Source: Mesorhizobium sp. (GTDB taxonomy: Bacteria; Pseudomonadota; Alphaproteobacteria; Rhizobiales; Rhizobiaceae). Taken from it: 41,607 nt of DNA. The notes under the pieces were generated by a model. That model did no database searches and was not told the DNA's origin. It saw only the letters and a program-made list of their open reading frames with translations. Position 1 is the stretch's first letter. The number at the start of each line of letters is the position of its first letter. This document shows positions 1 through 41,607 of the stretch, one piece after another. The stretch is taken from contig JAIPUZ010000085.1 of assembly GCA_022833215.1 (NCBI GenBank), forward strand, positions 1-41,607, in the 5' to 3' direction. Both the position numbers and the translations under genes were made by a program.

Positions 1-156
1 GTCTGACTATCCTCGCCGCAATGTGACGGACGTCAAACCCGAAAGCGCGACACATTTCAGGCAGGCGCCGACCGGAAACCTTCGCGCACAAACAGCACCA
101 GCAATGCTGAAAAATATACAAAATCAATCGGAAAGCACTACCCGCGCACAGGTCTC

Positions 157-1044
157 CTAAACAAGATATCGCCTGAACCAGTTGATCGTCCGCTCCCATG
201 CGAGTTTCGCGGCGGCCTCGTCGTAACGCGGCGTCGAATCGTTGTGGAAGCCGTGGTTGGCCCCGGGATAGATGTAGGCCTCATAGGTTTTGCCGTTTTC
301 CTTGAGTGCCGCCTCATAGGCGGGCCAGCCCTCATTTATGCCCGTGTCAAGCTCGGCATAGTGGATCAGCAACGGCGCCTGAATGCGCGGCACGTCTTCG
401 GCGCTCGCCTGCCGTCCGTAAAAAGGCACGGCAGCGCCCAGTTCGGGATAGGCGACTGCCGCCGCATTGGCCACGCCGCCGCCGTAGCAGAAGCCTGTGA
501 TGCCGATCTTGCCGGTCGTGGCGTCGTGCTTCATGAGGAACTCGATAGCCGCGAAGAAATCGTTCATCAGCTTTTCAGAATCGACCTCCCGCTGCAATTC
601 CCGCCCCTTCTCATCATTGCCGGGATAGCCGCCCACCGACGTCAACCCGTCCGGCGCCAGCGCCACGAAACCTGCCTTGGCAACGCGGCGCGCCACATCT
701 TCAATGTAGGGGTTCAGGCCGCGGTTCTCGTGGACGACGACCACGCCGGCAACCGGTCCCGACGCGGCGGCCGGGCGAACCAGATATCCGCGAACCTCGC
801 CATGGCCGTTGGGGGAGGGGTAGGTGATATATTCCGGAATAATATCCGGATCGGTGAATTCGATCTGCTGGGCCTGCGCATAGTTCGGGCTGAGCGAGGC
901 GAGGATCGCGGCTGCGGTCATGCCGCCTACCGCAAACTTGCTGGCGCGGTCGAGGAATTCGCGCTTCGTGATCTTTCCGTGGGCGTAGTAATCGTAGAGT
1001 TCGAGCAGTTCCTGCGGGAAGTCCTTCGCTGTAAGGCGCGTCAT
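157..1044 (-). CDS. dienelactone hydrolase family protein, exported
   Basis: A 295-residue alpha/beta hydrolase of the dienelactone hydrolase family. Such enzymes hydrolyse cyclic ester or lactone bonds; the substrate here is unknown. The nucleophile sits in the motif GFCYGGG (Cys186), and candidate acid and base residues lie in HYAELDTG and GANHGFH near the C-terminus. The N-terminus carries KREFL (residues 27-31) followed by a hydrophobic stretch ending AQAQQ near residue 60. This resembles a twin-arginine signal with Lys-Arg in place of Arg-Arg, so the protein is probably periplasmic (inference). The ATG at 1044 was chosen because AGGAGG lies just upstream; a longer frame to 1107 lacks this support. 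No operon partner is visible. Confidence 0.88.
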   Translation of the reverse strand: MTRLTAKDFPQELLELYDYYAHGKITKREFLDRASKFAVGGMTAAAILASLSPNYAQAQQIEFTDPDIIPEYITYPSPNGHGEVRGYLVRPAAASGPVAGVVVVHENRGLNPYIEDVARRVAKAGFVALAPDGLTSVGGYPGNDEKGRELQREVDSEKLMNDFFAAIEFLMKHDATTGKIGITGFCYGGGVANAAAVAYPELGAAVPFYGRQASAEDVPRIQAPLLIHYAELDTGINEGWPAYEAALKENGKTYEAYIYPGANHGFHNDSTPRYDEAAAKLAWERTINWFRRYLV

Positions 1045-1161
1045 GGCCTTTCCTCCTGGTTTCGTCGGCGCTCCAGTATAGGCAGGCTGCCGAACGCCAG
1101 CGTTCACAAGTTCGTTGGAAAAAAGGGGCGGCCGGGTTTGATGGACGGATCGGCGGCATAC

Positions 1162-1497
1162 TCAATCGAGATGCAGCTTGTGCAGAATGCGATGCACGAT
1201 TGGCGCAAAGATGATCCCGAACGCGGCAAGGAAGAACAAACTGGCGTAGAGGCCGTAAAGCCCTACGAAAAGCTTGCCCGCGAAACTGTTGGGAACCTCC
1301 AGCAGACCCAGGCCGCTCAGCATGTAGGCTGAATGCAGCAAGGCGTCTTCGAACCCCTTGCCCTCAAGAAGGACAAGACCGACGACGCCTGCCAGTATCG
1401 ACACCGCCATCAACGCCAGAACGAACGCTGCGTGAGCCATCATCCGTGAAAGGAATTTCCGCCTCGACAGAAAGCTCTCTGAAAGTTTCTCGTACAT
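1162..1497 (-). CDS. small membrane protein with two-helix, pore-loop-like layout
   Basis: A 111-residue protein starting MYEKLSESF. Two clear hydrophobic segments (about residues 20-45 and 76-100) flank an amphipathic stretch with SAYMLSGLGLLE. The order helix, short re-entrant-like loop, helix is that of a two-TM potassium channel subunit, but the TVGYG selectivity filter is absent, so channel function is not supported. The C-terminus is basic (HRILHKLHLD). A start five codons upstream (1512) is possible. It lies 117 bp upstream of the hydrolase gene on the same strand. I do not recognise a characterised family. Confidence 0.6.
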   Translation of the reverse strand: MYEKLSESFLSRRKFLSRMMAHAAFVLALMAVSILAGVVGLVLLEGKGFEDALLHSAYMLSGLGLLEVPNSFAGKLFVGLYGLYASLFFLAAFGIIFAPIVHRILHKLHLD

Positions 1498-1634
1498 TCC
1501 TGCGCCCGCCAATCATGCCCGGTGTACCGCCGCGTCATCAGCATGCCTGCGGTTCAATCAGTGTCAATTCAGGGAAGAAGGGTCCGCTTGTTTCGTCACA
1601 AAACAAGTTCGGGAAAGCAGACAGATGTATCGGA

Positions 1635-1668
1635 AAGAAAAAACCATTTTCCCGCAAGGGGAAAATGG
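1635..1668 (-). terminator. intrinsic terminator of tRNA-Val
   Basis: On the minus strand a perfect 10-bp stem (CCATTTTCCC / GGGAAAATGG, tetraloop-sized loop) is followed by a run of T with one C. The first three bases of the stem are the encoded CCA end of tRNA-Val, so the terminator begins inside the tRNA gene. Confidence 0.85.
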
Positions 1669-1740
1669 TGGGCGATGTAGGGATTGAACCTACGACCCCA
1701 CCCGTGTGAAGGGTGTGCTCTCCCGCTGAGCTAATCGCCC
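1666..1740 (-). tRNA. tRNA-Val (anticodon CAC)
   Basis: Cloverleaf on the minus strand: acceptor GGGCGAT pairs with ATCGCCC, D-arm CTCAGCGGGAGAG, anticodon stem CACCC/GGGTG around loop TTCACAC (anticodon CAC, reads GUG), T-arm with GGTTCAATCC. CCA is encoded at 1666-1668. It has its own promoter and terminator. Confidence 0.95.
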
Positions 1741-1770
1741 GCTCGCAACCTTTCGGCCAAGCGCGCCGCG

Positions 1771-1799
1771 ATATAAGGGGCGGCGTCCCTTTCTGTCAA
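1771..1799 (-). promoter_or_regulatory. sigma-70 type promoter of tRNA-Val
   Basis: Minus strand reads TTGACA, a 17-bp spacer, then TTATAT. The predicted transcription start is near 1764, about 24 nt before the mature tRNA 5' end. Confidence 0.75.
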
Positions 1800-1862
1800 C
1801 CTCTCCCCGTGTGCGCACAGGCAAACATTTTTACCCGATGGCATCCCGGAAAGTCCGCAGCC

Positions 1863-2543
1863 TCAATTCGCCGATTTTATGAGATTGTGAGCGAGGTCGA
1901 GGGTTATTTCATCGAAGTGTGAAACGACGACGGACGGGTCGAACGTGCTCACATGCCTGTCGGTGTAGCCGAAATCCACCGCCACCACCGGAATGCCGGC
2001 CGCCTTGGCCGTATCGATGTCGGTCCGGGAATCGCCCACCATCACGGCACGGTCCGGGTTGCCGCCCGCTCTCAGGATCGTTTCGGTGAGATGGCGCGGA
2101 TCGGGTTTGCGGAAGGGGAACGTGTCCTGGCCGCAATTCGCCGCAAAATGCCTGCTCAGCCCGAGAGCGTCGATGAGCGCGAGAGAGTTGGCTTCATACT
2201 TGTTTGTGCAGATCGCCAGAATATAGCCTTCCGATTCGAAGCGCGCGATGGCGTCGGTCGCACCGGGAAAAGGTTTCGACCTGCCGGGGATGTTCGCGCT
2301 GTAGTGTTCAAGGAAGACGTCGAGCAGACGGTCATGCTCCACAGCGGTCAGCGTGCGGTTCTGCGCGGCGAACGCCCGCTCGATCATCACCCGTCCCCCA
2401 TTGCCCACGAAACGCCGGAATGAAGGTTCGTCGACGGCCGGAAGGTCGCTCGTGGCCAGCGTGTGGTTGAGGCTGTCCATCAAATCGGGCGCGGTATCGA
2501 CCAACGTTCCGTCGAGGTCGAAGACTATGATCGGTCTGGCCAT
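1863..2543 (-). CDS. gph: phosphoglycolate phosphatase
   Basis: HAD-superfamily hydrolase of 226 residues that removes phosphate from 2-phosphoglycolate, giving glycolate. Motif I is IIVFDLDGTLVDT at the N-terminus (nucleophile is the first Asp of DLDGT). Motif II is the CTNK region, and motif III/IV is RKPDPRHL with VMVGDSRTDIDTA. The cap domain lies between about residues 18 and 80. The frame is open far upstream, but the HAD motif must be at the N-terminus, so the ATG at 2543 (MARPIIVF) is the start. It is divergent from rpiA across 147 bp. The product could feed the glyoxylate genes at 36-40 kb. Confidence 0.92.
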   Translation of the reverse strand: MARPIIVFDLDGTLVDTAPDLMDSLNHTLATSDLPAVDEPSFRRFVGNGGRVMIERAFAAQNRTLTAVEHDRLLDVFLEHYSANIPGRSKPFPGATDAIARFESEGYILAICTNKYEANSLALIDALGLSRHFAANCGQDTFPFRKPDPRHLTETILRAGGNPDRAVMVGDSRTDIDTAKAAGIPVVAVDFGYTDRHVSTFDPSVVVSHFDEITLDLAHNLIKSAN

Positions 2544-2690
2544 TTCTTTCCCTGCATTCTGTGTCCTCCGGGCGATACCCCTTCGGCATCCGGCAGGCAA
2601 GCTTCCGTGCGTGCCGGGCGCGACACAGAGCTTTGACCGGCCCGGCAAAAGTGCTAGGAGCCGGCATCGCGAAACAGGGCGGACATCCGG

Positions 2691-3389
2691 ATGGACCAGA
2701 AGCAGCTGAAGATCGAAGCCGCGCGCAAGGCGCTGGAGCATGTCTCGAGCGGCATGAGGCTCGGGATCGGCACGGGCTCGACCGCGGAAGAATTCGTGCG
2801 CCTGCTGGCGGAAAAGGTTTCCGCCGGACTGAACGTCATCGGCGTTCCGACCTCCGAGCGTACGGCGGCCCTGTGCCGCGAGCTCGGCGTTCCTCTTTCC
2901 ACGCTGGAAGAAACGCCGGAGCTCGACCTGACCGTCGATGGCGCAGACGAGATCGATTCGGAACTGAGCCTGATCAAGGGGGGCGGCGGCGCCTTGTTGC
3001 GTGAAAAGATCGTGGCAGCCGCCTCGGCGCGCATGATCGTTATCGCCGATAAATCGAAGGTTGTGGAAACGCTTGGCCGTTTTCCTTTGCCGATCGAGGT
3101 CAACCGCTTCGGTTTGCGTGCAACCGAAATCGCCGTCGCCGCCGCAGCCGGGAAGCTCGGACTTTCTGGCGACACCAAATTGCGGATGACGGGGTCGCAG
3201 CCATTTGTTACAGACGGCGATCATTTCATCCTGGATGCATCTTTTGGCCGCATTCCGGATACAAGAGCGCTATCCAACGCTTTGCATGCCATTCCGGGCG
3301 TGGTGGAGCACGGTCTTTTCATCGGGCTGGCGTCTGCGGCGATTGTCGCCGGCAGCGACGGCATCGAGACAATTCAAGCTGTCCGGTAA
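2691..3389 (+). CDS. rpiA: ribose-5-phosphate isomerase A
   Basis: A 232-residue enzyme interconverting ribose 5-phosphate and ribulose 5-phosphate in the pentose phosphate pathway; cytosolic. Family motifs are present: the phosphate-binding [11 protein letters not shown] near residue 26, GVPTSERT, the active-site [11 protein letters not shown] (about residues 80-90) and [16 protein letters not shown]. The C-terminus has the expected DASFG and PGVVEHGLF motifs. Length matches the family (about 220-235). The ATG at 2691 has only a weak AGGG upstream. The DUF2059 gene follows after 19 bp, so the two may be cotranscribed. Confidence 0.95.
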
Positions 3390-3408
3390 ATCAGGGAGCC
3401 CTGCGAAC

Positions 3409-3978
3409 ATGAAATTTCAAAACCGGATTCGTCATCTTGCAGCCGCTGTTGTGGCAACCGTCGCCCTGGCTGTCGCCATGCCGGCCTTTGCGCAGGAGAT
3501 TTCGGAGAGCCATCTGAAGGCCGCGCGCGATGCCGTCGCATCCATCAACGCCACCGATTCCTTCGATGGTATCCTGCCCCAGGCAGCAGCTGCACTTCAG
3601 GCCAGCCTGATCCAGAAGAACCCGGATTTGCAGGAACTCATCAGCAGCACGGTTTCGGCCAAGGCGCTCGAACTGGCTTCCCGCCGCGCCGATCTGGAAC
3701 GTGAGGCCGCCACCGCTTACGCCAAGGTGTTCTCCGAGGAGGACCTCAACGCCATCGCGGCATTCTACAATTCGGCCGCCGGCAAGAAGCTTCTCGAAAG
3801 CGGTCCGATTGTGTCGCGCGAACTGGTTCGCGCCGCTGAAATCTGGCAGAACGGCATCGCCCGCGATCTGGCGCAGCAGGTCGGCGAAGCCTTGCAGTCC
3901 GCGTCGGGCGCACAGGTGCAGCCGGCAGACGGTACGGAGGCTCCGGCCGAGGGGCAGGCTCCCGCAAGCGGCAACTGA
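3409..3978 (+). CDS. DUF2059 family exported protein
   Basis: A 189-residue secreted protein. A Sec signal peptide (basic start, hydrophobic core, AMPAFAQ cleavage region near residue 27) precedes a helical DUF2059 domain with the segment ALNAIAAFYNSAAGKKLLESGPIV typical of the family. The C-terminal 25 residues are low complexity (Ala, Pro, Gly, Glu, Gln). Function of the family is not established. The ATG at 3409 is chosen for the signal peptide; the frame is open upstream over rpiA. It sits 19 bp after rpiA and is followed by an intrinsic terminator. Confidence 0.85.
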   Translation: MKFQNRIRHLAAAVVATVALAVAMPAFAQEISESHLKAARDAVASINATDSFDGILPQAAAALQASLIQKNPDLQELISSTVSAKALELASRRADLEREAATAYAKVFSEEDLNAIAAFYNSAAGKKLLESGPIVSRELVRAAEIWQNGIARDLAQQVGEALQSASGAQVQPADGTEAPAEGQAPASGN

Positions 3979-4006
3979 GCCGCCTTCCTGTTTCAAATGT
4001 CGCATG

Positions 4007-4035
4007 AAGCCCGGCCAGCGCCGGGCTTTTCTTTT
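4007..4035 (+). terminator. intrinsic terminator after the DUF2059 gene
   Basis: Stem GCCCGGC / GCCGGGC with a 4-nt loop, extended by AA/TT pairs and followed by TTTTCTTTT. It closes the rpiA-DUF2059 unit, 28 bp after the stop codon. Confidence 0.85.
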
Positions 4036-4087
4036 GTGCGGGTGCGTCCTACCTGTAAGCATCATTCCCGCCTGAAGGATTCCGCAC

Positions 4088-5479
4088 ATGGCCGCTTACG
4101 ACTACGACCTCTTCGTTATCGGTGGGGGCTCGGGAGGCGTGCGCGCCGCGCGCGTGGCGGCCGCCCTTGGAAAGCGCGTTGCTATCGCCGAGGAATACCG
4201 TTTCGGGGGAACCTGCGTCATTCGCGGCTGCGTGCCGAAAAAGCTTTTCGTCTACGCCTCGCAATACAGCGAGCATTTCGAGGATGCGGCCGGCTATGGC
4301 TGGAGCGTTCCGCCCGCCAGCTTCGACTGGAACGCCCTGCTTGCCAACAAGGATCGGGAGATCGCGCGGCTTGAGGGCATCTATCGCCGGAACGTCGAGG
4401 GCTCGGGCGCGACCATCCTCGACACCCGTGCCGAGCTGGTCGACCGTCATACGGTGCGTCTGGTAGCGGACGGGCGCATCGTCAGCGCCGACCAGATTCT
4501 GATCGCCACCGGCGGGCGTCCGTCCCCCCACCCGGCGCTGAAAGGCCATGAGCACTGCATCACCTCGAACGAGGCGTTTCATCTGGAATCCCTGCCGCAG
4601 TCGATCATGGTGGGCGGGGGCGGTTACATCGCGGTCGAGTTTGCCAATATCTTCCACGGCCTGGGGGTCGAAACGACGCTTGTCTATCGCGGCATGAAGA
4701 TACTCAACCACTTCGACGACGACCTGCGCACGGGCTTGCAGGAGGCGATGTCGAACAAGGGCATCGAGATTGTTTGTCGCGCAGTTGCCGAGGAAGTTGT
4801 GCGTCGTGACGACGGCCGCCTCGACGTGCGGCTCAGCAATGGCGACACGCGCACCGTGGACCAGTTCATGCTTGCCATGGGCCGGTCGCCCAACACGGAA
4901 GGGCTGGGGCTCGCCGCCGCCGGCGTTGCCATGGGGCCAACGGGCGCCATTCTCGTAGACAGCTATTCGCGCACGAATGTCGATAACATCTGGGCGATCG
5001 GCGACGTGACCGACCGTGTGCAGCTCACCCCGGTGGCGATTCACGAGGCGATGTGCTTCGTCGAGACCGCTTTCAGGGACAATCCGACTGCGCCCGATCA
5101 CGATCTGATCGCAACGGCCGTCTTCTCGCAACCGGAGATCGGGACGGTTGGTCTTCCCGAACATGAGGCCGCGAAGGCGTTTGAGGAAATCGAGGTCTAT
5201 CGGGCCTCGTTCCGGCCGATGCGCAATACGCTGTCGGGCCGCGACGAAAAGATGCTCATGAAGCTGATTGTCGATGCCGGCTCGCGCAAGGTGGTCGGCG
5301 CGCATATCATGGGGCCGGACGCCGGCGAGATGGCGCAACTGCTCGGTATCCCGCTGAAGGCGGGAGCCACCAAGGACGATTTCGACCGCACGATGGCTGT
5401 CCACCCGACGGCGGCGGAGGAGCTCGTCACCATGTACAAGCCGACCTATCGGGTACGCAAAGGCGAGCGGATCGACTGA
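4088..5479 (+). CDS. gor: glutathione-disulfide reductase
   Basis: A 463-residue FAD- and NADPH-dependent reductase that regenerates GSH from GSSG in the cytosol. The N-terminal FAD motif is IGGGSGGVRAARVAA. The redox-active pair is in GGTCVIRGCVPKKL (Cys43 and Cys48). The NADPH domain begins with MVGGGGYIAVEFANI, and the C-terminal dimer interface holds the catalytic HPTAAEE. The RGCVPKK spacing fits glutathione reductase rather than lipoamide dehydrogenase or mercuric reductase. Length matches the family. The gene converges on mgtE with only 21 bp between stop codons. Confidence 0.94.
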   Translation: MAAYDYDLFVIGGGSGGVRAARVAAALGKRVAIAEEYRFGGTCVIRGCVPKKLFVYASQYSEHFEDAAGYGWSVPPASFDWNALLANKDREIARLEGIYRRNVEGSGATILDTRAELVDRHTVRLVADGRIVSADQILIATGGRPSPHPALKGHEHCITSNEAFHLESLPQSIMVGGGGYIAVEFANIFHGLGVETTLVYRGMKILNHFDDDLRTGLQEAMSNKGIEIVCRAVAEEVVRRDDGRLDVRLSNGDTRTVDQFMLAMGRSPNTEGLGLAAAGVAMGPTGAILVDSYSRTNVDNIWAIGDVTDRVQLTPVAIHEAMCFVETAFRDNPTAPDHDLIATAVFSQPEIGTVGLPEHEAAKAFEEIEVYRASFRPMRNTLSGRDEKMLMKLIVDAGSRKVVGAHIMGPDAGEMAQLLGIPLKAGATKDDFDRTMAVHPTAAEELVTMYKPTYRVRKGERID

Positions 5480-5484
5480 TCCGC
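5467..5484. terminator. hairpin between convergent gor and mgtE
   Basis: Perfect inverted repeat GCGGATC / GATCCGC with loop GACT, overlapping the gor stop codon. No T-tract follows on either strand, so it is at best a weak or protein-assisted bidirectional terminator. Confidence 0.35.
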
Positions 5485-5500
5485 CCGCTCGACGACAGAC

Positions 5501-6865
5501 CTACAGGATGGTGCCGGTCAGTATCAGGGCCGCTACCGTGAAGTAGATGGCGAGGCCCGTCACGTCGACCAGGGTGGCCACGAACGGCGCCGATGCGCTG
5601 GCCGGGTCGAAGCCGATGCGCTTCAGGATGAAGGGCAGCATCGAACCGGTGAGCGAGCCGAAGGTGACGATACCCACCAGCGCCAGCCCCACGGTCAGCG
5701 CAATCAGGTGCCAGTAGGGGCCATAGTCGTAAAGGCCGAGATATTGCCACAGAACGATGCGCGCCATGCCGACAAGGCCGAGCATGGTGCCGAGCACGAC
5801 TCCGCTCGGCAACTCGCGCAAGGCAACGCGCCACCAGTCGGCCAGCGACAGTTCGCGCAGGGCAAGAGCCCGGATGACCAGCGACGTTGCCTGCGAGCCG
5901 GAGTTGCCGCCCGAGCTCATGATGAGCGGGATGAACAGGGTCAGCACGATGGCTTTCTCAAGCTCCACCTCGTAGTGCTGCATCACGCTTGCCGTCAGCA
6001 TTTCGCTGAGGAACAGCGCGCAAAGCCAGCCGCCACGCTTTCCGATCATGGAAAGGAAGCCCATCTTCATGTAGGGCTCGTCGAGCGCTTCCATGCCACC
6101 GAAGCGGTGCACGTCCTCGGTGTTCTCCTCGATCATCGTGTCCAGCACGTCGTCCACGGTCACGATGCCGAGAATCTTGTCGTCATCGACAACCGGGACG
6201 GCCAGAAGGTCGTATTTGCGAATGAGGTGGGCGACCTGCTCGACGTCCATCAGCGGCGGCACGGTCACCGGCGTGGTGTCGGATGCGATCGAGACGATGC
6301 GGTCGTCCGGCTGGCTGGTGATGAGCTTGCGCAGGCCGAAGGCGCGCAGCAGATGGTGCGTATCGGGATCGACCACATAGATGGCATAGACGGTTTCGCG
6401 GGTGCGCTCCACCTGACGGATGTAGTCCAGCGTGCGCGCGACGGTCCAGTCGGGCGGCACGCTGACATATTCCGTGGTCATGAGCGAGCCGGCGCTGCCT
6501 TCCGGATAGCCCAGAATGGACAGCAGCGAATGGCGCAGTGCCGGCGCCATGGCGTGCAGCAGTTCCGAACGGGCGGGCTCGGAAAGCTCGCGCAGTACGT
6601 CGGCGGCGCGGTCGGCGGACATTTCCGCAAGCAGCCTGCCGGCAAGATCGCGAGAAAGGGTGGCGATCAGCTCGGGGGCGTCGTCCAGCTCGGGCTGGTC
6701 GAATATCTCGACGGCGCGCTCGAACGGAATCTGTGAAAGCAGTTCGGCTGCAAGTTCACGAGGCTCGTTGTTGAGCGCTTCGACGATATCGGCGACGTGA
6801 TCGTTGGCGAGAACGCGCGCGATTGCGATGGCATCGCCACGCACGGTGGGCGAAAACTTGTTCAT
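5501..6865 (-). CDS. mgtE: magnesium transporter MgtE
   Basis: A 454-residue inner-membrane Mg2+ channel. Layout: N-terminal helical MgtE_N domain (about residues 20-125), tandem CBS domains (about 130-255, with IVTVDDVLDTM), then a membrane domain from about 280 with five helices. The family signature PLIMSSGGNSGSQATSLVIRALAL marks the pore region. In this family the cytosolic domains close the pore when Mg2+ is high. The ATG at 6865 directly follows a hairpin that contains the ribosome-binding site (see the leader entry), so expression is probably also controlled at translation. Confidence 0.94.
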   Translation of the reverse strand: MNKFSPTVRGDAIAIARVLANDHVADIVEALNNEPRELAAELLSQIPFERAVEIFDQPELDDAPELIATLSRDLAGRLLAEMSADRAADVLRELSEPARSELLHAMAPALRHSLLSILGYPEGSAGSLMTTEYVSVPPDWTVARTLDYIRQVERTRETVYAIYVVDPDTHHLLRAFGLRKLITSQPDDRIVSIASDTTPVTVPPLMDVEQVAHLIRKYDLLAVPVVDDDKILGIVTVDDVLDTMIEENTEDVHRFGGMEALDEPYMKMGFLSMIGKRGGWLCALFLSEMLTASVMQHYEVELEKAIVLTLFIPLIMSSGGNSGSQATSLVIRALALRELSLADWWRVALRELPSGVVLGTMLGLVGMARIVLWQYLGLYDYGPYWHLIALTVGLALVGIVTFGSLTGSMLPFILKRIGFDPASASAPFVATLVDVTGLAIYFTVAALILTGTIL

Positions 6866-6900
6866 GGGCTCACTCCTTGCCGTCGGCCGGAGGCGAGCCC
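6866..6900 (-). promoter_or_regulatory. Shine-Dalgarno-sequestering hairpin of mgtE
   Basis: In the mRNA sense, GGGCUC-GC-CUCC pairs with GGAG-U-GAGCCC around a 12-nt loop, and the AUG follows immediately. GGAG is the mgtE Shine-Dalgarno, so the folded state would block ribosome loading. Pairing is 6 bp plus 4 bp with a small internal loop. Confidence 0.65.
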
Positions 6901-6973
6901 GGAAGGGTCACATCAGGCAGACGGCGATTTTATTCGACTGTAACTGTCGCCAGACATGGCGTGGTTGACCTTT

Positions 6974-7006
6974 CCGCTCGCAGGTTTGGTTGAAGGCCGC
7001 GAGCGG
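6974..7006 (-). promoter_or_regulatory. 5'-leader hairpin of mgtE mRNA
   Basis: Perfect 8-bp inverted repeat CCGCTCGC / GCGAGCGG with a 17-nt loop, at the predicted 5' end of the mgtE transcript. A second small hairpin (CGCCA-TGTC-TGGCG) lies between it and the ribosome-site hairpin. Together they form a structured leader of about 140 nt. I do not recognise it as a known riboswitch class. Confidence 0.45.
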
Positions 7007-7010
7007 TCGC

Positions 7011-7038
7011 AACATAGGAGAGTAAGAGCCCAAGTCAA
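7011..7038 (-). promoter_or_regulatory. sigma-70 type promoter of mgtE
   Basis: Minus strand reads TTGACT, 16 bp, TATGTT, which puts the transcription start near 7004 and gives a leader of about 140 nt. The promoter lies between mgtE and the end of the upstream ABC transporter gene, so mgtE has its own transcript. Confidence 0.6.
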
Positions 7039-7070
7039 CCGGGAATAAGACAGCTACTGTCACAGGAAGC

Positions 7071-9062
7071 TCAGTTGCTTCTGGCGGTCTTCAGGCGCCG
7101 CCGTGCGAGGCCGAGCCAGCCATCCGCAAGGATGGGAGGCTGCTGGGTGAGAATTTCGGTGAGCTCGGCGGGCAGGGCAGGCGTCAGCGGCTCCTTCGTG
7201 GCCATGCCATCGGCGATGGTCAGGACGCTGTGGTAGAACTCCTCGCCGGCGGCAGAGCGTGGCGGCGCGGATTCGTGCATCACGCTGATGACGGTGACGC
7301 CGGGGCAATTGTCCCTGATGGTCTGATGGAAGGCGATCTTGCTTTCGGGATCGAGCGCGCCTGTCGCTTCGTCAAGGAAGAGCAGGCCCGGCTGGTGCAG
7401 CACGATGCGGGCCAGAACGAGCTTCTGTTTCTGCCCGCCGGACAGAAGCTGGTCCCAGCTCTTGCCTGCCCGTGCCTCGTCGCCCAGATGCCCGATGAAT
7501 TCGCCGAGACCGGCCTTGTACAGCGCCGCCGCCACGGTGGCGTCGTTATGATTGTCCTGCGCCTCTGGCAGGCAAACCAGCTCCTTGAGCGTGACCGGCG
7601 GAAGTTTCACTTCCTGCGCCGCGTAGAAGCTGGCCACCCCTTGCGGGAATGCGATGGTTCCCCGTCCATAGGGCCACAGCCTGTTGAGCGCCTTGATCAG
7701 CGAGGTCTTGCCACAGCCGGATTCACCTCTGAGGAAGGTCCATTCGCCGCGCCGGAAGCCGAGCCGCTCGCAGACCAGGTACGGCTCGCTGTCCCGGCCC
7801 TGATGGCTGAGGCGCAGATTCTGGATGCTGAGGCCGAATACGGGATTTTGCGTGGTGTAGCGGAAGTCACACTCGCCGGTGCGGCGATAGAATTCGACCG
7901 GATCCTGCACGCCTTCGATGGCCTGCGCCAGATCGATGACCCGGCGGCTGTTTGCACGCAATGTCGCGATTGCGGGCATGACGTGGATGAACCATGAACA
8001 TTGGCTGATCAGCGAATTCACCAGCTCGGCCCCGGTGATATAGCCTTTCAGGTCGATGCGGTTGTGGATGAAGGGCAGCAGCCCCGGAGCGTAGGCGATC
8101 ATGCGCGCACCGACGAAGTTGTAGATGCGCTCGAACGAGCCGTAGCCGGCATTCACCCAGATCAGCCGGCTCCATGTGCGGTCGATCTCGGTGTAGAGCC
8201 GCTCATGCATGTTTCTTTGCACGGCTTCGCCATGAGCGGAGGCAACGTGGAAGCTGCGCCGGAGCAACGTCGAAAGCTCACCGCGATAGCTGCCTTCCGC
8301 CTTCTGCATCCTGATCGAAAGCCGCTCAAGCATTCCGCCGAGCTTCATCGCGATCCATGTGTTCACAGGAACATAGGCGGCAACGGCGAGGAGGGCGAAG
8401 ACGACGCTGCCATACTCGCCCAGGAACTCGAAGCCGCGTATCTCGGTGGATGTTTCAAGCAGTTTCTGGCCGACGAAGAAGATCGAACTCGCCACCGCCA
8501 TGACGCCCATGGCGAGGCCAATGGCGCCACCGGTCATGCCCTTTATCGATTCCTGCACGCGCTGGTCGATGTTGTCAGGGGCGGTGTCCGCGCCGTTCTG
8601 GGCATGGAAATGGGTGTGGTTCGCATCCAGAAGCGCATCGTTGAACCTGCCGTTCAGCCAGCCGCGCCAGCGCCGGTGGAGTGTGGCGGAAACGAAGCTC
8701 TTGGTGCCGGTAATGCCGGCATCCTTGAAGATCACGAGGGCCACAAGAAAGGCTGCATGGCCCAACAGCGTGGCCAAGGGCGCTTCGCTGGTGGAGCTGT
8801 GAAAATAGGCGATGGAATTGATCAGCTCGCCTGAGGCTTCCGCGAACCACACGCCCGCCTTGCTGGAAAGCGCGGTCAGGAACGCCACCACCAGCGTGAG
8901 GCTCCATGCCTCCTTCCATCTGTCCGAGAACCAGTAGGCGCGCATCAGGCCCCAGAAGGAGACCATTGCCGACACCGGCGTGCGCAGGGGCGGCCTGGCT
9001 ATGCTGCCGTTCCCATTTGCCTCCGGGCGCGTTGTGTCGGGCCTGAACACGTTCTCGATCAC
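7071..9062 (-). CDS. SbmA/BacA-type ABC transporter, fused permease and ATPase
   Basis: A 663-residue half-transporter. The N-terminal two-thirds is an ABC_membrane_2 region as in SbmA/BacA, YddA and peroxisomal ABCD proteins, with several TM helices and the segment VPVNTWIAMKLGGMLERLSIRMQKAEGSYR. The C-terminal ATPase has Walker A GESGCGKTSL, signature LLSGGQKQKLVLARI and Walker B GLLFLDEATGALD. Related proteins (BclA of Bradyrhizobium, Rv1819c) import peptides or hydrophilic compounds; that role here is inference. The only in-frame start near the 5' end is GTG at 9062, with a poorly spaced AGG. A palindrome at 9076-9092 lies just upstream. Confidence 0.85.
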   Translation of the reverse strand: MIENVFRPDTTRPEANGNGSIARPPLRTPVSAMVSFWGLMRAYWFSDRWKEAWSLTLVVAFLTALSSKAGVWFAEASGELINSIAYFHSSTSEAPLATLLGHAAFLVALVIFKDAGITGTKSFVSATLHRRWRGWLNGRFNDALLDANHTHFHAQNGADTAPDNIDQRVQESIKGMTGGAIGLAMGVMAVASSIFFVGQKLLETSTEIRGFEFLGEYGSVVFALLAVAAYVPVNTWIAMKLGGMLERLSIRMQKAEGSYRGELSTLLRRSFHVASAHGEAVQRNMHERLYTEIDRTWSRLIWVNAGYGSFERIYNFVGARMIAYAPGLLPFIHNRIDLKGYITGAELVNSLISQCSWFIHVMPAIATLRANSRRVIDLAQAIEGVQDPVEFYRRTGECDFRYTTQNPVFGLSIQNLRLSHQGRDSEPYLVCERLGFRRGEWTFLRGESGCGKTSLIKALNRLWPYGRGTIAFPQGVASFYAAQEVKLPPVTLKELVCLPEAQDNHNDATVAAALYKAGLGEFIGHLGDEARAGKSWDQLLSGGQKQKLVLARIVLHQPGLLFLDEATGALDPESKIAFHQTIRDNCPGVTVISVMHESAPPRSAAGEEFYHSVLTIADGMATKEPLTPALPAELTEILTQQPPILADGWLGLARRRLKTARSN

Positions 9063-9075
9063 ACCTCGTTCGATC

Positions 9076-9092
9076 TGTTACAAATGGTAACA
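9076..9092. promoter_or_regulatory. palindromic operator candidate upstream of the ABC transporter
   Basis: Perfect inverted repeat TGTTAC-N5-GTAACA, 14 bp before the predicted GTG start. Size and position suit a dimeric repressor, but no regulator gene is adjacent. Confidence 0.4.
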
Positions 9093-9458
9093 CTGCTTGA
9101 TCAGATTCAATGAGGATTATGGGCGTAGACCATGCATCGACCGGCTGACGTTGCCCCCACGCAACAGCTCGCTATGCGTGCAGGAAAGTCGGATAAAAAT
9201 AAAAAAATAAATAAAATCATATATTTATAAAATAGTCCTAAATCGCCCGAATGGTTAACGCAAGGTAAACGGGCGCGGCTGGCGTGCCTTGCCGGCAGGG
9301 ACCCGGGAGAAGCGATTTTCGTCTCCCGTGTGTCGCCCGGCGTCAAATTCCCGGCCGAATCGAATCGGATGGGAGTCCCTGCGGACGTCACAAGGAACAC
9401 CCCCCTGCTTCAGGCTGACGGACGTAAGGTAAATTGCGGACTGGCAGAGAACTGCCGC

Positions 9459-9487
9459 TTCATGTATGGAGCTGCGTTTCCTATACT
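9459..9487 (+). promoter_or_regulatory. promoter candidate for DAHP synthase
   Basis: TTCATG, 17 bp, TATACT. The -10 is good and the -35 weak. The transcript would start near 9494 with a leader of about 45 nt. Confidence 0.4.
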
Positions 9488-9538
9488 TATATATGGGAGT
9501 GATGGGCCGTGTGCCCCCAATAAAGAGTGGTTACGACA

Positions 9539-10912
9539 ATGACGAAGTGGTCCCCGAATTCCTGGAGAGAAAAGCCGATCCAGCAGGTCCCGGCTTATCC
9601 GGACGTTGACGCCCTCAGGGCTGTCGAGGCCCAGCTCTCCAGCTTTCCGCCGCTCGTTTTTGCAGGTGAGGCGCGCAAGCTGAAGAAGCAGCTTGCCAGC
9701 GTGGCTGCCGGTGACGCATTTCTCCTTCAGGGCGGCGACTGCGCCGAAAGCTTCGCGGAACATGGCGCGGACAACATCCGCGACTTCTTCCGCGTTTTCC
9801 TCCAGATGTCGGTGGTTCTGACCTTTGCCGGTTCGCAGCCTGTGGTGAAGGTTGGCCGCGTCGCGGGCCAGTTCGCCAAGCCGCGGTCCGCCGACAACGA
9901 GACCAAGGGCGAGGTGACGCTGCCGAGCTATCGCGGCGACATCATCAACGGCATCGACTTCGATTCCACCTCGCGCGTTCCCGATCCGCGTCGCCAGGTC
10001 ATGGCCTATCGCCAGTCGGCGGCGACGCTCAACCTTTTGCGCGCCTTCGCGCAGGGCGGCTATGCGAGCCTTGAGAACGTCCATCGCTGGATGCTGGGCT
10101 TCGTTTCCGACAGCCCGCAGGGCGAGAAGTATGAATCGCTGGCGCACCGCATCACCGAGACGATGGACTTCATGAAGGCCGTCGGCATCACCTCGGAAAC
10201 CAACCACGCCTTGCGGGAAACCGATTTCTACACCAGCCATGAGGCGCTGCTGCTCGGTTACGAGGAGGCGCTGACCCGTGTCGATTCGACCTCAGGCGAC
10301 TGGTACGCGACGTCCGGCCACATGATCTGGATCGGCGACCGCACACGTCAGGCCGACCATGCCCACATCGAGTATTGTCGCGGCATCCGCAATCCGCTCG
10401 GCCTCAAGTGCGGCCCGTCGCTGACGCCGGATGGCCTGCTCGATCTGATCGACAGGCTGAATCCGGAGAATGAGCCCGGCCGGCTGACGCTGATCGCGCG
10501 TTTCGGTGCCGACAAGGTAGGCGAGCATCTGCCCAGGCTGGTGCGTGCGGTGAAGGCCGAAGGGCGTTCCGTCGTATGGTCCTGCGACCCGATGCATGGT
10601 AACACCATCACCGCTGCCGGATACAAGACGCGTCCGTTCGATCGTATCCTCAAGGAAGTCCAGAGCTTCTTCGAGGTGCATCGCGCCGAAGGCACGCATC
10701 CGGGCGGTATCCATGTGGAGATGACCGGCAAGAACGTCACCGAATGCACCGGCGGCGCGCGCGCCATCACGGCCGAGGAGCTTCAGGATCGCTATCATAC
10801 CCACTGCGACCCGCGTCTCAACGCCGATCAGGCCATCGAGCTTGCCTTCCTGGTCTCGGACCTGTTGCGCAAGAACAATCCGGTCGAGCACAAGCAGGCC
10901 GCAAACGCCTGA
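9539..10912 (+). CDS. type II 3-deoxy-7-phosphoheptulonate (DAHP) synthase
   Basis: A 457-residue enzyme of the plant-like type II DAHP synthase family. It condenses phosphoenolpyruvate and erythrose 4-phosphate in the first step of the shikimate pathway. The N-terminus ([15 protein letters not shown]), [12 protein letters not shown], the arginine-rich [14 protein letters not shown], and the C-terminal WSCDPMHGN and [17 protein letters not shown] are diagnostic. The conserved Cys in GGDCAE and the His in DPMHGN belong to the metal site. Translation probably starts at ATG 9539 (AAAGAG upstream), not at an in-frame GTG four codons earlier. An intrinsic terminator follows. Symbols aroF, aroG and aroH are all used for this family. 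Confidence 0.95.
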
Positions 10913-10932
10913 CAGCTGCGGCTTGAGAATTC

Positions 10933-10970
10933 AAAAAAAGGCGCCTCCGTGCGGGGCGCCTTTTTTATTT
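10933..10970 (+). terminator. intrinsic terminator after DAHP synthase
   Basis: GC stem GGCGCC / GGCGCC flanked by A-tract and T-tract that extend the pairing, then TTTTTTATTT. The A-tract upstream means it can also serve the opposite strand, where a diguanylate cyclase gene ends 42 bp away. Confidence 0.88.
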
Positions 10971-11011
10971 GTCTTTTTTTGTAACCCGGTGATTTGCCGG
11001 CAAGCGAAGGC

Positions 11012-12085
11012 TCAATCCTTGCGGTAGAGCAGCCATTTGTTGCTGCTGTGGTTGGGCAGGGACGAATGCCTCGTGACCCTGTTGCGGCCGCCCACCTTGG
11101 AGCGATAGAGCGCGCGATCGGCCTTGATGTAAAGGTCGTCGGAGGTGTCGGCCTCGTCCGCCATGCAAACGCCCATGGAAACGGTTACCGGCCCGTAGTC
11201 TGCGCCCGTCGCCGGATCGAAGAACCGGGTTTGTTCGACGAGCTTGCGCAGGCGCTCCGCTATTTCAACCGTGGTGTCCTCGCTGCTTCCTTCGATGATC
11301 ATCGCAAACTCTTCTCCGCCGGTGCGGGCGACGAACACGTCGCGGCGCACGCTGCTCTGGAAGATATCGGCTATGGTGCGGATGATCCTGTCGCCAACCG
11401 GATGGCCGAAACGGTCGTTGATTTTCTTGAAATTGTCGATGTCGGCAAGGATCAATGCGTTGAACAATATGTCCTTGCGGTTGCTGTAGATGCGCGCGAT
11501 TTCCTTGTCGAAGGCCCTGCGGTTCAGGATCTGGGTCAGCGGATCGGTGTCGGCGAGACGCTTGTATTCTTCCAGCTTGCATTTCACCGCTTCGAGTTCG
11601 GCCGATTTGTCGCTGAGTGCGCTTTCCACCTGCTTGCCGCGCTCGAGCGTCGAGCTGGTCGCTGCCGCCACAGCCCCGACGATCTTGTGCAACAACTCGC
11701 GGGAAATCGAGGAGCGATTGGAGAGCCCGTCCGAAGTCTCGTTGAGGATGCGGCCATATTTCTCGACCTGCGTCCTTTCCGAACGCAGCAGTGCGGCGAC
11801 TTCTTCCAGCTCACGGGCAACCACCTCGCGCGCCTGTTCGACGACGCCCTGTCCGTGGTGCTGGGCGAAGAAGCGCCGGCTGATGTCGTCGAGCTGATGC
11901 TGTGTCGGGTGGTTGCCGAGCGCGATTACGGCCAGACCGAGAGCGGGGTTGCTGCCGGTAAGGGCTTCGTAGAAAATCTCGTAGTTGCGGGGCAAGCCTG
12001 TCACGCCGAGCTTGCGCATGGTGGCCAGAACGGTGCCAGCCGTATCCTTCTGGGGCATTTGCTGGGGTGCTGCAGCCGGCTGCAT
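11012..12085 (-). CDS. soluble diguanylate cyclase (GGDEF protein)
   Basis: A 357-residue cytosolic protein predicted to make cyclic di-GMP from two GTP. The N-terminal half (about 1-180) is helical with a likely coiled coil (LERGKQVESALSDKSAELEAVKCKLEEYKRL) leading into the GGDEF domain (about residues 185-340). The active loop is RTGGEEF, a functional GGEEF variant, and DPLTQILNRRAF plus DIDNFKKINDRFGHPVGD are intact. The usual RxxD inhibitory site before GGEEF is not evident (VRRDVF there). There are no TM segments. The start is uncertain: ATG 12085 is preferred, and an in-frame start at 12145 would add 20 residues. Confidence 0.88.
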   Translation of the reverse strand: MQPAAAPQQMPQKDTAGTVLATMRKLGVTGLPRNYEIFYEALTGSNPALGLAVIALGNHPTQHQLDDISRRFFAQHHGQGVVEQAREVVARELEEVAALLRSERTQVEKYGRILNETSDGLSNRSSISRELLHKIVGAVAAATSSTLERGKQVESALSDKSAELEAVKCKLEEYKRLADTDPLTQILNRRAFDKEIARIYSNRKDILFNALILADIDNFKKINDRFGHPVGDRIIRTIADIFQSSVRRDVFVARTGGEEFAMIIEGSSEDTTVEIAERLRKLVEQTRFFDPATGADYGPVTVSMGVCMADEADTSDDLYIKADRALYRSKVGGRNRVTRHSSLPNHSSNKWLLYRKD

Positions 12086-12283
12086 AGGTGACTCGTTCGA
12101 CCCTTGTTCCGGCCCGGCGATAAGGCCGGTGCGGATCGGGAGCATCCTGATGGCTCAGGCATGTCGCGAGGTTCCATGCCCCCATATGAGCCCCGCCAGA
12201 AAACTCTTATTCGGTGTCGGCTAAAGCTTTATTAAAAAGCCGGATAGTCTGGATATCGGAAGTCGAACCCGGAGGAGAAAAGC

Positions 12284-12685
12284 ATGTCGGGCAGTAACAG
12301 AGGCGGATGCCTGTGCGGCAAGGTGAGCTACACCACGAAGGGCGCGCTGCGAGGCGTGGTCTATTGCCATTGCTCGCAATGCCGTCGCCAGACCGGCCAT
12401 GTGCTGGCCGCCACCAATGTCGCTTTGGCCGACATCTCCATCGAGGGGGAGGAAGCGTTGGTCTGGTATGCCGCCTCGGACTTCGCAAGGCGCGGTTTCT
12501 GTGGCACCTGCGGATCGGTGCTCTTCTGGAAGCACAACGATCTGGATGTAATTTCGGTCACCGCCGGCACGTTCGATACCCCCTCCGGTCTGGTGGGAGA
12601 AAGCCACATCTTCGTGGCCGACAAGGGCGACTACTACGAAATCTCCGATGGCCTGCCTCAGTTCGAGCGGTCCACGCCTTCATGA
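12284..12685 (+). CDS. GFA family protein (CENP-V/GFA domain)
   Basis: A 133-residue zinc-binding protein of the glutathione-dependent formaldehyde-activating (GFA) family. The cysteine clusters are CLCGKVSY near the N-terminus, CHCSQCRRQTG (about residues 29-39) and GFCGTCGS (about 75-82), as in family members that bind two Zn2+. Most bacterial members have no proven activity, so the formaldehyde role should not be assumed. A strong GGAGGAG lies just upstream of ATG 12284. The diacylglycerol kinase gene follows on the same strand after 99 bp. Confidence 0.9.
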   Translation: MSGSNRGGCLCGKVSYTTKGALRGVVYCHCSQCRRQTGHVLAATNVALADISIEGEEALVWYAASDFARRGFCGTCGSVLFWKHNDLDVISVTAGTFDTPSGLVGESHIFVADKGDYYEISDGLPQFERSTPS

Positions 12686-12784
12686 AGGTTGCCGACCGGC
12701 GCTCTCTGGTGGATAAGCGCAGCCGTTTCATCGAACGGTCACAATCGTTCCGTTCATCGCCCGCGTTCAGGAGAAAATGACGAC

Positions 12785-13144
12785 ATGAAGCGGCTGATCG
12801 ATGCGTTCTTCAACTCCGTGCGCGCCTTCCGGCGGCTGGCCGGCAGCGAGGCGGCTTTCCAGCAGGAACTCATCCTGCTGCTTATCGCCATTCCGGTCGG
12901 GTGGCTGGTGTCGTCGTCGTGGGCCGGTTATGCGCTTCTCATCGCCGCAATCCTGTTCCTCATCCTCGTTGAAGTGCTGAACACCGGCATCGAGGCAGCC
13001 TGCGACGCGGTAAGCCGGGAGTTCAACATCGATATCCAGCTTGCCAAGGACTGCGGCTCGCTGGCTGTGCTCATCGCCATCCTGCTGACTTCGGGCGTGT
13101 GGCTGGTGGCGATACTGGAGCGCCTGTTTGGAACGCCGGTCTAG
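12785..13144 (+). CDS. dgkA: diacylglycerol kinase
   Basis: A 119-residue trimeric inner-membrane kinase that phosphorylates diacylglycerol to phosphatidic acid, recycling lipid released during periplasmic glucan or lipopolysaccharide modification. An N-terminal amphipathic helix (MKRLIDAFFNSVRAFRRL) precedes three TM helices. The family signature EVLNTGIEAACDAVS (about residues 63-77) carries the catalytic Glu and Asn. Length is that of the family. ATG 12785 has AGGAG upstream. An open frame extending to 12689 has no support. Confidence 0.93.
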   Translation: MKRLIDAFFNSVRAFRRLAGSEAAFQQELILLLIAIPVGWLVSSSWAGYALLIAAILFLILVEVLNTGIEAACDAVSREFNIDIQLAKDCGSLAVLIAILLTSGVWLVAILERLFGTPV

Positions 13145-13212
13145 ATTTTGCAGGCAGTTCCCGGCCTCTGACGCTCTAGGCAACGGCGCGGACTCCCGCT
13201 AAACCGGCATCC

Positions 13213-14895
13213 ATGACCCGCAAGACAGCTCCCGACATTCTTCGCATCGCCATTGCCCAGTTCAACCCGACGGTGGGCGACGTCGCCGGCAATCTCGCCA
13301 GGGCGAGACAGGCGCGGGCGGACGCCGCGAGCCAGGGCGCAGACCTTGTGCTTTTCACGGAACTGTTCATTTCAGGCTATCCGCCGGAAGACCTGATCCT
13401 GAAGCCGGCCTTCCTGCGGGCCTGCGAGCGCGCGGCCGAGGACATCGCAAAGGATACCGCCGACGGCGGACCGGGCATTGTCCTCGGCGTGCCGCTGAAG
13501 CGCGAAAGCGGCACCCATAACTCCGTCATCGTGGCCGATGGCGGCAAGATCGTTGCCGAGCGCTTCAAGGTCGATTTGCCGAACTATGGCGAGTTCGATG
13601 AAAAGCGTGTGTTTCAGCCGGGGCCGGATATGCCGGGTCCGGTGAATTTCCGCGGCGTACGGCTGGGCATTCCGATCTGCGAGGATATCTGGGGCGAGTT
13701 CGGGGTGTGCGAGACGCTGGCCGAAAGCGGTGCGGAACTGCTGATCGTGCCGAACGGATCGCCCTACTACCGCGGCAAGGTCGATATCCGCCACCAGATC
13801 GTCATCAGGCAGGTCATCGAAAGCGGCCTGCCGCTGATCTATGCCAACCAGATCGGCGGCCAGGACGAACTGGTGTTCGACGGCGCTTCCTTCGCCATCG
13901 GGGCCGACAAGTCTCTCGCCTTCCAGATGAGCCAGTTCGAGGAAACGCTCGCCGTCACCACGTGGAAGCGAACCGCCGAGGGCTGGTCTTGCGATCAGGG
14001 ACCCATGTCGCGGATTCCGGAAAAGGAAGAGGCCGATTACCGTGCATGCATGCTCGGCCTGCGCGACTATGTGAACAAGAACGGCTTCCGGAACGTTGTG
14101 CTCGGCCTTTCCGGCGGCATCGATTCCGCCATCTGCGCGGCGCTGGCGGTGGATGCGCTTGGCGAGGAGCGGGTGCGCTGCGTGATGATGCCATATCGCT
14201 ACACCTCGAAGGAATCGCTGAAGGACGCCGAAGACTGCGCCCGCGCGCTCGGCTGCCGCTACGATATCGTGCCGATTGCCGAGCCCGTAGAGGGCTTCCA
14301 GCACGCGCTGACGCAGCTTTTCGAAGGCACGCAGCCCGGCATCACGGAAGAGAATCTGCAAAGCCGCGCGCGCGGCACGCTTTTGATGGCGATCTCCAAC
14401 AAGTTCGGCTCCATGGTGGTGACGACCGGCAACAAGAGCGAGATGTCGGTGGGCTATGCTACGCTCTACGGCGACATGAACGGCGGCTTCAACCCCATCA
14501 AGGACCTGTACAAGTTGCAGGTCTACGCCGTTTCGCGCTGGCGCAACACGCAGGTGCCGCCCGGCGCGCTGGGGCCTTCGGGCGAGGTGATCCCGGTCAA
14601 CATCATCGAAAAGGTGCCGACCGCCGAGTTGCGCGAGAACCAGACCGATCAGGATTCCCTGCCTCCCTACGAGGTGCTGGACGACATTCTCGAATGCCTC
14701 GTGGAGCAGGAGATGGGCGTGGACGAGATCGTCGCGCGCGGGCACGATCGCGAGACGGTCGCCCGCGTGGAGAACCTGCTCTACATCGCGGAGTACAAGC
14801 GCCGGCAGGCGGCTCCCGGTGTGAAGATCACCAAGAAGAATTTCGGCCGCGACCGTCGGTACCCGATCACCAACAGGTTCCGCGACCGTGGCTGA
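13213..14895 (+). CDS. nadE: glutamine-dependent NAD+ synthetase
   Basis: A 560-residue two-domain enzyme that makes NAD+ from deamido-NAD+, ATP and glutamine. The N-terminal nitrilase-like glutaminase domain (about 1-265) has the expected Glu-Lys-Cys set: LFTELFISGYPPEDL, KVDLPNYGEFDE and ICEDIW (Cys156). The C-terminal synthetase domain has the ATP pyrophosphatase loop LSGGIDS (Ser300-Ser305) and GNKSEMSVGYATLYGDMNGGFNPIKDLYK. Length and order match the glutamine-using form. It follows the diacylglycerol kinase gene by 68 bp. Confidence 0.95.
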   Translation: MTRKTAPDILRIAIAQFNPTVGDVAGNLARARQARADAASQGADLVLFTELFISGYPPEDLILKPAFLRACERAAEDIAKDTADGGPGIVLGVPLKRESGTHNSVIVADGGKIVAERFKVDLPNYGEFDEKRVFQPGPDMPGPVNFRGVRLGIPICEDIWGEFGVCETLAESGAELLIVPNGSPYYRGKVDIRHQIVIRQVIESGLPLIYANQIGGQDELVFDGASFAIGADKSLAFQMSQFEETLAVTTWKRTAEGWSCDQGPMSRIPEKEEADYRACMLGLRDYVNKNGFRNVVLGLSGGIDSAICAALAVDALGEERVRCVMMPYRYTSKESLKDAEDCARALGCRYDIVPIAEPVEGFQHALTQLFEGTQPGITEENLQSRARGTLLMAISNKFGSMVVTTGNKSEMSVGYATLYGDMNGGFNPIKDLYKLQVYAVSRWRNTQVPPGALGPSGEVIPVNIIEKVPTAELRENQTDQDSLPPYEVLDDILECLVEQEMGVDEIVARGHDRETVARVENLLYIAEYKRRQAAPGVKITKKNFGRDRRYPITNRFRDRG

Positions 14896-14986
14896 CAGGC
14901 AGGCGCAATAAAACGCCAACTAAATGATACAGCGCTGTCCCAATGGTTGTCTTGTCAATTTCCGCTGCATCCATTAGGCCCCGGGA

Positions 14987-16360
14987 ATGACCGTTACCGT
15001 ACGCTTTGCCCCATCGCCCACCGGCCGCATTCATATCGGCAACACCCGCACGGCCCTGTTCAACTGGCTGTTCGCGCAAAAGAACAATGGCCGCTTCATC
15101 CAGCGCTTCGACGACACCGATCTGGAGCGCTCGCGCAAGGAATATGCGGATTCCATCCTCTACGACCTGCACTGGCTGGGCATCTTCCCCGACAGCATCG
15201 AATACCAGTCGAAGCGCTTCGACGTGTACGATCAGGCGGTCGAAAAACTGAAGGCGGCCGGTCTGCTTTATCCCTGCTACGAAACGGCTGAGGAGCTCGA
15301 TCTGCGCCGCAAGATCAGGCGCACACGCGGGCTGCCACCCGTCTACGGCCGCGAGGCGCTGGCGCTGACCCGGGAAGAGATCGCGCAGTTCGAGACTGAC
15401 GGGCGCCGTCCGCACTGGCGTTTCCTGCTGCCCAATTTTGTCAGCGATCCGGCCGAAACGCAGCGCACAGAAGTCCACTGGAACGATCTGGTGCGGGGCG
15501 AGGAAACCGTCGATCTGGCCTCGCTTTCCGATCCGGTTCTGGTGCGCGAGGATGGCACCTATCTCTATACGCTGCCTTCGGTGGTTGACGATATCGACAT
15601 GGGCATCACCCATGTCATCCGCGGTGACGATCACGTCACCAACACCGGCGTGCAGATCGCCCTGTTCAGGGCGCTTGGCGCGGAACCACCGATCTTCGGC
15701 CACCACAATCTGCTTACAACCTCGTCGGGCGAGGGGCTTTCCAAGCGCACCGGGGCGCTTTCGGTCGAAAGCCTCAGGGAATCCGGCGTCGAGCCAATGG
15801 CGATTGCCTCGCTGGCGGTGCTGATCGGCACGTCGGAGAACGTTCAGGCCATGGCTTCGATGGCGGAACTGGCCGGGCATTTCGATCCGGCCTCGACGTC
15901 CAAATCGGCGGCCAAATTCGATCCGGACGAGTTGTTCGTTCTCAACCGCGCACTGCTGCATCATATGCCGTTCGAGGACGTGCGCGACCGGCTGCAACTT
16001 CTGGGCATTGCCGACGAGCGCGCCGATGCTTTCTGGAATGCGGTGCGCGGCAATCTGGACAGGTTGGCGGATGCGCGCGACTGGTGGCGGATCGTCAACG
16101 AGGGACCGCTGGACACGCCGGAATTCGAGGCCGGGGACCGGGAATTTCTGCGGCAAGCGTTCGATCTGCTGCCCGAGGCGCCATGGGACGACGGCGTCTG
16201 GAAGAAGTGGACCGCTTCCATTCGCAAGGCGAGCGGGCGCAAGGGCAAGGAACTGTTCGCGCCGCTGCGGCTGGCGCTGACCGGCCGCGCCTCCGGTCCG
16301 GAGCTTGCCGAGCTGCTTCCGCTTATGGGTCCGGAAGGAACGTTGGCCCGACGACCCTGA
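14987..16360 (+). CDS. gltX: glutamate--tRNA ligase
   Basis: A 457-residue class I aminoacyl-tRNA synthetase charging tRNA with glutamate. HIGH motif: [22 protein letters not shown] (His16). KMSKS motif: GLSKRTG, with Leu in place of Met. The C-terminal helical anticodon-binding domain runs from about residue 300 to the end. Alphaproteobacteria often carry two gltX paralogues; this shorter form fits one of them. The last 38 bp overlap the 3' end of the convergent DUF2865 gene. Confidence 0.94.
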
Positions 16361-17345
16361 CCTTGCGGTCTTCCTCGTCTTCCCGTTCCGGTGAGGGCTG
16401 CTGAGCCTGCGCTTCCCCGACCTCTTTCCGGCCTCGCGGCGCTTTCACATCGACCACGGATGAGCCGGGGCTGGTCGAAATCCGGGTGCGTGGTATTGTG
16501 GATTGACCCACGAACGATGCCCCTTGCGGAGCCGGGCCGCCGCAGCTGCATCCGGGTTCGACCGGAATGTCCAGCCGCCGGAACACCAGCGCCCGGGGCA
16601 GGTCGGCGTACCGTTTTCCGGTAACGGCGGAGATCATGTCGGCCGGGTTTGCGGACTTGCCTTCGCTGTAGAACATTTCCACACGCGTGCCCGGACATGC
16701 CGCCTCGCAGCGAGCCTGGTCGCGCTGGAAGTCGGCTGGCGTGCTCGATTTGGACATCGGGAAGAAGTAGCCGTCGCAGGTGCGCACGCACTGGGTGCGG
16801 TAAGGCCGGTTTCCCGGATAATACAGGGAGGAATTGCCAGTGCCGCGAACGACGACGCCGGCATTGGCCTGCGCCCCCGATACGTCATCCGTCGAAGCGG
16901 CGGCGGGGCTTTTTGCCGTCGCCGCATTCTTCTTCGGCCGGCATCCTTTTGTCTCCAGAGCCGCGAGAATGCGCGCACGGTCTGCCCGGCTGGCTCCCCC
17001 CTTGCCGAGTTGCGCACGCGTGGCCTGCAAGCTCTCCAGATTGGCCTGCATGCGTTTGATGGTGGCATTCAGTTCGCCGCATTGCGAGCCCGGGCGGCCG
17101 AAGAAGGAAAATCCGCAACCGGCACTGCGGGCGCGCTGGCCGGCTTTGGCAATCTGATCGCGCTGACGGACGATGGCATCGTCATATTTCTTCGTCGTGC
17201 GGCTGCCGGCGGAGGGCGAGGAGCGTACGAGTTCGGCTTCAAGCTGCCGGCATGAAGGGGCAGCCTCGGCGAACGAAAGCCAGCCGATTGCCAGCCCGAA
17301 AGCCGACAAGACCACTGTCGCCAGTCTGCAAACCGTACCCGCCAC
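16323..17345 (-). CDS. DUF2865 family exported protein
   Basis: A 340-residue protein of unknown function with a signal peptide (hydrophobic core to residue 28, WLSFAEAAP). A helical Cys-containing region (about 30-130: [41 protein letters not shown]) precedes the conserved DUF2865 core with [31 protein letters not shown] and [20 protein letters not shown] (about 175-235). The many cysteines fit a disulfide-bonded periplasmic protein (inference). The C-terminal 60 residues are charged and probably disordered. The start is GTG 17345 with GAGG upstream. Confidence 0.85.
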
Positions 17346-17411
17346 TCAAACCTCGCTGCCCACTGCAGGAGCGTCAAAGTAGCAATGGCGGGTTAATTCC
17401 GGCTTGACGGA

Positions 17412-19760
17412 CTATTCCGAAGCGGCCGCCAGCAGGGCATCCACGTCGACGGTCACCTGCGCCTTCTGGGCCGCCTCGACCACGGCGATCGCGGTCATGT
17501 TGACCACGCCCCGCGAGGTCACGGACGGCGTGAGGATGTGCGCGGGCATGGCGGCGCCAAGCAGGATCGGGCCGACATGCAGCGCATCCATCATCTGCTT
17601 GACGGTCGCCATGGCGATATTCGCCGAATCCAGATTGGGGAAGACCAGCAGGTTGGCTTCTCCCTTCAGCCGCGAATGCGGATACACGCGCTGGCGCAAC
17701 ATTGGCGACAGGGCGGAATCGGCATTCATCTCGCCATCGCATTCGAGGTCGGGCGCAATCTCGTGGATGATCTCGGCGGCGCGCCGCATCTTGTGGGCGC
17801 TGGGCGTATCGCGCGAGCCGAAATCCGAATGCGACAGCAATGCCGCCTTCGGTTCGATGCCGAATCGGCGGATTTCTTCCGCCGCAAGCACGGTCATTTC
17901 CGCGATCTCTTCGGCCGACGGATCGACCGTCACATAGGTATCCGTGAAGAACAGGGGGCCGCGCTGGGTGATCAGCATGGAAAGCGTGGAAAGATCGCGA
18001 TCCCTGATACCGGGGCGCGGGCCGATGATGAGCGAGACGTTGCGCAGATGTTTGCCGAAGCGGCCTTCCAGACCGCACAGCATGGCGTCGCCGTCGCCGC
18101 GTTGCAGGGCAAGGGCCGCAATCACCGTGTTGTCGGTGCGCACCATGGTGCGGGCGGCCTCCTGCGTCACGCCGCGCCGGCCCGCGATCTCGATCAGCAG
18201 ATCGACATAGTTGCGATAACGGGGATCGTCCTCAGGGTTGATGAGCTCGAAATCCTCACCGGCGCGGATGCGCAGCCCATAGCGCCTGAGGCGCACGTCC
18301 ACGACATGCGGGCGTCCGATCAGGATCGGCCTTGCGATGCCTTCCTCGATCACCACCTGCGTGGCGCGCAGCACCCGCTCATCCTCGCCATCGGCATAGA
18401 CGATGCGGTTTTTCGCCGAGGTCCGTGCGGCCGAGAAGACGGGCTTCATGACGAGGCCGGACCGGAAGACGAAGCGGTTCAGCTTGTCGATATAGGCCGG
18501 GAAATCGGTGATCGGCCGCGTGGCGACGCCGGTCTCGCAGGCCGCCTTCGCAACAGCCGGCGCTATGCGCAGGATGAGGCGGGGGTCGAAGGGCGAGGGA
18601 ATCAGGAACTCCGGCCCGAACATCGGCGTTTCGCTGGAATAGGCGCGCGCTGCGACGTCGGATGGCTCTTCGCGGGCCAGACCGGCGATGGCGCGCACCG
18701 CTGCCATCTTCATCTCTTCGTTGATGGCCCTGGCGCCACAGTCCAGCGCTCCACGGAAAATATAAGGAAAACACAGTACGTTGTTGACCTGATTGGGATA
18801 ATCGGATCTGCCCGTGCAGATCATGGCATCCGGCCGCGCTTCTCTGGCAACTTCCGGCATGATCTCGGGCGAAGGGTTTGCAAGCGCCAGAACCAGCGGC
18901 TTGTCGGCCATCAGCTTCAGGAGATCGGGCGTGAGAACGCCAGCGGCCGAAAGGCCGAGGAAAACGTCCGCACCACGGATCACGTCGGCCAGCTTGCGGG
19001 CCTTGGTGTCCTTGACATAGGGCTCCTTCCACCGGTCCATCTCCTCAGTGCGCCCCTTGTAGGCGACGCCGAAGCGGTCCGTGACCCAGATGTTCTCGAT
19101 CTTCGCGCCGAGGGAAACCAGCAGGTTGAGGCAGGCGAGCGCCGCCGCGCCAGCACCGGAGGTGACGATCTTGACGTCCCCGATCTTCTTTTCCGCGATC
19201 TCCAGCCCGTTGAGGATGGCGGCTGCCACGATGATGGCCGTCCCATGCTGGTCGTCATGGAAGACGGGGATATTCATCTTCGCCTTAAGCCGCTCCTCGA
19301 CCTCGAAGCACTCAGGCGCCTTGATGTCCTCGAGATTGATGCCGCCGAAGGTCGGCTCCAGCGTTGCGATGGTGTCGACCATCTGGTCGATTTCGGGTGC
19401 GTCGATCTCGATGTCGAACACGTCGATCCCGGCGAATTTCTTGAACAGGACGGCCTTGCCTTCCATCACCGGCTTGGAAGCCAGCGGGCCGATATTGCCG
19501 AGGCCGAGCACCGCCGTGCCGTTGGAGACCACGCCAACGAGATTCGCACGGGTGGTGTAGATGGCGGCCGATTCGGGATTTTCCTGAATTTCGAGGCAGG
19601 GTGCCGCCACGCCCGGCGAATAGGCCAGCGCAAGGTCTCGCTGATTGCCCAAAGCCTTGGTGGCCTGGATTTCCAGCTTTCCGGGAACGGGATACTGGTG
19701 GAAGAACAGCGCTGCCTCCTCGATGTCGGAGCGTGTTCTCTTGCCGTTGCCGTTGTCCAT
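17412..19760 (-). CDS. maeB: malic enzyme fused to a phosphotransacetylase-like domain
   Basis: A 782-residue enzyme that decarboxylates malate to pyruvate, making NAD(P)H and linking the TCA cycle to gluconeogenesis or acetyl-CoA supply. The malic enzyme part (about 1-430) has [13 protein letters not shown], the metal-binding [17 protein letters not shown] with [11 protein letters not shown], and the nucleotide fold [15 protein letters not shown]. From about 450 a phosphotransacetylase-like domain follows ([17 protein letters not shown] ... [13 protein letters not shown]); in rhizobial malic enzymes it is thought to be regulatory rather than catalytic. Coenzyme preference (the dme or tme type of rhizobia) cannot be fixed by eye. 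AGGGGG lies upstream of ATG 19760. Confidence 0.94.
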
Positions 19761-19863
19761 GAAAGCGGTCCCCCTGAGTCAGTGCGACAGGTGTTTTAGC
19801 ACGCACCATGGCAATTGCGAGGCAGAGGCGAATCCGGGTGCGGTAAAGTTGGATCGGAAGCGG

Positions 19864-20847
19864 TTATCCCCACAGTTGAGGCGTCGGCGGGAAGACCGTG
19901 GAGCCTCGATATTCAAGGCCGGGCTGGCGATCCCGCGCCAGCAGGAGCGGTCCGTCGAGGTCGACGAAATCGGCGCCCTGCGCCAGCAGGACTGCGGGCG
20001 CCATGGCCAATGACGTTCCGACCATGCAGCCAACCATGATCTTCAGGCCGAGCTCGCGGGCGCGGTCACGCAGCAGCAGCGCTGCAGTCAGACCTCCGGC
20101 CTTGTCGAGCTTGATGTTGACGGCGTCATAAAGGCCGGCAAGCGCATCCAGATCGGCAGCCTGGTGCACGCTTTCGTCGGCGCAGACCGGCACGGGATGG
20201 GCGATTCGGCGCAGGATCGCATCCTGTCCGGCCGGCAGGGGCTGCTCCACCAGGGCCACGCCGAGTTCGGCAGCCGCTGCGAGGTTCCGCTCCACATCGG
20301 CGTCTGTCCAGCCTTCATTGGCGTCGATGACGAGCCGGCTCAGCGGGGCGGCGTCGCGTACTGCGCGAATGCGCGCGATATCGTCGCCACCGCCACCGAT
20401 CTTGACCTTGAGAAGCGGTCGGCCGGCATTGAGCCGCGCCTGCCGGGCCATGGCTTCAGGTTCGCCAAGCGAAAGGGTGTATGCGGTTTCCAGCGGCCCG
20501 GCCCGGGGAGCGATGATGCTTGCCACCGTTCGTCCCGAAGCCTTGGCTTCCAGATCCCACAGGGCGCAATCCACGGCGTTGCGCGCAGCACCAGCGGGCA
20601 TGGCGTCGAGAAGGGACGGGCGATCGAGGCCCGAGGCGATTTGCGCGGCGATTTCTTCGATGGCGGCCCGGACACCCTCTATCGATTCGCCGTAGCGCGT
20701 GTAGGGAACGCATTCTCCGCGTCCGGTGTTTTCGCCATCCCGGATCGTGCAGGTCACCACTTCCGCTTCGGTCTTCGAGCCCCGCGAAATGGTGAAACTT
20801 CCGGCTATGGGGAATTTTCCGACCTCGACTGAAATGACACGCGCCAT
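19864..20847 (-). CDS. dgcA: dipeptide epimerase / N-acetyl-D-glutamate racemase-like enolase
   Basis: A 327-residue enolase-superfamily protein of the muconate-lactonizing subgroup. The catalytic lysines fit dipeptide epimerases: KVKIGG (KxK) and NIKLDKAGG. Mg2+ ligands are in LVIDANEGW, VALVEQPL and CADESV. Family members epimerise L-Ala-D/L-Glu from murein or racemise N-acetyl-D-glutamate (DgcA); which applies here is inference, and the symbol is tentative. ATG 20847 (MARVISVEVG) is preferred, with GGGAGA upstream. It is divergent from the MCE operon across 78 bp. Confidence 0.85.
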   Translation of the reverse strand: MARVISVEVGKFPIAGSFTISRGSKTEAEVVTCTIRDGENTGRGECVPYTRYGESIEGVRAAIEEIAAQIASGLDRPSLLDAMPAGAARNAVDCALWDLEAKASGRTVASIIAPRAGPLETAYTLSLGEPEAMARQARLNAGRPLLKVKIGGGGDDIARIRAVRDAAPLSRLVIDANEGWTDADVERNLAAAAELGVALVEQPLPAGQDAILRRIAHPVPVCADESVHQAADLDALAGLYDAVNIKLDKAGGLTAALLLRDRARELGLKIMVGCMVGTSLAMAPAVLLAQGADFVDLDGPLLLARDRQPGLEYRGSTVFPPTPQLWG

Positions 20848-20925
20848 ATGTTTCTTTCTCCCGGGCAGCCGAAGGAGGCTGCCTGCAAATCGACAGTCCG
20901 GCATTGCCGGGTTAAACAGGGTGCC

Positions 20926-22113
20926 ATGTTGACCATCGGCAAACGCGACGCAAGCGCAGCGAAGGCAGGAGACGACACGCACCGCCCGCGTGTCGATCTC
21001 GGCGAGCGCGATGGCGAGATGGTCTGCACGCTTTCGGGAACCTGGACAACGCGCACCGTGGCCGATGTCGACGGCGAAATGCGCAAGGCGGAGCGCCGCT
21101 CTTCAGGGCAGGCTCTTGTCGTCGATCTCTCGGGCATCGAAAAACTCGATACGGCTGGCGCCTGGCTGATCGACCGGCTGGTTTCAGCCCATGAAAGGCA
21201 GGGAGGCCAGGTTCGCGTGGCCGGCCAGAGCGATGCAGCGGCAATATTGCTGGAAGCGGTAGGCGAGATTTCCAGAGGCAAGACGGACGCCGCTCCGGAA
21301 CCGTCGGTCAACATCATGATCCGGTTTCTGGAAACAGTCGGCCGTGGCGTCTATTCCATGCGCGACGACTTTATCGCCGGCATGAACATTCTGGGTGCGA
21401 CCATTCGGGGCGCGCAGATGAAGCTTGGCCGTGGCCATGCCGTGAACCCGGCGGCGATATTCAACCAGATCGACCGCATGGGGGTGGGCGCCATTCCGGT
21501 GGTGTTCCTGATGTCGTCGATCGTGGGCGCCATCGTCGCTCAGCAGGGGGCCTATCAGCTCAGCTACTTCGGCGCCGATATTTTCGTGGTCGATCTGGTC
21601 GGCGTGCTGGTGCTGCGCGAGCTTGGCGTGCTGTTGACGGCCATCATGATCGCCGGCCGCTCCGGCAGCGCCATCACGGCCGAGATCGGCTCGATGAAAA
21701 TGCGCGAGGAGATCGACGCGCTGAAGGTGATCGGCCTCAACCCCATCGGGGTTCTGGTATTCCCGCGTCTGGTGGCGCTGGTGATCGCGCTGCCCTGTCT
21801 CACCATCCTGGCGAATTTCGCCGCGCTTGGCGGTGGCATACTGGCGGCCTGGCTTTATTCGGACATTCCGCCCGCCGCCTTTATCGACAGGCTGCGCGTT
21901 GCCATCGACGTCAGCACCATATCGGCGGGCCTCATCAAGGCCCCGTTCATGGCCATTATCATCGGCACGATTGCCTCGGTCGAGGGCATGAAGGTGGGGG
22001 GCAGCGCGGAATCCCTCGGCCGGCAGGTCACGACTTCGGTGGTGAAGGCGATCTTCGTCGTCATCGTGCTGGACGGGCTTTTCGCCATGTTCTACGCGGC
22101 AATCGATTTCTGA
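20926..22113 (+). CDS. MlaE-type ABC permease with N-terminal STAS domain
   Basis: A 395-residue inner-membrane subunit of an MCE/Mla-type lipid transporter. Residues about 20-120 form a STAS domain (VVDLSGIEKLDTAGAWLIDRLV), and about 135-395 the MlaE permease with family motifs VGVLVLRELGVLLTAIMIAGRSGSAITAEIGSMKMREEIDAL. In E. coli the STAS protein MlaB is a separate subunit; here it is fused. First gene of a four-gene operon with the ATPase 1 bp downstream. ATG 20926 is chosen because the upstream in-frame codons overlap the divergent gene's leader. Confidence 0.92.
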   Translation: MLTIGKRDASAAKAGDDTHRPRVDLGERDGEMVCTLSGTWTTRTVADVDGEMRKAERRSSGQALVVDLSGIEKLDTAGAWLIDRLVSAHERQGGQVRVAGQSDAAAILLEAVGEISRGKTDAAPEPSVNIMIRFLETVGRGVYSMRDDFIAGMNILGATIRGAQMKLGRGHAVNPAAIFNQIDRMGVGAIPVVFLMSSIVGAIVAQQGAYQLSYFGADIFVVDLVGVLVLRELGVLLTAIMIAGRSGSAITAEIGSMKMREEIDALKVIGLNPIGVLVFPRLVALVIALPCLTILANFAALGGGILAAWLYSDIPPAAFIDRLRVAIDVSTISAGLIKAPFMAIIIGTIASVEGMKVGGSAESLGRQVTTSVVKAIFVVIVLDGLFAMFYAAIDF

Positions 22114-22114
22114 G

Positions 22115-22933
22115 ATGGTGGCGGTGATCGCAAATCCGGTGCAACGGCCTCAGGCGGAAGAGCAGGGCGAAATCGTTCTGTCGGCGCAGGACATCACGGT
22201 CGCCTTCGGCCCCAGGACCGTGCTGGAAAACCTGTCGCTCGAGGTGCGGCGCGGCGAAATTCTCGGCTTCGTCGGTGCATCCGGCTCCGGCAAGTCGGTG
22301 TTGCTGCGGACGGTTCTGGGTCTCACACCCAAGCGCTCAGGCACAATCCGCCTGTTCGGGGTCGATGTCGACAAAACCAGCGACGCCGAGCAAATGCGGA
22401 TCGATATGCGCCTTGGCGTGTTGTTCCAGCACGGCGCGCTGTTTTCGGCGCTGACCGTTCTGGAAAATGTGCAGGTGCCGATGCGCGAATATCTGGACCT
22501 GCCGCGAAAGCTCATGGACGAACTGGCAATGCTGAAGATCGAACTGGTGGGACTGCCCGCGGATGCGGCTTACAAGTTTCCGTCCGAGCTTTCCGGCGGC
22601 ATGATCAAGCGTGCGGCCCTGGCGCGGGCGCTGGCGCTCGATCCCGACATCGTCTTCCTCGATGAGCCGACCTCGGGACTGGACCCCATCGGCGCGGCGG
22701 AGTTCGATGAACTTGTCATCAAGCTGCGCGATACGATGGGCCTTACCGTCTATATGGTGACGCACGATCTCGATTCGCTTTTCACCGCCTGCGACCGGAT
22801 CGCGGTTCTGGGCAGGAAGCGCGTCATCGTCGAAGGTACGATCGAAGATATGCTCAGGAGCGAAGAACCGTGGGTAAAGTCCTATTTCCGCGGAAAACGC
22901 GCCCGTCAGCTTGATCTCAAAGGCCGTGCATAG
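22115..22933 (+). CDS. MlaF-type ABC ATPase
   Basis: A 272-residue cytosolic ATPase that powers the MlaE-type permease. Walker A GASGSGKSVLL, signature ELSGGMIKRAALARAL, Walker B DIVFLDEPTSGLDP and switch His in MVTHDLDSL are intact. It follows the permease stop codon by 1 bp and precedes the MCE gene by 14 bp, so the three are clearly cotranscribed. The MlaF class (short, Mce-linked) fits better than general importer ATPases. Confidence 0.93.
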   Translation: MVAVIANPVQRPQAEEQGEIVLSAQDITVAFGPRTVLENLSLEVRRGEILGFVGASGSGKSVLLRTVLGLTPKRSGTIRLFGVDVDKTSDAEQMRIDMRLGVLFQHGALFSALTVLENVQVPMREYLDLPRKLMDELAMLKIELVGLPADAAYKFPSELSGGMIKRAALARALALDPDIVFLDEPTSGLDPIGAAEFDELVIKLRDTMGLTVYMVTHDLDSLFTACDRIAVLGRKRVIVEGTIEDMLRSEEPWVKSYFRGKRARQLDLKGRA

Positions 22934-22947
22934 CGATAAGTGATGTA

Positions 22948-24321
22948 ATGGAAACAAGAGCCAACTACGTCATCGTCGGCATCTTCACTCTGGTGGCGAT
23001 TCTTGCCGCGTTCGGTTTCGTCTACTGGACGGCGGCGATCGGCGAGCGTGGCGAGACCGTGATGGTGCGCGTGCGCATTCCCGGCTCCGCCTCGGGGCTG
23101 GGCCGCGGCAGCTTCGTGCTGTTCAACGGCGTGAAGGTGGGCGACGTGCGGCGCGTCTATATCGACGTGGAAAATCCGAGTGTCGCCATTGCGGATGCCG
23201 AGATCGACCGTCTGACACCCATCACCCGTTCGACACAGGCCGACATCGGTCTGGCGGGTCTGACGGGGCAGGCGAATATCGAGCTCAAGGGCGCCAACCG
23301 CGACGAGCCCAAGCTTCTGGACGAGGCCGAGGCCGAGGACAGGATTGCCGAGATCACCGCAAACCCCTCGGCCGTGACCAATCTGCTGCAAACCGCGCAG
23401 GACATCTTCTCGCGTGCCGACAAGGTGCTGTCCGAGCTGGAAGGCTTCACCACCGATGTGCGCGGACCTTTGACGCAGACCGTTCAGAACGCCCAGAAAT
23501 TCTCGGACGCCTTGGCCAACAATGCCGACTCCATCGACAAATTCCTGAGCAGTGTCAGCGGTTTGTCCGAGGAGCTTCAGGGCGTTTCAGGCAAGCTCGA
23601 CGGTACCATCAAGGCCGCCGAGGGCCTGCTCAATTCCATCGATCAGGACCGGGTCAAACAGATCGTCACCAATATCGACGACTTCACGAAGAACCTGAAC
23701 CGGTCCGGCGAAAAGTTCGACGATGTCATAGAAGGGGTCGACAAGGCCGTCGCGTCGATAAACGAGTTTGCGCAACGCACCCAGACAACGTTGGCCAAGG
23801 TAGATGGCGTGCTCGATAGCGTCGATCCGAAGGATGTTCGCGAAGCACTGGCGAATATCCGCACCGCCAGCGAAAACGCCAATAAGGCTGCGGCGGATGT
23901 CGCGCAGGTTACGGAGAAATTCAGCAACCGGGCGGATGACATCGACCAGACGATCTCGGACGCGCAGCAATTGGCCGAGCGGCTCAACAACGCCTCGGTT
24001 CGGGTCGATGGCATTCTGGCCAAGGTCGACAATCTTCTGGGTTCGGATCAGGCCGACGGCGTGATGGCCGATGCGCGCGAGACGCTGAAATCGTTCAGGC
24101 AGGTTGCCGACACGCTCAATGCGCGACTTGGCACGATCACCGCCAATCTGGAGCGTTTCTCCGGCAAGGGCCTGCAAAATGTCGAGGCGCTGGTGAATGA
24201 CAGCCGCCGTTCCATCAACCGGATCGAGCAGGCGGTCTCCGACCTGCAGCGCAACCCGCAGCGCATCCTGTCCGGCGGTGACGGTGAGGTCAGGCAGTAT
24301 GACGGAAGGGTGCGCCGTTGA
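22948..24321 (+). CDS. MCE-domain substrate-binding protein (MlaD-like)
   Basis: A 457-residue protein anchored in the inner membrane by one N-terminal helix (about residues 7-30), with an MCE domain at about 38-115 (VRVRIPGSASGLGRGSFVLFNGVKVGDVRRVYID). In this family MCE domains form hexameric rings that carry lipids across the periplasm. Residues 130-440 are a long helical, coiled-coil-like region with repeating heptads rich in Asn, Asp and Ala. This is much longer than E. coli MlaD (about 180 aa), which suggests a tube or needle rather than a simple ring (inference). Confidence 0.92.
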   Translation: METRANYVIVGIFTLVAILAAFGFVYWTAAIGERGETVMVRVRIPGSASGLGRGSFVLFNGVKVGDVRRVYIDVENPSVAIADAEIDRLTPITRSTQADIGLAGLTGQANIELKGANRDEPKLLDEAEAEDRIAEITANPSAVTNLLQTAQDIFSRADKVLSELEGFTTDVRGPLTQTVQNAQKFSDALANNADSIDKFLSSVSGLSEELQGVSGKLDGTIKAAEGLLNSIDQDRVKQIVTNIDDFTKNLNRSGEKFDDVIEGVDKAVASINEFAQRTQTTLAKVDGVLDSVDPKDVREALANIRTASENANKAAADVAQVTEKFSNRADDIDQTISDAQQLAERLNNASVRVDGILAKVDNLLGSDQADGVMADARETLKSFRQVADTLNARLGTITANLERFSGKGLQNVEALVNDSRRSINRIEQAVSDLQRNPQRILSGGDGEVRQYDGRVRR

Positions 24322-24415
24322 TGTCGTTTCATTTCCGGTTTGAAGAACCGTCCGCAATCAGCCGGATTCTGTCGGGAACTGAGCCTCTGAAGGCGGGGTG
24401 CGCATCGTGGGTTCC

Positions 24416-25003
24416 ATGAAATTTCGTTTCATCGTCATGCTGCTGGCCGGTACGGTCGCGGGCTGCGCGGCTTTGCCCGGCGGCGGTCCGGCGCCGCTGG
24501 ATACCTTTGAGCTTTCCGCTGCGAGCGTCGACGCTGCCAGCCGCAGCCGACGCCAGATACTGATCGCCGAGCCTCCGGCGCTGAAGGCATTCGACGGCCA
24601 GAATATCGTCATCAAGCCGTCGGATGGATCGATCCAGTATCTCAAGGGAGCGCAATGGGCTGACCGTCTGCCTTTGATGGTCCAGGCGCGGCTGGCCGAG
24701 ACGTTCCAGCGTTCGGGCCGTTTCGCAGGGGTCGGCAAGCCGGGCGAGGGGCTTGCGATCGATTATCAGGTGATTGCCGAAATCCGTTCCTTCGAGGTGC
24801 GTGTGTCGGGCGGCGAGCGGGCCGTGGTGGAACTGTTCGTACGTCTCCTCAACGATCGCACCGGCGAGGTGAGGGCAGGGCAGAGCTTTACCGCCTCGGC
24901 ACCCGTCTCGGGCACCGGCAATCAGGCCTATGTCGCGGCGCTCGACCGCGCCTTCCGCGATGCGGCGGCACAGATCGTTGGCTGGACCGCAGGCATCATC
25001 TGA
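24416..25003 (+). CDS. ABC-type transport auxiliary lipoprotein (PqiC-like)
   Basis: A 195-residue lipoprotein: hydrophobic signal and lipobox VAGC (Cys near residue 17), then a domain of the ABC-type transport auxiliary lipoprotein family (segments QILIAEPPALKAFDGQNIVIKPSDGSIQYLKGAQWADRLP and LLNDRTGEVRAGQSF). PqiC-like proteins sit in the outer membrane and partner MCE proteins. It follows the MCE gene by less than 100 bp. In-frame GTG codons at 24398 and 24407 are alternative starts; the AAGGCGGGG at 24390-24398 is best spaced for 24407. Confidence 0.85.
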   Translation: MKFRFIVMLLAGTVAGCAALPGGGPAPLDTFELSAASVDAASRSRRQILIAEPPALKAFDGQNIVIKPSDGSIQYLKGAQWADRLPLMVQARLAETFQRSGRFAGVGKPGEGLAIDYQVIAEIRSFEVRVSGGERAVVELFVRLLNDRTGEVRAGQSFTASAPVSGTGNQAYVAALDRAFRDAAAQIVGWTAGII

Positions 25004-25004
25004 A

Positions 25005-25195
25005 GCGTATTCCCCCGAATCACGTCGCCCGAAACTGGGAACCGGCTTCGGGATAACGATATGCATAAAAAAGAACCTGAAGCGTGAGGCGCAAACCTGA
25101 AAGATCGCGACACGCGCTTTTAAGACGTGGACCGATTCCGGGATCGCGACACGACTGAGAAAAAGTATCTGAAAGGCGTGATCCGCTTCAGATGG
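25005..25195. repeat. degenerate rhizobial intergenic mosaic repeat
   Basis: The stretch with CCCGAAACTGGGAACCGG, ATAACGATATGCAT and AACCTGAAGCG matches, from memory, a repeat family common between genes of Mesorhizobium-like genomes. A 12-bp direct repeat, GATCGCGACACG, occurs at 25103 and 25142. It contains no gene and lies after the lipoprotein gene. Family assignment is recall, not a database match. Confidence 0.55.
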
Positions 25196-25206
25196 ATGTC
25201 GTCAGA

Positions 25207-25236
25207 AAATAAAAAGGGCGGATCCTGCGATCCGCC
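25207..25236 (-). terminator. intrinsic terminator of the DEAD-box helicase gene
   Basis: Minus strand: GGCGGATC-GCAG-GATCCGCC followed by CTTTTTATTTT. The stem is perfect and the site lies 22 bp beyond the helicase stop codon. Confidence 0.85.
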
Positions 25237-25257
25237 TTCCTCCGGGAAATGTTCCTG

Positions 25258-26817
25258 TCAGACCTTGGCTTCGATCAGCATGAAGGCCGGAATATCCTCG
25301 CCGAACCCGACCGGCGTATCGCCGTCGTCATCGTCGTAGCGGCGGCGGTGGTCGCGTGCCGGTCTCGAATCCTCGCTGGCCCAGTTGCGGGGCTTGCGGT
25401 CGGTGTTCGCGGCCTGAGGCGCGCTTTTCTGCGCCGGCTGATCCTGTGTATCTGCCCTGGCGGTGTCGGAAGCGGCTTCGTGATGGCGTCCGCCACGCGG
25501 CTTCCTCTCACGGCCTTCGCTCTTGCGCCCATCGCGACGGGAGGAACCCTTGCCCCGGCGAGGCGCTTCGTCCTCCGCGCTTTCCTCGACGGTTGAAAGA
25601 TCGCCGTCAAGCCATTCGATCGACTGGCCGATCAGCTTTTCGATGGCATCGATATATTTGGCATCGTTGCGCGTGGCTATGGTGAAAGCCTTGCCAAGGC
25701 GGCCCGCGCGGCCTGTGCGGCCGATACGGTGGACGTAGTCCTCCGAGTGAATGGGCACGTCGTAGTTGAAGACGTGGCTGACATCGGGGATATCGAGACC
25801 GCGTGCGGCGACATCCGATGCGACCAGCAGCTTCAGCTTGCCGTCACGGAAATTGGAAAGCATGGTCATGCGCGCCCGCTGGTCCATGTCGCCATGCAGC
25901 GCGCCGGCGTTGAACTCATGACGGGTCAGCGACCGGAACAGTTCCGAAACATCCACCTTGCGATTGCAGAAGATGATCGCGTTCTTGAGCGTTTCTTCTT
26001 CCTGCTTGATGAGCTTGCGCAGGATGTCGCGCTTTTCCCAGGGCTTCGAGCCGGATTTCACCAGCCGCTGCGTAACGGTCGTGGCGGTGCTCGCCGCCCG
26101 GGCGACCTCGACACGCACAGGAGCCTGAAGGAACTTCTCCGTCAGCTTGGTGATCTCCGGCGGCATGGTGGCCGAGAAGAACAGCGTCTGGCGGGTGAAG
26201 GGGATCATCTCGCAGATGCGCTCGATGTCGGGGATGAAGCCCATGTCGAGCATGCGGTCCGCCTCGTCGATGACGAGGATGTCGACACCGTTGAGCAGCA
26301 ACTTGCCGCGTTCGCGGTGATCCAGCAGGCGGCCCGGCGTTGCGATCAGCACGTCTGCGCCGCGCTCAAGCTTCTTGTCCTGCTCGTCGAAGGAAACGCC
26401 ACCGATCAGCAAGGCAATGTTGAGCTTGTGGTTCTTGCCGTACTTGACGAAATTCTCCTCTACCTGCGCCGCGAGTTCGCGCGTCGGTTCGAGAATGAGC
26501 GTGCGGGGCATACGGGCGCGGGCCCGGCCTGTTTCAAGGCGGGTCAGCATCGGCAGCACGAAAGAGGCGGTCTTTCCGGTACCGGTTTGCGCGATGCCGA
26601 GAACATCCTTGCCCTGAAGGGCATGGGGAATTGCACCGGCCTGAATGGGGGTCGGCTGCGTATAGCCGGCATCGGCCACTGCGGAGAGAACCTTCGGCGA
26701 CAGGCCGAGGTCTGAAAATGTCAACGCTTCTTGAGCGGTCTGGGTGTCTGAGGACAAGTTCGCTTGCTGTCTTTGGCTGGTTCGGGGTGCGCGGCGGTCT
26801 GCGTCGCGGCGTGCCAT
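25258..26817 (-). CDS. DEAD-box RNA helicase (RhlE-like)
   Basis: A 519-residue ATP-dependent RNA helicase. All core motifs are present: AQTGTGKTASF, PTRELAAQ, TPGRLLD, DEADRMLDMGF, SATMP, VASDVAARGLDIPDV and HRIGRTGRAG. The C-terminal 130 residues are a charged, Arg/Gly/Asp-rich tail (RRGKGSSRRDGRKSEGRER), as in RhlE-type proteins acting in ribosome assembly or RNA decay. The start is uncertain: ATG 26817 has no clear ribosome site, and the catalytic core begins about 30 residues later at LTFSDLGL. Confidence 0.92.
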   Translation of the reverse strand: MARRDADRRAPRTSQRQQANLSSDTQTAQEALTFSDLGLSPKVLSAVADAGYTQPTPIQAGAIPHALQGKDVLGIAQTGTGKTASFVLPMLTRLETGRARARMPRTLILEPTRELAAQVEENFVKYGKNHKLNIALLIGGVSFDEQDKKLERGADVLIATPGRLLDHRERGKLLLNGVDILVIDEADRMLDMGFIPDIERICEMIPFTRQTLFFSATMPPEITKLTEKFLQAPVRVEVARAASTATTVTQRLVKSGSKPWEKRDILRKLIKQEEETLKNAIIFCNRKVDVSELFRSLTRHEFNAGALHGDMDQRARMTMLSNFRDGKLKLLVASDVAARGLDIPDVSHVFNYDVPIHSEDYVHRIGRTGRAGRLGKAFTIATRNDAKYIDAIEKLIGQSIEWLDGDLSTVEESAEDEAPRRGKGSSRRDGRKSEGRERKPRGGRHHEAASDTARADTQDQPAQKSAPQAANTDRKPRNWASEDSRPARDHRRRYDDDDGDTPVGFGEDIPAFMLIEAKV

Positions 26818-26841
26818 CCGGACACGCTATAATGTGCACCG

Positions 26842-26869
26842 CGATATGCCCAAGCCTGCCTCTTGTCAA
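26842..26869 (-). promoter_or_regulatory. promoter candidate of the DEAD-box helicase gene
   Basis: Minus strand: TTGACA, 16 bp, ATATCG. An overlapping alternative, TTGGGC-N16-TATAGC (26826-26853), would start transcription almost at the first ATG. Both lie in the 127-bp gap to nadK. Confidence 0.4.
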
Positions 26870-26944
26870 CAGAAACAGGCCGCAATTGCAGCATTTCGCG
26901 AGGCTAAGCTTAATCGAACCGATTTTATAGCGGCAGAATCGCCG

Positions 26945-27733
26945 TCAATACCTGAATTGTTCCTTCAGAATGCGCTCATTCCAGGAATGACTCGGGTCGA
27001 ACAACAGTGTGGCCGTGACCTTTTTCGACTGTCGCACCGTGACCGACTGGACGCTTTTGACTTCGGTATGGTCGGCAGCGGCGTTCACCGGGCGCTTGGC
27101 CGCCTCGAGAATGTCGAAGCGCACCTCGGAGCGATTGGGAAGGAGCGCGCCGCGCCAGGCGCGCGGCCGGAAAGGGCTCACCGGCGTCAGCGCCAGAAGC
27201 GGCGCGTCGAGCGGGAGGATCGGCCCGTGGGCCGACAGGTTGTACGCTGTGGAACCGGCCGGCGTCGCCACCATCACGCCGTCGCAGCTCAGCTCTTCCA
27301 TCCGCAGCTTCCCGTCCACGGAAATGCGAATCTTGGCGGTCTGATAGGACTGGCGCCAGAGGGCAACTTCGTTGATGGCTAGCGCGGTCACCGTCTCCCC
27401 GTCCATGGTGGTGGCGCGCATTTCGAGTGGACGGATGGTCTCGGCAACGGTTGCGCCGATCCGTTCGGGCAGGGCGTCGACGGCGTATTCGTTCATCAGG
27501 AAACCGATGGTGCCACGGTTCATGCCGTACACCTTCTTGCCCGTTCCCATGGTGTCGCGCAGCGTTTGCAGGAGGAATCCGTCGCCCCCCAGCGCGACGA
27601 CGACATCGGCGTCTTCCATGGAGACGTGGCCATATTCGGCCGATAATTCCGCCAGAGCGGCGCGGGCGTCTTCGGTGTCGGACGATACGAACGCCAACTG
27701 CCTCGGCTTCTTCGTCCCTGGCATATTTGTCAT
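26945..27733 (-). CDS. nadK: NAD kinase
   Basis: A 262-residue enzyme phosphorylating NAD+ to NADP+ with ATP. The family motifs are VVVALGGDGFLLQTL (GGDG, about residues 44-58), GMNRGTIGFLMNEY, and the conserved TPAGSTAYNLSAHGPILP (about 155-172). Length matches alphaproteobacterial NadK. Two starts are close: ATG 27733 and ATG 27724. With nadE at 13 kb, it covers the last steps of NAD(P) supply in this window. The gene ends 127 bp from the helicase gene start on the same strand. Confidence 0.94.
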   Translation of the reverse strand: MTNMPGTKKPRQLAFVSSDTEDARAALAELSAEYGHVSMEDADVVVALGGDGFLLQTLRDTMGTGKKVYGMNRGTIGFLMNEYAVDALPERIGATVAETIRPLEMRATTMDGETVTALAINEVALWRQSYQTAKIRISVDGKLRMEELSCDGVMVATPAGSTAYNLSAHGPILPLDAPLLALTPVSPFRPRAWRGALLPNRSEVRFDILEAAKRPVNAAADHTEVKSVQSVTVRQSKKVTATLLFDPSHSWNERILKEQFRY

Positions 27734-27947
27734 TGTTCTGTCGATTGTTCCCGATCCGATGGCAGTGAGGACCTAACACGGCTCGGGAAAACTGGCAAAG
27801 GCGCCCGTGAGGGGCAGGCGAAGTCGTAGAGCGGTTTGCGTTTGCCGGGATTGGCATTAAGCTGCCGTAAAGGCATGCAGTTGATGCTGTCTGGAACACG
27901 GAGGGCGGGGGCCTGGCCGACAGGGACCGCCATTGCCCTTTACCCGT

Positions 27948-28100
27948 ATGTTCATCGTCGCTCTGATCATGGCTGCCTTTGCCGTCGGATTCTCGAATCT
28001 GGCGAAACGCACCGGGGCCGGCGACGCCCGTCCCGAATCCTCGTCGCTCACATGTGGCGAAGCCACCGGCATTGCCTGTCCCGCACGGCGCCCGATGTAG
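27948..28100 (+). CDS. possible small membrane-anchored peptide
   Basis: A 50-codon frame, MFIVALIMAAFAVGFSNLAK then a polar tail with two cysteines. The N-terminal hydrophobic segment would insert in the membrane. There is no good ribosome-binding site, and no family is recognised, so it may be spurious. Confidence 0.22.
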   Translation: MFIVALIMAAFAVGFSNLAKRTGAGDARPESSSLTCGEATGIACPARRPM

Positions 28101-28218
28101 TCATGCCTCTGTCACGGAAACGGGACAGGTTTTCCCATTATCCGGTCCGGCGGGACACAGTTTGCTTGGCCTGACCGTTTCGGGGCGTCATAATGCTTTT
28201 TTCGGTGAAGGAGATGGA

Positions 28219-28647
28219 ATGAGGGCACGCACCGCCACGATCGGCGATCTTGAAACGGTATTTCGCGACCTTTCCGGTCGCATGTCGGCAGATTATGTCG
28301 CGGCAGGACTTACCCTGCAGGGCGCGCAGGACAGCCTGATGATGGATTTGAAGGAAGGCCGCGCCCATGCCCTGCTTGACGGGGAGGCGGTTGTCGCCAT
28401 CATCACCTGGCATGAAACCGATCATTCCGCGGAAACGGCGTTCGCGGCGCGCGAAGGTTTTTTCAGCGCTTCCACGGTCCGGTTCTGCAAGAAGCATATA
28501 AGGCGCATACAGGAGCTTACCGGAAACCTGCCCATCCTGTCGCGCAGCTGGCTGGATGGCCCCGAGGTCGCCCGCTGGTTCCGTATCATCGGCTACGAGC
28601 AAAAGCAGGGCAATGGCGTGAAAGTGTTCGAGCTTTCGCCTGCCTGA
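28219..28647 (+). CDS. unknown protein, possibly GNAT-like
   Basis: A 142-residue soluble protein with a strong GAAGGAGA ribosome site before ATG 28219. The start (MRARTATIGDLETVFRDLSGRMSADYVAAG) and the end (VARWFRIIGYEQKQGNGVKVFELSP) have the layout of small GNAT-like proteins of the phage-internal-protein type: first helix, then a late WFRxxGY segment. The acetyl-CoA loop (Q/RxxGxG/A) is not evident, so activity is doubtful. It is flanked by unrelated genes; no operon partner. Confidence 0.7.
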   Translation: MRARTATIGDLETVFRDLSGRMSADYVAAGLTLQGAQDSLMMDLKEGRAHALLDGEAVVAIITWHETDHSAETAFAAREGFFSASTVRFCKKHIRRIQELTGNLPILSRSWLDGPEVARWFRIIGYEQKQGNGVKVFELSPA

Positions 28648-28687
28648 ATAAGCTGCCTGAGCAAGACGGGCGCTTCGGCCTTGCCGC

Positions 28688-29851
28688 TCACTCGGCTGCG
28701 GCCGGCAGGCTGGTTTCGACGCGGTTGCGGCCGCCTTGCTTTGCGGCATAAAGCGCGCGGTCCGCACGTCTCAGGAGGTCCGAGAAATCCCTGTCCAGCG
28801 GGCCTCGCGTGGCGACGCCGACAGAGACCGTCACCCGTATCGTGTCGCCGTCGGCGCCGAAGGGCGTATTCTCCACGGCCTTGCGCAAGCTTTCTGTTGT
28901 TCCACCGCAATCGGCGTCGAAAAGCATGACGAATTCCTCACCCCCGGATCGCGCCACCATCGTTCCGGGGTTCGCTTGTGCTTTGAGAATGCCGGCGACG
29001 TGCTGGAGCGCCCTGTCGCCCACCTCGTGCCCGTAGGTGTCGTTGATCTTCTTGAAGCTGTCTATGTCGAAGATCGCCACGGAAAGCGGCGCATTCGACC
29101 GCCCGGCCGTATTGAACAGCATTTCGGCGCGCTGTGTCAGCGTGCGCCGGTTCGGCAGGTCCGTCAGATAATCGGTCGAAGCCGCATGTTCCCACTGCAT
29201 GCGGATGCGGTCGGAGCATATGAGGATGAAGGAAGTCGTCCCCAGAACCGGCAGCACGGCCATGAAGATGGGGGTCACGAGGTTCAGCAACGACGCGCTG
29301 CTGGTCACGCTGAAATCGGTCGGCAATGGATTGGTGACGAAAACCGCGCCGCGCAGCGCGGTGAAGACAGCCATGATCATGAAAATGTACAGCAGAACCT
29401 TGCGGCTGGCCGAAGCGTCCTGCCCGCGCGCACGAAACAGATCCCTTGCGCTGGCCAGCATCAGCCAGCACCAGGCGATTGTGATGATGATGATTCTGGC
29501 CTTGAAATTCTCTTCGATGATCGAGAACCAGAAAACCGAGCAGGCTCCCGCTACGATCGGGATGTAGTGAATGGCAGATGATGGGTAATCGTAGAACTTC
29601 GCCAGAGCCCTTTCATAAAAAAGCAATCCGATCAGGAAAGCCGAGTTGACCATGACGAGCAGGAGAGGATGAGGCTGAGCGGAAGCGATTGCGAACATGG
29701 CGCAGCCGAAAGCGATGAGAAACGTACCTGCCTGCCAGACATTGCCGGCGGGCCGCAGTTCCGCTGGCAGGTCCCGCATGATGACCGCCAGAACGAGCCC
29801 GTTGGAGAGCATCATGGTGGCGACAATGGCGAAAACGTATCCTGAAACCAT
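28688..29851 (-). CDS. membrane-bound diguanylate cyclase (GGDEF protein)
   Basis: A 387-residue protein predicted to make cyclic di-GMP at the inner membrane. The N-terminal 200 residues hold about six or seven hydrophobic helices (the first is VSGYVFAIVATMMLSNGLVLAVI), and the GGDEF domain follows (about 215-380) with DYLTDLPNRRTL, FDIDSFKKINDTYGHEVGD and RSGGEEFVMLF. The sensory signal of the membrane part is unknown. No RxxD inhibitory site is seen before GGEEF. ATG 29851 is chosen because it opens the first TM helix; an in-frame start at 29938 would add a Cys/Trp-rich leader. Confidence 0.88.
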   Translation of the reverse strand: MVSGYVFAIVATMMLSNGLVLAVIMRDLPAELRPAGNVWQAGTFLIAFGCAMFAIASAQPHPLLLVMVNSAFLIGLLFYERALAKFYDYPSSAIHYIPIVAGACSVFWFSIIEENFKARIIIITIAWCWLMLASARDLFRARGQDASASRKVLLYIFMIMAVFTALRGAVFVTNPLPTDFSVTSSASLLNLVTPIFMAVLPVLGTTSFILICSDRIRMQWEHAASTDYLTDLPNRRTLTQRAEMLFNTAGRSNAPLSVAIFDIDSFKKINDTYGHEVGDRALQHVAGILKAQANPGTMVARSGGEEFVMLFDADCGGTTESLRKAVENTPFGADGDTIRVTVSVGVATRGPLDRDFSDLLRRADRALYAAKQGGRNRVETSLPAAAE

Positions 29852-30084
29852 GATGGCGCGAATGATCCCGGCTGCGGGGTGAAGCGTATCATCCCAAAGA
29901 TGACCAATCCGACAACGCCAAAGCTCGCACGCAGACAAATATCGTCCGCGACGGATTGTGAAAGTCGCTTGTATTGTATTTCGAAGCTGCCATCGATTTT
30001 GTGCCGCGACGCCCTACATCACGCCTTTCATGAGGCGGGAATTGTTTTTCCAGAACAGGAATTTGTTCCGAAACGGGAATTGCG

Positions 30085-30474
30085 ATGATGTTCGATCTGC
30101 TGAAACGGCGCTTCATGCTGTTCCGCCGCGAGGCGGTTATGCTTCTGTATGCCTTTCGCGACCGGCGGACCCCGTTTTATCTGAAGGCGGCGAGCCTGTT
30201 TGCAGGGCTCTATCTGCTGAGCCCCATCGACCTCATCCCGTTTCCAGTGCCCTTGCTCGGAGTGGTTGACGATCTTGTGATCGTGCCGCTTCTGGTCGGC
30301 TTCATTGCAAAACGGCTGCCGCAGGATGTGCGCGATACTGCCGGGAGCAAGGCCGACAGCTGGCTCGAGCGCTGGTTCCGCAGGCCGCTGATCGCAGTCG
30401 CGGTGATACTGGCGCTGCTGGTGGCCATCTGGCTGCTGCTCCTCTACCTCATCTATCGATATCTGGCGGGATGA
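30085..30474 (+). CDS. DUF1232 (YkvA-like) membrane protein
   Basis: A 129-residue protein of the DUF1232 family. The diagnostic segment is FYLKAASLFAGLYLLSPIDLIPFPVPLLGVVDDLVIVPLLVGF (about residues 32-74), with the DLIP and DDL motifs. A second hydrophobic helix closes the C-terminus (LIAVAVILALLVAIWLLLLYLIYRYL). Function is not established. Its stop overlaps the start of the kinase-like gene by four bases (ATGA), so the two are translationally coupled. ATG 30085 and 30088 are both possible starts. Confidence 0.85.
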   Translation: MMFDLLKRRFMLFRREAVMLLYAFRDRRTPFYLKAASLFAGLYLLSPIDLIPFPVPLLGVVDDLVIVPLLVGFIAKRLPQDVRDTAGSKADSWLERWFRRPLIAVAVILALLVAIWLLLLYLIYRYLAG

Positions 30475-32132
30475 AGGATCGCAATTTCATGAGCCTGCTC
30501 GAAACCGGTCTGGTCGCCATACGCGACCGCAAGCGCCTTGCTGAAATCCTCGCGGTCGTCACACGTTTCGGCATAGACGACGTTCTGGGCAGGATAGGGC
30601 TTTCGGGCCTCGCATCTTCCTCGCGTCGCGAGGGCGGGAAGGCGGCGCAGGCCGATGCGCCGGAACGGTTGCGGCTGGCGCTCGAAGAACTGGGTCCAAC
30701 CTTCGTCAAGCTCGGCCAGATCCTGTCGACGCGCGGCGATCTGCTCTCGCCCGAATGGACGGCGGAGCTTGAAAAGCTGCAAAGCCATGTCGCACCGCAG
30801 CCATGGGAAGCAATCCGCGCGCAGGTGGAAGAGGATATCGGCGGTTCGGTCGAGGCAGTCTTTGCGTCGTTCGACACGCAGGCGCTTGCGGCCGGCTCCA
30901 TCGCGCAGGTGCATCGCGCCATGCTGAAGGACGGCACCGATGTCGTGGTGAAGGTAAGGCGCGAGGGGCTGCGCCCTCTTGTAGACGCCGATCTGCGGTT
31001 GCTTTCGCATGCGGCGGCGCTTGCCGAAGTCCAATGGCCCGATCTGGCTCGCTACCGGCCCCGCGAAATTCTGAACCATCTCGGTTCGGCCATGGCGGAG
31101 GAACTCGATCTCGCCGCCGAAGCGCGCAATTGCGAGACGGTCGCGGCCAATCTGGCCGATATGGATTTCATCGTCATTCCCCGCATATTCCGGCAATGGA
31201 CAGGCGAGCGGCTTCTGGTTCAGGAATTCATCGACGGCACTGCGCCAAATGACGGGCCTGCCATGGCTGCGGGGCGCCATGACGGGGCCCTGCTTGCACG
31301 CCGCGGTACGGAAGCGTTTCTCCACATGGCGCTCATCGACGGCATTTTTCACGCCGACCCGCACCCGGGCAATCTTCGCGCGCTGGCCGGCGACAGGGTT
31401 GCCTTCATCGACTTTGGCATGGTGGGCCGGCTTGGCGGTCGACGGCGCGAGCAGTTGCTGTCGCTGGTGGGGGCGATCGTGGATGGCAGCGGCGACAGGG
31501 TGGCCAATCTGCTCATCGAATGGTCTGGCGGTGTCGGTGCAGACCTGTCGCGCCTCGAAGCCGCCTGCGACGCATTCGTCGCCCGCCATGGGGCTGCGCC
31601 CCTCAGGCTTGGCGACGCCATAGGCGACTTCGTGACAATGGCGCGTGAACATGATCTCGCACTGCCTCCGAACCTTGCCTTGCTGTTCAAGGCGCTGATC
31701 ACCGCCGACGGCGTCATGCGCGGCCTCGATCCGCAATTCGACGCCATAGCCGTGGCTGCGCCCATGGTGCAGAGCGAGATGCTGCGCCGCTACGCGCCCG
31801 GTGAGGTTTTCGGCCGGGGCAGGGCGCTGGCCTTCGATCTCGCCGGCCTGGCCTCGGACCTTCCCGCCCTGATCCGTCTGCTGGCGCTGCGGGTTCGGCA
31901 GGGACGCATTTCGGCAAGCGTCGAGTTGCAGGGGCTTGAGCGCATCGGAGGCGACATACGCTGGGCGGCGACGCGTATCGCCGTCGCCATCGTCACGGCC
32001 GCCTTCGCCCTCGGGCTTGCGCCGCGCCTGTTCGAGTATGGTCCGCTGGTGTTTGGCGTGCCGCTGCCTTTGTGGCTGGGGCTTGGCGTGATTGCTGCCG
32101 GTCTCGTCTGGCTGATCATGCCACGCCGTTAG
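30471..32132 (+). CDS. ABC1/AarF (UbiB-family) atypical kinase
   Basis: A 553-residue protein of the UbiB/ADCK family. The conserved motifs are KLGQILSTR (KxGQ), the A-rich loop AAGSIAQVHRA, VVVKVRR (the ATP-binding Lys), EELDLAAEARN, DGIFHADPHPGN and FIDFGMVGRLGG. Two TM helices close the C-terminus (VAIVTAAFALGLAPRLF and PLWLGLGVIAAGLVWLIM). UbiB supports ubiquinone synthesis, but alphaproteobacteria often have more than one family member, so UbiB itself is not certain here. It overlaps the DUF1232 gene by four bases. Confidence 0.9.
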   Translation: MKDRNFMSLLETGLVAIRDRKRLAEILAVVTRFGIDDVLGRIGLSGLASSSRREGGKAAQADAPERLRLALEELGPTFVKLGQILSTRGDLLSPEWTAELEKLQSHVAPQPWEAIRAQVEEDIGGSVEAVFASFDTQALAAGSIAQVHRAMLKDGTDVVVKVRREGLRPLVDADLRLLSHAAALAEVQWPDLARYRPREILNHLGSAMAEELDLAAEARNCETVAANLADMDFIVIPRIFRQWTGERLLVQEFIDGTAPNDGPAMAAGRHDGALLARRGTEAFLHMALIDGIFHADPHPGNLRALAGDRVAFIDFGMVGRLGGRRREQLLSLVGAIVDGSGDRVANLLIEWSGGVGADLSRLEAACDAFVARHGAAPLRLGDAIGDFVTMAREHDLALPPNLALLFKALITADGVMRGLDPQFDAIAVAAPMVQSEMLRRYAPGEVFGRGRALAFDLAGLASDLPALIRLLALRVRQGRISASVELQGLERIGGDIRWAATRIAVAIVTAAFALGLAPRLFEYGPLVFGVPLPLWLGLGVIAAGLVWLIMPRR

Positions 32133-32163
32133 CCTGCAAGAGCTATGTTTCCCTTGCGTGATC

Positions 32164-32190
32164 TTGAAAACGCAACTCGGAACATATAGT
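32164..32190 (+). promoter_or_regulatory. promoter of the radical SAM/UdgX operon
   Basis: TTGAAA, 15-bp spacer, TATAGT. The predicted start falls at about 32197-32199, which is the A of the ATG, so the mRNA would be leaderless. The -10 lies inside the LexA box. Confidence 0.55.
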
Positions 32191-32194
32191 GAAC
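32180..32194. promoter_or_regulatory. LexA (SOS) box, alphaproteobacterial type
   Basis: GAACATATAGTGAAC is a perfect direct-repeat GAAC-N7-GAAC, the reverse complement of the GTTC-N7-GTTC box known for LexA of Alphaproteobacteria. It overlaps the -10 and ends 4 bp before the start codon. Confidence 0.8.
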
Positions 32195-32198
32195 ATGC

Positions 32199-33428
32199 AT
32201 GAAAAAGACGCTGCAAGAGCGGCTCGCCATTCTCGCCGACGCCGCGAAATACGACGCTTCCTGCGCATCGAGCGGAACTGAAAAGCGCGATTCCACCAGA
32301 GGTGGGATCGGTTCGACGCAAGGTTCCGGCATCTGCCACGCCTATGCGCCGGACGGGCGCTGCATTTCCCTGCTGAAGATCCTGCTCACCAACTTTTGCA
32401 TCTACGATTGCGCCTATTGCATCAACCGGTCGTCCAGCAATGTCGAGCGGGCGCGGTTCACGCCGCAGGAGGTGATATGGCTGACGCTGGAATTCTACCG
32501 GCGCAACTACATAGAGGGCCTGTTTCTGTCCTCCGGCATTATCCGCAGCGCCGACTACACGATGGAACAGCTCGTGCGCGTGGCCCGCGAATTGCGGCTG
32601 AGCCACGGGTTCAGGGGTTATATCCATCTCAAGACGATCCCCGAGGCTTCCGTTGGATTGCTCGATGAAGCCGGGCTCTATGCCGACCGGCTGTCGATCA
32701 ACATCGAACTGCCGACCGACAACGGCATCGCCGAACTCGCGCCGGAAAAGGAACCGGGACAGATCCGCCGCGCCATGGGCGACCTGCGCCTGCGCATCGA
32801 GGATGCAAGCGAGCCGACAAAGGTTACGAAGCGGCGCAAGCGGTTTGCCCCGGCCGGGCAATCGACGCAGATGATCGTCGGTGCCGATGGCGCGAACGAT
32901 GCGACGATCCTCGGCACGTCATCGCGGCTCTACAGCAGCTATGGCCTCAAGCGGGTCTACTATTCGGCCTTCAGCCCGATCCCCGATGCATCTTCCCGCC
33001 TGCCTCCTGCGCGGCCGCCGCTGATGCGCGAACACCGCCTGTATCAGGCCGACTGGCTTTATCGCTTCTATGGCTTCGGCATCGACGAGATAACCTCCGC
33101 ACGGCCGGACGGAATGCTCGACCTCGACCTCGATCCCAAGCTGGCCTGGGCGCTGGCGCACCGGGAGGACTTTCCCGTGGACGTCAACCGGGCCTCTCGC
33201 GAGATGCTGCTTCGGGTGCCGGGACTGGGCACGAAATCGGTGTCCGCCATCATTGCCGCCCGCCGCCAGCGCAGTCTCGGGCTCGACGATCTGGCACGGC
33301 TGAACATTTCGGTCCGCAAGGTACGCGCCTTCCTGTGCGCTCGCGGGTGGACGCCGCTGCGCCTTATCGACCGGTCCGATCTGCGCGATCTCTTCACGCC
33401 GCAGCCCGAGCAGATGGTGCTGCTGTGA
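32199..33428 (+). CDS. putative DNA modification/repair radical SAM protein
   Basis: A 409-residue radical SAM enzyme of the TIGR03916 type, which is regularly found next to UdgX-type proteins. The Fe-S cluster motif is FCIYDCAYC (Cys67, Cys71, Cys74, CxxxCxxC). The C-terminal part carries a helix-hairpin-helix DNA-binding motif (MLLRVPGLGTKSVSAIIAARR, about residues 335-360). The reaction is unknown. No ribosome-binding site precedes the ATG, which fits a leaderless mRNA from the overlapping promoter. Its stop codon overlaps the GTG start of the next gene (GTGA), so both proteins are made together. Confidence 0.9.
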   Translation: MKKTLQERLAILADAAKYDASCASSGTEKRDSTRGGIGSTQGSGICHAYAPDGRCISLLKILLTNFCIYDCAYCINRSSSNVERARFTPQEVIWLTLEFYRRNYIEGLFLSSGIIRSADYTMEQLVRVARELRLSHGFRGYIHLKTIPEASVGLLDEAGLYADRLSINIELPTDNGIAELAPEKEPGQIRRAMGDLRLRIEDASEPTKVTKRRKRFAPAGQSTQMIVGADGANDATILGTSSRLYSSYGLKRVYYSAFSPIPDASSRLPPARPPLMREHRLYQADWLYRFYGFGIDEITSARPDGMLDLDLDPKLAWALAHREDFPVDVNRASREMLLRVPGLGTKSVSAIIAARRQRSLGLDDLARLNISVRKVRAFLCARGWTPLRLIDRSDLRDLFTPQPEQMVLL

Positions 33429-34957
33429 GTGCGCATGTGTGTCTGCATCACGCAGCAGACCTTGGCGAGTGGCGCGATGCGGCGCGTTCGCTGCTTCTGG
33501 CCGGCATGCCGCCGGAGGAGGTGGAATGGTCGCGGTCCGATGCGGATCTTTTTGGCCGAGCGCCGACCGAGGTACCGCCGCCCGGCCAGAACGCCACGCC
33601 ACCTTCCGTGCCCCGTCGTTTTCTCGACCTGGCCGAGGCCGTGGTCTGCCACAGCGATCCCGGTCGCTTCTCCCTGCTTTACAGAACCTTGTGGCGGCTG
33701 CAGGACGATCCCCATCTGATCGGTTTTCTGCCCGATCCTGACATGCAGCGCCTGCATCGCATGGAAAAATCCGTGCGCCGCGACTGCCACAAGATGACGG
33801 CTTTCGTGCGTTTCCGTGAAATTGCCGGACGGTCAGGAGACCGCCGCCGTTTCGTCGCCTGGTTCGAGCCCGATCATCATGTCGTTGCCCGCACGGCCCC
33901 CTTCTTTGCAAAACGCTTTGCCGACATGGACTGGATGATCCTCACGCCGAAAGGCAGCGCGGGTCTGGAGAATGGTCAGCTTGCGCTGTCGGAAAAACCT
34001 GCGGCGCGCCCGGACCTGTCGGATGAAACAGAGGGGTTATGGCGCACCTACTATGCCTCGATCTTCAACCCGGCACGGCTGAAGGTGAAGGCGATGCAGG
34101 CGGAGATGCCAAAAAAATACTGGAAGAATCTTCCCGAGGCATCCCTGATTCCCGCACTTGTCGCCGGTGCCGGACAGCGCGCTGCGGACATGGTCCACCG
34201 GCAAAGGGAGCTTGCCGCGCCTGCCTTTCATGATCGGCTTGCTGCCCGCCGGTCCGATACCCGGGAGGCTGCGCAGACAGAGGCGGCGGGGGTGATTGCG
34301 ACAGATCTCGATGAATTGCGCAGACACGCTGCCGCCTGCACGCGATGCCCATTGCACTGCAACGCCACCCGCACGGTGTTCGGAGAGGGGCCGCCCCGCG
34401 CCGATCTCATGGTTGTCGGGGAGCAGCCGGGCGACATCGAGGACCTGACCGGCCGACCCTTCACCGGTCCGGCCGGTCAGCTTCTCGACAGGACTTTGGC
34501 TGAACTCGGAATCGAAAGGAAAAAGCTCTGGCTCACCAATGCGGTGAAACATTTCAAGTTCGTTGCCCGGGGCAAGAAGCGCCTCCATCAGAGCCCGAAT
34601 CGTGGCGATATCGATCATTGCCGCTGGTGGTTGAAACGCGAGATCGAACTGGTCAGGCCAAAGCTCATTCTGGCACTGGGGGCCACTGCGGTCGAATCTC
34701 TGACTGGAAAGCGAGCTTCGGTCACGCCATTGCGCGGTCAACTGATCGACACGCTGTTCGGGGTAAGGGCGCTGGTGACATGGCACCCGGCCTATCTGCT
34801 GCGTCTGCCAGACCCGACGCGCGCAGCGGCGGCGGCCGAGCTTTTCCGGCACGATATCGGCAAGGCTTCCGAAATGGTCTCGACAGGAGAGATGGTGCCC
34901 CCGGCAGGGATCGAACCCGCGACCTTCGGTTTACAAAACCGCTGCTCTACCAGCTGA
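33425..34957 (+). CDS. DUF4130 (TIGR03915)-UdgX fusion protein
   Basis: A 510-residue protein. The N-terminal half (about 1-265) is the DUF4130 or TIGR03915 DNA metabolism domain (MEKSVRRDCHKMTAFVRFRE, WFEPDHHVVARTAPFFAKRF). The rest is a UdgX-type uracil-DNA glycosylase: GEQPGDIEDLTGRPFTGPAG (332 on), a cysteine cluster CTRCPLHCNATRTVF, KKRLHQSP (His388, at the position of the His that covalently traps uracil-DNA in Mycobacterium UdgX) and TWHPAYLLRLPDP. Start GTG 33425 overlaps the radical SAM stop. The last 21 residues (from VPPAGIEPATFGLQ) are read antisense through tRNA-Thr. Confidence 0.9.
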   Translation: MSAHVCLHHAADLGEWRDAARSLLLAGMPPEEVEWSRSDADLFGRAPTEVPPPGQNATPPSVPRRFLDLAEAVVCHSDPGRFSLLYRTLWRLQDDPHLIGFLPDPDMQRLHRMEKSVRRDCHKMTAFVRFREIAGRSGDRRRFVAWFEPDHHVVARTAPFFAKRFADMDWMILTPKGSAGLENGQLALSEKPAARPDLSDETEGLWRTYYASIFNPARLKVKAMQAEMPKKYWKNLPEASLIPALVAGAGQRAADMVHRQRELAAPAFHDRLAARRSDTREAAQTEAAGVIATDLDELRRHAAACTRCPLHCNATRTVFGEGPPRADLMVVGEQPGDIEDLTGRPFTGPAGQLLDRTLAELGIERKKLWLTNAVKHFKFVARGKKRLHQSPNRGDIDHCRWWLKREIELVRPKLILALGATAVESLTGKRASVTPLRGQLIDTLFGVRALVTWHPAYLLRLPDPTRAAAAAELFRHDIGKASEMVSTGEMVPPAGIEPATFGLQNRCSTS

Positions 34958-34968
34958 GCTACAAGGGC
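34893..34968 (-). tRNA. tRNA-Thr (anticodon TGT)
   Basis: Minus strand cloverleaf: acceptor GCCCTTG / CGGGGGC, D-arm GCTCAGCTGGTAGAGC, anticodon loop TTTGTAA (anticodon TGT, reads ACA), T-arm GCGGGTTCGATCCCTGC and encoded CCA at 34893-34895. The 3' end of the DUF4130-UdgX frame runs through it on the other strand. Confidence 0.95.
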
Positions 34969-34982
34969 AACGCGCTCCGGTT

Positions 34983-35010
34983 AGCATATTTGTTGCGGCA
35001 GTAAAGACAA
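34983..35010 (-). promoter_or_regulatory. promoter of tRNA-Thr
   Basis: Minus strand: TTGTCT, 16 bp, TATGCT, with the start expected about 8 nt before the mature tRNA. Confidence 0.6.
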
Positions 35011-35095
35011 AACCGAACCGATGCGCTCTTTGACAGGCTGAAACTGCCTTGTTCACTTCCTAAATGAACGGAAGGAGCCACTCCGGAGGGAGAAG

Positions 35096-35266
35096 ATGAT
35101 CCGTTTCGTCATCATAGCCTTGATCGTGCTTGCCGGCTGGGTGCTGGCGCTCAACACAATCAGGTTGCTCAGGGGCAGCAGGATCGACTGGACCGGCATT
35201 GCCTTCATGGTCGGTTTCGTCGTGCTCGCCTTCTATCTTCGCCATGCAACGGGAATGGGCGGATGA
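35096..35266 (+). CDS. small two-helix membrane protein
   Basis: A 56-residue frame starting MIRFVIIALIVLAGWVLALN. Two hydrophobic helices (about residues 3-22 and 33-50) are separated by a short basic loop (RLLRGSRIDW). The ribosome site GGAGGGAG is excellent and well spaced, which is the main reason to call it. It lies between tRNA-Thr and the IclR gene. No family is recognised. Confidence 0.6.
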   Translation: MIRFVIIALIVLAGWVLALNTIRLLRGSRIDWTGIAFMVGFVVLAFYLRHATGMGG

Positions 35267-35294
35267 GCCGCGTCTCATCAGAACGCCCGCAGCT

Positions 35295-36107
35295 CTAGCG
35301 CCTGCCGCCGATCATGGCGGTGATTTCAGCTGCGGCATCGCGCACTGCCGGCCCGATCTGGGCAAGCCGCTCGGGCGTCACCCGAACCGTCGGTCCTGAA
35401 ACGGAGACGCCGCCGACCGGCTCGCCATATTCGTTGAAGATGGCGGCCGCCACGCATCGCATGCCCATGTTGCGCTCCTCATCATCCACCGCCCAGCCGC
35501 GGGCCCGCGCGTCGTCGAGGTTTTTCAGCAGTTCGGGCAGGGTGGCCAGCGTACGCTCCGTATAGTCTTCGAGACCCGACCTCGCGATGATCGTCGCTAC
35601 GCGCTCGGGGTCGAGATGGGACAACACCGCCTTGCCGATCCCCGACGCATGGAACGCGGTGCGGGTGCCGGGGCGGAAGAAGGCGCGAATCGCCTGATGG
35701 GTCTCGACCTGGCTGACGAACACCACGCAATCGTCCTCGGCCAGACCGAGATTGGCGGTCTCGCCGGTCTTTTCCATAAGCTCCTGCATGACGATTCGGG
35801 CGCGGTCGACCAGTTTGCGTCCGCGCAGGAAGGCCGAACCCATTCGATAGGTCTCGACGCCGATCGACCAGAGCTGTTCGGTGCGGTCGAACTCGACCAT
35901 GCCGTGCGCTTCGAGGGTGGTGAGCATGCGATAGGCGGTAGCGGTGGCAATGCCGGACCGGTCGGCGATCTCGCTCAGCGAAAGCCCGCCACCTTCGGCG
36001 ACGATGGCAAGGATGCGCAGCCCCCGATCCAGCGCCTGCACCGGCCCGGCTTCGGAAGCGTTGAAAGCACGGGGCCGCCCGCGCTGACGTTTTTCGTTCT
36101 TTTCCAT
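35295..36107 (-). CDS. IclR-family transcriptional regulator of the glyoxylate module
   Basis: A 270-residue regulator with an N-terminal winged helix-turn-helix (about 27-90: LSLSEIADRSGIATATAYRMLTTLEAHGMV) and a C-terminal IclR effector domain (about 95-265, with AFHASGIGKAVLSHL and GMRCVAAAIFNEYGEPVGGVSVSGP). IclR, AllR and BhcR family members sense glyoxylate or related acids. Being divergent from gcl-hyi-glxR, it probably controls that operon (inference). A basic RQRGRPRAF tail precedes the DNA-binding domain. Two palindromes in the shared intergenic region are candidate operators. Confidence 0.9.
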   Translation of the reverse strand: MEKNEKRQRGRPRAFNASEAGPVQALDRGLRILAIVAEGGGLSLSEIADRSGIATATAYRMLTTLEAHGMVEFDRTEQLWSIGVETYRMGSAFLRGRKLVDRARIVMQELMEKTGETANLGLAEDDCVVFVSQVETHQAIRAFFRPGTRTAFHASGIGKAVLSHLDPERVATIIARSGLEDYTERTLATLPELLKNLDDARARGWAVDDEERNMGMRCVAAAIFNEYGEPVGGVSVSGPTVRVTPERLAQIGPAVRDAAAEITAMIGGRR

Positions 36108-36137
36108 CGGTCGATGCCACCTTTTATTCGGGCGTAG

Positions 36138-36153
36138 TGAAAAAGTTTTTTAC
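36138..36153. promoter_or_regulatory. palindromic operator candidate, IclR-gene side
   Basis: TGAAAAAGTTTTTTAC, a near-palindrome 30 bp before the IclR start codon. It matches the site at 36228 at 13 of 16 bases, centre to centre 90 bp apart. Size and A/T pattern suit IclR-type repressors. Confidence 0.5.
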
Positions 36154-36227
36154 GTGCCTGCCAATAGCTCCAATCTGAAAAATGAATATGCATTTAAAAT
36201 CATATTTCTATCGGCAATTTTATAAAA

Positions 36228-36243
36228 TGAAAAACTTTTTTGA
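36228..36243. promoter_or_regulatory. palindromic operator candidate, gcl side
   Basis: TGAAAAACTTTTTTGA, 66 bp before the gcl start codon. A partial further copy (TGAAAAAATTGAAAAA) adjoins it at 36241-36256. Confidence 0.5.
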
Positions 36244-36309
36244 AAAAATTGAAAAATAGCACGTGCGGTGTCATGTTCGCAGTATAGGATTGTGCTGGAG
36301 GATACCGCC

Positions 36310-38091
36310 ATGGCCAGAATGCGTGCTGTCGATGCTGCCGTTCTCGTTCTGGAGAAAGAGGGAATTTCCTGCGCCTTCGGCGTGCCGGGGGCCGCTATCA
36401 ATCCGCTTTACTCGGCGCTGAAAGCCCGTGGCTCCATCCGCCATATCCTTGCGCGGCATGTCGAGGGCGCTTCGCACATGGCCGAAGGCTATACACGCGC
36501 CGCCAGCGGCAACATCGGCCTGTGCCTCGGCACGTCGGGGCCGGCCGGAACCGACATGATCACCGGGCTTTATTCCGCTTCTGCCGATTCCACTCCCATT
36601 CTGTGCATCACGGGGCAGGCGCCGCGTGCCCGGCTGACGAAGGAGGATTTTCAGGCGGTTGATATTGCTGCCATCGCGGCGCCCGTCACCAAATGGGCGG
36701 TCACGGTCATGGAACCCTACCTGGTGCCGATGGCCTTGCAGAAGGCGTTTCATCTCATGCGCTCGTCCCGCCCGGGGCCGGTGCTGATCGACCTGCCGAT
36801 CGATGTCCAGCTTGCCGAGATCGAGTTCGACATCGACGCCTACGAGCCGTTGCCGGTTTTCCGGCCCGCCATGACGCGTGGCCAGGCCGAAAAGGCGCTC
36901 GCTTTGCTTAACGAGGCCGGGAAGCCGCTGATCGTGGCGGGGGGCGGCATCATCAATGCCGACGCATCCGATCTGCTCATTGAGTTTGCCGAGATCACGG
37001 GCGTTCCTGTCATTCCGACATTGATGGGGTGGGGCTCCATTCCGGACGACCACCGCCTGATGGCCGGCATGTGCGGGCTTCAGACCTCGCACCGCTATGG
37101 CAATGCCACCATGCTGGAAGCCGATTTCGTCTTTGGAATCGGCAACCGCTGGGCCAACCGCCACACCGGTTCCGTTGATGTCTACACCAGGGGCAGGAAG
37201 TTCATCCACATCGATATCGAACCGACGCAGATCGGCCGGGTCTTCGCGCCGGATCTTGGCATCGTTTCCGATGCGGGCGCGGCGCTCAAGGTCCTGCTCG
37301 ATGTGGCGACCGAATGGAAAACGTCGGGCAGGCTGCGCGACTGGTCGGGTTGGGCGAAGGAATGCCGGCAGCGCAAGAAGACCATGAAGCGCAAGACGCA
37401 TTTCGATCAGGTGCCTCTGAAACCACAGCGCATCTACGAGGAAATGAACCGGGCGTTTGGACGGGACACCACCTACGTCACCACCATCGGGCTCAGCCAG
37501 ATCGCGGGTGCGCAGTTCCTGCATGTCTACAGGCCGCGCAACTGGATCAATTGCGGACAGGCCGGCCCCCTCGGCTGGACGCTTCCTGCCGCGCTCGGTG
37601 TTCGCGCCGCGCGGCCGGACGCCAAAATCGTAGCGCTTTCAGGGGATTACGACTTCCAGTTCATGATCGAGGAGCTGGCCGTCGGTGCTCAGCACAAGCT
37701 ACCCTACATCCATGTCGTGGTGAACAACGCCTATCTGGGCCTCATCCGGCAGGCGCAGCGCGGCTTTTCGATGGATTACGAGGTCAGCCTCGCTTTCGAG
37801 AACATCAACACGGTCGGCCATGCGGAGGTCGGCTACGGGGTCGATCATGTCGCTGTGGCGGAGGCCATGGGCTGCAAGGCGGTGCGCGTGCGTCGTCCCG
37901 AGGAATTCCAGCAGGCTTTCGCCGAAGCGCGGCGGCTGATGGAAGAGCATCAGGTTCCTGTCGTTCTGGAGTTCATACTTGAACGTGTCACCAACATCTC
38001 CATGGGTACGGAGATCGACAGCATCACCGAGTTCGAGGAACTGGCCGAGCGCAACGAGGATGCGCCAACCGCCATCGCGATGCTCGATTGA
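36310..38091 (+). CDS. gcl: glyoxylate carboligase (tartronate-semialdehyde synthase)
   Basis: A 593-residue thiamine-diphosphate enzyme joining two glyoxylate molecules to tartronate semialdehyde plus CO2. The N-terminal domain has [16 protein letters not shown], with Val51 where most relatives have the catalytic Glu; this substitution is the hallmark of Gcl. A central FAD-type domain lies at about 190-330. The C-terminal ThDP site has [17 protein letters not shown] and [20 protein letters not shown] 36310 has CTGGAGGA upstream; an in-frame ATG at 36268 is less likely. It heads a gcl-hyi-glxR operon (24- and 20-bp gaps). Confidence 0.95.
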
Positions 38092-38115
38092 ATCCATTTG
38101 TGAGGAAATTCTGCC

Positions 38116-38913
38116 ATGCCACGGTTTTCAGCCAATCTTTCCATGCTCTTCGGTGAGCATGATTTCCTTGACCGCTTCGAAGCGGCGGCCCGTGCTGGCT
38201 TCAGCGGGGTGGAGTATCTCAGCCCTTACGAACACACACCGGACGAGGTTGCCGCACGCCTGAAGCAGAACGGGTTGACGCAGGTGCTGTTCAATCTGCC
38301 TTCGGGCGACTGGGCCGCAGGAGAGCGCGGCATCGCCATTCTGCCGGACCGGATCGGGGAGTTTCGCGCAGGCGTCGACAGGGCAATCGTCTACGCAAAC
38401 GCGCTGGGTTGCGATCAGGTGAATTGCCTCGCCGGCATAGCTCCTGCCGGAGTTGCGCGCGGGGAGCTTGAAAAGGTGCTCGTGGAGAACCTGAAATATG
38501 CGGCGGGAAAGCTTGGGGAAGCAGGCATCCGGCTGCTGATCGAACCGATCAATAGCCGCGACATTCCCGGGTTCTTCTTGACCGGCACCGGGCAGGCGCT
38601 CGATGTGATCGAAAAGGTCGGCTCGCCGAACCTATGGCTTCAGTACGACATTTACCACATGCAGATCATGGAGGGCGATCTCGCCCGCACGATCGAGGCC
38701 AATCTCGGCCGCATTGCGCATATCCAGCTGGCGGACAATCCGGGCCGTCATGAGCCTGGCACGGGAGAAATAAACTACCCATTCCTGTACGATTTCATCG
38801 ACCGTCTTGGTTATTCCGGCTGGATCGGTGCCGAATACAAGCCGAAGGACGGCACCGAAGCCGGCCTCGGCTGGCTGCGTGAACTGGCGGCCGGCGACAG
38901 CGCGGCGGCCTGA
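38116..38913 (+). CDS. hyi: hydroxypyruvate isomerase
   Basis: A 265-residue TIM-barrel enzyme interconverting hydroxypyruvate and tartronate semialdehyde. Motifs of the family are MLFGEHDFLDRFEAAARAGFSGVEYLSPYE near the N-terminus, LIEPINSRDIPGFFL (about residues 140-154), LQYDIYHMQIMEGD and GEINYPFLYDFIDRLGYSGWIGAEYKP. The metal ligands expected from the barrel are the Glu of LIEPIN, Asp of YDIYHMQ and Glu of GAEY. It lies between gcl and glxR in one operon; GAGGAA precedes the ATG. Confidence 0.93.
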   Translation: MPRFSANLSMLFGEHDFLDRFEAAARAGFSGVEYLSPYEHTPDEVAARLKQNGLTQVLFNLPSGDWAAGERGIAILPDRIGEFRAGVDRAIVYANALGCDQVNCLAGIAPAGVARGELEKVLVENLKYAAGKLGEAGIRLLIEPINSRDIPGFFLTGTGQALDVIEKVGSPNLWLQYDIYHMQIMEGDLARTIEANLGRIAHIQLADNPGRHEPGTGEINYPFLYDFIDRLGYSGWIGAEYKPKDGTEAGLGWLRELAAGDSAAA

Positions 38914-38933
38914 GGGATCGAAAGGAGAGGATC

Positions 38934-39818
38934 ATGGAAACAATCGGCTTCATCGGGCTGGGCATCATGGGCGCGCCGATGGCAGGGCATCTTCTGGATG
39001 CCGGCTACACGGTCGTCACCACCGATCACCGTTCTCCGCCGCCTGCGGACCTCGTGGCCAAGGGCCTGAAGACCGTTAGCGGCAACAGGGCGGTGGCGCA
39101 GGCGGCGGATATCGTCATCACCATGGTGCCGGACACGCCGCAGGTGGACGAGGTCCTGTTCGGCGACGAAGGCGTCGCTCTCGGCCTCTCGAAAGGCAAG
39201 CTGGTCATCGACATGTCGTCGATTTCACCCATCGCGACGAAGGCGTTCGCCAAAAAGATCAACGAGCTTGGCTGCGATTATCTCGACGCGCCGGTTTCGG
39301 GCGGCGAGGTCGGTGCGAAGGCCGCTTCGCTCACCATCATGGTTGGCGGTGAGGAAAAGCCCTTCGAACGCGCGCGTCCCATTTTTGAGAAGCTGGGAAA
39401 GAACGTCACGCTTGTCGGCCCGAACAGCGTTGGCCAGACCACCAAGGTCGCCAACCAGATCGTCGTCGCGCTGACCATCGAGGCCGTTGCCGAAGCGCTT
39501 GTATTCGCCTCGAAGGCCGGCGCCGATCCGGCAAGGGTGCGGCAGGCGCTGATGGGCGGGCTGGCATCGTCGCGCATTCTGGAGGTTCATGGCGAGCGCA
39601 TGATCAGGCGCACCTTCGATCCCGGCTTCCGCATCGAACTGCACCAGAAAGACCTCAATCTGGCGCTGGAGGGTGCCCGTGCCCTTGGTGTCGCGCTGCC
39701 CAACACCTCGACCGCGCAGCAGCTTTTCAATTCATGCGCGGCCAACGGCGGGGCGAAGGAAGACCATTCGGCAATGGTGCGCGCTCTGGAACGCATGGCC
39801 GGGCATGAGGTGGCCTGA
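38934..39818 (+). CDS. glxR: tartronate-semialdehyde reductase (2-hydroxy-3-oxopropionate reductase)
   Basis: A 294-residue NAD(P)-dependent beta-hydroxyacid dehydrogenase that reduces tartronate semialdehyde to D-glycerate. The dinucleotide motif is IGFIGLGIMGAPMAGHL at the N-terminus, the substrate-binding DAPVSGGEVGAKAASLTIMVGG is at about 120-140, and the catalytic Lys is in GQTTKVANQ (about 170). C-terminal helices end with FRIELHQKDLNLALEGAR. AAAGGAGAGG upstream is a strong ribosome site. It closes the gcl operon; a strong hairpin follows at 39867. Confidence 0.94.
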   Translation: METIGFIGLGIMGAPMAGHLLDAGYTVVTTDHRSPPPADLVAKGLKTVSGNRAVAQAADIVITMVPDTPQVDEVLFGDEGVALGLSKGKLVIDMSSISPIATKAFAKKINELGCDYLDAPVSGGEVGAKAASLTIMVGGEEKPFERARPIFEKLGKNVTLVGPNSVGQTTKVANQIVVALTIEAVAEALVFASKAGADPARVRQALMGGLASSRILEVHGERMIRRTFDPGFRIELHQKDLNLALEGARALGVALPNTSTAQQLFNSCAANGGAKEDHSAMVRALERMAGHEVA

Positions 39819-39866
39819 GCCATCGGGGAAAGAAGCCGGCAATCAGCCGCCGCAGGTGGCGGGTGG

Positions 39867-39907
39867 CGAACGGGGCGTTGGGAATGTTCCCGCCAGCGCC
39901 CCGTTCG
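39867..39907. terminator. strong hairpin after glxR
   Basis: Perfect 11-bp stem CGAACGGGGCG / CGCCCCGTTCG, with an inner GGGAA / TTCCC. No T-tract follows, so it is an atypical or factor-assisted terminator of the gcl operon, or part of the adjacent repeat. Confidence 0.4.
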
Positions 39908-39919
39908 TCCTGCCACGAG

Positions 39920-40021
39920 AGCAATTCCAGCAAAAATGCGAAGCGGTTTCGCGTTCGGAACTGCTTAAAGACAAAGGTTGGAGTGTCTCTGCGATACGAG
40001 GAAAAGCGGAAATGCTCTACG
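39920..40021. repeat. rhizobial intergenic mosaic repeat
   Basis: The block from GAGCAATTCCAGCAAAAATG through GTCTCTGCGATACGAGGAAAAG and GCGGAAATGCTC resembles, from memory, a repeat common between genes of Mesorhizobium and relatives. Its ends (GAGCAATTCC ... GGAAATGCTC) are imperfect inverted repeats. It sits between the glxR hairpin and the rlmB stop codon and overlaps that stop by a few bases. Confidence 0.55.
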
Positions 40022-40904
40022 TGTTCAGAAATTTCCCCGCCGCATAGAGCGCCACAGCCGCGGCGTTCGATACATTGAGCGAGCGGATTGCGCCGGGCAT
40101 GTCCAGACGCGCCAGTGCGCTGACGGTCTCGCGTGTCTTGTGCCTCAGGCCCTTGCCTTCCGCCCCGAGGACCAGCGCGATCCTGTCGCCGGCAAAGGTC
40201 TTTTCCAGTTCGGCCGGGCCATCCGAATCGAGGCCGATGCTCTGGAATCCGGCCTCGTGAAGGGTCTCCAGCGCATCTGCCAGATTGCGCACTTCTATAT
40301 GGTCGATGTGTTCCAGCGCTCCCGATGCGGATTTTGCCAGCACTCCGGATTCTGCGGGACTGTGGCGCGTCGTGGTGATGAGCGCCCCGGCGCCAAACGC
40401 CACTGCCGAGCGCAGGATCGCGCCGACGTTGTGGGGATCAGTCACCTGATCGAGCACCAGAACCAGATTCGTGTCCCCGAGCGCGTCCAGACGCTTTGTC
40501 GTGAGCGGCTCGGCCTCGACCAGCACGCCCTGATGAACGGCTTCCGAGCCGGTTATGCGCTCGATATCACGCGGCTCGACCATGCGGACGGAAAAGGGCA
40601 GGATGTCCGTTGCGCCGAGTTCGAGGCGCTCCGCCGCGTTGCGCGTGACAAGCATGGAACGCACCTTGCGTGCGGGGTTGGCGAGCGCCGCGCGCACCGT
40701 ATGCAGGCCGTAGAGATGCACCAGCCCGTCGCCGGGACCTTCGCCGGGGGCTATCTTGCGCCGGGGCCGGTGCGCAGGCGGCGCGGCCGCCTTTTGATCG
40801 CGCCCTGCTTTTTCATCGCGCCCCGCTTTTTCATCGCGGTAGGCGCGGCGCAGGCGCGCATAGTGGGAATCCTTCGGGGTGCCGGTTTTCTTCGTGTCGC
40901 TCAT
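40017..40904 (-). CDS. rlmB: 23S rRNA 2'-O-methyltransferase RlmB-type (SpoU/TrmH family)
   Basis: A 295-residue SAM-dependent methyltransferase of the SPOUT class, acting on the 2'-hydroxyl of a 23S rRNA guanosine (Gm2251 in E. coli). Motifs: DPHNVGAILRSAVAFGAG (motif 1), IALVLGAEGKGLR (motif 2) and SLNVSNAAAVALYA (motif 3) at the C-terminus. An N-terminal substrate-binding domain (about 50-130) follows a low-complexity charged stretch with DEKAGR repeats. The symbol is tentative because related TrmH-type enzymes are hard to tell apart. Position before tRNA-Tyr/Gly and tuf matches the usual rhizobial order. Confidence 0.88.
   Translation of the reverse strand: MSDTKKTGTPKDSHYARLRRAYRDEKAGRDEKAGRDQKAAAPPAHRPRRKIAPGEGPGDGLVHLYGLHTVRAALANPARKVRSMLVTRNAAERLELGATDILPFSVRMVEPRDIERITGSEAVHQGVLVEAEPLTTKRLDALGDTNLVLVLDQVTDPHNVGAILRSAVAFGAGALITTTRHSPAESGVLAKSASGALEHIDHIEVRNLADALETLHEAGFQSIGLDSDGPAELEKTFAGDRIALVLGAEGKGLRHKTRETVSALARLDMPGAIRSLNVSNAAAVALYAAGKFLNT
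40796..40831. repeat. 18-bp tandem repeat inside rlmB
   Basis: Two near-identical 18-bp units and a partial third (to 40839), encoding the DEKAGR/DQKAAA repeats at the RlmB N-terminus. The unit is a multiple of three, so copy-number change would keep the frame. Confidence 0.6.
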
Positions 40905-40988
40905 CGCCGTCCTATAGCGCCGCAGTCAGGCTTTGCCTATGCGGGGCGTGGCCGCAAAAAATCTGCTGAGAAAACCGCTTCGGCGCGG

Positions 40989-41017
40989 TTGACACAAAAC
41001 AACCTTGCAGCCATAAG
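40989..41017 (+). promoter_or_regulatory. promoter of the tRNA-Tyr/tRNA-Gly unit
   Basis: TTGACA, 17-bp spacer, CATAAG. The transcript would start near 41024, about 73 nt before tRNA-Tyr. Confidence 0.6.
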
Positions 41018-41096
41018 GCGCTTCGCTGATGACGGGCAACTCGATGAGTTCCGGCATCGGTGCGAATGCCTCGCAGCAAGGCTCCGTCGGCAGACT

Positions 41097-41181
41097 GGAG
41101 GAGTGCCCGAGTGGTTAAAGGGGACGGACTGTAAATCCGTTGGCTTAGCCTACGTTGGTTCAAATCCAACCTCCTCCACCA
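41097..41181 (+). tRNA. tRNA-Tyr (anticodon GTA)
   Basis: An 85-nt type II tRNA: acceptor GGAGGAG / CTCCTCC, anticodon arm ACGGACTGTAAATCCGT (anticodon GTA), long variable arm (TGGCTTAGCCTACG), T-arm TTGGTTCAAATCCAA and encoded CCA. Confidence 0.96.
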
Positions 41182-41204
41182 CTGCCGGACCGGAGACCTG
41201 GAAC

Positions 41205-41278
41205 GCGGGTGTAGCTCAATGGTAGAGCAGCAGCCTTCCAAGCTGAATACGTGGGTTCGATTCCCATCACCCGCTCCA
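41205..41278 (+). tRNA. tRNA-Gly (anticodon TCC)
   Basis: A 74-nt tRNA, 23 bp after tRNA-Tyr: acceptor GCGGGTG / CACCCGC, anticodon stem CAGC / GCTG around loop CTTCCAA (anticodon TCC), T-arm GTGGGTTCGATTCCCAT and encoded CCA. Confidence 0.96.
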
Positions 41279-41316
41279 GTTTCCCCATCAGAATCGCGGA
41301 TGGAACCGGGAAACTG
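41277..41316 (+). terminator. hairpin between tRNA-Gly and tuf
   Basis: Perfect 9-bp stem CAGTTTCCC / GGGAAACTG with an inner CCATC / GATGG. It begins in the CCA end of tRNA-Gly. The following TCTCTCTTA is only partly T-rich, so it may terminate weakly or guide 3' processing. Confidence 0.45.
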
Positions 41317-41322
41317 TCTCTC

Positions 41323-41351
41323 TTACAAATTGGCCGGCAGCTTCCTATATC
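41323..41351 (+). promoter_or_regulatory. promoter of tuf
   Basis: TTACAA, 17 bp, TATATC. The start is expected near 41358, giving a 5' leader of about 135 nt. Confidence 0.5.
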
Positions 41352-41402
41352 TGCGTCATTCACCCGCAGTTGCATGATCAGGGGCAAGGCGGCGGTCCGG
41401 TC

Positions 41403-41432
41403 CGGCCAAAAGACACTTGTGTTTTATGGCCG
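41403..41432 (+). promoter_or_regulatory. leader hairpin of tuf mRNA
   Basis: CGGCCA / TGGCCG stem with mostly paired inner arms (AAAGACA / TGTTTT) and a small loop, about 60 nt before the tuf start. A role is not known; it could be a processing or stability element. Confidence 0.35.
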
Positions 41433-41492
41433 TTCTCGCTAATCGCCCCGCATCGACTGAACCAAAGGTCCACGCGCCCAGGGAAAGAGACT

Positions 41493-41607
41493 ATGGCAAA
41501 AGGTAAATTCGAGCGCAATAAGCCTCATGTGAACATTGGCACGATTGGTCACGTTGACCATGGCAAGACGTCGACGACGGCAGCGATCACGAAGTATTTT
41601 GGTGATT
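41493..41607 (+). CDS. tuf: elongation factor Tu, 5' part
   Basis: The first 38 codons of EF-Tu, cut by the window end. EF-Tu is the GTPase that brings aminoacyl-tRNA to the ribosome. [16 protein letters not shown] is followed by the G1 loop GHVDHGKTS (residues 19-27). Residue 28 is Thr, where EF-Tu proteins have Leu (KTSL or KTTL). GGGAAAGAG precedes ATG 41493. It follows tRNA-Tyr and tRNA-Gly, the usual order in this group. Confidence 0.95.

Follow-up and report, generated by a model that had tools for sequence, protein, structure and literature searches.

Pairs of genes assigned to COG4277 and COG1573 have been reported as SOS-controlled in Alphaproteobacteria and Verrucomicrobia, and are predicted to be so in Bacteroidetes, with a suggested role against misincorporation by SOS polymerases (PMC8565304, citing da Rocha 2008 on Caulobacter and Erill 2016 on Verrucomicrobia). 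The same source gives the alphaproteobacterial LexA motif as GTTC-N7-GTTC. DUF4130 is predicted to be an enzyme related to mutagenesis and is associated both with SplB-like radical SAM proteins and with uracil-DNA glycosylases (PMC3765255). UdgX, once it has excised uracil, bonds covalently to the abasic site (PMC10359453). Leaderless mRNAs number 375 in Caulobacter (PMC4117421) and 171 in S. meliloti (PMC3616915), and they are known in Alphaproteobacteria from PMC5756330 as well.

The window analysed here is a 41,607-nt stretch of Mesorhizobium sp. DNA (contig JAIPUZ010000085.1), and the part of it immediately 5′ of a radical SAM gene is, with a probability that we put at about 0.8, the promoter-operator of an SOS operon giving a near-leaderless mRNA, whose start would lie within about two bases of the AUG. 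The SOS box, the promoter letters, their conservation, the overlap of the two genes and the catalytic residues of UdgX can all be read from the sequence itself. With the operon of PMC8565304 the locus shares the gene pair, the class of regulator and the presumed role in DNA repair, and the novelty that a first, sequence-only reading attached to an SOS-linked radical SAM enzyme was overstated, as SOS control of the COG4277-COG1573 pair is already in print there. The passages of that paper on the pair are, however, silent on an operator over the -10 element, on leaderless mRNA and on a glycosylase of the UdgX type, and it is the near-leaderless start that is the less expected part. To the known alphaproteobacterial leaderless mRNAs the likeness is in the AUG start, the lack of a leader and transcription from the first base of the codon (predicted here), and the difference from the Caulobacter and S. 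meliloti sets is that the promoter here is joined to an SOS operator; LexA has no mention in the main text of PMC4117421 or PMC3616915, just as SOS has none in that of PMC10359453 or PMC10776899. In the open-licence literature, outside which most subscription papers lie, we found neither a report of UdgX together with a radical SAM protein nor a description of a leaderless SOS promoter in Alphaproteobacteria.

The promoter region in the window

As its frame is closed by a TGA at 32190-32192, the radical SAM gene can start no earlier than the ATG at 32199, and residue 5 of the resulting ORF is where the TIGR03916 alignment begins; an out-of-frame ATG (32195-32197) comes just before this start. 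Only 66 nt separate the upstream ORF from this start, and operator, core promoter and start codon fit in about 40 bp. On the forward strand, TTGAAA (32164-32169), read as the -35 element, ends 29 nt before the ATG, which is the canonical 17 + 6 + 6, and a spacer of 15 nt leads to TATAGT (32185-32190), read as the -10 element. The latter is inside the predicted LexA operator GAACATATAGTGAAC (32180-32194, forward strand), a perfect GAAC-N7-GAAC that ends 4 nt 5′ of the ATG and is assigned from its sequence and from its conservation in the family. Direct reading of the letters confirms the earlier claim of a TTGAAA-N15-TATAGT promoter with such a box over its -10, and the feature by which members of the alphaproteobacterial LexA regulon are recognized, a perfect GAAC-N7-GAAC or GTTC-N7-GTTC overlapping a promoter, is present at 32180-32194. 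A consensus promoter scan at 16-18 nt spacing returned no sigma-70 promoter at the site because the spacer is 15 nt. From the position of the -10 element and the geometry in relatives, the predicted transcription start is at 32197-32199 (forward strand), with a leader of 0-2 nt.

Conservation of the operator and the identity of its regulator

Three sets of loci, related so that counts are not independent, bear on whether the box has been kept. The named set comprises the window and the best 80 relatives listed from the genome collection (81 loci). The family sample comprises 199 genomes, of which 92 have a match and 91 a match above the cut-off; upstream DNA was read for all 91, and nine places below the cut-off, including the sole match of genome G082, were left out. 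The phylum sample comprises 398 genomes, 99 with a match and 84 with one above the cut-off, all 84 being read and places below the cut-off left out. The 55 same-class loci of the phylum sample and the 91 of the family sample have 6 loci in common, and the named set overlaps both. Judged by these shared loci and the named set, the class is probably Alphaproteobacteria and the family probably Rhizobiaceae in a broad sense. A perfect box precedes the radical SAM homologue in every one of the 91 family loci, and is within 150 nt of the start in 55 of 55 same-class loci (own genome, genus, family, order and class pooled). In the named set it is within 60 nt of the start in 79 of 81, and by eye the two others, L049 (Azospirillum) and L051 (Niveispirillum), have a one-mismatch copy. 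The 75 boxes of the named set that have the same orientation also favor particular letters within the N7, with T at position 2 in 68, A at position 3 in 67 and T at position 7 in 49. Whether orthologous promoters lack the box, a point raised in the sequence-only reading, has thus been checked, with the box present in all 91 family and all 55 same-class loci. The gene itself is patchy: two of the 8 other same-genus genomes listed have the family and six do not. Carriers include Caulobacter vibrioides, with a match in the family sample, and Ensifer adhaerens (locus L057).

Outside the class the GAAC-N7-GAAC box is found at none of the 29 loci of the phylum sample. There, CTGT-N8-ACAG occurs within 120 nt of the profile start in 19 of 29 and the looser CTG-N10-CAG in 5 more (24 of 29 in total), with neither in the remaining 5; farther upstream in the same DNA, 9,883 bp hold no strict and one relaxed match. 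Those counts are from the profile start, and become 16 strict and 21 strict or relaxed when taken from the start rule, which at three of the loci chose a GTG that lies within the box. CTG-N10-CAG is the SOS box of other Proteobacteria, and because it replaces GAAC-N7-GAAC outside the class, LexA control appears to have been retained though the LexA motif differs. A LexA gene is present in the same genome (TIGR00498, 177.7 bits, at C15:42919) with its own box 61 nt before its ATG. The earlier suggestion that LexA controls this cassette is supported by these sequence comparisons, that is by the box at 91 of 91 and 55 of 55 homologues together with a box-bearing lexA, and the operon is very probably under LexA control.

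Two other accounts of the box have to be set against this. That it is a chance match, with the operon outside LexA control, would gain from the window alone, where two matches are seen against a shuffle mean of 1.16 and 34 of 100 shuffles reach at least two, and from the 160 matches found genome-wide, although the reversed pattern yields 63. The background density in the remainder of the 80 named loci, however, is 19 in 709,722 bp or 0.0016 per 60 bp, which is what the 91 of 91 and 55 of 55 have to be compared with, and another SOS box takes over outside the class; the site is more than chance because it is conserved, which the local match could not show, and the probability left for coincidence is next to negligible. 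Conservation disposes of chance unless another factor reads the same repeat, and a direct-repeat repressor other than LexA draws what credit it has from LexA binding here being a prediction. Against such a repressor, the motif is the published alphaproteobacterial LexA motif (PMC8565304), similar boxes in this genome precede lexA and the DNA polymerase IV gene (both profile matches) as well as uvrA and ssb (by eye), and outside the class the box is the SOS box of the other lineage, so that a regulator other than LexA is scarcely probable. The window's second perfect GAAC-N7-GAAC (12095-12109, reverse strand) lies near a possible start of a long ORF, and as its N7 is GC-rich it is perhaps a chance occurrence.

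The two proteins

The first gene (32199-33428, forward strand) encodes a radical SAM protein of 409 aa that matches NCBIfam TIGR03916, rSAM_link_UDG, at 572.7 bits (cut-off 343.5), and COG4277 is presumably the family to which it belongs. Pfam PF04055 is also above its cut-off, and a match to the helix-hairpin-helix entry PF12836 is weak and below it. The radical SAM motif, C67-x3-C71-x2-C74 (CxxxCxxC), is present in all 43 of the chosen aligned members, and three cysteines outside it, C22, C46 and C55, are invariant in the same 43 and are a candidate second metal site. Residues 20-51 of the structure model are of low confidence, and the folds that match it best are those of generic radical SAM enzymes. 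The association with DUF4130 is that described for SplB-like radical SAM proteins (PMC3765255); the difference is that the protein here matches only TIGR03916 in NCBIfam (at E 0.001 or better, in libraries that may hold no usable SplB entry) and that HydE heads its fold matches in the PDB, where TM-scores are low. Spore photoproduct lyase is absent among the best 50 of 1,244 PDB fold matches, in a set that may likewise hold no usable SplB entry. Any particular radical SAM chemistry proposed for the protein is rather improbable.

The second gene (33425-34957, forward strand), whose GTG start overlaps the radical SAM stop codon as GTGA, encodes a 510-aa fusion of DUF4130 and UdgX, with TIGR03915 and TIGR03914 both above cut-off. 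The arrangement is common in the named set: an adjoining ORF of at least 380 aa is present at 69 of 81 loci, the other 12 giving no such ORF, and with starts chosen by script the overlap is 4 or 1 nt in 58 of the 69. Aligned to M. smegmatis UdgX (6ajo), the window protein keeps GEQPGD and KKRLH, and its motifs, GEQPG (motif A), KKRLH (the R-loop, K-x-R-x-H) and HPAYLLR (motif B), parallel the GEQPG, K-x-R-x-H and HPxxLLR of the mycobacterial enzyme (PDB 6ajo, 6ail and others; PMC10359453), from which it differs in being fused behind DUF4130 and encoded beside a radical SAM gene. Among the chosen members the R-loop histidine is kept in 31 of 31 and GEQPG in 30 of 31, and Foldseek aligns the model with UdgX structures at TMt 0.83-0.93 and 41-43% identity. 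The protein probably traps uracil DNA covalently. For the DUF4130 part, the 50 fold matches listed are uracil or thymine glycosylases and one phage DNA polymerase, with none that names a DUF4130 relative. The UdgX gene is overlapped at its 3′ end, in antisense, by a tRNA-Thr gene (34893-34968, reverse strand), and the last 20 or so residues of the fusion are read from the tRNA complement; they are absent in the 13 relatives compared at their ends and are of low model confidence.

Distance between promoter and start codon among relatives

With the A of the ATG counted as +1, a -10 element standardly sits at -12 to -7. Across the 91 family loci the distance from box end to ATG is 2-7 nt at 64, 11-17 nt at 22 and 20-32 nt at 5, and for these 5 an earlier in-frame ATG after the box would, by eye, give 2 or 14 nt. 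Starts were set by a rule that prefers ATG and picks the one nearest the profile start, so that the in-frame ATG at 91 of 91 loci is partly built in. At the 36 loci where the box ends at 2 nt, T-12 and A-11 are present in 35 and T-7 in 32, and box and -10 are there tied together. The 15 loci where it ends at 14 nt separate the two: T-12 (at 14 loci) and A-11 (at all 15) are in a TA-rich element of its own outside the operator, T-7 not being kept (4 of 15). Among 34 unique same-class loci with the box end 13-30 nt upstream, 18 have TA at -12, 11 at -10 and 6 at -13, and the 18 compare with a mean of 2.0 and a maximum of 9 in 20,000 shuffles. By eye, a -10-like stretch persists at -12 in a few loci whose box overlies or adjoins the -35 (L207 and, more weakly, Asaia L077 and L083). 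On a FastTree tree of 132 proteins, in which 42 of 129 inner branches are weak and placement was assigned manually at 20 loci, operator placement needs 13 changes and the 14-nt-like type 4.

Spacing in the window departs a little from the commonest type. Among the 64 close-box family loci the gap from -10 to ATG is 6 nt in 36 and 7-11 nt in 28, and the window belongs to a subgroup of 28 loci with the box end 4-7 nt before the ATG and the -10 at 8-11 nt from it. Of the 27 other members, 24 carry a TTGAC whose end is 29-32 nt from the ATG and 3 lack TTGA, the window having its TTGAAA at 29. As the window's -10 is at -14 to -9, a gap 2 nt longer than in the 6-nt type, and its spacer is 15, a 2-nt leader is just as probable as none; transcription from 32195 would make an out-of-frame AUG come first. 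A start at or beside the ATG, as claimed in the sequence-only reading, is supported by the -10 letters holding their distance from the ATG when the operator is 12 bp farther upstream, and this geometry suggests that the window's transcript probably starts within 3 nt of the ATG.

Not all relatives can share this arrangement. The box is 81-84 nt upstream at 7 of the 14 same-order loci and 22-27 nt upstream at six Erythrobacter-like loci, and two Paracoccus loci (L067 and L068) have a GTG start with AAGGGA about 6 nt before it, as if loss of the AUG had required a Shine-Dalgarno site; because of these, some relatives cannot be leaderless. At the Erythrobacter-like loci L096-L099, L106, L109 and L223, where the box is 14-27 nt from the ATG, an inverted repeat GGAACAC...GTGTTCC is seen by eye, in most of them, between box and start. 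The existence of relatives that must have a leader gives weight to the alternative that LexA controls the operon with transcription starting farther upstream, so that an ordinary or Shine-Dalgarno-less leader is made and the box near the ATG blocks from there; the failure of the consensus scan to find a sigma-70 promoter and the paucity of Shine-Dalgarno sites at distant-box loci also fit it. It does not account for a TA that holds its place, -12/-11 from the ATG, under both positions of the operator, or for the TTGAC at 29-32 nt in 24 of the 27 subgroup loci, and in the window it would have to be accommodated in the 66 nt between the upstream ORF and the ATG, so that an upstream start is unlikely. 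With the near-leaderless start preferred, it is a tentative further possibility, at somewhat under even odds, that leaderless initiation is itself selected, with a LexA operator that covers the -10 or the -35 or falls in the spacer, and a promoter nearly fixed from the AUG, across Alphaproteobacteria; the shift of the operator in steps of about one helical turn would be part of the same tentative reading.

Ribosome binding sites and other SOS genes

That no ribosome site precedes the ATG is true of the window, where the Shine-Dalgarno duplex energy is -3.3 kcal/mol (29 same-family recA starts have a median of -7.1), but as evidence for a leaderless mRNA it is unspecific. With -5 kcal/mol or better taken as strong pairing and one of 30 recA loci (L179) left out, the fraction of strong pairing is 0.03 of 65 loci with the box at 1-3 nt (2 of 65, counts being from rounded fractions) and 0.00 of 28 at 4-7 nt. 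It is 0.24 of 38 at 10-30 nt and 0.12 of 8 (about 1 of 8) beyond 30 nt, compared with 0.86 of 29 recA starts (25 of 29), 0.10 of 29 outside-class loci (about 3 of 29) and 0.14 for shuffled upstream sequences. Because distant-box and outside-class loci are equally poor, the test does not discriminate leaderless loci.

Other SOS genes give no support to a leaderless start as a general trait of such genes, as the boxes of uvrA, ssb, the SplB-like gene, lexA, recA and the DNA polymerase IV gene are placed otherwise. In this genome the distance from box to start is 151 nt for uvrA, 104 for ssb and 24 for the SplB-like gene (all three named by eye), and 61 for lexA. Within 350 nt upstream of the profile start of its recA there is no perfect box, which speaks against the SOS reading of the operon. 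Family recA has a perfect box in 14 of 30 loci, 170-258 nt before the profile start, and none in the other 16. For the DNA polymerase IV gene (profile match; family loci L361-L390), GTTC-N7-GTTC is near the start in 25 of 30, in 25 of 25 cases with the orientation opposite to that of the usual radical SAM box, and by eye it lies over the transcription start behind a separate -10. By eye, further box-bearing loci of this genome (L343, L345 and L348) show an SRAP-like protein beside a divergent 118-aa ORF, a divergent uvrA-ssb pair that has two boxes, and another radical SAM gene, which is SplB-like. The table of the Streptomyces venezuelae LexA regulon (PMC9380542) includes a radical SAM gene, vnz_31145, which may belong to the same family.

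Proposed mechanism and meaning

LexA binding, induction, the exact 5′ end and the chemistry are what we infer from these features, and the following sequence of events would join them. Bound to the direct repeat at 32180-32194, LexA would mask both the -10 and the transcription start and so block RNA polymerase, and on DNA damage its self-cleavage would free the promoter. The mRNA would then begin within about two bases of the AUG, with ribosomes starting at this 5′-terminal, or nearly 5′-terminal, codon in the absence of a Shine-Dalgarno site. Coupled translation through the overlapping stop and start codons would yield the radical SAM protein together with the DUF4130-UdgX fusion. UdgX would excise uracil and stay covalently bound at the site, and, as a guess, the radical SAM and DUF4130 parts may act on the same or a related lesion or may process the UdgX-bound site or its parent lesion.

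What began as a guess from one genome becomes a testable rule, that of a conserved and probably damage-induced operon with its operator in at least two placements and its -10 nearly fixed from the AUG. If leaderless initiation is indeed selected, damage-induced translation would begin at 5′-terminal AUGs, possibly by intact 70S ribosomes, and would deliver an SOS-induced covalent uracil trap, UdgX, together with its radical SAM partner. As UdgX welds itself to uracil-derived abasic sites, its being under probable SOS control with an uncharacterised radical SAM enzyme offers a place to seek its physiological job.
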